The position numbers and the translations under genes were made by a program. Below, piece by piece: positions 1 through 64,000 of a stretch of 64,000 nt of DNA. The notes below the pieces were generated by a model that did not search any database, was not told the DNA's origin, and saw only the letters and a list, made by a program, of their open reading frames with translations. Positions within the stretch are counted from its first letter, which is position 1; every line of letters begins with the position of its first letter. The stretch comes from Phellopilus nigrolimitatus (lineage: Eukaryota; Basidiomycota; Agaricomycetes; Hymenochaetales; Hymenochaetaceae), in contig JAJOHG010000104.1 of NCBI GenBank assembly GCA_021029095.1, forward strand, positions 30,900-94,899, given 5' to 3'.

Positions 1-166
1 CCCTCTCCCTCCTAATCTGTGTACACACCGGTATGCTAACAGGCGTATGCGCATATCCAGGCACCGCGACTTCTGGCGCGAGGTGCCCTACATCCTGCGG
101 GACGTCGGCGCACACCTATGCTCTGCGTTCCGCCCGTCGCCACGGAACGGCTACATAGCCGTTTAG
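1..166 (+). CDS. possible last exon of an unidentified gene
   Basis: A short open stretch follows a pyrimidine/CAG acceptor-like site near 57-60 and reads DFWREVPYILRDVGAHL and so on to a TAG at 164-166. Its composition looks protein-like and a stop is followed by AT-richer, intron-free sequence, so it may be the C-terminal exon of a gene starting before the window. I do not recognise the family. It could equally be a chance ORF. Confidence 0.25.
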   Translation, partial: PLPPNLCTHRYANRRMRISRHRDFWREVPYILRDVGAHLCSAFRPSPRNGYIAV

Positions 167-1942
167 CATTTCTCTCGTCTCGTCTCCCGCACCACGCCTA
201 CTCCTATCTCGTCTCAGGGGCTTGGCTTACGCCGAGCGCATCTACGTATCTATCCGTTTCCTACCTCTCCCTCTTCCTCTCCCTCTACCGCACATTGTAC
301 TTTATCCAGTCTGGGCACGCTATGCACGCATGCATTTCTTAATGTGAGAGAGAACTGAATTGCGCGTTCCTGGCAGGCGCACGATCGCTTGCCAGGTAGA
401 AGTTGGAAGAACGGCTCCAGGTGCATATCTGAGAGCAGAGTTACATGCAGAAGAATTGTACGTATATTATCAATTAAAAACCTTATCTAGACCTTTCGTC
501 TCCCGCCAGGCTGCTCAAATCATAATCACAAATGCGGAAGAGGGTGATCCCCATGGTGACTAGCGTCCAGGAATTCTAGTGCTGATAAGGTTGCGGAGTG
601 GACGCTGGTTTTCTGCAGCTCTGCAGGCGGAGGCGCAAGTGGCGGGCGTCTTCCAATGCGACCCTCTTACGGTGTTGTCGAGAATCGGGTGCTCTACGGA
701 TGGCGATGGCTGGGGTAGCACGGGTGCAGCAGCGGGCGGAAACGAAAGGCGGAGTGTCGAGTGAAAAGCTTCAGACTTGAAAGCAAGCCGACGCAGAAAT
801 CATAACGGAGAGATCGCAAGCGAGACGAGGCTGAGAATTCGATGAAGGATTCTGCTGCGAAGAGACGCGGGCGCAAGAGCTCGAGTTTCTCCAGAAGATG
901 CACGGGGCTGAAGAAGTAGGTGGGGCTCCGGCTCTGGTGTTGCAAACGGGCTGGCCCTTCTTCTGATCTGTTTTCAGCGATGCGCTTCCTCTGCTGATGG
1001 AACTATGCGAAGAGAGTCCTGGAGGCGGTCGGAGAGAGACCACGCGAAAACATCGTATAGGAGTTCTAGAAGGAGTCTTGACGCTGCAGCGCCAGTGGGT
1101 CAAGCATCTCGCCTTGCGCCTCTTTCGCGATTGTCGGTGCACCACAATCCAGACGGCACTCTGTGACGGGTGCGGGCGGAGCATGGTTTTTATCGGGCTC
1201 CTGGGCTTGAGATCCGGGCGACCCAGTAGAAGGAAGTCTGTGGGGACATTAAAAGGCAGCAAGAGACTAAAGGCGCATAAGTCGACTGCGAACATCAGCT
1301 CCTGGACGGACGGGTGCGTGGCCATAATAAGGCTGGCGAGCCGCAGCCTGCGCAGGCTTTGAACGAGTATTTATATTACGCTGCAGAAAAGAGGATTTGG
1401 CCTCCGTTATCCATATCCTCAGCGCTTCTCCTTCTCGAGCTATCTTCGCCGACTGCGCCGTATGCAGCGAAGTCAGTTACAGCAGCGCATGAATGACGCG
1501 TAAAACAATTTTTCAAAAATCATTCAGTGACTCACGGCTTCGACGGAGACAAGCATCAAGCCTTGACTATCCATAGCGAGTTTCTCTGATTCGGTAGGTC
1601 TTCAATCTTTCTTACCTTCAAGTGTAGGTATGTTGGGCAAGCACGTTTGATTGGGTCTTGGGGACTGCGCAGAAAAACGAAAGGATACAAGGTGGACATA
1701 TATATTTCCTTCTTTCTTGGAGTCAATAATATGTAGCAGATGCGACGTCGAATATAACCAGATGCTCAGAGAAACTTTTAGCTCATTGTGGTGGGCCGCG
1801 GCATTAGCCGTCACTTCATTCGGCACGTTTGAAACCCAAACTTACTTTCTTTAATACTACCAGCAATATCTACTTTTACCAAAAGAAAAGTGAACAACAA
1901 TCTTACTGTCGAGCTCTTGGTATCCCCGGACATTCCAGAGTC
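167..1942. other. long stretch with no recognisable gene
   Basis: About 1.8 kb upstream of TRM11. Several short ORFs exist on both strands, the longest being a serine/arginine/proline-rich reading frame on the minus strand at 771-1325. None has a recognisable motif, a plausible exon chain or a start in good context. The proximal part presumably holds the TRM11 promoter. I see no repeats or RNA genes here. Confidence 0.4.
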
Positions 1943-4027
1943 ATGACTATCCGCTGCATCATCCACTTCGCACAGGCGCACCCCGAATTCCGTCTGCCTG
2001 AGCTCCAGTCGATCGCCGAGCTCTACGGCTTCCGCTTCTCCCAGCCCGCCCCGGGCTCGCTCCCCGACGGCTCGTCCGAGGACTGGAACCCGAAGCACCC
2101 ATTCTGGATAGTCGACTTCGAAGACGAAGCACACGCCGTGCGGCTCGCGGAGCGCTGCATACTCGTCAGGTAAGTTCCCCGTCGATCATCTTTATAAAAT
2201 TGATCTAAAAACTCTCGTTTCTTCCATCCATTCTGTGTTGAACTTGAAGATCCGTGCATGAGTTCTACGCGCGCGGTGCCTCGTATGAAAGCGTGCACTC
2301 GCAGGCTCTGGCAAACTCGTGTTTGTGGGAGCGCTATGTTGAGAACACGTCCTTCCGCTTTTCGGTCTCCGCATACAATCACAGCATCCCGCTCCAGCGT
2401 ATCAGAGAGATTGTAGAGAGCTTCAAATTTATGGGCCTCAAGGGCTCTGTTGACCTGAAAACACCTGAGCTTATTTTAGCTGTTTTTGAAGAATGTGCGT
2501 ATTGGGTTTTGCCTATTCTCGACTGTAAACTAAATTTGATCTTGAAATTATATTCCCTCTTTTTCTTTTCTTTTTCCTATTTGAAGACCCCGTTCGAGGG
2601 ACGACAACAGTCAGTAGAGACGAAGACGATACAAAGCTCGCGCAGATTTACTTCGGGAGGTTGGTGGGTTATTCCTTCAGCTTACCGCAATTCATATATG
2701 CACGCCCCGTCCATCTCACCCTGCCTTATCCCACAGATCGCCGAAGGCAAGGCTCGCTCCCTCGTGCAGAAGTTCGACGTGAAGAAGCGTGCGTACTTCG
2801 GAAACACAAGCATGGAGGCGGAAATCTCGTTACTCATGGCGAACCAGACGCTCGTCCGTTTTCCACTCACGCGCCTTCCCTCTCAAAATATCGTCTAATG
2901 ACCGCAGGCCTCGCCAGGGAAGTTCATTTATGACCCGTTCATGGGAACAGGAAGCATGGCCTATGTGCGTCTTTCTCGCTGTGCTACTCATACTTGGCGT
3001 AAAGAGCATACCTACTTCGTCTGAAACCTGACTGGGATGAAGTAGACTGCCGCGCAGTTCGGCGCATTTATCTTCGGGTCGGATATCGATGGAAGGCAGA
3101 TGAGAGGGAAAGGAACCGGTGCGCTCGACGCTCTGAGTCTTAAGCCTTCAAAAAATTCTCCCGACTAATTTCCGATCCAGAAAGCGAGCCCGGTATTCTT
3201 CGCTCTGCGGCACAATACGGCGTTGCCTCGCGTATCGTCGACCTCTGCACGTACGATGTCACACACAATCCTCTGCGATGTGGATGTCTCTTCGACGCCA
3301 TCGTGACAGACCCGCCATGTCGGTCCTTGGTTTTATGATTTATAGAAATTTGACTTAGGTCTCTGTTACGCTCACAGACGGTGTCCGTGCGGGCGCGAAA
3401 CGCCTCGGACGCAAGACGACTGACAAGAGGGTGCGCGAGCGCAATCCCGAGTTCGAAGAGGCTCAGTCGAAAGCGTGAGTATCCTGTTCTTATTAAGCCG
3501 CCAGATCCAGATGCAGTTTCATAGCCTTATGGACTTCGTGCCACCGACACAGCCATACGAGCTGTCCACGCTTGTTGCGGACTTGGTGCGGCTTGCGCGC
3601 CACTTACTGCGTCCAGCCGGCCGACTTGTATTCTTCCTGCCGACGGTGACAGACGAGTACGCAGAGGTAGATGTACATGCGCTGCTCTGTGAGGGCATGG
3701 AAATCGTCGCGAACTCCGTTCAGGATTTTGGGTCATGGGGGCGCAGGGTGGGGTGCACTCTTATAGCTCTGTTGATTAGCGCTTACGCTGCATTTTTATC
3801 ACCGGCAGTTGATCACAATTAGGAAGACCACGAGCGAGGAGTATGCCTCGCCTTTTGGCCACACAGCCGAGGGGTTTAGCGCAGAAGACGACAAGCAGAT
3901 GAGAGATGACGGCGAGAGCCGCATACCAGCGCATAAGGATTTCCGGGAGAAATATTTCAGAGGATTTCGAAAAGATGACGCCGATGAACATTCGGAACAG
4001 GAGCAGAAATCGGAGAACCGGGATTGA
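1943..4027 (+). CDS. TRM11: tRNA (guanine-N2-)-methyltransferase TRM11
   Basis: Catalytic subunit of the Trm11-Trm112 complex, which makes N2-methylguanosine at position 10 of tRNAs. The ATG at 1943 begins MTIRCIIHFAQAHPEFRLPE, the usual start of the THUMP-like N-terminal half. Exons continue through FYARGASYESVHSQAL and KRAYFGNTSMEAEIS. The Rossmann SAM-binding motif reads GKFIYDPFMGTGSMA. The catalytic DPPY is split by an intron: CCGCCAT precedes a donor and ACGGTGTCCG follows the acceptor, giving TDPPYGVRAGAKRLG. Downstream come the GRLVFFLPTV segment and a charged tail (SEQEQKSENRD) ending in TGA at 4027. At least seven short introns are needed. Length (about 480-500 aa by rough exon sum) fits the family. 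The gene looks intact. Confidence 0.9.
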
Positions 4028-4283
4028 TGATACGTCCATAATGATGTGCTAGTGTCATCATAACTCCGAAACTGTAGAAGTCACACTTCTGTAATAGTAC
4101 CGAATAAGCGTAGACCAGGTCGTTGCGAAGCGGCGCTCTTGTGAAGCCAATTCGGCTCTAAGACACAGCGAATTGCAATTGTCTTGTTTGACAAATTCAA
4201 TTAGAATAATACGGAGTGCTACACAGGGTTTAGCCACGAAGAGCTCGAGTTGCCAGTGCAACTCACAGAGCGCCATAACCCCC

Positions 4284-4481
4284 CTAATGATGGCCGCCGT
4301 CCTCCTTCACCCTGGTCTTCGAGTAGACGTTGTCCGCAACAACGTAAGCGGTGAACGCGACGACAGCGATGCCAAAACCAGGGAATATGTTTTTGAACAT
4401 GGCGGCGTTGGAGAATATGGGGTGCCTGCGCCACGCCTCGCGCTTTGCCCATGGATCGCGGAAAAAAGGCTGCTGCGACAT
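4284..4481 (-). CDS. NADH:ubiquinone oxidoreductase B12/NDUFB3-like subunit
   Basis: A 65-residue accessory subunit of mitochondrial complex I. The ATG at 4481 gives MSQQPFFRDPWAKREAWRRH, matching the conserved DPWAKREAWR...HPIF opening of B12-type subunits. A single transmembrane segment follows (FPGFGIAVVAFTAYVVADNVY), then a short charged tail KTRVKEDGGHH ending in TAG at 4284-4286. An in-frame GTG nine bases upstream would add MCI, but the ATG is the natural start. The gene lies tail-to-tail with TRM11 (256 bp apart) and head-to-head with TOP1. I see no intron, although a small 5' exon cannot be excluded. Confidence 0.85.
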   Translation of the reverse strand: MSQQPFFRDPWAKREAWRRHPIFSNAAMFKNIFPGFGIAVVAFTAYVVADNVYSKTRVKEDGGHH

Positions 4482-4801
4482 GATGCACACTGCGGACGCA
4501 TGTCAGCGCTGTGAAAGTGGGAGAAAGTAGCAGACTGACGCTGTGCTCGTTGTGCTGTGGTCGTTGTCGAGAGTGAGCTCGGCCGCTCAGGTGACGCTTC
4601 TAGGCCAGTGACAGCCAGTTTAGGGCCGGCTCGGCAGGACTTCGACAAATCAGACCCTATTTCCCCTTTCCTATATAACCACCCTAGTTGTATTTCCCAG
4701 CTCTTTTTACTCCTTGCGCTAAACCCCATCGTCCCCTCCGCTTTTCTGTTTTATCATTTTTGCCTCCGTCGGTGTGTTGGAATCTGTGCCTCGCCAGCGC
4801 C
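4482..4801. promoter_or_regulatory. divergent promoter of the complex I subunit and TOP1
   Basis: A 320-bp gap separates the two start codons. It holds a TATA-like TATATAACC at about 4671-4679 and a pyrimidine-rich tract of the kind found upstream of fungal starts before TOP1. Both genes must be driven from here. No specific factor site can be claimed. Confidence 0.5.
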
Positions 4802-7800
4802 ATGTCCAGCGACCTCACGATGTACTCGGACGACGACAAACCGCTTGGGCTCGATCCCGCTGTGCGTGCCCAGGCCAACGGACACGTCAGTCATGCGAAC
4901 GGGGGGCACGCAGCCGACGAAGACAGCTCGATGAGCGAAGACGATGTTCCGCTCCTAGTACGTGGCCTTCGCATACAGCACGCACTACCACATGTACTCA
5001 CAGAGGTAATATGCTTTCCCATACGTTCCTCTAGTCGCAGTCCTCGCGCGTTAAAGCCGAGTCCGAGACGCCGAAACGTCCACAGAAGCGCAAGGTCGCC
5101 ACGTACACGTCGTCCAGCGACGACGACGCGCCCCTCGCATCTTCATCGCCCGTGAAGCATGTGCGCTCTGTGGCTGCGTCCTCACTCAGCGCGGGTTCCG
5201 CCACCGTCGTTCCCACAGATGTCGACGACAAGGTCAAAGTAAAGCGCAGCGCGAAGAGCCGGAAGACCGTGGCTGCGGACGCATTCAGCGATGAAGACGA
5301 TGCACCACTCGGCAAGAAGAACCCTGCAACGAACGGCAAGGCGAATGGCTCGAACGGCAAGATAAATGGCACGAACGGAAAGGTAAACGGCACGAACGGA
5401 AAGGCGAAAGCGCCGCCGAAGAAAAGGGTGAAAAAGGAAGAGGATGAAGACGACGTCTTTGCGGCGGGCTCTGAGGATGAGAAGCCGAAGAAGAGGAAAA
5501 AGGCAACGACAGCGAAGGGCAAGGCGAAGAAGGAGGAGGCATCGGACGATGACAAGCCACTGACCACGTCGAAAAAAGCTAAGTTGAACCCTGCTGACGA
5601 CGACGAGACCAAGACGAAGCCGAAGAAAAGAGCTACGAAGCCGAAGAAGGAGGACTCTGAGGTCCCTACGTCGCAGGCGAAGAAGAAAGGAAAGAAAGAG
5701 GATTCGGAGGAAGGAGAGGACGTCTTCCGCTGGTGGGAGGCCGAGGATCCCAATGGTGATGGCTCGATCAAATGGACGACGCTCGAGCACAACGGTGTCT
5801 ACTTCCCTCCTCCTTACGAACCTTTACCTTCCGATGTGAAGATGAAGTACGCCGGTGCGTATCTACGAACCACCTTCAGCGCACGATTTCATTTAGCAGT
5901 ATACTTTAGGCCATCCCGTTGACCTTCCGCTCGAATCGGAAGAGGTTGCTGGCTTTTATGCACAGATGATTGAGACCGATCACGCACAAGACCAGATTTT
6001 CAACAAGAACTTCTTCAAGGACTTCCTCACGGTCCTCGAGAAGTATCCTCCTGTGCGTCTACGTTCTTTGTAACTCTTTCTCCATGACTCTAAATGTATT
6101 TTGTAGCGTGATGGCACGAAGATCAAGGACTTTGAGCTCTGCGACTTCCGTCCTATGTACGAGTTCTATGAGGCGGAGAAGGCAAAGAAGAAAGCATTGA
6201 ATTCAGCACAGCGGAAGGCCCTGAAGGCAGAGAAGGACAAGCTCGAGGAGCCGTTCACTACGTGTGTCCTTGATGGACGTAAAGAGAAGGTCGGCAACTT
6301 CAGAGTCGAACCTCCTGGTCTCTTCCGTGGTCGTGGTGAACATCCTCGCAAGGGCACCCTCAAGGTGTGTAAGCTTCTCTTGCAGTATGCTCTCTAATGC
6401 TGAGTTCTATTATCGCTAGTTCCGTGTACACCCAGAGGACATTACTATCAATATCGGTGAGGGCGTCCCAGACCCCACGCCGAATATACCCGGCAAGTGG
6501 AAGAACGTCATCCATGATCAAACAGTGACGTGGTTGGCGAACTGGACGGAGAACGTCAACGGCCAACACAAGTACGTGTTCCTTGCTGCAGGGTCGTCGC
6601 TCAAGGGTCAGAGCGACAAAGGGAAGTTCGAGAAGGCCAGAGAGTTGAAGGTAGGTATTTCTTCCGTCATAGTTTTTTTCTTTATCGACCCAACACTTAT
6701 CGTCGATCAAGGATCACGTCGACCGCATTCGCCAAGACTACAGTGTCGAGCTGCGGACCAAGCTCATGGCAGACCGTCAGCGCGCGACAGCCATGTACTT
6801 CATTGATCGTCTTGCACTTCGTGCGGGTAACGAGAAGGGAGAGGATGAGGCAGACACGGTCGGCTGTTGTTCGCTGCGTTGCGAGCACGTCACGCTTGAG
6901 CCGCCGAACCTACTCATTTTCGACTTCCTGGGTAAAGATTCAATCCGCTTCTACAAGCGCGTCGAGGTCGAACCACAGATCTTCAAGAATGTCCGTATCT
7001 TTAAAGAGAACAAGGAGGATTCGGATGCGCTCTTCGATCGTGTCAATGTAAGATCCTTCTTCAATTGTATCATCGCTTCTCTCGGGTACTAAACACGGTC
7101 ATCGGTCTAGACTTCGCTCATGAACAAGCACCTCGCATCGTACATGAAGGGCCTCACTGCCAAGGTGTTCCGTACCTACAACGCTTCGATCACCTTCCAA
7201 CAACAGCTCGACCTCTACTCGCCGAAGGAAGCATCCGTCCAGGAGAAGCTGAATGCATACAACAAAGCAAACCGCATGGTGGCTATTCTCTGCAACCATC
7301 AACGTTCCGTCCCGAAGACCCATTCGGCGTCGATGGAGAAGATGAACGACAAGGTGATGTCTCTTGCCATTCTTCACTTCTCCATGTCGATCTGACGCTG
7401 GCTCGGAACGCAGCTGCGCGCCATCAAGTATGAGCGCATGAAGATGCGCCACGTGCTGTTCGGACTCGACGCGAAGTACAAGAAGAAGAAAGAGTATAAG
7501 GATGACGAGTCGGACATCGATGACGAGTGGGTCGCGCAGCACGAAGACACAATGAAGGAGAAGGAGATCGAGAAGGTCAAGAAGAAGTTCGCGAAGGACA
7601 ACGAGAAAGCTGAGGCGGAAGGCGAGAAGCCGAAGCCTGAGACTGAGTTGAACGAGCGTATTAAAGACATTGAGGCGGAATTCGAGCGCCTCGAGGATGA
7701 GCGCGGGACAAAGAGCGCGACCTTGAAGCGCACGAAGCCCGCAGAGAAAATCGAGGAGGCGATTGCTAAGCTGACTGAACGCATCAAAACGCACAAACTG

Positions 7801-8154
7801 CAGATTGTCGATCGCGAAGAGGGTAAAGAGGTTGCGCTCGGCACAAGGTTGGTTTCTCGTCACTTCACATTGTGTCTGCCTCGTTGACATGCCTTCCCGC
7901 CTAGTAAAATCAACTACCTTGATCCTCGGTAAGTCGTGGCTCTTCTGTGACTCGTACCTCCTTTGCTCACGTTCGTATCTCCAGAATCACTGCAGCTTGG
8001 TGCAAACACCACGATGTCCCCATTGAGAAAATATTTTCGAAAGCTCTCCTTACTAAATGTATGTGCCCCTTCCCCATTTCTACCTTTTCGTGAGCTGATG
8101 TGTTACGCTCCAGTCCCATGGGCCATGGAAGCAGATTCCGACTGGAAATTCTGA
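4802..8154 (+). CDS. TOP1: DNA topoisomerase I (type IB)
   Basis: Nuclear type IB topoisomerase that relaxes DNA through a 3'-phosphotyrosine intermediate. [17 protein letters not shown] starts an acidic/lysine-rich N-terminal tail full of KKRK-type nuclear localisation signals. The core begins at [20 protein letters not shown] and runs through [38 protein letters not shown] and the catalytic-domain stretch [21 protein letters not shown] charged coiled-coil linker ([16 protein letters not shown] onward) follows. The active-site tyrosine lies in a tiny exon: splicing gives [20 protein letters not shown]. The protein ends [13 protein letters not shown] at a TGA at 8152-8154. All conserved parts are in frame. 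Total length is roughly 850-900 aa. Degenerate pieces of this gene recur at 24.2, 27.8 and 40.7 kb. Confidence 0.95.
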
Positions 8155-8546
8155 GCATTGTGTACCTTTGCCTTTTTTTTTTTTGCACTTCTCACCGCTA
8201 GATTTCGAGGCGACTCGACCGCTTCGCTTTACATTCTTTTCTGGGACTTCTCTTCCCATCCTGATATTTTTTCGAGTCAATAACCCATTCCCGGACACTG
8301 TTGTTCTACTGCAAACCTGTCGCATACTGTCTATACTTCGCAAACCAGCATATTCTTAAACTTCATCACAATATACGCATTGTTATCGAACTACCCTCTT
8401 TCGACGACGCTCTGTCTCAGACTTGCGTCTGAGATGGTGCAGGAAGATTGTAATTATACAAAGTGCGAATCAGGGACAACATAAGAAAGCCTGGAGAAAC
8501 AAAATTATAAATAATACATCTTCTGATTGATAGATCTTGAATGAAG
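8155..8546. other. TOP1 3' flank, no gene
   Basis: AT-richer sequence including a T-run near 8171-8182. The first 240 bp or so are clearly the TOP1 3' untranslated region, because a diverged copy follows the TOP1 relic at about 28,390-28,630. Nothing else is recognisable. Confidence 0.6.
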
Positions 8547-9127
8547 CTACTCGTTCGATATAAGCTGCGTACTTGAAACGTTTTCATCTGTGATATTGCG
8601 ATCGATGCAGTTATCGAACCGCTGCGCAGGCTTTACGGCGAGCAAATGCTTGCACTGCAGCCTTAATCGGCAGCAGGCACCGCAGGGAGTTACTTTTTTT
8701 AGTCGACAGACTTTGATTTTGCTCTGAAATTTTGAGTGCTTACCATCAGCTGATCCTCTGAGAGGATAACCGAGAATGCGAAAGATGGACAGCTGCAGTA
8801 CGCCGGCTTGTGCGGCAGGAGGTCAGGCTGGACAGTATACGCCGACGTCGAACCATGAACCTCGTAAAACGAATGACCCCACTGTGTTTTCAGATGCATC
8901 ACTGTATTTATTCCCGAAACGTAATTAGAATTGGATTCGTGGTTTTCGATATCGGTCTGGAAGACGGAGAACTGGTATTGACCCCGCTCACGGTCGATGA
9001 GGTCCAATGCGGCTAAGAGCAGGTTGTCAGGGAAGAAGTGGCGCAGCTTTTGTATGCTGTCCTCAGATACTGTCCGACTCTTTCGTTGGTTTACGCGCTT
9101 CAGCAGATTGCTGAAAATATTGACGGG
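8547..9127 (-). CDS. SWIM zinc-finger protein, SWS1/ZSWIM7-like
   Basis: A likely homolog of Sws1/ZSWIM7, the SWIM-domain partner of Rad51 paralogs in the Shu complex of homologous recombination. The large exon reads SIQKLRHFFPDNLLLAALDL and IDRERGQYQFSVFQTD, then the SWIM core YCSCPSFAFSVILSEDQLM. A roughly 90-nt intron (GTAAGC donor) follows. The last exon begins CKHLLAVKPAQRF and ends ...TQLISNE at TAG 8547-8549. Together these give the CxC...CxH zinc ligands. The N-terminus is unresolved: reading upstream meets an acceptor-like TTAG near 9128 and I found no convincing first exon, so the 5' boundary is provisional. The family call rests on the SWIM motif and its CSCPxFxFSVxLS context. Confidence 0.7.
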
Positions 9128-9653
9128 CTAACAATCGTTAGAGTAGACTGCGCGTCGCCGGAAGAATATCCAGCAGATTATGAGAATTGGCGAATAGCAT
9201 ATTAGAACTCGATATGCATGACCTCAGGAGTGCGGAGAAAGTTTGGCTATGGGACGTTGGTATCTGTGTACTGGTTGTAGTTAGAGTTAACGTTATAGAG
9301 TGTCGAAAGGAGTGGCCTGCGGAGATTCCCTTTGTGATGCGTAGATCTCGAAGTTCGGATCCTAGTGAACGGCCCGTGGCCGCAGGACCGTCTAACTTTC
9401 CGATTTTGCTGCAGGAGATTCGGTATTCCGAAATAAAAGCTCATCAGAATCACACCAGAACTTGAAATTGATCTTGAAATTCAGTTTTGATGCATTCAGT
9501 TCTGGCAAGCTGGACGAGATTACATTGAACCCAACAAATGCCTCTTGGTATTCGTCATGCTCAAAATATAAAAAGACAGTTCGATTGATGTACATTCGTA
9601 GTATGCAACACGTAACATCTGCTATGCGTGTCCTCGCAGCCGGGTATTCTTAC
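9128..9653. other. intergenic, probably includes the missing SWS1-like first exon
   Basis: About 525 bp between the SWS1-like gene and the carboxypeptidase relic. A branchpoint-like CTAAC upstream of the acceptor suggests that the first exon of the SWS1-like gene lies around 9130-9300. No other gene is visible. Confidence 0.35.
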
Positions 9654-11745
9654 TCAGGTAGAACTCAGCGGCCCGCCCTTCATCGCCTGCTCGAAGAATT
9701 GTAAAGCAGCCTGCCCTGTCGCGAGCCCCGTGTGGTTGTACGCAGGCACCTCGTGCCCCGAACCAAACACGCGGATGTACGAAAACGTGCCCGCATTCTT
9801 GATGAGCCCAGCGAGCTGCCCCGCGACGGTGTAGTTCGAAAGACTGCTGCTAGTAGAGCGCGCTGAACTGCGTCTGGAGGTTGTCAACCTGTAGGAATGA
9901 CGTTGCTCATATTAGGAGCGGAGAGTCGGCGCGGTTGATTTCGGCGGCTCACCATCGCTCCGACGCCTTTGAAGTTCAGGATGTAATCTGCGTCTCCGTC
10001 GTAGATAATCGTACGGATCTTGAATAAAACACCGCATTCAGAGGAGCAGTATGAGCAGAAAAGATTAAGAAAGCTTACTCCAGCATTAATGACAGCCTCG
10101 AGGTCAGGTGCAGAATTCAACATCCAGTCTCCGGTCTTGGCGAAGTTATTGAACACGTCATTATTCGTCTCTTGCCAAGTCGATTCCGCACCGATAGAAT
10201 CCCTGTGAAAGTATATCATCATAGACGTCCGAGAATACAAGTTCAGACTTACATGAAAGACGAGTCCGTCAGCAGGTTCGTAATGTTTGGCGGGTACGAA
10301 TCGTCCTCGGGCTGGCGCACGTCGTAAACGTCGTAGTCGCCGGACAGCGGCGAGAGCACATTATTGTTGCAATTTGATTGTGCAACCGAGCACACCGACG
10401 TCGACTTGGTATCGTAGCACGATTAGATCTACGAGATACAATCCCGCTGATGTTCAATCTCACGAGATACCACCAATCGATGAGACGTACCTTGGACTTG
10501 CAGCCACCCGACACGTAGAAGGACGTGTTGGCGCATTCAATAACGCTGCTCGAGACAGTAGGGTGGTAGGAATTGGATCCCACGTACACCATATACTCTG
10601 CGTACTGCGAGAGCGGGTCCGTAAGTCCGTTCCCGACGCCATGCGTCTTGAGGTTGATAGTCGTTCCCGTCAGTGTGCCTGCCGCGATCGCCGCATTCTG
10701 TTCGAGGAAGTAGTGCGCGAACGCCGGACCGTAGTGCCCTCCGTACCTGGCGAAGATATATTGTAAGAAGGTACAGTCCAGGGCCGTGGAGGTGAGAATA
10801 AGTGCGCTTACGACCCCGTCCAGAGTGCAACGTCGTTCTCCGCGTACACGGAGAACGTGTTATTTGCAAGGAAGATCTGAAGCATGTTCCACACTGCTTC
10901 CGCTGCCTGCTTCGCTCCCGAGACCTCGAGGTCGCCGTGGGAGTAGCCAACGCCGACTGAAAACTAGATCAATGCACTAAACACGATGCAAAAAGAGTGA
11001 AGGCTTCAGGGACTCGGTTGGTCGATGTAAAGCCTCTTCAATAAAATCAGTATGATCAAACCAGCTGTTTCTAGCAACACTCACATGTTCGCATTGTTGT
11101 TCCAAGAGTATTTATTCAAAGATACTGTTGCCTCATCTGTATTGATTCAACAGGGCTTCAGATTCTTCAGTCAAGTACAATAGGGAAGAATCAGAAGAAA
11201 AAGACGAACCCCGTTTTCTTGGAAAAGACCGACCATTGATGACGAGCCAGGCTGCGCGAGTAAAAAGCGGATGTTGAGGGGGGGGGGGGGAAGCGATTAG
11301 AATTGATACATGCTCTCACGCCGCCATTGAACCAGATCGCAGGAGTTGTTTCGGGAAGCGAAGAACCACCACCTAAGAAACCACGAAGTAAAGTTAACCG
11401 CATGACGATGAAAGCATACGCAAAACCAATTTACCACATGCTCTGGGAAGTCGTCAGGTCTGCATATCCGGAAGCCTAATAAACAACGGCAGTAGTATCT
11501 ACAAGGATACGGTTGAGAACGCAGCAGTAGCTTGAAGTTATAAACAAAGACAAACCAAAACGCCGAAGGTCTCGATAAAGCGCAATTTGCCGGCCACGGG
11601 ACACTTGCGGCTTCGGGAGCGCGGCATCTTTGTTGACGCTGGATGCAGAGGCTGGGACACCACCGTGGACTCCGTCGACCTTAGGTATCTGACGCGAAGA
11701 TACCAACAGACTCAGACAACCGATGAGCCAGAGACCTTTGCAGCG
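9654..11745 (-). pseudogene. decayed serine carboxypeptidase (peptidase family S10)
   Basis: A secreted or vacuolar S10 carboxypeptidase by sequence. A hydrophobic leader (LWLIGCLSLLVSS) is followed by a propeptide. The nucleophile motif spans an intron to give TGSYGGHYGPAFAHYFLEQN. The catalytic Asp lies in DGDADYILN and the His in GSGHEVPAY; the end is KGGPLSST, stop at 9654-9656. Three lesions argue that it is dead. No in-frame ATG precedes the leader before an upstream stop. The reading frame shifts between WWFFASR and PAIWFNGGPGSSSMVGLF. In the expected PCRINTDEATVS segment the Arg codon is TGA (11147-11149), a CGA-to-TGA change. A 12-13 nt G run lies in one intron near 11280. If transcripts splice around these lesions the gene could still work, but I think it is a pseudogene with intact catalytic residues. 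Confidence 0.75.
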
Positions 11746-13513
11746 AAATCAATCTGCAGGCTCTAAGTTTTTATACGTTTCTAGACGAACTACCGATCAT
11801 TCACGTATCACAAACGAAGGACCGCGTCTCGCACGCACGTCGCCCGGTTCCAGAAGACAAGGATACAGCATGGCTAAGGAAGACATAGTCCAGAAACGAT
11901 GATTCGTGTAGCCAGAGCATGAGAGCATAAGCTGGTAAAGCAGTACGACACAACGACACATATATGATCCTACCATGTGGAGATCGTAAGAAATAGCACG
12001 AGAAAATACGGTGCGCAATGCTGATTCAGCGCATGGATTGATGTAGCTGCTATTCAGAAGGCGATGACTTTCTGCAGATGCGGAGCTTTATATAAGCATG
12101 TGACTAGTACGGCACACAATCGATACTCCATCCTTGCGCTCTCTCTCCTTGCTTGTTTGTATCTGTCTAGCATTGGCTCCAGCCCCCAATAGCCTCCAGG
12201 AATGCCTCGATCATATATCTTTCTCAAGCTCAGTCTAAGTTGTCGTATCGCAGGAAGTTGCAACTACTTACCTCGATACCGCGGTGCTCAGGCTCGAGCG
12301 TGCGCAAACGTGAGTACTCGAGACTTGGTCATGCTTAACCGCTAGGCTGTTGGACGCATTTGCGGGTATGCGGATAAGCTTTGGAGGTCGGGAGCTTATT
12401 TGTGCGAAAGTAATGGCGGTTTGGTCTTACCGGTCGATGTCGAAGGCTTCGGGGACTTGTCGCAAGACAAGCGACTGAATGCGTCTCATCGTCTCACCAG
12501 TTCTCCGGGGACCTGTCCTAAGCTTTTATGCTTGTATCTGGATCACTTTGAAGTTCGACGCTGTGTTCTGGCTTTCAATTTCCCTACTCAGCTTCTATCG
12601 GGGCGACTGCTCGAGATCTGAACGTCAATACGCTCGTTTCAGAAACAGTGTCTTGTGCATACCCCGCCAAGTTTCGGTTGTATCCACGATAACCTCAAGA
12701 CAGTCTCACTACTGTGTCTCAGAGACGCTTTATATGCATCCTAGTGCGTCCTAGTTATTTTGCGGAAATTTCAAATGGCAGACTCAACGTAATCTAAATC
12801 CCTAAATACAGGCTTTTATGAATACTCTTGCAAACTGTGCGACGTACAACGGTTTTCGGCACCAAGGTGCGCTCCCGACTTTTGGACAGGGGTGATGTCC
12901 TCCGCGAGCTGTACATGATCGCGTCAGCCGTACGTCTTCTTTAAAACAGCAAGCCCCCGTCTCGGGATCGTGGTGCATGTCGCGCATAGGCTGCATGTGG
13001 TTCAACAGAGACGAAAAGCAGTTAGGCTGGTGGAGAAGGAAGTCTGTGCTATAGCGTCTTTGGGAGACGTATCGGTACGTTGGCTTACGCTGCATGTCCC
13101 CATCACTATGTAAAGCTCACTTCAAATTATGTTCCACAGCCAAGCCATCCGAGGCTGCTCTGGCAGGAGGTGTTCTCACGCAAATCCCCGGCTTGCGCTC
13201 GCCTACAATTTGTGAGTAACGTCTTTGCACCCGAGCCGTTGGATGCGACAACATTCGTCTGCAGAGCAGGTAGGGAAGTTCACGAAGACAACTGTGATTT
13301 ACGTGCTATATGCATAATCTATTGTAGCTGATGTACATAGCATGCTTTTGCTTTCGAATAAAAAAATAAAAAAATAAAAAATAAGGTTTCACGTTATCTT
13401 TAGAAATGCATGCATGCGGACGCATCGTGTCGTCGCATCGATAGCAACGACGCGCAACTTGCTCTCAACCACCATCGTCTCGACCTCAAATCGTTGTTTT
13501 TTCACCGTTCAAC
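11746..13513. other. intergenic, no recognisable gene
   Basis: About 1.8 kb with only short ORFs lacking family motifs. An A-rich ATAAAAAA-type tract sits at about 13,358-13,384. The segment nearest 13.5 kb should contain the promoter of the NACHT-WD40 gene. Confidence 0.4.
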
Positions 13514-14784
13514 ATGTCGCAAATTCAGAACAATCCAAGTGCGGATGAAGCCTGGTAAGTCGGCGAGCTTATTTCTTAAAAATAGATCTTCGTCTGTTCT
13601 GATTTATCGCGTGTTTGTCCGTAGCTTCCTCCATCTGAAAGGTAACGAGCTTACTCTCGTTGTCGTATGCTGTGAGCAATGAGCACGTGCGTGTTGTACT
13701 GATTCTCCGTACAGAAATTATGGTGGACTTCAAAGTCCCGCACCCGAACTCGAAGTTTTCTGTCAAAATCGTCGAGGCGGACAAGTCTTATGAATCGCCC
13801 GTGTTTGGAAAGGAGGATGAAGTCAAATGGGAAAGCGATCTGTGAGTTCTACTCTTATTTCTGGGTTGCATGCAAACGTCTGAGGTACGCTGCAGGTATA
13901 TTGCATCTTCTGTTGCCATCGAGTTGGTTGTTCAGGAAGTGCATATCGCGAAGCTGGATATCAAGAAGCGCTATGCATCAGTCAAGAAGAGCTTTACAGT
14001 GAGCCAGATAGCTAAGAACAAGACGGTCCAAGCTGACGGTACATTCGCCATCATAATAATGCGAAATAAAACTCATGGCTGTCCGCAGATCTTCCAAAGG
14101 TCACTGTCGATTTTACTTTTGCAGATTCGCAGTCTGTAAGCAAATAAGTGATGCATAAATATTGTTTGTATATTTCTGACTCCTTCAAAGCTCCAGAACG
14201 TTGCTCGTCTCCTTGGTGAGAAAGCAAATAGTGCCCTTGCCTCGAAGGCAGATATGTTGGGCACGATGGGCAAAGTCCTTGACCATGGAGAAGTGGTTAT
14301 GAAACTGGCAGAAGTTGTTGCTGAGGTATTTCTTGTTCCGCTTTCTTGTCTCCTCTACTGCCCCTCACTCAGAAGCATTACTTTTAGTTGAATCCATTTG
14401 CAAAGGTAGCTGTCGGAGCTGTCAAGATTGCTTTTGAGGTGAACCAACCACCCCGTATTTGTAAGTTGCACATGTGTTTCACTGACTATACATATAGAAG
14501 TGCAAGAAGATCAGCAAGGGCCATGAAGATGCTTTAGCTCTTATGGATGAGTTGGTGTCTCTGCTTCCACTGCCAGGCCTTGTTCAGGATAAAGTGAAGA
14601 CACCTGAGGTCAAGATGATAATGGAGAGTTTTCTCAGTCTGGTAAAAGAAGCAGATGAAGCTCTGATCAAATATGCATCTCCATCTAAGACCAGTGAGCA
14701 AATGTCTTTGTTGATTTGGAAATAATACTGACAGGTTCAAGGATTTTTGAAAAAGAACTTGACGTCTAAGCAGGATGCATTCAC
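13514..14784 (+). pseudogene. NACHT-WD40 gene copy 1, 5' part (C2-like and helical regions)
   Basis: The N-terminal portion of an NLR-like (NWD) protein. The ATG at 13514 starts MSQIQNNPSADEACFLHLKE. A C2-like beta-rich region follows (MVDFKVPHPNSKFSVKIVEA; VHIAKLDIKKRYASVKKSF), then helical stretches (LQNVARLLGEKANSALASK; LNPFAKVAVGAVKIAFE). Seven or so short introns join in frame. The last exon, GFLKKNLTSKQDAFT, is interrupted at 14784 by a transposon. The reading frame resumes exactly after the second target-site copy at 18195 (KLKSRLNAMKPNMNLYLDA). The parts upstream of the insertion look undamaged, so disruption seems to be due to the insertion. Such proteins are candidate non-self recognition or immunity receptors in fungi; no partner or ligand can be inferred. 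Confidence 0.8.
14777..14784 (+). repeat. 8-bp target-site duplication, left copy
   Basis: GCATTCAC, identical to 18187-18194 across the inserted element. It belongs to the interrupted exon (codons for A-F-T). Confidence 0.9.
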
Positions 14785-14799
14785 TAGAGCGTAGCACGA
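14785..14799 (+). repeat. left terminal inverted repeat of the hAT-type element
   Basis: TAGAGCGTAGCACGA. It pairs with 18172-18186 with two mismatches in 15 positions. Confidence 0.85.
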
Positions 14800-15061
14800 C
14801 TCCCTGGAACCCGTGGGTATTTGCGACCCGACTCGGACTGCAGATCCGTATTCACGGATCACCCGTGCACGGGTGACCCGTGGGAAACGGGTTTTCGCGG
14901 GTCCAGGTTGAGAATTTGTGTTTTTTCAAAACCTGCGGGTAATTCACACGGGTTTTCAAGGAAAGTGTAGCAAAGGTACATCTATTTGTATATCATATGT
15001 AAGTATGATATGTACATAGCAGGCAAGGGTTCCAAAGGAGTCAGAGATAAATGTGGGTATG

Positions 15062-15700
15062 GCGGATTGGGATGCCATCGCGCGCTCTACGCGTCTCAAC
15101 GGCTCTGGCAAATCCAACATCTTGGACGCGATCTGCTTCGTGCTCGGAATCACGAACGTGTCCTCAGTAAGAAATACGCACTGTATGATTCAGATGCGCG
15201 CTCAGAACCAGCAGGACCTCATTTACAAGCGTGGTCAGGCCGGGATAACGAAAGCCAGCGTCACGATCGTCTTCGACAATTTCAGATCGCGACAAAAGGC
15301 CTGTCGGACTGGAGAACTGCAAACAGATCACAGTCACGCGCCAAATAGCTCTGCCTAGCGTTTCCAAGTATTTGCTCAACGGACACAAGTCGCAGCAGCA
15401 CACCATCCAGACGCTTTTCCAAGGTGTGCAGCTGAACATCAACAACCCGAACTTCCTTATTATACAGGGCCGCATCACGAAGGTAGGCATATTATGATAT
15501 AATCCAACGCTATCTCATCGTCGAACAGGTCTTGAATATGCGACCTCAAGAAATCCTGGGCATGGTAGAGGAGGCGGCCGGCACACGCATGTTTGAAGAG
15601 CAGAAGGACAAGGCCAAGAAGACCATGGGCAAGAAGGAGAAGCGTGTCGACGAAATCACATCCCTGCTCGCTGAAGAGATCATCCCAAAGCTCGACACAC
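15062..15700 (+). pseudogene. captured 5' fragment of SMC2 (condensin ATPase)
   Basis: The fragment includes the SMC Walker A region [20 protein letters not shown], then [56 protein letters not shown] and MRPQEILGMVEEAAGTRMFE. This wording and order is characteristic of SMC2. A 46-nt intron is retained at about 15,483-15,528. A second, unusually short 27-nt intron-like gap splits SS from MRAQN. One extra T after FDN shifts the frame, so the fragment cannot encode a continuous product. The copy stops in the coiled-coil region after EEIIPKLD. It is cargo in the transposon; the parent gene is not in the window. Confidence 0.88.
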
Positions 15701-16900
15701 TTACCTCCGGCTCCACCTCCCCGTCCGCCTCTTCCACAAGCGCCAGCGCCTCCTGCGCTTCGTGCGTCTGCGCCGGCTCCGGCTTTACCTCCACCTGCGC
15801 AAACAAAGCGCGCACCTTGAGACGAACGTCGCGCTCGCGCGCTTGCTCTGCATACTCGCGGATGCAGACGTGGCTGTACGGCTGGAGGTGCGCCTTCGCG
15901 GGGGTAGTCGTCAAGGAGAAATGTCGTGTACGCACTGTGCGGCTCCCGCGGGGGTTCAGCGCTAGGCGCGGAAGTGGGAGCGTTGGCAGAGGAGGTACTG
16001 GGGGTGGAAGAGGCGAGCCCAGGGCTTCGCGAGGTCTTTCGTTGTTTGTGTTTTTTTTCGCTAGGGGCAGGTAAGAACTAGTTAGAGAACGATAGGGAAA
16101 GAAGAAGCGTACATTAGTCGCCATGTGAGAGGCCGAGCGTGTCGCGTGCCCAGACGGCGACGAACCCTTCGTCTGCGTCGCACGCTGCGGTGCCGGCAAG
16201 AGGCACACCGAAGAGCGCGTCAAAGAAGCAGCAGCGCACCCATCTTGTCGATGTTGTGCGGTTGCGCGCTGGAGCAGACCATCGAGTCGAGCCACGCGCG
16301 CGTGCGCGGCGTGAAGCGGAAGTCGCGCAGCGCGGGCATGTACGGCCGCGGGTGCGGCACGCCGCGCGCGGTGCGCACAAGGAGCGTGCCGTTGAGATCG
16401 AGGATGACCAACTCGCGCGGGGCGGATGGGAAGGGCTGGAGGGGAGAGACGCGACCTGGATGTAGTCTGGAGACGGGGATGACGGGAGGGGCGCGGGCGG
16501 GGGTGAGGGCGTAGGTGTGCGGCGGTGTCGAGGCGAGAACGCCGGGCCTGCGAGATAGGTGCTGTATGAGCGCTGCTGCTGGTAGTTGTGCCTGTAGGCC
16601 GACCTGTCATGATAGCCCGCCTCGTAGAACGCAGGCTCGTCGCACGGCTCGCTCGACGCGGAGTAGTACTCGCTGTACCCAGATTGCAACAAGGACGGCG
16701 GCGCGTCGTGCTCGTACGAGTAGTCGCTGTAGCCGTCGCCCCTGCTCGCGTAGTGCTCGCGCTGCCACCGGGCACTGCGCGGACTCCAGTGGCCGAAGGC
16801 GGGCGCCTGCGCAGCCCAGGCGTCGTTGTGCGGGTCGTCGTAGAAGCGTCCACCGGAGGAGCTGCTGCCCGACGGAGTGAGATGTCACTCAGCCAGTGCG
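15700..16900 (-). pseudogene. captured fragment of an FCP1-like (NIF/HAD) phosphatase gene
   Basis: Minus-strand pieces read LVILDLNGTLLVRTARG, RPYMPALRDFRF and SSAQPHNIDKMG, then AVWARDTLGLSHGD, QTTKDLAKPWARLFHP and KAHLQPYSHVCIREYAEQAR. This is the HAD/FCP1-like (NLI-interacting factor) fold, with DLNGTLL in place of the classic DxDGT, as in a fungal paralog group. Pieces lie in different frames and are interrupted by stops (for example a TAG after SHFRA), with at least one intron retained, so it is a broken copy. An upstream Tyr/Ser/Pro-rich region (SGYSEYYSASSEPCDEPAF) probably belongs to the same source gene. Confidence 0.75.
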
Positions 16901-17097
16901 ACCTGGGTCAATGATTAGAGGGGTCGGAAACATCCGAGCACCTTGTTTTATCGACAATGCATCTAGGCACCTGTTTAATTTATTTTCGCACTTCACAACA
17001 AAATAAATATATGGAATGAGAGCCCTCGATGAGTTGGTTCTGCTCGTGCTTTTTTCTTTGCTTAGCACTCCTTGGAAAAAAAGTTATTGTCTTCCAC

Positions 17098-17925
17098 TTA
17101 TGTTGTAGCTGTATTAGTCAGCCCAACATGTCCCCACCAAAACGCCTGTCTGTTCCCGGCTAATGTGCTCAAATAAGAGATAGAAAAAGTACAGTTTTCG
17201 CGAATTATGTGTACCGGCATAGTAAAGCAATATAAGGTGACGTCGAAAGCGATGATCGCGATCTTCGTCCTATTGTCATCGTTCGGAATTCTATCGAGCG
17301 ACTCGAGTAGTGACCGACAGGCAGTCGCGACTATACCGGTCGAGACAGCGGCATAGATCATGTCAACGAAGAAGCAGTAAAACACAGGCTGGGGCGGGCG
17401 GACCATGTATTCTGTCGGTGCAACGAGTTCGACCAGCTCTGCGCGTGCCCACCTGTCCCTAGTCAAAAATTTGCGGCACCTCATTGGACATCATGCAAAG
17501 CATGCAATACCATTGGTTGCCGCCGTCGATGAACTGCACGAAGGGTTCTGCAACAGCGGCAGCACGAGATGACAGTGTCGGTGATGCACAGGATCGGAGT
17601 ATCGCCCTCTTTGAGCGAGTGGTATGGCGTGAGGACGAGTCCAAAAAGCAATTTGGACTTGTTGAGCAGTGCGGAGGTCGTCAGGACCGCATTGAATGTG
17701 CAGCACTGGTAGGGTGGGTCCGCATTTGCGCACGGCGATGGCGAGATGCATGCATTCAGCGGCAAGCGAATCTCAGGATGCGGCGCGTACAGCTCGTGCA
17801 GGTCGGGTGGGGCCGTCAGTAGGTTTGTGGTATACAGTGTGTGGGGATTTTGCTTACTCAAATTGCAGTCTCGCCCACACAATGCACTCTTCGAAGGTCA
17901 ATGACTTGTTCTTGACTAAGTAAGA
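17098..17925 (-). pseudogene. captured fragment of SEC24 (COPII coat)
   Basis: The minus-strand reading gives SKLLFGLVLTPYHSLKEGDT, a degraded zinc-finger part ([24 protein letters not shown]), then [40 protein letters not shown] and [18 protein letters not shown]. These are the zinc-finger and trunk beginnings of Sec24, the cargo-binding COPII subunit. Frames change between blocks and key cysteines of the zinc finger are disturbed. It lies in the same orientation as the phosphatase fragment and opposite to the SMC2 fragment. The parent gene is elsewhere. Confidence 0.85.
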
Positions 17926-17989
17926 GACGATCTGGGTGCTGTCTGGTATGCCTCCGTGTAGTTTGGCTCAGTAAGATAGGAGTTCACGG

Positions 17990-18171
17990 CTTTGGTTACA
18001 AAAACCTGTGAAGATCCGCAAACTGACCCTTGACCTCCGTGACCTGCACCCGTGGGTTTTTGGGGACCCGTAGGTCCGAGTCCGAACAGGTCCGGGTCAA
18101 GCCGGGTCCAGGTTGGGAAATTTAAGCCACGGGTGACCCGCCAACAGGTCCGGGTCAACCCGAGGTTCTAC
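17990..18171. repeat. subterminal repeats of the hAT-type element, right end
   Basis: Multiple short GGACCCG/CGGGTCC and CGGGTGACCCG motifs in direct and inverted orientation. The same kind of motif occurs at the left end (about 14,810-14,955). Subterminal motif clusters are typical binding sites of hAT transposases. Confidence 0.7.
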
Positions 18172-18186
18172 TCGTGCCAGGCTCTA
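18172..18186 (-). repeat. right terminal inverted repeat of the hAT-type element
   Basis: TCGTGCCAGGCTCTA, the inverted partner of the left terminus. Confidence 0.85.
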
Positions 18187-18194
18187 GCATTCAC
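18187..18194 (+). repeat. 8-bp target-site duplication, right copy
   Basis: GCATTCAC, identical to the left copy at 14777-14784. Confidence 0.9.
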
Positions 18195-18300
18195 CAAGTT
18201 GAAATCAAGGCTTAATGCTATGAAGCCAAACATGAATCTTTATCTTGACGCAAGCATACAAGCTGTAGTTGTTCATATTGAAGAGGTTGCTGAAGCAGTT

Positions 18301-18448
18301 CTTAGAAACCGTGAGCTTCATGTATTTTCAGACAGAATCTGTCATTGACAGGACCCTTGTAGAAGAGCTCATTCTTAGCAACCGTAAGCTTTATGTGTTT
18401 TCAGACAGAAGCTGTCACTGACAGGAAACATTTGTAGAAGAGCACATT
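18301..18448 (+). repeat. imperfect tandem duplication inside the NACHT-WD40 gene
   Basis: Units 18,301-18,373 and 18,374-18,448 share CTTAGNAACCGTRAGCTT... and ...GTAGAAGAGC with scattered changes. Each unit contains a donor-like GTRAGC and an acceptor-like GACAG. Confidence 0.85.
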
Positions 18449-20264
18449 CTACTCAAGGAGTTGCAGCCAGTCATTTCAGCTTATTATGACCCAAAACATT
18501 CCTGTTTGTCAGGCACAAGAGTAAACCTTTTGCAGGAAATTGGTGACTGGTCCACTACTCAGGGTCAAACATCCAAACTTTTCTGGATGCATGGCATTGC
18601 TGGTTCAGGGAAGAGCACCATTGCATCCTCTGTTGCATCCATGTCCTATGCTAATAAGTGCCTTGCTGGATGCTTCTTCTTCAAGAGGGACATACCAGAG
18701 CGCAGGAATCCACAATCTCTATTTCCTTCTTTGACTTACAGCCTTGCTATTCTCTTCAAACCTTTCAGGGATGCTATTTTTCAGGTGCTGCAAACAGACC
18801 CAGTCATTGCTGGCAAGGCAGTTTCTCTGCAGTTTGAGGCACTTTTCAGAGGTCCAATTTCTAAATGCAGCCAAAGCTCTCCATTAAAACCTATCATCAT
18901 GGTTATAGATGCTTTGGATGAGTGTGGAGATGCTCAGGACAGGTCTATGATTGCTTCATACCTCACACAGCTGGCAAATCTTGCACCTTGGCTCAAGGTC
19001 TTTGTTTCCAGCAGGCCATACCATGAGCTCCAGGACAGCTTTAACATGACCAGCCATCCCTGGGTTCACAAACTAGATCTGAACAATGTTGATGCCAGGC
19101 AGGATATTTATACATTCACAGAGTTGCAGATAAAGGCTATCCTTGAACCAGACTCAAAGTGGCTCCAGGAGGAGAATGTCAGGGCACTCTCAGATAGAGC
19201 TGCTGGTCTCTTCATATGGATAAGCACTGTTGCCAGATTCATTGCAGATGAATATGAGAAAGAAACTGCACTTCAGGAGATCCTTCTTGGAACATTCTCA
19301 GCAGCAGATGGACCAGAAGTTGCATTGGATGAGCTCTACAGCTTTGTGCTTCGTGGAATCAAAGGCAGTGGACGAAACCAAAAGCTCTTAAACACTGTCC
19401 TTGGTGTTATTGTCAGTACAGCCAGAAACAGACCCCTTCCTGTGTCTGGGATATTTGATCTTCTACCTAGTGTCCTTTTTAGCTCTCAACCAGCTGTGCA
19501 GGCAATTTTAAAGGACCTACAGTCTGTTCTGTATAAAGATAGTGCTCTTGATGGAGCTATCCGAGTCTGCCATCCTTCCTTCCTTGATTTCATGACCAAA
19601 AAATCACGCTCAGGGCCATTCTGGACCAATCCTACCCAAGTTGATTCAGAAATGGCTACAAGGTGCCTCCAGATTATGCACTCCCAACTCAAGTTCAATA
19701 TCTGCAAGCTAGAGTCCTCTCATGTGCCAAATAAGGACATCACAGATCTCCAGCACAAGGTTTCACAACATATTCCCCAGTCACTCCAGTACAGCTGCAG
19801 ATATTGGATGGACCATATTTCTTATTCAGAGGTTGCTGTCACTGTTCATCAAGTGCATGATCTAGTTCAGGATATCCTGTGCCAGCCAAAAGCTTTGTTT
19901 TGGCTTGAGGCTCTGAGCTTGATGGGAGAGCTGAAATCAAGCATTGACATTTTAGATAAGGCCTCACTTGTGTTCAAGGTAAATTTGTCAACTTAAACTT
20001 GACTACAATAGTCACTCATGCATTTTATGTTCAGGATTCCAGTGGGATTGGAGAAGCTTCCACAGATCTCTACAGATTTGTTTCTGCATTCTATGAAGCT
20101 ATAGCAACCAGCACACCCCATCTTTATGTTTCTGCCTTATCCTGGGCTCCATCAGACAGTTATGTAGCCAAAGTGTTCTATGCCTCATTCTCCAATCAGT
20201 CTTTTTTTGTCTCTGGAAAACCCAAGACTTGGAGGAGCAATTTATGGTCAACAGACACTGGAAG

Positions 20265-22040
20265 CCTTGTCTCTTGTGTTGCCTACTCACCAGATGGAAG
20301 GTACATTGTGTCTGACTTAGGTATCTGCAACACCATTGGCATTTGGGATGCTCAGACTGGGAAGCAAATAGGAGAGCCATTCACAGGACATTCAAGTTGG
20401 GTCAGAACTGTTGCATACTCTCCTGATGGAAAGCACATTGTCTCTGGCTCAGATGACAAGACCATCTGTATTTGGGAAGCCCAAACTGGGAAGCAAGTAG
20501 GAGAACCATTCACTGGACATACAAAGAGGGTCACTTCTGTTGCCTACTCCCCTGATGGAAGGCACATAGCATCTGGCTCGGAGGACAGAACCATCTGCAT
20601 TTGGGATGCCCAGACTGGGGCACAAGTAGGAGGGGCACTCACAGGGCATTCATCTAGGGTTTTGGCTGTTGCCTACTCCCCTGATGGAATGCATATTGTG
20701 TCTGGCTCAAGTGACAACTCCATCTGTGTTTGGGATGCTCAGACTGGGAAGCAAGTAGGAGAGCCACTCAGAGGACACTTAGAAGCTGTTGAGTCTGTTG
20801 CCTACTCTCCCGATGGAAGGCACATTGTATCTGGTTCATTGGACGACACCATCTGCATTTGGGATTCCCAGACTGGAAAACAAGTAAGAGAGCCGCTCAC
20901 AGGACATTCAAGTTGGGTTTTTTCTGTTGTCTACTCCCCTGATGGAAAGCACATTGTGTCTGGCTCACATGACAAGACCATCTGCATTTGGGATGCTCAG
21001 ACTGGGAAGCAAGTAGGAGAGCCACTCAGAGGACACTTAGAAGCTGTTCAGTCTATTGCCTACTCCCCTGATGGAAGGCACATTGTGTCTGGTTCATGGG
21101 ACAAGACCATCCGTATCTGGGATTCCCAGACTGGGACACAAGTAGGAGATGCGCTCACAGGACACTTTGAAACTGTTAAGTCTGTTGCCTACTCTCCTGA
21201 TGGAAGGCACATTGTGTCTGGTTCAAAGGACAAGACCATCTGCATTTGGGATGCAAAGACTGGGAAGCAAGTAAGAGAGCCACTCACAGGACATTTAGAT
21301 GAGGTCACTTCTGTTGCATACTCCCCTGATCAAAGGCACATTGTCTCTGGCTCAGATGACAAGACCATCTGCATTTGGGATGCTCAGACTGGGAAACAAG
21401 TAGGAGAGCCACTCACAGGACATTCACGTATGGTTCTTTCTGTTGCCTACTCCCCTGATGGAAAGCACATTGTCTCTGGCTTGGAGGACACAACCATATG
21501 TATTTGGGATGCTCAGACTAGGAAGCGAGTAGGAGAAACACTCACATGGCTTTCAAATGCTGTCAATTCTGTTGCGTACTCCCCTGATGGAAAACACATT
21601 GTGTCTGGTTCATGTGAAATCTTCTGTATTTGGGATGCTCAGACTGGGAAGCAAGTAGGCAAGCCATTCACTGGACATTCAAGCTTTGTCAATTCTGTTG
21701 CCTACTGCCCTGATGGAAGGCACATAGTGTCTGGCTCGGTGGACAGGACCATCTGCATTTGGGATGCACAGACTGGGAAACAAGTAGGAGAGCCACTCAC
21801 AGGACACTTAGAAGCTGTCAATTCTGTTGCCTACTCCCCTGATGGAAGGCACATAGCGTCTGGCTCAGATGACAAGACTGTCCGCATTTGGGATGCCCAG
21901 ACTGGGACACAAGTAGGAGATGCACTCACAGGACATTCAGATTGGGTCACTTCTGTTGCATACTCCCCTGATGGAAGGCATATTGTGTCTGGTTCATGGG
22001 ACAGCACCATCCGTATCTGGGATGCAGATACTGAATCAGA
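20265..22040 (+). repeat. 14 tandem WD40 repeats of about 129 bp (copy 1)
   Basis: The consensus residue pattern is VxSVAYSPDGRHIVSGSxDx followed by TICIWDAQTGKQVGEPLTGH plus three variable residues. Variation concentrates at the residue after the first V, the two residues flanking D, the C/R/W between I and I, and the last three residues. Repeat 10 (TWLSNA) and repeat 11 (SCEIFCIWD) are degenerate. Confidence 0.9.
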
Positions 22041-22425
22041 AGGTTTCCTACTGAATCAGCAACTTCCAAAGGAAATTTTAGGAGATGGGTGGTACAGGAC
22101 ACCATCAGGTGAACTGTCGCTCTGGGTTCCTCATGAATATAGAGATGGATTCTGTGACAAGAGTGACATGTGCATTCAAGAAGCTCGGCCAAGGTTTCCT
22201 GCAAGGCTGGACTGGCCGAAGTTCCATCACTATAGAGGTCCTAGCTGGACACAGATTTTTGATGAGCCTTGTTCTTCAGGTGTAAGTTACCATGCTTTTG
22301 TTGTTGTAGTTCGATTTCTTACTAACAAAAGGAATTATTTTTTAGTCTGGAATGTAAAGACGACTTCGATCCATACCGAAGATCTAATACGCTGGATTTT
22401 GTCCAGTAGGGTTGTGGAGGAGTAA

Positions 22426-22744
22426 TACGAGATGGCCAGGTATGGATATGTAATGGTCTCGCATGTCAAATGTACTTTGTTTCGGAGATGCGGATGTATA
22501 TAGTCGAAGAAATAGTTTTCACGCTAGGATGTTGCACAGATTGCATGAACTTCAGGGTGTCTTTACAGAAAAGAAAGGGAAAAAAAGACACGACCTGTCA
22601 AAGACGACGTCGCGATATTGAACTGATTTATGAATTTAACTTGTGAGTATTCGGATAACTGAGTAAATTCTCCTTAAACGGGGGTAGACAGACCTTGGGT
22701 CGGACTTCCCTGTGCGCACTACGGGTATACGGCGCAGCGTTAAT
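22426..22744. other. spacer between WD40 gene and CDCA7 relic
   Basis: About 320 bp of AT-richer sequence whose diverged copies also occur at about 38,671-39,130 and 41,190-41,690. It marks the duplicated module and contains no gene. Confidence 0.6.
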
Positions 22745-24212
22745 TCATATAAGTTCCAATGATGCTAACCTTCCATCCTGCCCCGCCTCTGGGTCACACA
22801 AGCAGCTCCGCATGCTCACCCCGAGCGCCTTCAGTTCCATGCGTGCCAGCCGCTGACCAGCAGTGAGCAAGTCCAGCGCACGTCCCTCGCCGTCGACGTC
22901 CATCTCCACCGCATGGGAGGCAGGCCTCCGAGGATCCACGTCCGCGTCCTTGCAATCTAACTCCTCCGTCGCTGCGATCCACTTTGCAAGCTGCCGGATC
23001 TCCGCAGGGTCCGCGAAGCCCCACCACCTCTCCTCTTCGGCACCGCCGCTGCTACCGCCCACACCCCACACAGCCAGAAACCATCCCCATTTGCGCAGCC
23101 CCTCGTGCTCCTCTGCGTCCGAGGCCGGCGCCCGCTTTTTCGTGCGCCGGTGCACGGATGCTGCACGTTCCCCCGCGCATCCCGCTCGAGCGGCGCGAGG
23201 CACGGGTTCGCAGCCTGAAGCGCGAGCGCATGCGCGTGCTCGATCACTGACAGCCGCGCCTTGTCTTATTCCGCGTCCTTCGCAGGAGGGCCAGCCTTGG
23301 CTTTCTTCGCGTTGCCTTCGTCAAAGCCGACGCCCAGCCCCATCTCCGCCCCTTCCGCCGTCCACCTCTTGTTCACCTTCGCCCAGTACTCGCGGTTCTC
23401 CTCCCGTCCATCCGCGCAGCCTTGCTCAATCTCCACGCACACCGACACGCCCGCAGCGCGTTCTCGCAGAGCGCAAGGAGCGGGGGAGTTGCTGTGTCGC
23501 GTGCGTCACCGGGGGCCCGGTGGTGACGAGCAACGTGTCCTCCGAGACGGAGCGGTGGGACGGGCGCTGTGAGTTCGCGTGAGCAGATTCGCGTGCTCGT
23601 CCGTGGAGGCAGGATCGACTCAGACTCGGAGTCGGACTCACTAGTTGGCGGTGGGAGTGCAGGGTCCGGAATCGACACAGAGAAGACGGCGTGTAGGAGT
23701 GTAGTGCGGAGGGTGCTAAGATGGACCCACAGAGACGCGGGTCTCGCCCTGCGCCAGCAATGTTCTTAAGCGTATCCTTAATCATCTAATTTTTAAAGAA
23801 GGACGAGTAGAGTAAGTCTCAACATTTACGAGATTACCATCCATAAGCGTTTCCTCAACTTACCTTCTGCTCCTCCGGCTCGGTGTCTGCAGCGAACAAG
23901 TCGAGCACGTTGAGGACGAGCGACTTTGGTCATACGTCGCTCCAGGTATCAAACACACCGATACCCGAGGTTTCACACCGAACCTCAAGAGCGTCGCGAA
24001 GGATAACATGAGCTGTTAATGATACTATAAACGGACAATATGTAAGGCTAAAAGTTGAAGGACATACACGAAGAACCGGTTTTCCACCTGGGTCTGGTCA
24101 GTGTCTGTCGGCACTGCAGTCTACATGGGCTCGTGAACCGCCTTCCCCGGCGCAAAGCACGCGGCTCCGGCTTGATAGGTTCGGTGGGTTTCTCTGGAGG
24201 CTTCGTAATGGG
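22745..24212 (-). pseudogene. relic A of the CDCA7-like gene (DDT/WHIM half)
   Basis: A diverged, frameshifted copy of the 3' half of the gene at 41,698-44,318. Recognisable pieces are KWGWFLAVWGVGGSSG, RWWGFADPAEIRQLAKWIAA, GCADGREENREYWAKVNKRW and the exon around 23,885-24,090 corresponding to the DDT region. The similarity stops near 24,212, where sequence matching TOP1 begins. Frames differ between blocks, so no continuous product is possible. The zinc-finger exons of the parent are absent. Confidence 0.85.
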
Positions 24213-24400
24213 AGGACGAGACCAGCCATGTACTTTATCGATCGTCTCGCACTTGGTGCAGGTAACGAGGAGGGAGACACAGTATTGAACTTGGGAGTTC
24301 GAGCGCTTCGAAGGAGCGCGGAAAGCCGAGATGCGCTGACATAAACTGACCTAAGATTCGGCCCCTGACGTGCCGCTTCGGCAGCCTGGAGATCAGTCGA
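24213..24400 (+). pseudogene. TOP1 relic A, catalytic-domain snippet
   Basis: Reads [20 protein letters not shown], nearly the TOP1 stretch at 6,790-6,850, then degenerates. The trailing segment at about 24,340-24,395 (CTGACCTAAGATTCGG...) has a close copy at about 41,085 next to relic B, showing common ancestry of the two modules. Confidence 0.8.
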
Positions 24401-24459
24401 TCAGGTATCGTGCGTTAGATAGCTTTCTGCTTGTCCGTGCTCGCTCTAATTCTCACTTA

Positions 24460-26090
24460 GAAATCCAAGATATCGAGCATGCAATTTATTGAGATCCTGA
24501 CGACTGTTACACATGTAAGGAGGAGCCCTCGGTTGACGTTCAGCTCGCCCGCCATCAACGCTCTTTACAATTCCTTAGGGTTTGTTTGCGACATCTTCGA
24601 GTGCGAGGTACGTGCCGACCGCGTTTTTTCTTTTCTTTTCTCTTACTGACCTTTCTCGCTTAAGGAGAGGTCAATTACATTATGCAAGTCATGTGTGAGG
24701 CAACACAAAAGCCGCCCGTACTCGTGCAAGTCGGCGCATTTGAGTGCCTTGTCCGAATAAATGAGCCTGAAGTGCGCCGCGTCGCGAGCAACGCAGCGAG
24801 CGTAATGTCGTACGTACTATGCATGAGGATCTTCGACATGGTGCTGGCGATGCTCGCGATCAACGTGGAGAAAGCCAGAGTCAGTCGGGAATCCAGAACG
24901 GTGTTGGAGACGAGTACGCACATCAAGAGCGACGGCGTCGGCGGCAGCGACGACGACAAGGACGACGAACGACGACGAGCGACGATAAAATGGCGTTTTA
25001 TATAGACCGAGCGCTCTTTGGCGTGAGTATCACAAATATGAAATGAATTTCTATGCTGCGACGCTGATCTCAATGATCTATTTAGTCGACTGTCCTTGGC
25101 ATGAAGCGCTCTGAAGAGAACCTCTCTTTACATCGACTTATACAAGGACGAAATTGAGCTGACAATCGAGGCCACAGGTGCGTTTCCGCCTTCCGAAGTT
25201 TACAAGAACAAAGTATGTGACTAATTTTTTAGTCTCCGGAGTCGAAGTATGGCGAAGCACCGGAGACCAAATCGAACAAGACAAAGATGCCGATGAGGAC
25301 GAATGGAACGTGTCCATGGCGGCAGCGGCCTGCCCGGCGCTGCTCGCCCAGACCGTCGCGGACTCTATCGATGCCTGCAGTGTTCCTATTCATCGAGGCG
25401 AACATCAAGGCGGACGACTAGCACCAACGTGAGGCGGCCTGGTGACATTCCGTTCAATTTTCGATGAGTCGGACCCGACAGTACTCCCGCCGCTCGTCAC
25501 TCAGGCGCTGCCGATCCTCGTCGACACGACGCGCGCTGAGAATTTGCTCGTGAAGGACACCGTCGCATGGACACTAGGCCGCATCTGCGACCTGCTCGAT
25601 GTCGCACTCGAGCCGATGAGCGCCTCCATCCGTTCGTCTTCACGCAGTTGTGAACGCGCTCGAGGACAAGTCGCGAATCGTCACGAACTGCTGTTGGGCG
25701 CTTATGAACCTCAGCAATCAACTTGGTTCGTTCGACGAGGAAGAAGGCTCGACGTCGAACCGCGCCCACTCGCGCTGTATCACGAGCGGACCTTGACTGC
25801 TTTATCTCGTGTCGCTGACGGGTAAGTGCAGAAACGCTTTGTTCCCTCAGGCCAGTTCCATCTTCAACTTAGTTTATTGCAGGACTGACGACGAGTCCAA
25901 CTTCTGCATGTTTGCATACGAAATACCAGCATCGTACGACACGCGCGCTGGCCCCGATTCGATTATCGTAGTCGTAGGCACGGCCATCGCTACTTCGTCG
26001 CGCGTGGAGCAGCTCGTCAGTATGCGGAATTAGCTCCTCGGTATCTTCGATCACAAGAACTGGAATGAGTGAGCTGCAGAGCAATCTCTG
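24460..26090 (+). pseudogene. importin-beta (KAP95-like) relic, first copy
   Basis: Scattered pieces of the HEAT-repeat nuclear import receptor: SPAINALYNSLGFVCDIFEC, VNYIMQVMCEATQKPPVLVQ, VGAFECLVRI, IELTIEATGAFPPSEVYKN and LVKDTVAWTLGRICDLLDVA. They lie in different frames, with stops and at least one intron-like gap. The parent gene is not in the window. It is a DNA-level copy, since intron remnants persist. Confidence 0.75.
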
Positions 26091-26129
26091 CAGTGTTTTG
26101 ATCGTGCGTTCATTTTCCTAAATTCCAAA

Positions 26130-27300
26130 TTGTTAAAAAGACGGTCTGATACTAATGCTAGGGTAGATGCTCTGCAATCCAGGGCGTTGTCCGTAGGCCG
26201 GGAGATGGCCTCTGGCGAACCAGATTAGGACCGTCTTGCTGGGCGTCATCCTGACCAGTAAGACGTCGACCGTGCTTGAAGATGCTTTCCTCGTTGTAGG
26301 CGCCGTGCCCGCCGCCCTTGATGTCAAGTTCTCGCCCTATATACAGGCATCACCGCCATTCCTCGACCTGACACTTAAGGCGCACGAAGATACGCGGCTG
26401 TGTGCAGCTGCGACCGGGGTCACCTGCGACATCTCTCGTGCGCTCGGCGAGCAGAGCGTGCAGTACGCGGGCCCATTCTTGTCGGTCCTGCTCGACAGTA
26501 TGTCGAGCGAGCCGCTTAACCGTAACGTGAAGATCCCAATCCTTTTGTGCTTTGGCGATATCGCACTCGCGATCGGCCCAGGATTTGAGCCGTACCTTGA
26601 CCGTACCTTTAATCGGCGCACTCGCAGCCATGTCATGCACACTGGCCCTGAGTCGATCACTGTACATGTAGATCATTCGCTACTTTGTCGCGCATGGAGA
26701 AGCTCCTCGGCATCGGCGATCGCAACGGCTGGGGACACACAGTCATGCACAATCGTGATCAGCGTCACTGGCAACAACATCTCGCGCGCGCTTGACGAGC
26801 GGAGCGTGCAGTACGCGGGTCCAATTTATATTGGCGCTGCTCAAGAGCCTGCCGAGTCGGAACCAGCAAATCGTAACGCGAAGATCCCGATCCTGTCGTG
26901 CTTTGGCGACATTGTGCTCGCGATTGGCCTGAGTTTTGAGCCGTGCCTTGACCATACCAAGTGTCAAGCTTGTCGGGCGCGCGCAAGGAGAATGAACTAT
27001 GACCTGAAGAACAGCGCGAAAGGGAGCGTGCCGCAGCCGCGTGCGCAAGTCACAAATGAGCTCGATGGGCACCTCAGCCTGCTCGTCTCCGCGCTTGTGA
27101 ACGCGCTTGAGGACAGACCCCGAATCGCCGCCTTATGAATTTCAGCGACCAGCTCAGTTCGTTCTACGAAAAGGGAGGCGCGATGTCGAGCAGCAACCCG
27201 CTTGCACTGTACTTGCGAGCGTGCTTTCAACAGCACTAATCGAAATGCGGCTGCCGCGAACGCTCTGTTCGGATTTCTCTAACAGGGGAACGTTATGCAG
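26130..27300 (+). pseudogene. importin-beta (KAP95-like) relic, second copy with internal duplication
   Basis: A 300-codon open stretch (26,236-27,138) reads EDAFLVVGAVPAALDVKFSP, ISRALGEQSVQYAGPFLSVL and PLNRNVKIPILLCFGDIALA. It then repeats the same HEAT segment in a diverged form (ISRALDERSVQYAGP; NRNAKIPILSCFGDIVLAIG). Near 27,090-27,240 the segment also present at 25,640-25,790 recurs (VNALED..., later ALYLRAC-like), so the relic was tandemly duplicated. Despite the long open frame it lacks start, N- and C-terminal parts. Confidence 0.7.
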
Positions 27301-27796
27301 ATAGATGGCCCAATGTCGGAGGCTCTGCGTCACTTCTGCGCTGCACTAAAGGGAAACCCCAAGAATACACTGGCTACTATTTGGCTTGCGCAGGTACAAG
27401 TTAAGAATGGTGCGCCTCCTGCAATTACGTTTGTACGCCTACTGACTTCTGTACCGTAGGCAGGATTCTGGCTTCAATACACACCCTCGACAGTTTGATG
27501 CAACCCCCAAATCCACGGCGCTCGTTGGAGGCGACGGTAATGCGCGCATCCCTCGGGGCTTATCCACGTCCAGATGTCTCTTCAGCTGACGCCACTATCG
27601 AGCCACTGTCGAGCGACAAAAGGCCCGCAGCTTTTTCGAGCACGTTCCGAAAGCACTCGATCTCACTGGCTCGACTGGCGTTAACGGAAACACTGCGCGC
27701 TCGAACTCCGAAGCATACGCACACTGCAAGGCGGTCGCGAATTTTGGCGACGATGTTGAGCTGCTCGCCAAAGTCGCTCGCCTGCGGCAGGACGAA

Positions 27797-28638
27797 AATC
27801 TCCCATGAGGATGACGAGTCGGACATTGGCGACGAGTGGGTCGCGCAGCACGAAGACACAATGAAGGAGAAGGAGATCGAGAAGGTTAAGAGGAAGTTCG
27901 CTGAGTGCAACGAGAAACTGAGGCGGAAGGCGAGAAGCCAAAACCCGAGTCTGAGTTGAACGAGCGTATGAAAGACATCGAGGCGGAGTTCGAGCGCCTC
28001 GACGATGAGCGCGGGACAAAGAGTACGACCTTGAAGCGCACGAAACCCGCAGAGAAGATCGAGGAAGCGGTTGCTAAACTGACCGAACGCATCAAAATGC
28101 ACAAACTGCAGATTAGAGGTTGCGCTCGGCATAAGGTTGGTCTCGTCGCTTCACATTGTGTCTGCTTTATTGACGTGCCTTTCTATCAACTACCTTGATC
28201 TTCCTTTGCTCACGTTCGCATCTCCAGAATCACTGCAGCAAACGCCATGATGTCACCTGTCAAAATATATTCGAAAGTTCTCTTTACTAAATGCATGTGC
28301 CTCTTTCCAGCATTTCTACCTTATGTGATTCGTGAGTTGATGTGTTACGCTTCAGTCCCATGGGTCATGGAAGCGGTTCCGACTGGAAATCCTGAGCATC
28401 GTCTTCCTCTGCTTTTTTATGCGCCTCTCACCGCTAGATTTCGAGACGACTCGACCGCTTCGCTTCAACTTTTCTTCTGGGACTTTTCTATCCATCCTGA
28501 TATTTTTTTCGGCTCAATAGCCCATTCCCGGACACTGTTGTTCTATCAAAAACCTGTCGCATACTGTCAATACTTCGTAAGCCCGCAAATCCTTAACCGT
28601 CATCGCAATATACGCATTGTTATCAAACTCCTGATAGG
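27797..28638 (+). pseudogene. TOP1 relic A, 3' end with untranslated region
   Basis: Contains [40 protein letters not shown] and [20 protein letters not shown], the linker domain of TOP1, then a damaged active-site exon (still reading INYLD) with remnants of both flanking introns. The TOP1-like 3' flank runs up to the LTR at 28,639. The retained introns show duplication of genomic DNA, not retroposition. Frameshifts (for example after [12 protein letters not shown]) kill it. Confidence 0.88.
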
Positions 28639-29143
28639 TGTTAGAACTTACCTTGCTTACCTCACGACCCCCTTACATCATTCCTTCCTCGCTTAGTCAG
28701 GCCTTTCACCTTTCCATTATCTTTCCCTTAGTTCATGGCCTGACCCCTTCCTCATTGTACGCGCCCCTCCTGGGCGTTCCCCGCTCCACGCTCCACTGCC
28801 TCATTCCACGCTCCACTGTACATGCCCCTTACGGGCCTTTCCCTCACGCTCCCCTCATGTCATGCTGCGCATGACTCCATAGCTCCGCTGACATCATAGT
28901 CAGCCTCACAGTATATATAGGTACATCGCTGGGACCTTAAGCCCCAGCTTGACCTCCTTGTTCAAGTAGCTAGCATAGTCTTGCTATTCATCGCCTTGCT
29001 CTTCATAGTCTTGCGCCCAGCGCTTCACAGTCTTGCCATAGTCATCGTCGCCTTGTCACAGTCAAGCCTCACGTCACTCGTCACATCACTATCCACGGTC
29101 ACGCTCCTCGCTCCATTAGGCAAGACCCTGTTACTCCGTAACA
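28639..29143 (+). repeat. 5' LTR
   Basis: 505 bp, starts TGTTAGAAC and ends CCGTAACA. A TATA box (TATATATA at about 28,912-28,919) lies about 30 bp before the predicted transcript start near 28,946. Confidence 0.95.
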
Positions 29144-29145
29144 TT

Positions 29146-29155
29146 AGGTCAAGCT
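29146..29155 (+). promoter_or_regulatory. predicted self-priming primer-binding site
   Basis: AGGTCAAGCT begins two bases after the 5' LTR. It is the exact reverse complement of AGCTTGACCT at 28,946-28,955 inside the LTR, where the mRNA 5' end is expected given the TATA box. In the Tf1/sushi group the mRNA 5' end folds back to prime reverse transcription in this way. I did not notice a tRNA 3' end match. Confidence 0.65.
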
Positions 29156-29163
29156 CTCTTTGA

Positions 29164-30627
29164 TTGTCGACGTATCAACGTCTAGACAAAATTTCTACCC
29201 TACCCAAACTCCCCGCTAACGCGGTCTGGCCCACCGATCAACCCTACCCAACTGCGGGAACCTATCCACTCACCCTCAGAAGGAGATCGGACGGACGAAT
29301 TGCCTGGAAAGTATTTCTTGAAGGAGGCGATCCACATACCGAACTTTTATACCGTTACCACGAATTTGGAATCCTCCAAAACGTCCGACCCCGCGAACAC
29401 TCAAGCCGACCTATCGAAATACCAACGCTACCACAGCATATCGACCCTGTTGACGTAATCACTCGATCGTTATCTCAAACATCGCTTGACGACAATTCCA
29501 CTGCACCACCTCACGTTCCTACTCGACCAAATACTCCACCACAGACCACAGTACCGACCGTCACGCCAAGCCCCACCATGAGCACCAAAGAAATCGCATT
29601 CGCCAAGCCCCCTGACTTCGATGGAAAGCGCAGCAATGCCCAATACTTTTGGGATGCCTGCCAGGCCTATCTACGAGGCAACAAGGACATCTACAAGACC
29701 GATCTGCACAAAATCACGTTCGTCCTTTCATTCATGAAGACTGGTTCAGCCGCCACTTTCGCCAGCAATAAGTACAAGACATACACGGACACGGCAGAAT
29801 ATGGAACCTGGGCAGACTTCGCCAAAGCCTTCGACGCCCAGTTCCTCCCTGTCAATGCCAAACAGGATGCGTCATTTGCAATCGCCAACTGCAAACAGGA
29901 CGACGATGTCGACGGCTTCATCGCTACATTCAAGAGTCTCGCCCTCCAAGCCGGGTTCACCCAAGAGGAACCCCTCATCGAGTACTTCCGCCGAGGTCTC
30001 AAATCCAGCATTGCAGACAAGATCTACAATCGAGGCGAGCCTACTACACTCGAAGGATGGTACACCGAAGCCAGCAAAGCCCAACAGAACCTACGACGCC
30101 AAGCTGAGCTCAAGCACGCGCGACAAGCGTTGGTCTGGGGCTTTGGTACCAGCCCTGGCAACAACCTGACAAAGAAGACTGACCCTGAAGGCTTCCAACG
30201 CAGCTCCAGCGGCGCAGCCTGGGAGCCAACTTCTGGGAAGCAAACCGATCCCAACGCCATGGAAATTGGACGAGTCTCTAAGGAGGAGAGAGATCGTCGC
30301 AAGACAGACGGACTTTGCTTCTATTGCGGAAAGAAGGGACATCTGGCGCGCGAATGCCGTCAGAAATTCGACACTCCCAACAGTCGACGATTCGCCTTTG
30401 ACAATCGAACCACGAGGGCTGGCAGCAACTACAAGATCATGTTCCATCGCGACCCCCCGAGGCGCAGCATCCGCAGCACCCCAGCCACAGAAGCGCCTGC
30501 CCAGCATGCCGAATCTTCGACACCCGCTAAAGAACCCCCTTCGGCCCGCATTCGCGCCATCCTGGCCAACCTCTCCGAAGAAGAACGCAAATCCGCATTC
30601 GACAACTTGGACCTCGAGGGTTTTTAA
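29164..30627 (+). CDS. gag: Gag polyprotein of the chromovirus
   Basis: Structural capsid/nucleocapsid protein. The frame is open from the stop at 29,161, but the first ATG (CCACCATGAG, at 29,578) comes 138 codons later and gives MSTKEIAFAKPPDFDGKR, the start of a retrotransposon-type capsid domain (YFWDACQAYLRGN; IEYFRRGLKSSIADKIYN). A CCHC zinc knuckle, CFYCGKKGHLAREC, lies near the C-terminus. The frame ends at TAA 30,625-30,627. The 5' open part (for example LLYRYHEFGILQNVRP) looks protein-like, so translation may begin at a non-AUG codon or an upstream exon; otherwise Gag is about 349 aa from 29,578. Confidence 0.85.
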   Translation: MSTYQRLDKISTLPKLPANAVWPTDQPYPTAGTYPLTLRRRSDGRIAWKVFLEGGDPHTELLYRYHEFGILQNVRPREHSSRPIEIPTLPQHIDPVDVITRSLSQTSLDDNSTAPPHVPTRPNTPPQTTVPTVTPSPTMSTKEIAFAKPPDFDGKRSNAQYFWDACQAYLRGNKDIYKTDLHKITFVLSFMKTGSAATFASNKYKTYTDTAEYGTWADFAKAFDAQFLPVNAKQDASFAIANCKQDDDVDGFIATFKSLALQAGFTQEEPLIEYFRRGLKSSIADKIYNRGEPTTLEGWYTEASKAQQNLRRQAELKHARQALVWGFGTSPGNNLTKKTDPEGFQRSSSGAAWEPTSGKQTDPNAMEIGRVSKEERDRRKTDGLCFYCGKKGHLARECRQKFDTPNSRRFAFDNRTTRAGSNYKIMFHRDPPRRSIRSTPATEAPAQHAESSTPAKEPPSARIRAILANLSEEERKSAFDNLDLEGF

Positions 30628-30659
30628 GAAGGCAGCCAGCATCGACGTCTGCACTGCCT
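30618..30659 (+). promoter_or_regulatory. predicted -1 ribosomal frameshift signal between gag and pol
   Basis: The slippery heptamer G GGT TTT occupies 30,618-30,624 in the gag frame and is followed at once by the gag stop TAA. After a 5-nt spacer, AGGCAG (30,630-30,635) can pair with CTGCCT (30,654-30,659) to form a stem. A one-base backward slip enters the pol frame, which is open from 30,624 to the protease. Confidence 0.6.
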
Positions 30660-33600
30660 AGTATTTCGATTTCTCCTGTAATCATAGCCGAACATGCCCA
30701 CAATTCCATGAAAATTCCCATTGGCATCCACTCGAGAAAAGAAATCGTCGAAACCACAGCCCTCATAGACTCCGGCGCAGAAGGACAATTCCTCGACTCC
30801 ACCTTTGTGGACATACACCAAATCCCCACCAAACCTCTGCGTCGACCAATTCAAGTCCTCAATGTTGACGGAACTCCTAATTCCGAAGGAGAAATCAGTC
30901 GTTTCACCTGGCGATTCATTGCGATCGGCGAAGAACTCATCCCAATTTATTTTCTCGTTACCTCCCTTGGAAGAGAAACCGCTATCCTGGGCCTTCCTTG
31001 GCTACGTCGCATCAACCCCAAAATCGATTGGGAGAAACGCACTCTGGACATCCCTAAGCAAAATCCACGATCCCTATCTTTTGCCCGATGCGAATCCTAT
31101 GCCCCACCCGAAGAGCGATCTTTTGTCGCAAAAATCACTCTCAACATCCGTGCAAAAGTAAACACCGCCATGGATCTTGCACAACGTGCCAATGCTGCCA
31201 AGGAACAGAAACCCCTTGAAGAAATTGTACCAGCACACTACCACCAGTTCCTGAAGGTTTTCGAACAGAAGGCATCCGAACGTTTTCCTCCAGTACGGAC
31301 CTATGACCACGCCATCGTCCTAAAACCCGATTTCCAACCTAAAGACTGCAAAGTCTATCCCATGGCACCCGCGGAACAAAAGGCTCTGGATGACTTCCTT
31401 GACGACAACTTGAAGAAAGGTTATATTCGCAAATCCTCTTCCCCCATGGCCTCACCTTTCTTCTTCGTCGGAAAAAAGGATGGAAAATTGCGTGGATGCC
31501 AGGACTATCGCAAACTCAACGAAGGAACAGTCAAAAACGCTTATCCGATTCCCCTCGTATCCGAACTATTAGACAAAATTCAAGGTGCAAAATACTTCAC
31601 CAAACTGGATGTACGATGGGGATACAATAATATTCGGATCAAAGACGGCGACCAATGGAAGGCAGCATTCAAAACAAATCGAGGACTCTTCGAACCCATG
31701 GTCATGTTTTTTGGACTTTGCAATTCACCAGCGACTTTTCAAGCATTCATGGACGATACCTTCCGAACCGTTCTGCTGGAAGGATGGGTCCTCATCTACA
31801 TGGACGACATTTTCATCATGGCCTCGGACATTCCTACACTTCGCGAACGCACCCGTAAAGTCCTCGCCATTGGTCAAGATGCCGACTTATACTTCAAACC
31901 GGAGAAATGTGTTTTCGAAGCCACACAGGTAGAATATCTTGGACTTATCATTTCGGAAAACTCAGTTTCCATGGACCCTGTCAAACTGGCTGGAATCTCG
32001 CAATGGCCCACACCGACGAACAAAACCCAAGTCCACTCCTTCCTAGGGTTCTGCAACTTCTATCGCCAATTCATTGACCATTATGCAGAAATTGCGGCAC
32101 CATTGGACGTACTAAAAAGGGAGAAAACCACCTGGGAATGGTCAGACGTACATGAGAATGCATTCCAACGGCTCAAGGGCAAATTCCTCGAGAAACCCAT
32201 TCTCCAGATGCCTGACAAAACTCGGCCATTCATCCTGGAAACCGACGCCTCTGGTGTAGCATCGGCTGGCACTCTTAAACAACTCGACTCGAACGGCGAA
32301 CCCCATCCCTGTGGTTTCATCTCCAAACAGTTTGACGACACCCAACGACGCTATGAGATTTATGATCGAGAACTCTTGGCGATCATCCGCGGACTTGAGG
32401 CCTGGCGACACTATCTATTGGGTGCACCCCATAAGATAACCATCTGGTGCGACCACAAGAACCTTACCTATTTCCGTGCGGCCCGCCGTCTTTCACCCCG
32501 CCAAGCACGATGGAGTCTATTTCTCTCCCAGTTCGACCACCACATTCAATATGCACCAGGAAAAGACAACACCACAGATCCCATGTCTCGACGCTCTGAC
32601 TACCTGATTGATGGCAAATCGGAACCCGATGACCCCCCACTCTTACCCGAATCCGTCTTCGTGGCCACGACTACATTTGACTTTAAGACCCGTCTAATTC
32701 TCCGCACCAAGGAAGACAACTTTGCCAATGAAGCTCTCAATATCATCCGATCAGCCGGTATTCCACCATTTCGGTCTTCCCTTGCCGATTGGACAGAGAA
32801 GGATGGCATTGTATTCTTTAAACAGAAGGCCTACATCCCAGATGACATCGAACTTCGCCGACATGCAGTACAACTGTACCACGACACCCCTGTCATGGGA
32901 CACCCTGGAATTTACAAAACCCTCGCATTGCTCAAACAACATTATTGGTGGCCAGGAATGTACATCTTTGTCAAGAAATTCGTCAATGGTTGCGCGATCT
33001 GTCAACAAATGAAGATCAACACACATCCCACCGTTCCCCCCCTCCATCCGATCCCTGCTGAACCCAATGCACATCCGTTTTCCACAGTCTCCATGGACTT
33101 TATCACTGGACTCCCCGAATCAAATGGCTACGACTCCCTATTCGTCACCGTCGATCACAACCTTTCCAAAGGCATCGTCCTTTCCCCCTGCAACAAAACC
33201 ATTGATGCCCTTGGAACTGCCCAATTGTATCACGACAACGTCTACCGACGCTTTGGGTTACCCCAGAAACTCATCTCCGACCGCGGACCCCAATTTGCCT
33301 CCAAAGTATTCCAGGAGCTTTGCAAGAAGCTCAATATCACATCAGCCCTATCCACTGCATTCCACCCTCAAACAGACGGAGAAACAGAGCGAGTAAACCA
33401 AGAAGTCGAAGCATACCTTCGAATCTATTGTGGACGCCATCCCGAAACTTGGGCTGATCACCTGCCTGACATCGAGTTCGCACACAATCAGCGTGAACAT
33501 TCTGCCACAAAACGTTCTCCATTCTCACTCCTTATGGGGTACGAACCAATCGCGATCCCTGCTGCAGACCCCAACTCCGATCACCCCTCGGTAGAAGAAC

Positions 33601-34124
33601 GCCTTCGCTCCCTTAAAGCCCTCCGAGAAGAAGCACTTGCTGCGCATGAGCTTGCTCACATGCACATGGCTGCCCGCATGACTCGGAATTTCACACCCTT
33701 CAAGAAAGGGGAGAAAGTTTGGCTAGAAGCCCGGAACCTTGACATCGCCTCTCCATACAAGAAATTGTCCCCTAAACGCGAAGGTCCCTTCGAAATCAAG
33801 GACGTACTATCCCCATGGTCTTATCGCCTGACTCTACCAGTCCGATGGCGAATCCACAACGTCTTCCATGCCTCCCTCCTGACTCGTTATGTGGAGACCG
33901 ATACCCACGGACCTACCCACGCGGAGCCACCACCTGACCTTGTCAATGGAGAAGAAGAATACGAGGTTGACGCAATACTACGTCATCGTTTCCCAAAGAA
34001 CCGAAGACAATACCTCGTGTCCTGGAAAGGATGGTCATCGCTCCACAACTCGTGGCAGAAGGAGTCGGACCTCAAAAATGCGAAAAAACTTCTCAACGAT
34101 TATAAAAAGACCCATCGACTCTAA
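30624..34124 (+). CDS. pol: Pol polyprotein of the chromovirus (PR-RT-RH-IN-chromodomain)
   Basis: Reverse transcription and integration machinery. Order: aspartic protease (ALIDSGAEGQFLD), reverse transcriptase (GKLRGCQDYRKLNEGT; catalytic YMDDIFIMAS), RNase H (ETDASGVASAGTL; YDRELLAIIRGLEAW), integrase with an HHCC finger (GHPGIYK...CAICQQMK) and DDE core (VSMDFITGLPES; SDRGPQFASKVFQEL; DGETERVNQEVEAYL). A GPY-like end and a chromodomain (YEVDAILRHRF; QYLVSWKGWSSLHNSWQ) follow. The first ATG is at 30,708, giving 1,138 aa, but the frame is open back to 30,624 and is most simply expressed by -1 frameshifting from gag. All catalytic residues are present and no stops interrupt, so the protein should be active. 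Confidence 0.93.
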   Translation, partial: LRRQPASTSALPSISISPVIIAEHAHNSMKIPIGIHSRKEIVETTALIDSGAEGQFLDSTFVDIHQIPTKPLRRPIQVLNVDGTPNSEGEISRFTWRFIAIGEELIPIYFLVTSLGRETAILGLPWLRRINPKIDWEKRTLDIPKQNPRSLSFARCESYAPPEERSFVAKITLNIRAKVNTAMDLAQRANAAKEQKPLEEIVPAHYHQFLKVFEQKASERFPPVRTYDHAIVLKPDFQPKDCKVYPMAPAEQKALDDFLDDNLKKGYIRKSSSPMASPFFFVGKKDGKLRGCQDYRKLNEGTVKNAYPIPLVSELLDKIQGAKYFTKLDVRWGYNNIRIKDGDQWKAAFKTNRGLFEPMVMFFGLCNSPATFQAFMDDTFRTVLLEGWVLIYMDDIFIMASDIPTLRERTRKVLAIGQDADLYFKPEKCVFEATQVEYLGLIISENSVSMDPVKLAGISQWPTPTNKTQVHSFLGFCNFYRQFIDHYAEIAAPLDVLKREKTTWEWSDVHENAFQRLKGKFLEKPILQMPDKTRPFILETDASGVASAGTLKQLDSNGEPHPCGFISKQFDDTQRRYEIYDRELLAIIRGLEAWRHYLLGAPHKITIWCDHKNLTYFRAARRLSPRQARWSLFLSQFDHHIQYAPGKDNTTDPMSRRSDYLIDGKSEPDDPPLLPESVFVATTTFDFKTRLILRTKEDNFANEALNIIRSAGIPPFRSSLADWTEKDGIVFFKQKAYIPDDIELRRHAVQLYHDTPVMGHPGIYKTLALLKQHYWWPGMYIFVKKFVNGCAICQQMKINTHPTVPPLHPIPAEPNAHPFSTVSMDFITGLPESNGYDSLFVTVDHNLSKGIVLSPCNKTIDALGTAQLYHDNVYRRFGLPQKLISDRGPQFASKVFQELCKKLNITSALSTAFHPQTDGETERVNQEVEAYLRIYCGRHPETWADHLPDIEFAHNQREHSATKRSPFSLLMGYEPIAIPAADPNSDHPSVEERLRSLKALREEALAAHELAHMHMAARMTRNFTPFKKGEKVWLEARNLDIASPYKKLSPKREGPFEIKDVLSPWSYRLTLPVRWRIHNVFHASLLTRYVETDTHGPTHAEPPPDLVNGEEEYEVDAILRHRFPKNRRQYLVSWKGWSSLHNSWQKESDLKNAKKLLNDYKKTHRL

Positions 34125-34156
34125 CACCGTCCATCAACTCCCACTTTCACTGTCTC

Positions 34157-34513
34157 ATGCCCTATTTCCCATTCCACCTACCGCACCTACCCTCTGTCAA
34201 CTGGACCTTCGCCCTCGAAATCGGAGAATCCACCCCTATCTTTCTCCAGTTCATCATCGACCACACCGACTACCCCGACGACCGCCGCCTCGTAATCCGC
34301 CTCGGCATCGACGTCCTCGAACAACAGATCCTCCACATCGTCTTCCGATCCATCCCACCTAGCCGCAGGCCCAACCGTCTATCCCGAGCCGTCCCTGCAC
34401 GCAACGTACCCATACACTTTGTTCCCCCTGAAGACCTCATCCCCGACCTCGACCCCGTCCCCGTCTATCGCGATGCCGCCACAGAGATCCCCGAGGCGCC
34501 TGAACACCTTTGA
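34157..34513 (+). CDS. extra ORF after pol, first part (unknown)
   Basis: A 118-aa frame starting MPYFPFHLPHLPSVNWTF and continuing with FLQFIIDHTDYPDDRRLVIR, 32 bp after the pol stop. It has no recognised motif. It overlaps the next ORF by 95 nt in a different frame, so the two might be expressed as one protein through +1 frameshifting or splicing. It occupies the position where some Ty3/gypsy elements carry an extra gene, but no signal peptide or membrane anchor suggests an envelope. Confidence 0.5.
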   Translation: MPYFPFHLPHLPSVNWTFALEIGESTPIFLQFIIDHTDYPDDRRLVIRLGIDVLEQQILHIVFRSIPPSRRPNRLSRAVPARNVPIHFVPPEDLIPDLDPVPVYRDAATEIPEAPEHL

Positions 34514-35339
34514 TCCTCTCCCGGCACCTCACACTCGGCTCCCCGTCTCTGGCAACCGGCCCAACCTCGACTTCGCCAATGATCGCTCTTTCCTCCGTCA
34601 TGTCTTCGTCGACCCCGGTCTCGCCAGCCCCATCAGTCAAACCATCCGAGACTCTCAACGGCCCGATCTCGTCCGCTGGCAGAAGGCCCATGACCAAGCC
34701 GAGCAGAACCTCGCTATCGCCAATCGTATGGGCGAACATATCGATGAACTGCGCGACGAAAACGAGAAGGCAAAGTCTACGGCTCGCCGGCAAATTCGGC
34801 AAATCTTGGAAGGAGCCCTCGATGCTGGTGTACTCGCTATCCTGGACGACTATCGACCCTCGAACGACCGCTTTCCCATCGATGAAGTCACAGGTGCCAT
34901 TGATCTCACCTCGCCTCCGCCTGGACTTCCGGTTCCTCCACCATCGACTCCGCCACCTCCTGCCGCACCATCACCGTCTCCGTCACCCCCCGATGAATTC
35001 ATTGCCGGAACATCGCCACCAGTCACTCCACCCACGGCTCGTCCCTTCCGGCGCGCAGTCAATCCCTTCACGCAGTCCATGATGGGTGACGTTCCATTCT
35101 CTCAGATGTCACCTCAGGAGATCCAAGGACACCTTAACCGGCGCAATTCCCCTGAGAACTCCACGGCAACTCCGCTTCGAGTTCGGACACAATTCTCGCC
35201 TCGGGTCATCAGGTGCTTCACATGCGGCCAAGACGGACATCGGCAACAGGATTGTATTCGCTACCAATGCGGATGGTGCGACAGACTCGCCCCCGGACAC
35301 TCTTCGACTAACTGCCCGCACACAAACCGTCATTATTAG
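34419..35339 (+). CDS. extra ORF after pol: coiled-coil protein with two C-terminal zinc knuckles
   Basis: A 306-aa frame with a helical, charged segment (WQKAHDQAEQNLAIANRM; ELRDENEKAKSTARRQIRQI), a long Pro/Ser-rich linker, and a C-terminus with a canonical CCHC knuckle (CFTCGQDGHRQQDC). A second, unusual CX2CX6HX4C finger follows (CGWCDRLAPGHSSTNC). This layout resembles a second nucleocapsid-like or Gag-like protein. It lies in the same orientation as pol, between pol and the polypurine tract, and has no stops. The function is unknown. Confidence 0.65.
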   Translation: MFPLKTSSPTSTPSPSIAMPPQRSPRRLNTFDPLPAPHTRLPVSGNRPNLDFANDRSFLRHVFVDPGLASPISQTIRDSQRPDLVRWQKAHDQAEQNLAIANRMGEHIDELRDENEKAKSTARRQIRQILEGALDAGVLAILDDYRPSNDRFPIDEVTGAIDLTSPPPGLPVPPPSTPPPPAAPSPSPSPPDEFIAGTSPPVTPPTARPFRRAVNPFTQSMMGDVPFSQMSPQEIQGHLNRRNSPENSTATPLRVRTQFSPRVIRCFTCGQDGHRQQDCIRYQCGWCDRLAPGHSSTNCPHTNRHY

Positions 35340-35730
35340 GGGCGGAACGTCCGCGATGACGTTAAACTAGAGGTCGTTGTGGGAACAGATTCGTGAAACC
35401 CTCTGCTTTCAGGTGACGCTGACAAACCTGGTCCAACGTTTTGGGTGAGCTTTATCGCTTTCGTTAAACCCTTCTTGAAGTTGTAGGCTCGCTCGAAACC
35501 TTCTGCTTGTTGGTGATGCTGAGAAACCCTCATGGCTGGAGATTTTCGGAATCCGGCATGGTCATGTCTCGTCTCGTCTTGCTTTTCTTGTTGAGTTTTC
35601 TCTTTTACTTTTCAGTTTTGACTTCCTTCACGCGCATTGTAACTGCTTATTGGCGTTTATTTCGCTTTATCGCGTTTTCTTTTCGCCTTTCCTTTGTTTT
35701 CTTTGACAGTTTCGGCGAACTGTCGGTCTT
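35340..35730 (+). other. 3' non-coding region of the retrotransposon
   Basis: About 390 bp between the last ORF and the polypurine tract. It contains two imperfect repeats of a GAAACCYTCTGCTT...GGTGA(C/T)GCTGA motif (about 35,395 and 35,498). No ORF is recognisable. Confidence 0.6.
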
Positions 35731-35743
35731 AAAGAGGGGGTAA
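35731..35743 (+). other. polypurine tract
   Basis: AAAGAGGGGGTAA immediately precedes the 3' LTR, the expected plus-strand primer position. Confidence 0.8.
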
Positions 35744-36248
35744 TGTTAGAACTTACCTTGCTTACCTCACGACCCCCTTACATCATTCCTTCCTCGCTTA
35801 GTCAGGCCTTTCACCTTTCCATTATCTTTCCCTTAGTTCATGGCCTGACCCCTTCCTCATTGTACGCGCCCCTCCTGGGCGTTCCCCGCTCCACGCTCCA
35901 CTGCCTCATTCCACGCTCCACTGTACATGCCCCTTACGGGCCTTTCCCTCACGCTCCCCTCATGTCATGCTGCGCATGACTCCATAGCTCCGCTGACATC
36001 ATAGTCAGCCTCACAGTATATATAGGTACATCGCTGGGACCTTAAGCCCCAGCTTGACCTCCTTGTTCAGTAGCTAGCATAGTCTTGCTATTCATCGCCT
36101 TGCTCTTCATAGTCTTGCGCCCAGCGCTTCACAGTCTTGCCATAGTCATCGTCGCCTTGTCACAGTCAAGCCTCACGTCACTCGTCACATCACTATCCAC
36201 GGTCACGCTCCTCGCTCCATTAGGCAAGACCCTGTTTACTCCATAACA
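35744..36248 (+). repeat. 3' LTR
   Basis: 505 bp, TGTTAGAAC...CCATAACA. It differs from the 5' LTR by one A deletion, one T insertion and one G/A change near the end. Its TATA box (about 36,017) points into the adjacent WD40 gene. Confidence 0.95.
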
Positions 36249-36314
36249 CATAATCTAGTTCAGAATATCCTGTGCCAGCCAAAAGCTTTGTTTTGGCTTG
36301 AGGCTCTGAGCCTG

Positions 36315-38670
36315 ATGGGAGAGCTGAAATCAAGCATTGACATCTTAGATAAGGCTTCCCTTGTGTTCAAGGTAAAGTGTCAACTTAAACTTGACTACAA
36401 TGATCATTCATGCATTTTATGTTCAGGATTCCAATGGGATTGGAGAAGCTTCCACAGATCTCTACAGATTTGTTTCTGCATTCTATGAAGCTATAGCAAC
36501 CAGCACACCCCATATTTATGTTTCTGCATTATCTTGGGCACCATTGGACAGTTATATAGCCAAGCAGCTCCATGCCTCATTCTCCAATCAGCCTTTGATT
36601 GTCTCTGGAAAATCCAAGACTTGGAGGAGCAATATATGGTCAAAAGCCACGGGGAGCCCTGTCAAATGTCTTGCATACTCACTAGATGGAAGGCACATTG
36701 TGTCTGGCTCAGGTGATGGCACTGTGTGTACTTGGGATGCCCAGACTGGGAAACAAGTAGGAGAGACACTCACAGGGCATTCAAACTGGGTGGTTTCTGT
36801 TGCCTACTCCCCTAATGGAAAGTACATTGTGTCTGGTTCATGGGACCATACCATCTGCATTTGGGATGCTCATACTGGGAAACTAGTAGGAGAGGCACTC
36901 ACAGGGCATTCAGAACCTGTCAGTTCTGTTGCCTACTCCCCTGATGGAAAACATATTGTGTCTGGCTCAAATGACAGGACCATCTGGATTTGGGATGCCC
37001 AGACTGGGAAGCAAGTAGGAGAATCACTCACAGGACACTCACATTCTGTCAATTCTGTTGCCTACTCACCAAATGGAAGGCATATTGTGTCTGGTTCATC
37101 AGATGACACCATCTGCATTTGGGATGCTCAGACTGGCAAACAATTAGGAGAGGCACTCACAGGACACTCACATTCTGTCAATTCTGTTGCCTACTCACCA
37201 GATGGAAAACATATTGTGTCTGGTTCATGGGACCATACCATCTGCATTTGGGATGCACAGACTGGGAAGCAAGTAGGAGAATCATTCACAGGACACTCAC
37301 ATTCTGTCAATTCTGTTGCCTACTCACCAGATGGAAAACATATTGTGTCTGGCTCAAATGACAAGACCATCTGGATTTGGGATGCACAGACTGGGAAGCA
37401 AGTAGGAGAATCACTCACAGGACACTCACATTCTGTCAATTCTGTTGCCTACTCACCAAATGGAAGGCACATTGTATCTGGTTCATCAGATGAGACCATC
37501 TGCATTTGGGATGCTCAGACTGGTAAACAAGTTGAGGAACCATTCACTGAACATCCAAGTTCTGTCAATTCTGTTGCCTACTCCCCTGATGGAAGATACA
37601 TTGTGTCTGGTTCAGATGACAACACCATCTGCATTTGGGATGCCCAGACTGGGAAGCAAGTAGGAGAGCCACTGGTAGGACATTCAAGTTATGTCAAGTC
37701 TGTTGCCTACTCTCCTGATGGAAGGCACATTGTATCTGGTTCATGGGATGACACCATTTGTGTTTGGGATGCTCAGACTGGCAAACAAGTTGAGGAACGA
37801 TTCACTGGACATTCAAGTTTGGTTAATTCTGTTGCCTACTCACCAAATGGAAGGCACATTGTATCTGGTTCATGGGATGACACCATCTGCATTTGGGATG
37901 CTCAGACTGGGAATCAAGTAGGAGAACCACTCAGGGGGCACTCATATTCTGCCAATTCTGTTGCCTACTCCCCGGATGGAAAACATATTGTGTCTGGCTC
38001 AAATGACAGGACCATCCGGATTTGGGATGCCCAGACTGGGAAGCAAGTAGGAGAATCACTCACAGGGCATTCAGGATATGTCAGTTCTGTTGCCTACTCC
38101 CATGATGGAAAGCACATTGTGTCTGGTTCATGGGACAACACCGTCTGCATTTGGGATGCCCAGACTGGGAAGCAAGTAGGAGAGCCACTCACAGGGCATT
38201 CAAGCTGGGTTAATTCTGTTGCCTACTCACTAGATAGAAAACATATTGTGTCTGGCTCAGATGACAGGACCATCTGGATTTGTGATGCTCAGACTGGGAA
38301 ACAAGTAGGAAAGCCACTTACAGGACACTCATATTCTGTCAAATCTGTTGCCTACTCCCCTGATGGAAAGCACATTGTGTCTGGTTCAGGGGACAGCACC
38401 ATCCGTATCTGGAATGCAGACACTGGATCAGAAGGTTTCCTACTGATCCAGAAACTGCCAAAGGAATTTCGAGGAGATGAATGGTACAGGGGGCCATCAG
38501 GTGAACTGTTGCTCTGGGTTCCTTTGGAATTCAGAGTTACATTCTGTGACATGAGCGACATATGTATTTCGAAAACTCGGCCAAGGTTTCCTCCGAGGTT
38601 GGACTGGCCGAAGTTCCTTCGATATGGAGGTTCAGGCTGGACACTGATTTTTGATGAGTCTCGTTTTTGA
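36315..38670 (+). CDS. 5'-truncated NACHT-WD40 paralog (WD40-only), copy 2
   Basis: Similarity to copy 1 starts abruptly at 36,249, next to the LTR, at the point equivalent to copy 1 position about 19,856, so C2, helical and NACHT parts are missing. An in-frame ATG at 36,315 (MGELKSSIDILDKASLVFK) is followed by the conserved intron (about 36,372-36,426), DSNGIGEASTDLYRF and 14 WD40 repeats. The end is at TGA 38,668-38,670 (FDESRF), slightly earlier than copy 1. The frame is fully open, about 766 aa. It may be expressed from the LTR promoter or may be a silent fragment. Repeats 3-5 and 6-7 are almost the same sequence, indicating recent internal duplication. Confidence 0.65.
36656..38431 (+). 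repeat. 14 tandem WD40 repeats of about 129 bp (copy 2)
   Basis: Same 43-residue pattern as copy 1 but with a different set of residues at the variable positions (SNW, SEP, SHS, PSS, SSY, SSL, SYS, SGY). Repeat units TGHSHSVNSVAYSP occur four times in succession. Confidence 0.9.
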
Positions 38671-39142
38671 GGTGTACGTTTCCCCGCATTCTTTGTTTGT
38701 AGTTCGACTGTCTTGCTAACGAAAGTAATTATTTTAGTCTGGAATGTAAATATGTCATCGATTCATACCGAAGATATAATACGACGGGATTTGTCCAGTA
38801 GGATCGTGGAGGGGCAGTGAGGGATGGCAAGGTATGGATATGCAATTGTGTGGCATGTCAAATGTACTACGTTTCGGAGACGCAGTTGTATACAGTCGAA
38901 GCAATAGTTTTGAAGCTGTGATGCTGAGAAGATCGCATGAACTTTCGGACGTCTTTACAGAAAAGAAAGAAAAAAGAAAAGACCTGTCAGAGAACACGTC
39001 GCGATGTTGAACTGGTTTGTCAATATAACTTGTAAGTATTCGGATAACTGAGTATATTATCTTTAGAGTGTAGACAGACCTCGGTGTCGTGCGCACTAGA
39101 GGTATATGGCGCAACGTTGATTCATCTTAATTGCCAATGATG
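38671..39142. other. spacer between WD40 copy 2 and CDCA7 relic B
   Basis: A non-coding, diverged copy of the spacer at 22,426-22,744 and of 41,190-41,690. No gene. Confidence 0.6.
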
Positions 39143-40670
39143 CTAACCTTCCATCCGTTCTGTCCGCCCCGCCGGCGCGCCACACAGCAGCTCCGCATGC
39201 TCGCCCAAACCATTCACGAGCGTCTTCAGCTCCACGCGCGCCGGCCGCCAACCAGCAGCGAGCAAGTCGAGCGTGTGCTCCGCGCCGTCGACGTCCATCC
39301 CCACCGTATGACAGTCAGGCCTCCGAGTGGCGGCCGAACGTCCGCATCCTTGCATTCTAAGTACTCCGTTGCGGCGGTGCACTTTGTGGGCTTCCGGATC
39401 TCCGCAGGGTCCGCGAAGCCCTGCCACCTCTCCTCTCCTCCCGCGCCGCCGCCGCCGCCGCCGCCGACACCTCACACAGCTAAGAACCATCCCCACATGC
39501 GCAGCCCCACGCGTTCCTCTGCGTCCGGGGACCGCGTCTGCTTTTTCGTGCGCCGGTTCGTGGACACCACGTAGTAGTACACGTTCGCCCGCGCATCGCG
39601 CCAGAGCGGCCCGAGGCGCGGGATCGCAGCCTGAAGCGCGAGCGCGTGAGCGTGCTCGAGTACCGAGAGCCGGTCCTTGTGTGCTTCGCGCGCCGCGCGG
39701 TGCGCCTTGTCTTTCTCAGTGTCCTTCGCAGGAGGTCCAGCCTTGACTTTCGTCTCAGACTTCTTCGCGTTGCCCTCGTCATGGCCGGTGCCCAGCCCCA
39801 TCTCCACCTCTTCCGCCGTCCATATCCTGTTCATCTTCGCCCAGTACACGCGGTTCTCATCCCGCCCGTCTGCGCAGCCCTGATCGATCTCCACGCGCAC
39901 CGACGCGCCCCGCAGTGCGTTCTCGCAGAGTATAAGGAGCGGTGGAAGGAGTTGCATCGCATACGAGACCCGGTGATGGCAACCGACATGTCCTCCAAGT
40001 CAGATCTGCGGGACGGGGCGGCGGCTGATGCAAGTTCGCATGCGCTGATCCGCGTGCTCGTCCATGGAGGTGGGGCAGACTCGGAGTCGGAGTCAGAATC
40101 GGACTCAGCAGTTGGCGGTGGAAGCGCAGAGTCCGGGATCGGCACAGGAAAGACGAGGAGTGGGAGTGTAGCGTGGAGGGCGCTGATATGTGCCCTCAGA
40201 GCCGCGGGTCGCACTCCTGTGCCAGCAAGGACCTTAAGTGTATCCTTAATCATCTAATTTTAAAAGAAGTCCGAGTAAAGTAAGTTTCCAAATTTACGAG
40301 AGTATCTTCCATTAGGCTGTCGCCCACATACCTTATGCTTTTCCGGTTTGTCGTCTGCAGCGATCAAGTCGAGCAAGTTGAGGACGAGCGACTTTGGTCA
40401 TGCGTCGCCCAGGGTATCAAAGACGTCGAGATCCTCGAGGTGCGTCATGCTAAGCTTCATGAGCTGCGCGAAGCGTAACACGAGCTGCTAATGATTATTA
40501 TGAATGGACAACAACCAAAGCTGAAGGTTGAAGGGCACGCACAAAGAACCAGATTTTAGCCTGCGTCTAGTCAAGGTCTGTCGGCACTGCAGTCCACCTG
40601 GGCCTTCTTCAGGCGCTTTGAGCGCGACTTCGGCCGCATGGTTTCGGCGGGTTCCTCTGGAGACTTGGCG
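39143..40670 (-). pseudogene. relic B of the CDCA7-like gene (DDT/WHIM half)
   Basis: A second decayed copy of the 3' half of the gene at 41,698-44,318. Blocks MIKDTLKVLAGTGVRPAALR, GCADGRDENRVYWAKMNRIW and DTEKDKAHRAAREAHKDRLS, plus a degraded WHIM block near 39,340-39,480, lie in different frames. A DDT-region exon equivalent lies at about 40,320-40,510 and a linker exon up to about 40,670, where TOP1-like sequence begins. It includes in-frame stops and frameshifts. Confidence 0.85.
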
Positions 40671-40689
40671 ATGGGGGTTGAGAGGCGAA

Positions 40690-41145
40690 GCCGAAGAAAA
40701 GAGCTACGAAGGTGAAGGAGAGGGATTCCGATGTCCCTAAGTCACAGACGCAAAATAAAGGGAAAAAGGACTCGGAGGAGGGCGAGGAACATCCTGCGCT
40801 GTCGGGAGGCCGAGGACGCTCGAGCACAAGACTGTAGTGTAAAGCATGGCAGATCGAGCGCCTCGCACTTGGTGCGGGGAGAGGACAAAGCAGACACGGT
40901 ATTTGAATCGGACATCTGTCTAGACAGGCACCTCGCGCCATACGTGAATGGCCGTTCTCCACTTTGCCATGTATAAGGATGACGAGTCGGACATTGACGA
41001 GGAGTGGGTCGGGCAGCACGAAAGAGAGAAGCCGGAGGTCTCTGAGTTGAATGGTGCAGTTCGAGCGAAGCAAGCCGAGAAGCGCTGACCTAAGATTCGG
41101 TCCCTGACGCTCGCGTGCGTGCGCTTCGGCAGCCGCCACCGCTCC
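40690..41145 (+). pseudogene. TOP1 relic B, concatenated internal pieces
   Basis: Short blocks match, in order, the N-terminal KKRATK...DSEVPTSQ segment (TOP1 about 5,625-5,720), RLALRAG (about 6,810), [10 protein letters not shown] (about 7,125), [16 protein letters not shown] (about 7,500) and KPETELN (about 7,640), with the intervening parts deleted. The block after it (about 41,085-41,140) is shared with relic A. Not translatable. Confidence 0.75.
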
Positions 41146-41697
41146 ATCCCCTTCGATATGGTGGTTCTGGCTGGACAGAGATTTTTGATGAGTCTTGTTC
41201 TTCACGTGTAAGTTTCCCCACATTCATTGTCCTAGTTCCGCTGTCTTGCTAACGAAAGTAATTCTTTTAGTCTGGAATGTAAATGGGCCTTCGATGCATA
41301 CCTAACATTTAATACGATGGAATGTCTCCAGCAGGACCGTGGACAGACATTATGGGTTGGCCAAGTAAGGATATGTAACAATGCTGCATGTCAATTATAC
41401 TATGTTTTCGAGACACGGTTGTAAATATTCGAAGCAATAGTTTTGAAGCGATGATGCTGAGTAGATTGCATGAATATTAAGATGTTTTTACAATAAAGAA
41501 ACGAAAAAACTGACAGAGACGACGTTGGACAGATTTATGAATGTAGATGTAAGTATTTGGACAGCTGAGTATATTATCTTTAGATGTAGACAGACCTCGA
41601 AGTCGGACTTCCCCGTGCACACTAGAGGTATATGGCGCAACATTAACTCATCTAAACTCTAACGATGCTAACCTCCCATCCGTTCCGTCCGACTCAT
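41146..41697 (+). pseudogene. third copy of the NACHT-WD40 gene tail
   Basis: Begins with the equivalent of YGGSGWTLIFDES (41,153 on), the last coding residues of copies 1 and 2. It continues with their 3' intron-like sequence and spacer up to the stop of the functional CDCA7-like gene. Only about 60 bp correspond to coding sequence. Confidence 0.8.
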
Positions 41698-44318
41698 CTA
41701 TACTTCTGCTCCGCCGATGCGCCACGCAAGCAGCTCCGCATACTCGCCCAAACCCTTCACGAGCGCCTTCAGCTCCGCGCGCGCCGGGCGCCGACCAGTA
41801 GCGAGTAAGTCCAGCGCGCCCCCCTCGCCGTCGACGTCCATCTCCACCGCATGGGGGGCAGGCCTTCGAGCAGCGACAGCACTGCTATCCCCGTCCGCGT
41901 CCTTGCAATCTAACTCCTCCGTCGCTGCAATCCACTTTGCAAGCTGCCGGATCTCCGCAGGGTCTGCGAAGCCCCACCACCTCTCCTCCCCTCCCGCGTC
42001 ACCGCCGCCGACACCCCACGCAGCCAAGAACCATCCCCACTTGCGGAGTCCCTCGCGTTCCTCTGCGTCCGGGGCTCGCGCCCGCTTTTTCGTGCGCCGG
42101 TGCGCGGACGCCGCGTAGTACACGTTCCCCCGCGCGTCCCGCCCGAGCGGCGCGAGGCGCGGGTTCGCAGCCTGAAGCGCGAGCGTATGCGCGTGTTCGA
42201 GCGCCGAGAGCCGCGCCTTGTGTGCTTCGCGCGCCGCGCGGTGCGCCTTGTCTTTCTCAGTGTCCTTCGCAGGAGGACCAGCCTTGACTTTCTTCTCAGA
42301 CTTCTTCGCGTTGCCCTCGTCACGGCCGGCGCCAAACCCCATCTCCGCTTCTTCCTCCGCCCACCTCTTGTTCTCCTCGCGCACCTTCGCCCAGTACACA
42401 CGGTTCTCCTCCCGCCCGTCCGCGCAGCCCTGCTCGATCTCTACGCGCACCGACGCGCCCCGCAGGGCGTTCTCGCAGAGCGCAAGGAGCGGCGGGAGTA
42501 GCTGTGTCGCGTGCGTCACCGGGGGTCCAGTGGCGGCGACCAGCGTGTCCTCCGAGTCGGAACGGCAGGACGGAGCGGCGGCCGCTGCAAGTTCGCGCGC
42601 GCTGATCCGCGTGCTCATCCGTGGAGGCGGGACCGACTCAGACTCAGAGTCGGACTCACTGGTAGGCGGTGGGGGTGCAGGGTCCGGGATTGGCACAGGG
42701 AAGACGGCGAGTGGGAGTGTAGTGCGAAGGGCGCTGAGATGTGCCCACAGAGCCGCGGGTCGCACGCCTGCGCAAGCAATGTTCTTAAGCGCTTCCTTGA
42801 TCATCTAATTTTAAAAGAAGTCCGAGTAAGGTAAGTTTCCAAATTTACGAGATTATCTTCCATAAGCGTCTCCCCTGACTTACCTTCTGCTCCTCTGGTT
42901 CGGCATCTGCAGCAATCAAGTCCAGCAAGTTAAGGACGAGCGCCCTTGCGCACGAGTCACCCAGGGTATCAAAGACGTCGAGCTCCTCGAGGTGCGTCAC
43001 GCCAATCTTCATGAGCGGCGCGAAGCGTAACATGAACTCGCGAAGCTTTAGATGAATATTAAAAACGGACAACCTCTAATGCTGAAGGTTAAAGAGTACG
43101 CACGAAGAACCGGTTTTCCGCCTGCGTCTGGTCAAGGTCTGTCGGCACTGCAGTCCACCTGGGCTCGGGGACGACCTTCTTCGGGCGCTTTGCACGCGGC
43201 TTCGGCTTCACGGGTTCGATTGCTTTCTCAGTGGGTTTCGTAATAGGGACGCCCAGAGCAGATCCGCCTGCTGGATACGGTATGTACTTCACGGCGCCCG
43301 GGACATTCGAGAGTTTTCTGCAATAAATTGAAATAAAACAGAAACGGGAATAAATAAGCCTTGAAGACAATACATAAAACCAGAGAGAGCAGACGAACCC
43401 CGTGGGCTCAAGACCCTTCGCTTTCCGACAATTGCGGCAGTTGCAGTTGTCCGCACATTTAGGACACCTAGATCGGGTTTTAAGCATGTGAACAGAGGGG
43501 GGAAAAAAAGCGTGATGCATACGTCCAGTGGTACGCGTCGTCGTCAACGTGCTTGCTGTTCTGCTGCGTGATTCTGCGCCGCCTGATCTGCTCGGCGTCC
43601 TTTCCGTAGCGATTGTTGATACATCTATCGCAGTACTTCTGTCTGCAACGCAGTCCGGATTTGAGCGTGCAGTGCAGACCCACTGCATATAGCCGTTAGT
43701 AAAAACAGTCCGATGCGAGAGCAAGAAACGTGACTGCTTACGAGAATTGTCGGTTTTCCTCCGGCACTGGTGGCAGTAGAAGGAGCCATTCGGGAACGTC
43801 TCTTCGCTCTTCGCAGTCTTCGCGGACCCGTCTGCGAGCTTGACTTTTTTGAGCGGCGAGCCCGACCCTGCGGTGGCGGCGGGCGTGTTCGCGTTAAGCG
43901 CCTTCGACGCGAGCAGACTGCCCCTCCCGCGCGGCACTGCAGCGCGGCTCTTATGCGACGCGTGCAGTGGCGACGGCGGGATCTCGACATACACCTGGAA
44001 TTTGCTCTTGAAGGGGCTCGGCCCCGGGGCGCGCGCGGCGCTGGGCGTCGCTTTGGGCGTCGTGCGGTGCAGGGGCGACGGCGGGATCTCAACGAAAACT
44101 TCGAGCTTGCGTTTGAGCGAGTTCGCGCGGGAGATGCCCGCGGTGGGCTTAGGCTTGGGTTTGGGCTTGGGGGTGCTTGCCATTGGCGCGTTCACGGATG
44201 GGGGCGCCGTGCGCCGGTGAAACGGTGATGGTGGGATCTCGACGAAGACCTCCATGCGCCGCCTGTGGGCGGCTGAGAGCCGCTGCGTCGAGGAGGACGA
44301 CGACGACGCTGCGGACAT
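41698..44318 (-). CDS. CDCA7-type zinc-finger protein with DDT and WHIM-like regions
   Basis: A probable chromatin regulator. From the ATG at 44,318, three copies of a VFVEIPPSPxH motif lie in a basic, Pro/Ser-rich N-terminus. The zf-4CXXC_R1 domain of the CDCA7/R1 family follows: YCHQCRRKTDNS, then GLHCTLKSGLRCRQKYCDRC, NNRYG, and CPKCADNCNCRNCRKAKG with LEPTG. Next come a Lys/Pro-rich linker (KPKPRAKRPKKVVPEPRW), a DDT-like helical segment (LREFMLRFAPLMKIGVTHLE; ALVLNLLDLIAAD) and a WHIM-like end (PLGRDARGNVYY; RWWGFADPAEIRQLAKWIAA), stopping at 41,698-41,700. At least six introns. The animal family member CDCA7 recruits the HELLS remodeler for DNA methylation; the DDT/WHIM part suggests nucleosome-remodeler-like function. 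The gene looks intact and is the parent of relics A and B. Confidence 0.82.
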
Positions 44319-44510
44319 TTGTGTTTTCAAATGGTGGTGATGGTTCAACTTCAACTTCAACTTGGTTGAACATGACGCGACTAAATTAGCTTACAACCAC
44401 CACGCGTGTGATCACGTGACTCACGCCGTTAGACCGGCCCTAAACCCGCGTCCAAAAATTGGACGACACCGTTTTGCAGTTGCTGGCCTCATTCGTCGTC
44501 GACCTATAGC
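44319..44510. promoter_or_regulatory. divergent promoter of the CDCA7-like gene and TIM17
   Basis: Only 192 bp between the two start codons, so both genes share this region. It includes a short GTTGAAGTTGAAGTTGAA-type repeat close to the CDCA7-like start (its leader would read AACTTC repeats). Confidence 0.6.
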
Positions 44511-45172
44511 ATGGCCCACGCCGACCACACTCGCGATCCCTGGTCCGTCTCGTTTATTTATTGTAATTAAAAGTGAAAACTAATTTCGTCGATGAAGTCC
44601 ATGGGTGATCCTCAATGACTTTGGCGGTGCGTTCGCCATGGGCGCCATCGGCGGCGGGATCTGGCACGGTATCAAAGGCGCACGCAACTCGCCACGGGTA
44701 TGTCCATTCTCCGTTTTCGTATATTCGCCATATCTCCAGAAAGCTCAATTAAAACCTTGCATCGCAGGGTGAGCGTCTCGTCGGCGCCGTCTCCGTCATC
44801 AAGGCGCGTGCGCCCGTCACGGGCGGGAACTTTGGCGTGTGGGGCGGGATGTTCTCCACGTTCGACTGCGCGGTCAAGGGCTACCGGCAGAAGGAGGACG
44901 CCTGGAACGCGATCATCTCTGGCTTCATGACCGGCGGCTGCCTCGCCGCTCGCAGCGGGCCCAAGTCCGCGCTCGGCTCGGCGGTTGCGTGCAGCATTCT
45001 GCTCGGCGTGTTCGAGGGCGTTGGCGTGCTTCTCAACCGAATCTTCTCCGAAGGGAACAGGCAGCAGCTCCCTCCATGTGTGTACTCACCTTCCATCTTC
45101 GGTGCCTAAGCTGACCTTTTGCCCCCCTATCCAGTACCTGAAAACATGACGTCCAGCCCGTCGCCTGTATAG
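44511..45172 (+). CDS. TIM17: mitochondrial inner membrane translocase subunit TIM17
   Basis: Core channel-associated subunit of the TIM23 presequence translocase. A short first exon [11 protein letters not shown] is joined across a roughly 65-nt intron to [20 protein letters not shown], then [20 protein letters not shown] and [20 protein letters not shown]. The [20 protein letters not shown] region and the last transmembrane stretch follow. Four hydrophobic segments are typical of the Tim17/22/23 fold. A final intron leads to [12 protein letters not shown] and TAG at 45,170-45,172. About 155-160 aa, normal for the family and intact. Confidence 0.93.
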
Positions 45173-45442
45173 CTCCCGTTTTACTCATCGACCTCCGCAT
45201 CTTAGACCTATGTATTTGTGCACTTGCATTGTCCATAACCCTACTCAGCTCTCGTCGCATAATACAATATTCTCGTTTCGTTCTGGAGCTTTTTTCTAAC
45301 AACCAAGTGTGCTCCTCTGTCGCAAAAAGAGGGAAAAGGAAAAAAAAAAAAAAGTGGATGAAGTGACGTTGCAGGTCGTCGGGATCTCCCGGTCTTACCG
45401 TCTGCTCACCGTCCTCGATGCACAGCTGCGGTCCATACGCAT
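45173..45442. other. TIM17 3' region and upstream region of the next gene
   Basis: 270 bp with an A run near 45,339-45,352. No gene recognised. Confidence 0.4.
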
Positions 45443-47742
45443 ATGTCTCCCTATGTCTCCGCGCCATGGTCAGCAGTGGCGCTAGCCCCGCGGCACGCGC
45501 ACACACACGTCCTCCAGCGCACGCTGAGCCTGGCGCCGCGCGCGCTTCCAGGCAACAGACGTAGCCAGCTCAAACCCGCTCGGCTTCAGAAAGGTCTGGG
45601 ACGAGGACTCGCACAGGCAAGATATGCCTCGCAGTCTGCAGGCAGTGCGGGAGGATCTAGCTCTCATACGCTGCTGAAGGAAAAGGACAGCGCGGACAAG
45701 GAGAAGGACGCGCTGCAGCGCGCCCACGCCGTGCTCCTCTCCCTCCCTTCGCGCACGCATCCGAGCCCGGCTCATGGTGATGAAGACAGCATTGAAGAGG
45801 CAGACCTCGCAGACCTCGTCTCTGCAAGTGAGGAGCTGCTGCATGCCGACTCGCCTTCGTCGACGAAGGTGCGAGTTGCCGGTGCGTCCCTCCGAGTACG
45901 CACTTTTCTTCCCTGCTAATAAAAAGTGCAGTGTACGGCCCCGACGCGGCACCCTCTGCACGCACGCTCGTCGCTGCGCTACTCGACGACCCGCTCTCCA
46001 CAGATGAGGCGTTGCACGATGCCATACGCGATCGGTGGAAGGACGCGCCGGATGACGTCCAGCAGTTCGAGTGCGTGCCATCTCACATTCAGACGTTGAA
46101 TAGATGCTGAATACTTTTTTCAAAGACATGCCCCATCCATCTCCTCCTCTGCAGACACCACCGCGCTCCCATCTCCCTTCCTTACGCGCTTCGCCGGCCC
46201 AATATCCCTCACCGAGCTCCGCTCACCATCACCTTCTCCCTCGTCCCCCGCGCTCGCCCCCCTCCTCGCCGCAGACGTCCCCATCCTCGTGCGCACGCCC
46301 TTCCTCGCCGGGCCCTCCGCGTTCTCTCCCTACTTGCACAACCCGCACGCACTCCTCGTGCTCGACACCGCGCTCGACCCCGCCTCCGCCACCGGCACAC
46401 TCGTGTGCGCACGTGCCGGCGCCGCACACGGTGTATCCCCGCAGCGCATGCTCTGCATCGACGTGTCACGCGCCGCGCGCGGGCTCGCGGCGCTCCGCGC
46501 ATCGTCGGGCCCCCCATCCGAAAAGGCGGACGCGGTGCGCCGGTACCAGTCGGACGTCCTCGGCTCGCACCTCCCCGCGCTGCTCTCCGCGCTCGAGGAG
46601 ACGATACGTCATGGGCTGGTCTCTCTACACGCAGACGCGAGGGATGCGCTCGCGCGGCATGCGGTGGATGTAGGGGAGAATATGGTACGCAACGCGAAGC
46701 ACGAGACGGACGACGTACGAGCACGAGTGGGCGCGTTGCGTGCGCGCGTACTCGAAGAGAGGGAGAGAGCGTTCACGGAGATACTTGGTGGCGGCGACGC
46801 TGTGGATCTGAAGGAGGGGAAGGAGAAGGGCCCGATCGCGCAGGGTGTAGAGCGCGTCGCAGCCGACGTGCGGCCGACGCTCGACGGCCTTACGTGGTGG
46901 CGCCTTCCGCTCGTCGTGGACGATGTCAGCACGCGTGTGGACCGTGCAGTCGAGCGGGCGTACACAAGGCAATTCGAGAATGAGGTACATAGAAACTCAT
47001 TTATTTATCCCATAAAAAGTGGCGCTGACACTTCTACCACCAGCTCGTCTTCCACACCGGCCGGCTCGCGGCCCTGCAAACGCGCCTCGTAGCAGACACA
47101 ACCGCCCTCGTCGCAGGCCTCCCGCCGCCCCTCCATTCTTCCGTTCTGCAGAATACCCTCGCGCAACTCGCTTCCGCGCCTTCCTTCCGCCTCGCGCCCC
47201 CTACACCATCGCCCCTCTCCCCCTCCGACGCAGGCCTGCTCGCCCCGCTACGCGCGCGCACCGCCCAGCTTGCCCACGCAACGCGCGCACTGCACCTCGC
47301 CGCGCAGCGCACGCTCCTCTCCTCCGCGTTCGCCACCGCGCTGTCATCCGCGCTCGGCTACGCCGCGTGTCTCTCAACCGTCCTTGACGGCGCGAGTGCA
47401 GCGGGCGCCGGCGCGCTCGGCGCGCTGCTCGGGCTGCGCTGGGCCGTCGGCCGCTGGGAGCGCGCGCGGCGCGCGTGGTGGGCCGACTTCTTCCGCGTCG
47501 GCGGAGGCCTGGAGCGCGACCTCCGGAGCGGCCTGGGCGCGGTGCTGGAGCGGCAGGTGTGTGCGGTCCCTGAGGAAGCGTGTCGGGGCGTCGGGAGCGC
47601 CGTGCAGAGGCGCGAGGCGGAGGTGGGGCGAGTGGAGGAGGAGCTCGAGGGCGTGCGAGGCGTGCTAAATCGGTTGTCTGCGGAGCAGGACACACCTGAG
47701 GCGTTGGAAAGAGGGAAAGAGAAGGCGGACGGCGAAAAGTAG
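45443..47742 (+). CDS. Mmc1-like mitochondrial protein (tentative)
   Basis: A multi-exon gene of about 690 aa. The N-terminus (from MSPYVSAPWSAVALAPRHAH) is rich in Arg/Ala/Ser and lacks acidic residues for the first 50 positions, as in mitochondrial presequences (QRTLSLAPRALPGNRRSQL; ARYASQS). Later blocks include VYGPDAAPSARTLVAALLDD, DVPILVRTPFLAGPSAFSPY, GLVSLHADARDALARHAVD and ADVRPTLDGLTWWRLPLVVD. A C-terminal part has hydrophobic stretches (TLLSSAFATALSSALGY; AGAGALGALLGLRWAVGRW) and a coiled coil at the end. The arrangement recalls the fungal Mmc1 family of inner-membrane, dynamin-like proteins, but I am not certain. Very GC-rich, with many antisense shadow ORFs. Stop at 47,740-47,742. 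Confidence 0.6.
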
Positions 47743-47926
47743 CCTTACATTATTTGTCTCTCAATCATAGTTGGATTCCGTATAGAGGTTAAATGCACTC
47801 CCATATCTTAAATATGTTCCAACTAAACGAAACAGCAAGTGAACAAAGAGTACAGTTCTACGGGAACTTTCAAGCGATTCCATATATTGTAATATAAATC
47901 GGGGGCACGTCGGGCGAATGATTCCC

Positions 47927-49018
47927 TCATGAGTTCGTCACGACGATCTTCGGCCCTTTGTTCTCCTGGCGCGACGGCGGCGGCGATGGGTACCCCGGCG
48001 CAGGCCCAGGGCCAGCCTGCGGGCCAGGACGATTCCTTGAAACCATACCCTCGTCCCCGTCCTCGTCCTCGCTGTCTCCGATCCCAAACAGCTCCTCGCG
48101 CTCGTCCCACACATCGCCCAGACGGATCCGGCCGCCCCTGTCTTTCCCCGGCGACTTTGGCGCCGTGCCAGGCTCCCCGGTCCCTTGGTCGCGATGCATG
48201 GGGAGGAGCAACGTCCCTCCGACGTCCTCCTCGTCGTCGTCGAAGCTGGCATCATCGAGAGCGTCGGGGTTGAGCGAGATGGGGCGGTAGAGGCGTGCGA
48301 TCTAGTACGGAAATTGAGAGAAGGGCGCTTGGTGTTGCGGGAAAACGGGACGTACCTCTCTCCGATGCCGGTAGTATTTTTCGAGATAGTACGCGGTCCA
48401 GAGGCCTATTGCGGAGCCAATTAGGTTTGCCTGAATGATATGAAGATTAGCTGTGGATTCTGAAACGCGAGGGAAGACTCACAGCTATGTTGCCCATGTG
48501 GATTTCTTTATGCTGGAATTTCTCCTCCGTTCAGCCGATATTATGGCGAAAGCAAGACACGGCACTCAACTGGAAGCAGCGACTGAACGATCTCGCTGAC
48601 GATACCTCCGAGAAGGAAGCATATTATTGCGGTCAAGATGAGTGGCGAATGACGCCAGATCCATATCCGCCGCGCTTCCCTGCAGACATGCCGTCAGCAC
48701 TTCGTCCAACGGTTTCGAGTTGCAGCGAGACGAGACACACTCTTCGACGTCGAAGATAAAGTAGAACACGGTCGTGGCGAGGCACAGGCACACGAGGTGG
48801 ATGATCTTGTCGTTGAGCGGGAGCGAGTGCGCGAAGTTGGTGAAGCCCAGGAATGCGAGCAGCAGCATGATAAGCGCCGTGAACAGCACGAACCACTACG
48901 CACGATATCCCAGAACCTTTGAGTTGCATATCTCGTTGTCGGAATAGATTGAGAGACGCACTGGACGCAGCCGCAGGGGCAGGTCGTATTTTGGCAGTCT
49001 GAACTTGTGCGAGCGCAT
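47927..49018 (-). CDS. VanZ-like membrane protein
   Basis: A fungal VanZ-family integral membrane protein of unknown function. The ATG at 49,018 gives MRSHKFRLPKYDLPLRLRP, then a 66-nt intron. A membrane segment follows (WFVLFTALIMLLLAFLGF), then NFAHSLPLNDKIIHLVCLCL, ATTVFYFIFDVEEEARRIWI, a third segment (ILTAIICFLLGGIVSEIVQS) and, after another intron, ANLIGSAIGLW...YYLEKYYRHRRE. The C-terminal tail is acidic and Gly/Pro-rich (GIGDSEDEDGDEGM), ending IVVTNS at 47,927. Without the 66-nt intron the frame meets a TAG just before WFVLF; the donor GTGCGT and acceptor CGTAG fit well, so the gene is intact. Confidence 0.8.
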
Positions 49019-49414
49019 GACCGCCCGGAACGCGCGCCTGGCGGACCTGCGCACTCCCTTTTTGGAGCCCGCGCCTGCACCGCTCGATGGTGAAGACAGC
49101 CCGAGCATCGTTCACGCTGCTGCTGTTGTTTCGACCGTCGTGGGCGTCGTTGCGAGGTGCTGGTGTATACGGAGCTCTTGGTCGGACTGATCGGACCCAA
49201 TGCGGAAGCGGTCGACTGCGCTGCCACGTGACGCACGTGGTTTCGTGATCGGCATCATCACGTGAATCTAAATTTAGTCACCACAGTCACCGAGGCTGGT
49301 CCGACTCCTATGTAGACCTTGTTCATGTGGCCTGCCTTGACCAGAGCCATTGCTGGTCGATACACTATCAGCACACGCTCATCGCGTCTGATCTCTGCAA
49401 ACTTGCATCGCAAG
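49019..49414. promoter_or_regulatory. divergent promoter of the VanZ-like gene and proline iminopeptidase
   Basis: About 400 bp between start codons, with a CACGTGACGCACGTGG-type palindromic pair at about 49,226-49,241 and another TCACGTGA at about 49,258. The CACGTG cores match the binding site of bHLH factors. Function is inferred from motif shape only. Confidence 0.45.
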
Positions 49415-51470
49415 ATGTCTTTGATTTCTACCTCAGAGCCGCTGGAAACATACACCCTCAAAGGTACTTTCAATCTGACAAGCTTGACCCAAGGACATGT
49501 TAAACCAACGAGAATATGTCATTGAAGATGGCATTAAAGTCATCGAACGTTTTTTCTCGCTTCCTCTGGACTACTCCAAGCCAGAGGGAGATAAGATTCG
49601 TGTTTTTGCGCGGAATCTGGTACCTTTGAGGAAAGCGAGCACGCCTGAGAAGGAGGCCGATCTGCCTTACAGTAACTATTTGTATTTTGTTAATGCTCGT
49701 CGCGACTGAAAGAAATTCATTCAGTGTTGTATTTGCAAGGTCTCTAGCCTCCTGCGTACATGTGTTGTCTATCTCATACTGAAACCTGGAAAATAGGCGG
49801 CCCCGGTTTCGAGGTCGGCATGGGTTCTGCACGTTATCTTGCAAACGAGGTAACTACGTTTAGTATATAATAAATCGGCTGGGAAACTGATCATAGACGC
49901 CCAGTTACACGAACGAGGATATCAGGTACAAGCAGACCGCGGCATAACGCCAGTTAGTTATTAATGGTGCACAGACTCTCTGGCTAGACCAACGCGGCAC
50001 AGGGCTCAGCACACCCATCTCCGCAGAGCTGCTCGAACCGAAATCGGATATCGAAAAGGCTGAATATCTTAAAAACTTCCGTGCCGATAACATAGGTAAC
50101 TAGAAGGCTTTTCTAACCATACGTGTCAATTGTGAACAAACGTCCTGTCCCCGCAGTCCGGGATTGCGAGCAGATTCGCCAGGCTCTCTTAGACAATACC
50201 GACTCTGCGGACCAGAAGTGGTCCATTTGGGGACAGAGTTTCGGTGGCTTCTGCGCGCTGAACTACCTTTCGTTTTTCCCCGAGGGTTTAAAGGAGGTAT
50301 TTCTTACCGGTGGCCTCGCTCCGATCGTCGACCACCCTGATCCGGTATATGAAAAAACAACCAGTGAGTCTTCGACGAAAAAAGAGAAGTAGGCGAGGAA
50401 ATGCTGAGTTATATGTATCACAGATAGGGTCGCGAAGAGGAACAAGATTTACTATGATAAATATCCGCAGGATGTTAGGCGGGTGCGGAGTGTACTTGCA
50501 CATCTCGAGTCCACCGACGTCCGTCTCCCGAACGGAGGTCGGCTCTCCCCAAGCCGGTGGCTGCAGCTCGGTATTAAATTTGGTGAAAGCGGTGAGTCTT
50601 ATCACCAGTAAAAACCTTTGTAACCAAGACTCACAGCCAGTAATCGATGAAGGCGGAATTGACGCGGTTCACGGTAAATCATCCCCCTCACCAGCAATTC
50701 ACGATTTTATTAAAATGCATCCTGTAGAAATCCTGTTCCGCGCGACAAACGACCTCGAGCTCTTCGGAAAGCTCTCGTACAAGCTCTTGCAGTCCGTGCA
50801 GAACGAGTCCGCTTGTGATGGAAACCCGTTATATGCCGTACTGCATGAAGCGATCTATTGTCAGGGGTTTGTGCTTATCTTCTTTTGCCTCGAGCGGGTG
50901 CTAGAATTGCCAATCTAGTCGGGCCTCGAACTGGAGCGCCTCGCGCGTTCTCAGCAGAGATCACAGATTCTCGTGGGCGCATGCGAAGGCGCAGGCTGAC
51001 ACAGAACCCGTTTACTTTTCTGGTGAAATGGTGAGATACGTTCACCGCAATCATTCAAGCACGTACATCTAATAACTTCGCTTTTTATTTCGCAGATCTT
51101 TCCGGACATGTTCGACGACTTCACCGCGTTACGGCCCCTCAAAGGCGTCGCCGACATTTTGGCCGAGTACGACGGCTGGGGAAAGCTGTACGACGAGGAG
51201 CAGCTTGCGAGGAACGAGGTTAAAGTAACTGCAGCCTCGTGAGTCGCGATTTTTCTCCCCAATGCGAATGAAATTTACTTGAGCCGCTGACCGCCTGGCA
51301 GGTACATCGACGACATGTACGTCGACTTCGACCTCGCGCAAGAGACGGCCGCGAAGGTGAAGGGAACCGAGCAGTTCATCACAAACCAGATGTTCCACGA
51401 CGGGTTGCGGAGGCACTCGAAGGAGGTGATTGGAAGGCTCTTCGAGATTTCAAGAAGGGAATACGATTGA
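49415..51470 (+). CDS. proline iminopeptidase-like alpha/beta hydrolase (peptidase S33)
   Basis: Cleaves N-terminal residues, preferably proline, from peptides. After splicing the protein reads REYVIEDGIKVIERFFSLPL, DLPYMLYLQGGPGFEVGMG (oxyanion HGGP-type motif), GYQTLWLDQRGTGLSTPISA, the nucleophile elbow SIWGQSFGGFCALNYLSFFP, and later IFPDMFDDFTALRPLKGVAD with EYDGWGKLYDEEQLARN. It ends in SRREYD at TGA 51,468-51,470. Seven or more introns. The start is uncertain: ATG 49,415 (MSLISTSEPLETYTLKG) is plausible for the family but is out of frame with REYVIEDG by one base near 49,500. Initiation at ATG 49,497 would drop about 27 residues. The offset may be a sequence error. Confidence 0.82.
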
Positions 51471-51983
51471 TGTACCCAGAATGTGTGTTCCAAGGGTGCT
51501 ACGTAGGGTGAACATGGGTAAAATACCGTGGAATTCAAGCTTTTATTTCCTGGGTTACTTTTCGTGGACTCGAGCGTGAATAAAAGCTTTTTTATGCTTA
51601 AACCTTAGCCATGCATAATTCGCTCGCCCATAATATGTAGGTACCCATATATATACATACAATCATAGTTTCTAAGATCATCCACATTAAGACTTTGACG
51701 GCTGCTTCAATCTCTGACAAATTTAAAATTTAAAAGTTCTGCGTGGGCACGTGACGTGTCATCACGCGGCGTGTCCATAGACGCGCCGTACACACACGTC
51801 TGCTTGACTTAAGACTGTCTCCTACTGAAGGCTTTTCACCGGGTTTTACATTAACTTATTTTGCGAGTTTGATTTTCACCCTGCAGAGTCTTCTGGTAGA
51901 TAAATTCTATACGAGCGCCCTCTGCGCAGGATACACGTCACGCCTGGGAATTGCGGCACTCCTCCGCTCACGAAGGAGCTACA
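51471..51983. other. intergenic between proline iminopeptidase and AVT transporter genes
   Basis: About 510 bp, AT-rich in the first half. It contains GTGACGTGTCATCACG at about 51,752-51,767, a CRE/ATF-like palindrome. No gene. Confidence 0.4.
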
Positions 51984-54094
51984 ATGTTCAACATATCTGG
52001 TAGACAATCAAAGCCCAACAACAGAGATATTGACACGCAGCCTCTTTTGAATGGAGAAAGCGACAATGATCCTGTACTTTTCTCTGTGGACGATGGTGGG
52101 GAGGGTCACGAGCCTATCCATAGCGACGACGAGGAGACGCCCCGCGAACGGACGAGGTCGGTCCGCTTTCAGGAGGACGTGCGTGTCATTGGTCCGCCAT
52201 TGCGGTCGACCTTACAGTCTCGAGAAACCGGTGAGTAAGCGTGTGCCTTTTATTTATGCATTCCTCTGACATTTCGGCGAAGAGTTTGAACTTGACGCAG
52301 ATGAACTCGACGATTCTTCGCTTGATCAGCTACATGGCGCAGCAGGCAGTCGACGGCGAAATGGGGACCAGAATACCATGCCGCTGCTGGTCGGATTAAT
52401 GGACTCCTCAACCGCTCGACAAAGCCTGGACATTCCATTATCGAGCAGCGGAGTCGGTTCTGCTGAGGATGGGTATCTCGACCTTGAGGAACTAGCATCC
52501 AGAAGGACTGCGGGCGGAAACATGATTGATTCGGTGGCGAATATGGCGAACTCAATTTTGGGTGCAGGTAAGGTCATCACTGTTGGCTAGTCTTTATTGC
52601 GTCTAATAATACAATATAGGCATCATAGGTACATTTCCAACCGCTGAGTGCTACTTGACGATAATTCTTACCAAGAGATCCAGGTCTCCCATATGCCGTG
52701 AGCCAAGCTGGCTTCCTCACAGGAGTTCTACTATTGATCGCCTTAAGTGGTGTAACTGATTGGACAATACGGCTCATCGTCGTCAACGCCAAACTCAGCG
52801 GTCGGAACTCGTACATCGAGATTATGAATCACTGCTTCGGCGCGAGCGGTCGCGCAGCGGTTTCCTTTTTCCAGTTCTCCTTCGCATTCGGAGGTATGCT
52901 CAAACACGTAACTTTCTGCCCGTTCGCCCCGTCCTGACTGCCGCTTTGAAGGCATGTGCGCCTTTGGCATTATCATCGGTGCGTACGTGTCCTCTTTTTC
53001 GCGGAAATTCTAGGACTCAAACCTGCTATGTAGGCGACACGATACCCCATGTCATCCGCCACGTCTTCCCCACTCTCCAAACCATACCGGTCCTCTCGCT
53101 CCTCACCAACCGCCAATTTGTCATCGCCCTTTGCACGCTCGGCATATCATACCCGCTCTCACTCTACCGCGACATCCACAAGCTCTCGCGCGCCTCGGGC
53201 CTCGCACTAGTTGGCATGCTCATCATCGTCACCTCTGTGCTGATAGAGGGCCCGCACGTCGCCCCCGAACTCAAAGGAGACCCGTCGGAGCGCTTTTCCG
53301 TGATGCGTCCGGGCGTCTTCCAGGCGATCGGTGTGATCAGCTTTGCGTTCGTGTGCCACCATAACTCGCTGTTAATCTATGGAAGCTTGAAGACGCCGAC
53401 GCTCGACCGTTTTGCGACGGTGACTCACATTTCGACGCTAATATCGCTCGTCGCATGCTGCACACTCGCGATCTCCGCCTTCCTCGTGTTTACCGACAGG
53501 ACGCAAGGAAACATCCTGAACAACTTTGCGGCGGTACGTGTTCTTGTGCCTTATGACCGCTTCTGGGAACTAGACAATGCTAAAACAACAGTGAACAAAA
53601 CAAACAGTCGGACACGCTGATCAATGTCGCGCGCTTCTGCTTTGGGTTGAACATGTTTACGACGCTGCCGCTCGAGCTTTTTGTGTGTCGTGAAGTAATG
53701 GAGCAATACTTCTTCCCACACGAGGCCTTCAATCCGCAACGGCACCTCCTCTTCACCACCTCCATCATCGTTTCTTCCATGTTCCGTACGTGTCCCCCCA
53801 TCTCCCTCCGTTTTCCTTCTAATGCTAATACTATATGCACTAGTCGCCCTGATTACATGCGATCTCGGCGTGATGCTCGAAATCACAGGAGGCGTATCCG
53901 CGACCGCGCTTGCGTTCATCTTCCCGCCCGCATGCTACCTGCAGCTGCTCCCTGCGCACGTCCCACTTTTGTCGCGTACGAAGCTCCCCGCGCTGGCGTG
54001 TGCGGCGTTCGGCGTTCTGGTGATGACGCTCAGCCTCGCGATGGCGCTGGGGAAGATGTGGACACCCGAGGGGAGCGCGAAGATCTGCGCGTAG
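51984..54094 (+). CDS. vacuolar amino acid transporter, AVT/SLC38-like (AAAP family)
   Basis: A multi-pass transporter that probably moves neutral or other amino acids across the vacuolar membrane. A long acidic cytosolic N-terminus (MFNISGRQSKPNNRDIDTQP; DDSSLDQLHGAAGSRRR) precedes the first AAAP signature, SVANMANSILGAGIIGLPYA. Helices follow: GFLTGVLLLIALSGVTDWTI, MCAFGIIIGDTIPHVIR, FVIALCTLGISYPLSLYRDI, SGLALVGMLIIVTSVLIEGP, FQAIGVISFAFVCHHNSLLI, LVACCTLAISAFLVFTD and others to KICA at TAG 54,092-54,094. At least ten hydrophobic segments are visible. The SxxNxxNSxLGxGxxxLP start and the FAFVCHHN motif are typical of the AVT5-7/SLC38 branch. The gene looks intact and is convergent with ERG8. 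Confidence 0.88.
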
Positions 54095-54394
54095 GCGTTG
54101 ACGTAGGTGCCATGTCGGACCGCGATTTGTGCCTGAAACGCGTGGATGTTGACTTATTGTGTCGTACGATGTTTTGTAATCGCTTTCTTGCTTGCATTCC
54201 GCATATTTAGAAGTACATTTCTCTGCTCTTGTCACGGACTCTGTTTTCGATTCAGGACTACTTAATAGCAGGAGCGTAACATATTCAGAAAAGATCTGCA
54301 CACTCAGACTATGTAAAGCTCTATTGAATCCACCTAGAAAAACAAGACAAGACAACATTTGTAATTTATACATTTCTTCCATCATTCAACAGCC
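54095..54394. other. shared 3' region of AVT transporter and ERG8
   Basis: 300 bp, AT-rich, between two convergent stop codons. No gene. Confidence 0.5.
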
Positions 54395-56237
54395 CTACAC
54401 GTTCAGCGCCTCTTCAAGTCCAGGCACGTCCTGTACACGCTCGCGGCGTAGGCCCCTCGCGAAGCTCTCCGTCGCGCTCAGTGGAGAGACGTCGAGAGCG
54501 CTCCACCCCGCCCATACGTTTTCTACACGGCGCAACGGTGTCTCCTCCGTTATGTTTGCTGCACCCGAAGACGCGCCGGGGTCGAGCACGAGCACCCACA
54601 CGGCGTCGTATCCACCCGCTGAAGACATTATCAAATCAGGATTTGTACAGTTGATTTTTGAGTTTTTACTGAAGCTCACCGCCTGGGACGCCGCCCCCGA
54701 GGACGCCGGCCTGCGCAACGCACGCATCGAGAAGCGCAGTCTGTTCTGGTGGCTCGATCGGCACGCCTGCCCGCGCGCCCATCTCGCGCATCTTCGCGCG
54801 GACGTCCTGCAAAACACACATTCAGCCATTCGGCCTCTCTTTCTTCCTCGATGTACGTAATGAGAATCATAAGGGTGCCGCACGCACCTCTGACAACCGA
54901 TGCGCATCGATCAGCGTGTCCGTCACGACGTCGCGCGGGGTAATGGAGGCCCACTGTGCAGCGGGGAGCTGCGCGAGGCGCGCGAACGCCGCGGTGTACG
55001 TCTGTGCGTCCTGCGCGTGCAGCTCGGAGAGGCGCAGGAGCGCCTTTGCGAGCGCGTCATTCGAGGCGGCGAGGGCGTCCCATAGCGCCGTCGCTACTCG
55101 GCATTTATATTAGAAACAGCAGAAGAAAGTAAGGGAGGAAAAAAAGTGCACCTTCGGCGCCCGCGCTCTGGCGCCACTTGAGAACCCGGCCAACGAGCGA
55201 GGGCGTGTCGCTGCCGGCGTCAACGTCCGCAAGCATGAGACGGGTGGCAGGGGGCAGCTGGAAGGGTGCGACGGAGTGGTCCCAGTCAGCGTTCGCAGGT
55301 GCGAGGGCCGTGCGGAGGGATGGCTTCTTCGCTCCGCCGGCGTCATCGCTCATGAGTGGCGCGAGCACGCGCGGGGAGAAGCGCGTGTAGATCTGGCTTC
55401 CAAAGGATGCGGCCGCGACGTCGAAGCCGCTGCCGACCTTTCCCTGCGCGAGGCAGTGCGCGAGCTGCGCGGCGGCGTGCGTGAGCGCACGCCCTCCGCT
55501 ACCCGCTGTGTCGGACGCGTCGAGCGCGGTGGACGGGATGGCGGTGAGGTGCAAGAGGAGGGCACCGACGAGGGACGTGATGAGCGCGGCGGACGAGCCG
55601 AGCCCCGTCTTGTGCACGTCCTTCAGGGAGACGCCCGTATATGCGAACGGCGGGATCTGCGCGAGCGACGCGATGCGCGGCTCGAGGCCGAGTTCTGCGA
55701 GCTGAGGCAGGGTGTGAATTTCAATTCCCCCGATGTATGAAAGACAGGGACGTACCTTCGCGCGCTGCGAGTAAAAGTCGTTCGCGCCAACGATGGTGAC
55801 ATCGAGCCCGCGCGCGAGGGCGCTGTCGAGATGCGCCGCACCCGTGATTTCGCACGCGAGGCGCAGCGTCTGCTGCAGCGCGACGTACACGAACCTATTC
55901 GTCTGAGCGCTGCGCTTATCAGTATTTATCACTCTATTCAATCCCGACGGCAGCCAGAGACTTACCCGTCGCGTTGAGACACGCGCACATCACCCTCTTC
56001 CTCCTCTCCTCCGTTGACAGATACGTCGTACTCCCACGACGCATTTTCAAACTGCGGCGAACGAACGCGTATGCCCTTCTCAGAGCCCGACCGGATAGCA
56101 GTGTAGAAGCGCGAGGAGGTGGAGACAACGACGCCGGAGTACTTCTGGTCGAGAACGAGGTAACCGCCTGCGATGAGGACCTTGCCTGGCGCGGAGACGA
56201 CCGTCGGCGACGCGCCTTGCTCTTGCTCGGTGCTCAT
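54395..56237 (-). CDS. ERG8: phosphomevalonate kinase
   Basis: GHMP kinase that converts 5-phosphomevalonate to 5-diphosphomevalonate in the mevalonate/sterol pathway. It starts MSTEQEQGASPTVVSAPGKV with the GHMP N-terminal motif APGKVLIAGGYLVLD. The ATP-binding loop is HKTGLGSSAALITSLVGALL and a third motif is AQGKVGSGFDVAAASFGSQI. The C-terminal half contains LMLADVDAGSDTPSLVGRVL, then AQAGVLGGGVPGA and GGYDAVWVLVLDPG. It ends EEALNV at 54,395. Five or so introns. Length is about 500-520 aa by rough exon sum, as expected, and I see no damage. Confidence 0.9.
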
Positions 56238-56874
56238 GATGGATGTTTAGGGAAAAGTGGTACGACAAACGCCCGCGCGCCGAGCGGCGCGGTGAACAAG
56301 AGCGCGCGCTCGTCGGACGATCCCTCATCTCATCGCGTCGATCGCAATTGAAAGTAAGCAACGCACATTATATTATATTCTACTTACTAGCGAGCAAAAC
56401 GAAAAAGACAAAAAGACAAAAAGAACGACAAACGATAATGCGAATAGCAACATGCTGCAGCACCCAGACCGATCTTCAATTCAGAACCGTCCCAGCAAAT
56501 CGGGGAAACGAGGGGAAAAAAGAAAGAAAGAAAAAAAAAAAAACAGATAGAGAAAGAAAGCGTACAGGAACATTGTAGGGACAGCTTGTTTTAGAATGAG
56601 CGAGTGAGTGATGAGGGGTGCGACTGTCCGGCGAAAGTCCCAAAGTGATGTAAATGGAGGCATAATGCAAGAAAGCAAGGTAGAGGGCGAGTGCGAGCGA
56701 ATGAGCGTACGTATTTCGATAGTAGAGCAGACAAACAGCAATCCAAATCTTCATCACATAGGTGAGAGAGACGGGGAAAAAACGATTAGAGGGCGCAGAC
56801 ACCCTCATTAGTGAAAAAAGAAATGGAAAAAAGAAAACGAACGAAAGAATAAGACAGCTCCTTTTTTGCGGGTG
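56238..56874. other. ERG8 upstream and 3' flank of the next gene
   Basis: About 640 bp of A-rich sequence with GAAAGAAAG and poly-A tracts on the plus strand (about 56,515-56,545 and 56,815-56,850), i.e. pyrimidine-rich when read toward ERG8. No gene is recognisable. Confidence 0.5.
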
Positions 56875-59800
56875 TCAGCGCAGCAACGCGATGTTCTGCT
56901 CGACACTCGGGTAGCGGTACGCGACGAAATTCGGGTCCTGGTCTACCAGCTCCTCGATCGCCCGCCGCGATGCGACAGACATCCGCGACGCCGGCCCACC
57001 GCCAGTGACCGCTAGCCCCGTGTGCCGCGACCGACTGCTCCCTCCGCCCGCACCGTACTCCGCCGTCGCCCCCGGTGACCCGTCCACGTGAGACTCGGAG
57101 CTCGACGGCAGCATCGTCTCCGCATCACGGTTCGCCATCGCCGGCGGTGCAGCACCGACGCCCGACAGCCGCGCGCTCGCGTCTCCCCCGCTCCCGCCGC
57201 TGCTCTGACTATTGCGGCCCGCGGCGCCCGTCATTTTTCCCAGCAGGCTTGCCAGGCCAAACCGGCTGCGCCGCTTTCCCAGGGCCTTGTCCGCGCCCTC
57301 GTCGCCTGACCCGTACCCGAGTCGGCCGAGCGAGCGCGACGGCGCCGCGACGCCCATTTCGGCGTACGGCGACGGCGACGGCGGTGGCACCTGTGCATAC
57401 GCATACGCATCCTGCATCGCAAGCGCGGAGCGCGCGCCAGCACGCCCGCTATCAAGCGGGAACGTCGCAGGCGCGTCTGGCCGCGAGCTCATCCCACCGA
57501 AAGACTGCCTTCGCACGTCCCTTCGGAAAAACGGCTGCGGAGTTTCGAGCGTCTGCGGCTCGCGATCGTCTTGTGGACTCATGCTTACGTCGTACATCGT
57601 CTTGGGCCGCGGTGCGTCCACAGGCGAACTCGGTATTTCGTTTGGTAGCGGCGGCAACGACTTGTGTAGCGAATACACGGAGATCGGACGCGGCGACGAC
57701 GGCGCGCGCATGTGCTGCGGAGGTTGCTGCTGCTCCTGGACGCGCTGCCGTATATCTGGCTCCGACAGCGCTGAGTGGATGCCGCGCGGAGGCTCCAGGT
57801 CCGAGCCCAGGTACCCATTGCCGTTGCTGTACACTTCTTCCGCGTGTGCTGGCAAGACATGGTTCGACGGCTCAAGCCACGTATTCCGGATCGACGTCGG
57901 TGTGGGCAGTGCTGTGCTGGGGGGCGGTGCGACGGCAGCAGGGGGTATCGACGTCCGGCGCGACGCGGCTGACATCGAGCGCTCACGCGGTGTCGTGCGG
58001 TTCACGAGGTACGATAGCGGCGGTGGTGGCGCGAGCGGCTCGTCCTCCGACCGCTCGGTCGACTGTACTTCCCGCCCATTCCCGCGCTGGGCGTCGCCCT
58101 CCTTCGCGTTCTTGTGGCTCCCCGTGACCAGACACCAAATCTTCGCGAGTCCTCTTTTCTTCTTCGCCTTTGGTCTGTTGTCACTGTCCGAGGGCTGCAC
58201 AGGGCAGTCGACGGACAAGGACGCGCGGCGGGGCCACTGTCCGCTTGCGCGCAGAGACGGCGCATTGCTCCCCAGGTCGACCGTCTTAGGCCTCATCTGC
58301 ATGCTCTGCTTCTCCCGGTCGAGGGCCACACTGTGCCTTTTATTCAGTAAACGCATCCCCTAAAACGGAACCAGTGTCCAAAAAAAAAGACGATAGACGC
58401 ACTGCATATCCATCATGCTGCCCGAAGTTGACATGACCGCAGAAGGCGCGAAGCTCTCGCGGCTCTTCCACGCCTCGCTCCAATTCCGGAACGCGAAGAA
58501 GCGAGAGCGGCGGTTCGCACTCATGCTCGCCGAACTGAGGCTCTGCGAGTCCAAGAGCGACACCTGCGACTGCACGCGCCCACTCGGCGGGCGCGCCGAG
58601 CTGAGCCCTGACCCGGGCGGCGTCAAGGGCGTCGGCGTGGTCAGTACGCTCATCGGGCGCATGCTCGTCTGCGAAGCTGACTTTGGCCGATCGTGCTCGC
58701 GGGGAAGCACACCGATAGTGCCCGAGCCGATGCCACTCGACGCTGCGGTGTAGAACCCGCTATCTGTCTGGTGAGGGAGCGGGCTGTGCGCAGAGTACAT
58801 AGACATGGCCTCCGCACCATTCCCGCCCGAGCCACGTGATGATTTGCGCGCGCGACTACGCTCACGCTCCCGTTCACGCCGCTCCTCGCGCCGACGCTCC
58901 TTCTCTTCCTTGCGCACATCGACATGCTCGACGATCATGCCGTTCTCGAGTAGCGTTACCTCACGGCTTTGGTTCTGGTGGCGCACGTGCTGGGGTGCAC
59001 CTTCGATGTTGAGCGGGCCAAGCGAAAGAGGAGCGGGCCCAGAGATCGAGCGTCGGGATGCGTGACTCGCTTTGAGGCGCGCAATACCGTCGTCGCCTGC
59101 CAAGGCGCTGGGAGTCGCGTCGTACGTCGAGCGGCGGAGGCTGTCGTAAGTGTCTCTGAGCTTACTCTCGAGCAGACGCGACTCCTGCATCGCCCGTGCG
59201 CGCGCGAGCGCTTCTGCTTCGAGGAGCGCAGTCTGAGTTTTGATATATAGATCAATTGTCTGTTGGCGAGCCTGCGGCTCCCGTGGATTCTAAATAAAAC
59301 ATAGAGCAGAGATATTTAAGTAGGTATAGAAATAGCATGCTGCAAGTGACGTACCATCGACAACCAAAGCTTTAAGTTCGGCTCCGTGAGGCGATTTCCG
59401 CGCGCTCGTGGGCGGTTTGGGTCCGCGGTCGCCCTTACGACTACCTGCGACTCGGAGCTCGAATTCGACGTCCGTGCATGCGCGCGCTCTTCTGTCTCTT
59501 CCAGCTCCCTGCGACACAGATCGTGGTAATACACGTCGCTCTCGCGCTCCCAGACACCAGGGCCCGTCACGTCGACGTCGGCCATGTCCTGGTCACGCAT
59601 CGCACACTCGACACAGACCTCTCGTCCGTCGGGAGCGTTGAACTGCGCGGTGCGATACGGCTGTTGGGCGTACACACCCGCAGGGGCGCGGATGGGAGCG
59701 GGGCGGACGGGCTCAGGGGCGTACTGGGCAGTCGGGTTGTACGTGTAGATGGGATTGACGGCGATGGGCGTGGGCGAGGATGGGGGCGTAATATACGTCG

Positions 59801-60671
59801 GTTGCTGCGCGACGGCACGAGTGTTTGGGGAGATGGAGATTGGTCTGTACGACGGGGACGCACTGGCGGGGACGATCGGGCCGTATTGCTGAGAGTCGGG
59901 GCGCACGTTGCCTCCGCTCGCGGGGGAGATGGAGGGATGTCTCGGCATCGACGCGGACTGGGGCCGAGCGTTACTGTCATTGTCTTTGGCGAACTGCTGA
60001 CGGCCGGGTGTCCCGCTGGAATCGGAGGGAGAGTCGATGGGCGTGGCCGCTGCGGATCGCACGTCGGTGAAGATGCCCGAGTCATCTTTGGATTGACGGA
60101 AAGAGTCGCGTGCGTATGGCGATGGGGTGAGCCGACGAGAGGCCGGGGCGCCTGTAGAGTCATATGGGGAAGGCAGCCCTTCTGTTCTGTCCTCGAACCC
60201 ATTTTCTGGCTGTCGTCCGCCAGTGCCCCCGGACGGACCCACGTCGGTGTTTAAGGCCGACCTGTCGTGGACGTACTCATCGTACGATGGCTGTCGGCCT
60301 GCATTCATCATCACACCGCTACCTCCTGCAAGAAGCGGCTCTCCAACCGAAGGATAGCGGACCCCGACTTCTGATTGTTTGTTTCCAGCGCCAGAAGACG
60401 GTCCCATGTTGGTGTCCAGGTCCGGTCTGTACTCAGAGTATGACGGCGAACGACCTGCATCCATCATTGCCCCGCTGCCGCCTGATATGGGTGGCTCTCC
60501 GAACGCGGGATAGCGGTGGTCGGTATACGTGCAGCTAGCAGTAGCGGCGGGGAGGGAGCGGGGGCAGCTGGACACGAAGTGCTGCTTGCCGGGGACGACG
60601 AACCCGACGGGGGTCTCGACGAAGGGCGCGATACGCCTGTCGACAACGGCAGGCGAGTACGCGGCGGTCAT
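56875..60671 (-). CDS. conserved fungal protein of unknown function, largely disordered
   Basis: A protein of about 1,200 aa in three exons from the ATG at 60,671 (MTAAYSPAVVDRRIAPFVET). The first exon is Pro/Ser/Tyr-rich with two related PAFGEPPISGGSG/PSVGEPLLAGGSG repeats. A conserved module then begins with GREVCVECAMRDQDMADVDV, TGPGVWERESDVYYHDLC and RGNRLTEPNLKLWLSM, and continues in exon 2 as NPREPQARQQTIDLYIK, ALARARAMQESRLLESKLRD and TYDSLRRSTYD. I remember this CVECAMRDQDMADVDV block from many fungal proteins of unassigned role. The rest is low complexity with a basic coiled coil (KEEKERRREERRERERER). The last exon ends in EELVDQDPNFVAYRYPSVEQ NIALLR at 56,875. No catalytic motif. 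Confidence 0.75.
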
Positions 60672-61345
60672 CACCGTCGGCGAAGAAGAGGATTTGAGAG
60701 AAAATAGAAGTCGGCGGAGAGGGCGCGGGGCTTTGTTGTGGTTTGATGGGTAAAGAAAGGACACCAAAGGACTAGCTCGTGATGGCGACGGAACTAAACG
60801 TCGGGCGACGACGATCACCGACGCTTTTGCCGCTGTCAATGGAGGCGGCGATAGAGGTGGTGTGGTGAGCGGTAACGATAACGGTCGACAATGACGGCGG
60901 CGGCGACGAGGAGACCGCGCTCTCAAGTTCGCGTGGCCGCCGCGTGGGCTCTCGCTTACGTCCGACAAACCTTCCTTATCTGGACATATAAATAGATTTG
61001 AAGTCTTACAACCAGAAGCCAAACAGAGATTTGTTCCTAATACGGACGTTTTGGGGGAATCTTGAGAAGCTAAAACCTTGGTAAAGATGTAGGGGAATCG
61101 GTCTCGAAAGGAGCAAGAGGACCTATCAAATTCTGAACAAAATTGCCTGGATTTACCACGAACTAGGCGTGCAATGCATTTGTCATTCGGAAACTTCCGG
61201 TTTCCGGTTAGAAGATTGTTCCGCCCAACGCCATCCAAAATCCTATCGGATAAATTTGGTCAGAACTCAGAAATTTATGCCCAGAGTCCTACAACACGAC
61301 ATATTGGATATTTACAAAATAAAATAGAAAACAGAAAGCACCGAT
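60672..61345. other. 5' region of the conserved protein and 3' flank of the HMUDK-like gene
   Basis: About 670 bp. The minus-strand frame upstream of 60,671 stays open for 190 codons to 61,238, but this looks like leader sequence rather than coding sequence. CCGCCG-rich and CTTTATTCCC-type pyrimidine stretches precede the start. No gene recognised. Confidence 0.4.
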
Positions 61346-62767
61346 TCATATTTCACTTCCACGCTTCCTCACACTCTCAGTCCTTTTTTTCGATACTCCT
61401 CCCGCCCGCTTCGCGCGCCCCTCCTCAAATTCCTCAACCAGCGGCGCCGCATCCTCCCTTAGCTGGCCCTCCGGCTCCCATGTTCTCGCCGACGCGTCGT
61501 ACCCGAGCCAGTCAACAAAGTACCACACCTCACCGTCCGCGTCCTCCTGCCGATCAACGATTCCGCCCACCACATAGTGCTTCTCCGGCCGCTCGTACCG
61601 CCCCGGCCGCGGCCGCGTGCAGGAACGCACGGGGTCTGCCCACGCGCGTGGCAGTACTGGATAGCGCGGCATGCATTTTGTTGTCACAGCGTACTGTTTG
61701 ACCTGGTTTTTCTGCTTCCACGACGAGGGTAACGCCGTCCCCCCAAGGCGCGTGTACTTGTGTACTTCGCACAGCGTGTGCTCGACGTCGACGAGCGTCA
61801 TGGGTCGCCCCTCCTTCCCCAGACGCGCCGGCGCGAGGCCAAGGCGCGCAAAGTGACGCGTCTGCGTGTCCGTCATCCAGCGAATCAACGCCGGCTCGCT
61901 ACCTGCCACAGACGCTGCAGGCGCGAAGCACTTCTTCAGCCCCTTCTGCGCGCCAATTCCCGCGACGACGAAGTCAGTCCTCCCCGAAGCGTAGGAGTGG
62001 CGTATAGCTAAGGTTCAGCAGCAGCTGGAATGCCATGAAGTCCCCGAGGCCCGGGTACCGGAACAGCGTGTCAAACGCGTCCGCCATGTACGCGCACTCT
62101 GTAAGCTGCGTATGAAGGACCCTTGCCCATCATCACCTCCATAAGCGACAGGTGGTTCAAGGAACGCTGTTCGATGGCCCAGCGTCGGCGCTGGCTTCTG
62201 GAACGCGCCTGTGTACACGCGCACGTCAGCTGTCCATCGCATCTTGCAGAACCGCCGCGTACTTTTTGCGCTTGTACGATGCCCATGTAAGCGGACCCAG
62301 TTGCTTCTCTAGCAGCTGGTACGTCTCGATCCGCGTGAACATATCGTACAGCAGCACGCGGAAGACGATGTCCTCCGGCTTCTGTGAGTCCTTCTCGATT
62401 ACTTCACGGATAAGGAACTGGCAGCCGCGGTCTGCGACCCGAAAGACGCTGCAAATTTATGCGACTGGAGTATGGGGTCTTCGGTCCACCTACGCCACAA
62501 TAATTGAGTTATAATGGAAAGAAAGAGAAAAAGAAAAGAAATATCGGGGACCACTCACGGCTGAGGCTCTCCTGACCTTCGTTTCTCTTCCACCGCGTGC
62601 CGCTCGGCCGTGTACCGCCAAAACGTGTCAAATGCTGCTGTCGTAGTGAACACCTTGCCGTCCACATTCGCTGTCTGCACCGACGTCTTCTTTCTCTCCT
62701 TGACATCGTTGTCCTTCTTTGACAGCTCCAAACGCGCCGTCTTCTGGTGCAGCGTCGGCTCCTTCAT
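61346..62767 (-). CDS. 5-hmdU DNA kinase helical-domain-like protein with C-terminal chromodomain
   Basis: A basidiomycete relative of the HMUDK-helical/alpha-glutamyl-putrescinyl-thymine pyrophosphorylase family, known from phage thymine hypermodification. The ATG at 62,767 starts MKEPTLHQKTARLELSKKDN. The family opening is ANVDGKVFTTTAAFDTFWRY with TAERHAVEEKRRSGEPQPW. Blocks RVADRGCQFLIREVIEKDSQ, VFRVLLYDMFTRIETYQLLE, GAFQKPAPTLGHRTAFL, LTECAYMADAFDTLFRYPGL, GDFMAFQLLLNLSYTPLLRF, DFVVAGIGAQKGLKKCF, MTDTQTRHFARLGLAPARLG and LVDVEHTLCEVHKYTRLG follow. The last exon carries a chromodomain (HYVVGGIVDRQED; WYFVDWLGYDASARTWEPEG). Single-base offsets near 62,454, 62,158, 62,105 and 61,975 break the frame between these blocks. 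They are either assembly errors or decay. Family identity is good; the enzymatic role in fungi is unknown. Confidence 0.72.
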
Positions 62768-63325
62768 TGCGCAGCGTATAGCACGGGAGTCTCAGACAAG
62801 CAAAGGACCCAGGAAGGAGTTCAAAGAATGCAGAGTGACGCGGGCAGAAAGCGCGTCGAACGAGAAACAAAGCGCGTCGCGGCGTGACAGCTACACGTCG
62901 AAGATGCTCGTGCACTGTCCGAGACGCGTTCGAGTGTGGTGTCGTAAAGGCACCCGCACGGGTGCAGATCGTGCAGATCGAATCGGCAGTCGCATAGTCA
63001 GTAACGTAACCACCACTGTGTTCTCAAGATTTCTTGAGGTCTCCAGTCAAGATTTAAGCTTCAGACATGAGCATAGAAGTGGAACAATCAGCTCCTTTGT
63101 TGGCGTTCAGTGTGCTTTTCGAGCTTTCCACCAGATCGTAGTTTGTAAGGAGATTTTCAGCCATCACGCACTTCCTTTCTCGGAATAATCAATGCTCCAC
63201 TAGAAGCACACGCACAAACAGATCGAGAAAGAAAAAATCATAGTAGAAATTATGTATCGGCAGCTTTCAATATATCTACAAAGCTTCACAGTCCAGCTCT
63301 ACAACGAAACCGTTCTTCATTTACA
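62768..63325. other. intergenic, no recognisable gene
   Basis: About 560 bp upstream of the HMUDK-like gene and downstream of NDUFS7. It contains a direct GTGCAGATC repeat at about 62,962-62,978 but no ORF of interest. Confidence 0.45.
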
Positions 63326-64000
63326 CTACTTCCGATACCTGCAAAAGTATTACTCAGCAACCTACACGAATAGACTCAAGAAATAAAACTGACCAGAGTG
63401 TTGATTTGCGGTTACGTCGCATCTTGCGCTGCAATTGCAGCATGCCATACAAAGCGCCTCCGGCTGTCGGTGGGCAGCCCGCACGTAAATGTCGACCGGA
63501 ACGATGCCTAATAGAACAGGTGTGAGAAGTCTCTAGAGAGATGTGGTGAAGAGCACTCACGATCACAGCCCCGAACGACAATACGAGTAATGATAGTAGC
63601 CACCCCCATTCGCGCACGAGCCCATCGAATCACCCATCCTAGCCCAAGACGAATGTCAGCAATACGCTTCCAAAAGAGAGATCAGGCGAAAGGGACAGCG
63701 ACATACGGGGCTCAGGCATCTGGTCGTACACTTTCCGCAACGCAGGGGCCATCTTGTTCGTAAGTGTGCCCGCGACGATCATAATGTCCGACTGACGCGG
63801 GCTCGCGCGGAAGACGACGCCGAGACGGTCCTGGTCGTAGCGCGCAGCGGCCATGTGCATCATCTCCACCGCGCAGCAAGCGAGACCTACAGAAAATGAA
63901 ATGGCATGTGCGAGAAGAAGGAGCAATGAAGTTATATAAGCCAGAGCGAGCTCTAGGAAGGAGAAGAGAAAAGAAGAGGAACAACGTACCGAAAGTCATC
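63326..64000 (-). CDS. NDUFS7: NADH:ubiquinone oxidoreductase 20 kDa (PSST) subunit, 3' part
   Basis: Complex I subunit that holds iron-sulfur cluster N2 next to the quinone site. The 5' end lies beyond the window. Reading from 64,000: MTFG, intron, [20 protein letters not shown] (two N2 cysteines in ACC), [40 protein letters not shown], then after an intron a stretch where the conserved [16 protein letters not shown] is out of frame (one T missing near 63,630, two bases missing near 63,580). Next is VVRGCDR, an intron, IVPVDIYV, another frame slip near 63,481, [23 protein letters not shown] and finally YRK at TAG 63,326-63,328. The gene is essential, so these slips look more like sequence errors than real decay. 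Confidence 0.88.

Follow-up and report, generated by a model that had tools for sequence, protein, structure and literature searches.

The window analyzed here, 64,000 nucleotides of the genome of the basidiomycete Phellopilus nigrolimitatus, contains an NLR gene interrupted by a 3,402 bp element (window positions 14785-18186), which is very probably a non-autonomous hAT transposon (a Pack-hAT) with a mosaic cargo drawn from separate donor loci and spread by transposition. The element is flanked by exact 8 bp target-site duplications (TSD; GCATTCAC, at 14777-14784 and again at 18187-18194), and its inverted ends, TAGAGCGTAGCACGA and TAGAGCCTGGCACGA, match at 13 of 15 positions. A preliminary description of this DNA had proposed a hAT-type element carrying pieces of three host genes within an NLR exon. 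This proposal is supported, with captured pieces now numbering more than three; the segment between the duplications was borne out to the base, and the end match confirms the inverted TAGAGC...CACGA termini described for it. Across 60,582 positions of the window, an exact 8 bp repeat at the spacing of the element occurs twice, the element included, and only the element combines such a repeat with an inverted-end match of at least 11 of 15. Its features, with those of the gene downstream, are as follows.

14777..14784, no strand: target-site duplication, left copy (GCATTCAC), present as a single copy at the uninterrupted site L043
14785..15022, plus strand: left end with terminal inverted repeat (TIR) and subterminal repeats (element 1-238), 94-99% to L015, L016, and L017
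15022..15088, minus strand: proximal piece of a phosphatase-like locus (element 238-304), 91% to donor L013
15088..15701, plus strand: SMC2 fragment (element 304-917) with two introns and one 1 bp frameshift; PF02463
15167..15193, plus strand: remnant of SMC2 intron 1 with a 23 bp deletion, from alignment to L021
15483..15528, plus strand: SMC2 intron 2, full length, from alignment to L021
15702..16867, minus strand: distal piece of the phosphatase-like locus (element 918-2083), 7.3% substitutions to L013
16868..16942, no strand: 75 bp without a donor among the scored matches of the genome search
16943..17123, no strand: piece matching C1:2433130-2433311 (element 2159-2339), 90%, 8.3% substitutions to L042
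17124..17151, no strand: 28 bp without a donor among the scored matches of the genome search
17152..17853, minus strand: SEC24 exon fragment (element 2368-3069), 11.8% substitutions to L019; PF04811
17855..18186, plus strand: right part and right end (element 3071-3402), 98.8% to the right end of L017
18187..18194, no strand: target-site duplication, right copy, exact copy of GCATTCAC
18461..22425, plus strand: downstream NLR body in two ORFs, NPHP3_N/NACHT followed by WD40 repeats

The preliminary description saw no transposase in the interior, and in agreement with this a scan covering 6 of 35 listed ORFs found no transposase domain inside the element. Rfam returned no family reaching its gathering threshold on the window. 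The short TIRs of hAT elements start with YARNG, which the TAGAG start of this element fits. The TSD preference of hAT elements is nTnnnnAn, and this is not clearly seen in the TSDs of 14 elements of the family (T at position 2 in 6/14, A at position 7 in 7/14). The only same-ended transposase examined, that of element L017 described below, is of the hAT type, which bears on the alternative of a MULE. Helitrons have neither TSD nor TIR, and a Helitron does not fit, since the window element has both.

Copies, insertion-free sites and the interrupted NLR gene

The genome searched comprises 56.4 Mb on 635 contigs. With 40 of 270 candidates scored, at least four further full-length copies were identified (on C123, C190, C556, and C135), these being 99.0-99.6% identical to the window copy, with 0.03-1.1% substitutions between full-length copies. 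Their flanks (800 bp per side) have no mutual similarity and their TSDs are GTGAGTCG/GTGAGTCA (7/8), CTCCCCGG, ATTCCAAC, and GTGGTAGT. More widely, the 8 bp TSD is exact in 13 of the 14 elements having both ends and matches at 7 of 8 positions in the remaining one, while shifted registers used as a control reach 5/8 at most in the same 14. Family ends were scored for 40 of 154 left and 40 of 149 right candidates, placing the left end of the window element at 40 or more sites of the genome, its own included, and a 19 bp end pattern allowing at most one mismatch gave 21 genome-wide matches against 0 for the reversed control. Sister elements with the same termini, for which the preliminary description had suggested searching, thus lie on other contigs, some of them carrying other genes. 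It had also named, as evidence against its proposal, the same gene fragments lying together in this order elsewhere without the termini, and a lack of further copies of the termini. Neither was seen, and all five full-length matches (40/270 candidates scored) possess the termini. That the segment is no transposon at all, but sequence which was duplicated or wrongly assembled and has such ends by chance, might be entertained for an assembly of 635 contigs which apparently holds both haplotypes in part. However, five copies with unrelated flanks, their own duplications and insertion-free sites, together with the 21 versus 0 end matches, make this extremely improbable, and it was rejected.

The NLR body downstream of the element possesses an NPHP3_N/NACHT region (PF24883, 2e-28; PF05729 slightly below its own cut-off) and 13 stretches with PF00400. 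When the two flanks of the element are joined, they match C112:1932906-1933395 along all 490 bases, with longer flanks being 99.1 and 99.2% identical between the window and this copy (L043). The C112 copy has GCATTCAC once only and its reading frame KQDAFTKLKSRL is open through the site, so that the frame does resume across the duplication, as previously claimed, and the empty site is present in the assembly itself. Judging by the 99% identity, the C112 site would be the other allele of the window locus rather than a recent duplicate, and the insertion into the NLR gene appears to be recent and confined to one haplotype. For the four other copies, 40 of 322 candidates were scored in the search for uninterrupted sites. 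For L009 there is such a site at 99% identity on C55. L010, L011, and L012 are inserted into repeat families, and their best uninterrupted sites (92, 96, and 94%, respectively) are related sites and only possibly alleles.

Donors of the cargo and the candidate partner element

Donor genes, to which the preliminary description had proposed aligning the fragments, were found for the SMC2 and SEC24 pieces and for the phosphatase-like locus. The SMC2 piece (PF02463, E = 2e-13 in the window) has its donor on C90, a gene with SMC_N and hinge domains whose best solved relatives are SMC2, and the 98% copy of this gene on C287 is probably its allele. The piece has 2.9-3.4% substitutions to these genes (L020/L021) and retains both introns, intron 2 whole and intron 1 minus 23 bp. 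It must accordingly derive from genomic DNA, and its introns and 1 bp frameshift make it non-coding in its present state. The SEC24 piece (PF04811, E = 5.5e-12 in the window) falls within a single ORF of its donor (L019, C57), a gene with zinc finger, trunk, beta-sandwich, helical, and gelsolin parts which matches solved Sec24; a protein search with the donor ORF gave Artomyces pyxidatus as the best named match (60%). The phosphatase identity of the third locus is borderline, PF03031 being exactly at the cut-off (21.8 bits) and only on the donor gene after splicing at an approximately placed join, while domain scans of the unspliced pieces gave nothing. For the piece matching C1, no coding match was seen. 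The earlier reading of SMC2, phosphatase, and SEC24 fragments all still containing introns hence holds for the SMC2 and SEC24 assignments and for the introns of SMC2, does not extend to introns in all three, and remains borderline for the phosphatase.

These introns also bear on a route through RNA, with the cargo consisting of retrocopies, as reported of the histone H3 genes carried by hAT elements of ascomycetes. The published H3 cases are described as intronless (PMC6710886) and the SEC24 piece, lying within one ORF, is uninformative on introns; nevertheless, the two introns of the SMC2 piece rule out RNA-derived capture of SMC2 and leave this route very improbable for the cargo.

Sister elements carry different cargo, including an HSP70 piece in L016, RPS19 and eIF3a pieces in L015, and a septin piece in L037, of which two 99% copies are present. 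The cargo ORFs scanned in L022, L036, and L040 gave no family, and that of L038 gave a Plus-3 match under its own cut-off.

The preliminary description had also called for an autonomous element with the same ends. Element L017 (8,105 bp, C290:62295-70399, TSD CGACGCGG) has the same ends as the window element and carries a multi-exon hAT transposase gene, with PF05699 at E = 1.3e-7 on a splice model drawn by eye. A genome search with PF05699 alone gave seven matches without L017 among them, probably owing to an intron within the domain, so that the spliced model is needed; none of six transposase exon pieces taken singly had a Pfam match at 1e-3. A search with the transposase gave 113 homologs (7,989 candidates scored), the ten best all with PF05699; the best match is at 46%, followed by proteins of Antrodiella citrinella (44-46%) and then of Phanerochaete sordida, both Polyporales (Agaricomycetes). 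Within the genome, transposase genes of the L017 type are present on at least C4, C423, C488, C603, and C622 (57/83 candidates scored), that on C603 adjoining a family right end. L017 is a plausible partner of the window element, which its transposase may mobilize.

Similarity between the window element and L017 is confined to the ends and SEC24, as L017 too carries SEC24 sequence, related to the SEC24 piece of the window element. L017 itself is located within a partial SEC24 copy, its flanks matching L019 3372-5001 piecewise at 92-96% and one flank ORF matching the Sec23/Sec24 helical domain, while the cargo, in inverted orientation with respect to these flanks, corresponds to L019 1905-3013 at 80-88%. 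This placement and the cargo match would fit copying from nearby DNA.

Assembly of the mosaic

The junction of left end and phosphatase-like piece is common to the window element, L015, and L016. L015 and L016 both retain most of the approximately 110 bp which SMC2 replaced inside this piece, and these junctions indicate that the phosphatase-like piece was captured before SMC2. In trees, the phosphatase-like pieces of L015, L016, and the window copies split jointly from the donor alleles (100/99), the window element clusters by its right end with L012, which is one of the full-length copies, and with L017 (100/100), the right end of L015 belongs to a different clade from that of the window element and L017 (100/99), and the SEC24 piece groups with that of L017 (97/95). 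The SEC24 piece inside the window element is unmatched by both L015 and L016. The window element thus has a phosphatase-like piece in common with L015 and L016, with SMC2 set inside it, and SEC24 and a right end in common with L017.

The left end is less simple. Over its 238 bp, L015 is nearer to the window element than L017 (97.9 vs. 94.1%), whereas a tree of the first 158 bases has no supported fork holding the window element and its nearest sister rows are L017 and then L016, with L015 further away. The far left end therefore seems not to be L015-like, which speaks against simply taking the left half from L015. The left ends of the window element, L016, and L017, which are 94-99% alike, also lend something to a rival history, in which capture proceeded stepwise in a single lineage without exchange and the likeness of L015, L016, and L017 reflects ancestry followed by losses. 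The tree places L017 nearest, and an ancestor with both phosphatase and SEC24 pieces which later lost either would yield much of the pattern. Against this, L015 has the same phosphatase junction and yet its right end falls in a different clade (100/99 vs. 100/100), and neither L015 nor L016 has a match to the SEC24 piece. Stepwise descent is accordingly considered rather doubtful.

In the favored history, involving exchange, breaks within resident copies would be repaired by copying other loci, through gap repair or template switching; the readable cargo joins share 0-1 bp. The phosphatase and SEC24 halves would be united by exchange between family members, in either direction, and the completed mosaic would then multiply by transposition, with the transposase of the partner L017 moving elements of the window type. 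Substitutions to the donors (SEC24 11.8%, phosphatase-like 7.3%, SMC2 2.9-3.4%) provide only a rough order or clock, since the rate of change is not the same for all donors, the difference between alleles being 0.5% over the SMC2 stretch and 3.5% over the phosphatase stretch.

Four of the seven located donors lie inside 272 kb of contig C90, namely eIF3a, septin, SMC2, and the phosphatase-like piece at about 295, 367, 465, and 567 kb, with second copies of the SMC2 and phosphatase donors at like identity on C287 and C83. It is tentatively suggested, as one quite possible reading, that the family is a modular shuffler whose elements, hopping locally, copy nearby housekeeping genes, so that the eIF3a, septin, SMC2, and phosphatase-like cargo would record a former residence in one region of about 270 kb, and whose packs of single genes are later combined through exchange between members, the chimeras spreading genome-wide. 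Alternatively, the clustering might be due to chance and local capture be unnecessary. The pattern was noticed post hoc and on an incomplete cargo list, and the SEC24 (C57), HSP70 (best matches C555 and C625), and C1 donors lie outside C90. However, if seven donors are placed at random, four of them fall within 272 kb with a probability of 1.5e-5 (56.4 Mb) or 9.9e-5 (30 Mb), and chance is considered unlikely.

Relation to known gene-capturing transposons

The preliminary description knew of no well-described fungal hAT example of gene capture. This goes too far, as hAT elements have been reported to transduplicate histone H3 in Pyrenophora tritici-repentis and Pseudocercospora (PMC3538342, PMC6710886). 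As described there, these resemble the window element in being hAT elements, with an 8 bp TSD in P. fijiensis, which have multiplied a host housekeeping gene in a fungal genome. They differ in having one recognized host gene, reported to derive from a transcript (the Pyrenophora element adding an ORF of unknown function), and in carrying their own hAT transposase or what remains of one. The window element has several genes, retained SMC2 introns, and modular sisters, with no transposase found inside; neither the intronless cargo nor the internal transposase of the H3 type was seen in it. TET/JBP-bearing DNA transposons of fungi, including hAT7 of rusts, likewise carry a host-like gene, according to their description alongside the transposase and, in hAT7, with a 7 bp TSD, in contrast to the fragments and 8 bp TSD of the window element (PMC12730594).

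The features which characterize Pack-TYPE elements are found here, there being donor-matching cargo, five mobile copies with insertion-free sites, and no transposase found internally. Maize and rice Pack-TYPE elements, including Pack-hAT, similarly have gene fragments between hAT ends with an 8 nt TSD, and acquisition through the joining of neighboring elements is reported for them (PMC8903248). The elements of that account are from plants, while the present one is from a fungus. Maize Ds2 and Ds-l4 are also hAT elements with intron-containing fragments, filler DNA, and donors on other chromosomes, for which repair of breaks by copying from other loci was suggested; Ds elements with gene fragments are termed rare there and the tested Ds-l were unresponsive to Ac, whereas the window family has recent near-identical copies (PMC3260210). 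Animal Pack-TIRs share the captured sequence within TIR elements, short microhomology, and a cis bias of donors, and gap filling has been proposed for them, with fork stalling and template switching for the multicopy ones. They are described as mostly single-copy, a multicopy Pack-hAT existing in frog, whereas the window family is multicopy with several donors per element (PMC8277862).

No fungal multi-gene genomic capture by hAT elements was found in the open-access literature searched. With capture by fungal hAT elements and Pack elements of plants and animals already known, what is new here is a multi-gene, modular Pack-hAT family in a fungus with cargo from genomic DNA, extending such capture beyond the single recognized host gene of the published fungal cases consulted. 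How excising DNA transposons acquire host genes is still debated, and in this family the junctions within a single genome allow an order of events to be read, namely a first capture, later filler inside it, the joining to a second pack and finally spread; the same genome also provides the donors and an insertion-free site. The family further illustrates one way in which chimeric gene material can arise and haplotypes can come to differ at immune-type NLR genes.

Host and donor genes

The NLR gene that carries the 3,402-bp window element has the following C-terminal reading frame:
window 19999-22425: NLR C-terminal ORF, with 13 WD40 stretches above threshold

The phosphatase-like donor locus, present in two copies (L013 on contig C90 and L014 on C83) which differ by approximately 5%, contains repeated internal segments. 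A host gene was also located for cargo of a sister element:
C90:294000-296300: host eIF3a gene (L055), PF22591

Sister element L015 matches approximately 234 bp of this gene, and in sister element L016 too an eIF3a-like reading, as judged by eye, extends across and beyond the right end of the element.

Transposase-bearing sequences

The 8,105-bp, transposase-bearing element L017 is inserted in the interior of a partial second SEC24 copy, and its own cargo is the upstream part of SEC24 in inverted orientation:
C290:61598-62294 and 70402-71095: partial second SEC24 copy flanking L017

On contig C423 (9118-15887), hAT transposase exons are found in two inverted copies facing one another.

Further elements with SEC24 pieces

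Eight further elements (L018, L022-L028) possess SEC24 pieces, matching that of the window element at 73-87%. Three of them, L018, L024 and L028, have HSP70 pieces no more than a few kb away. In seven of the eight, the left-end match directly adjoins the SEC24 piece with an identical boundary, and the SEC24 capture with this common boundary is apparently an older one.
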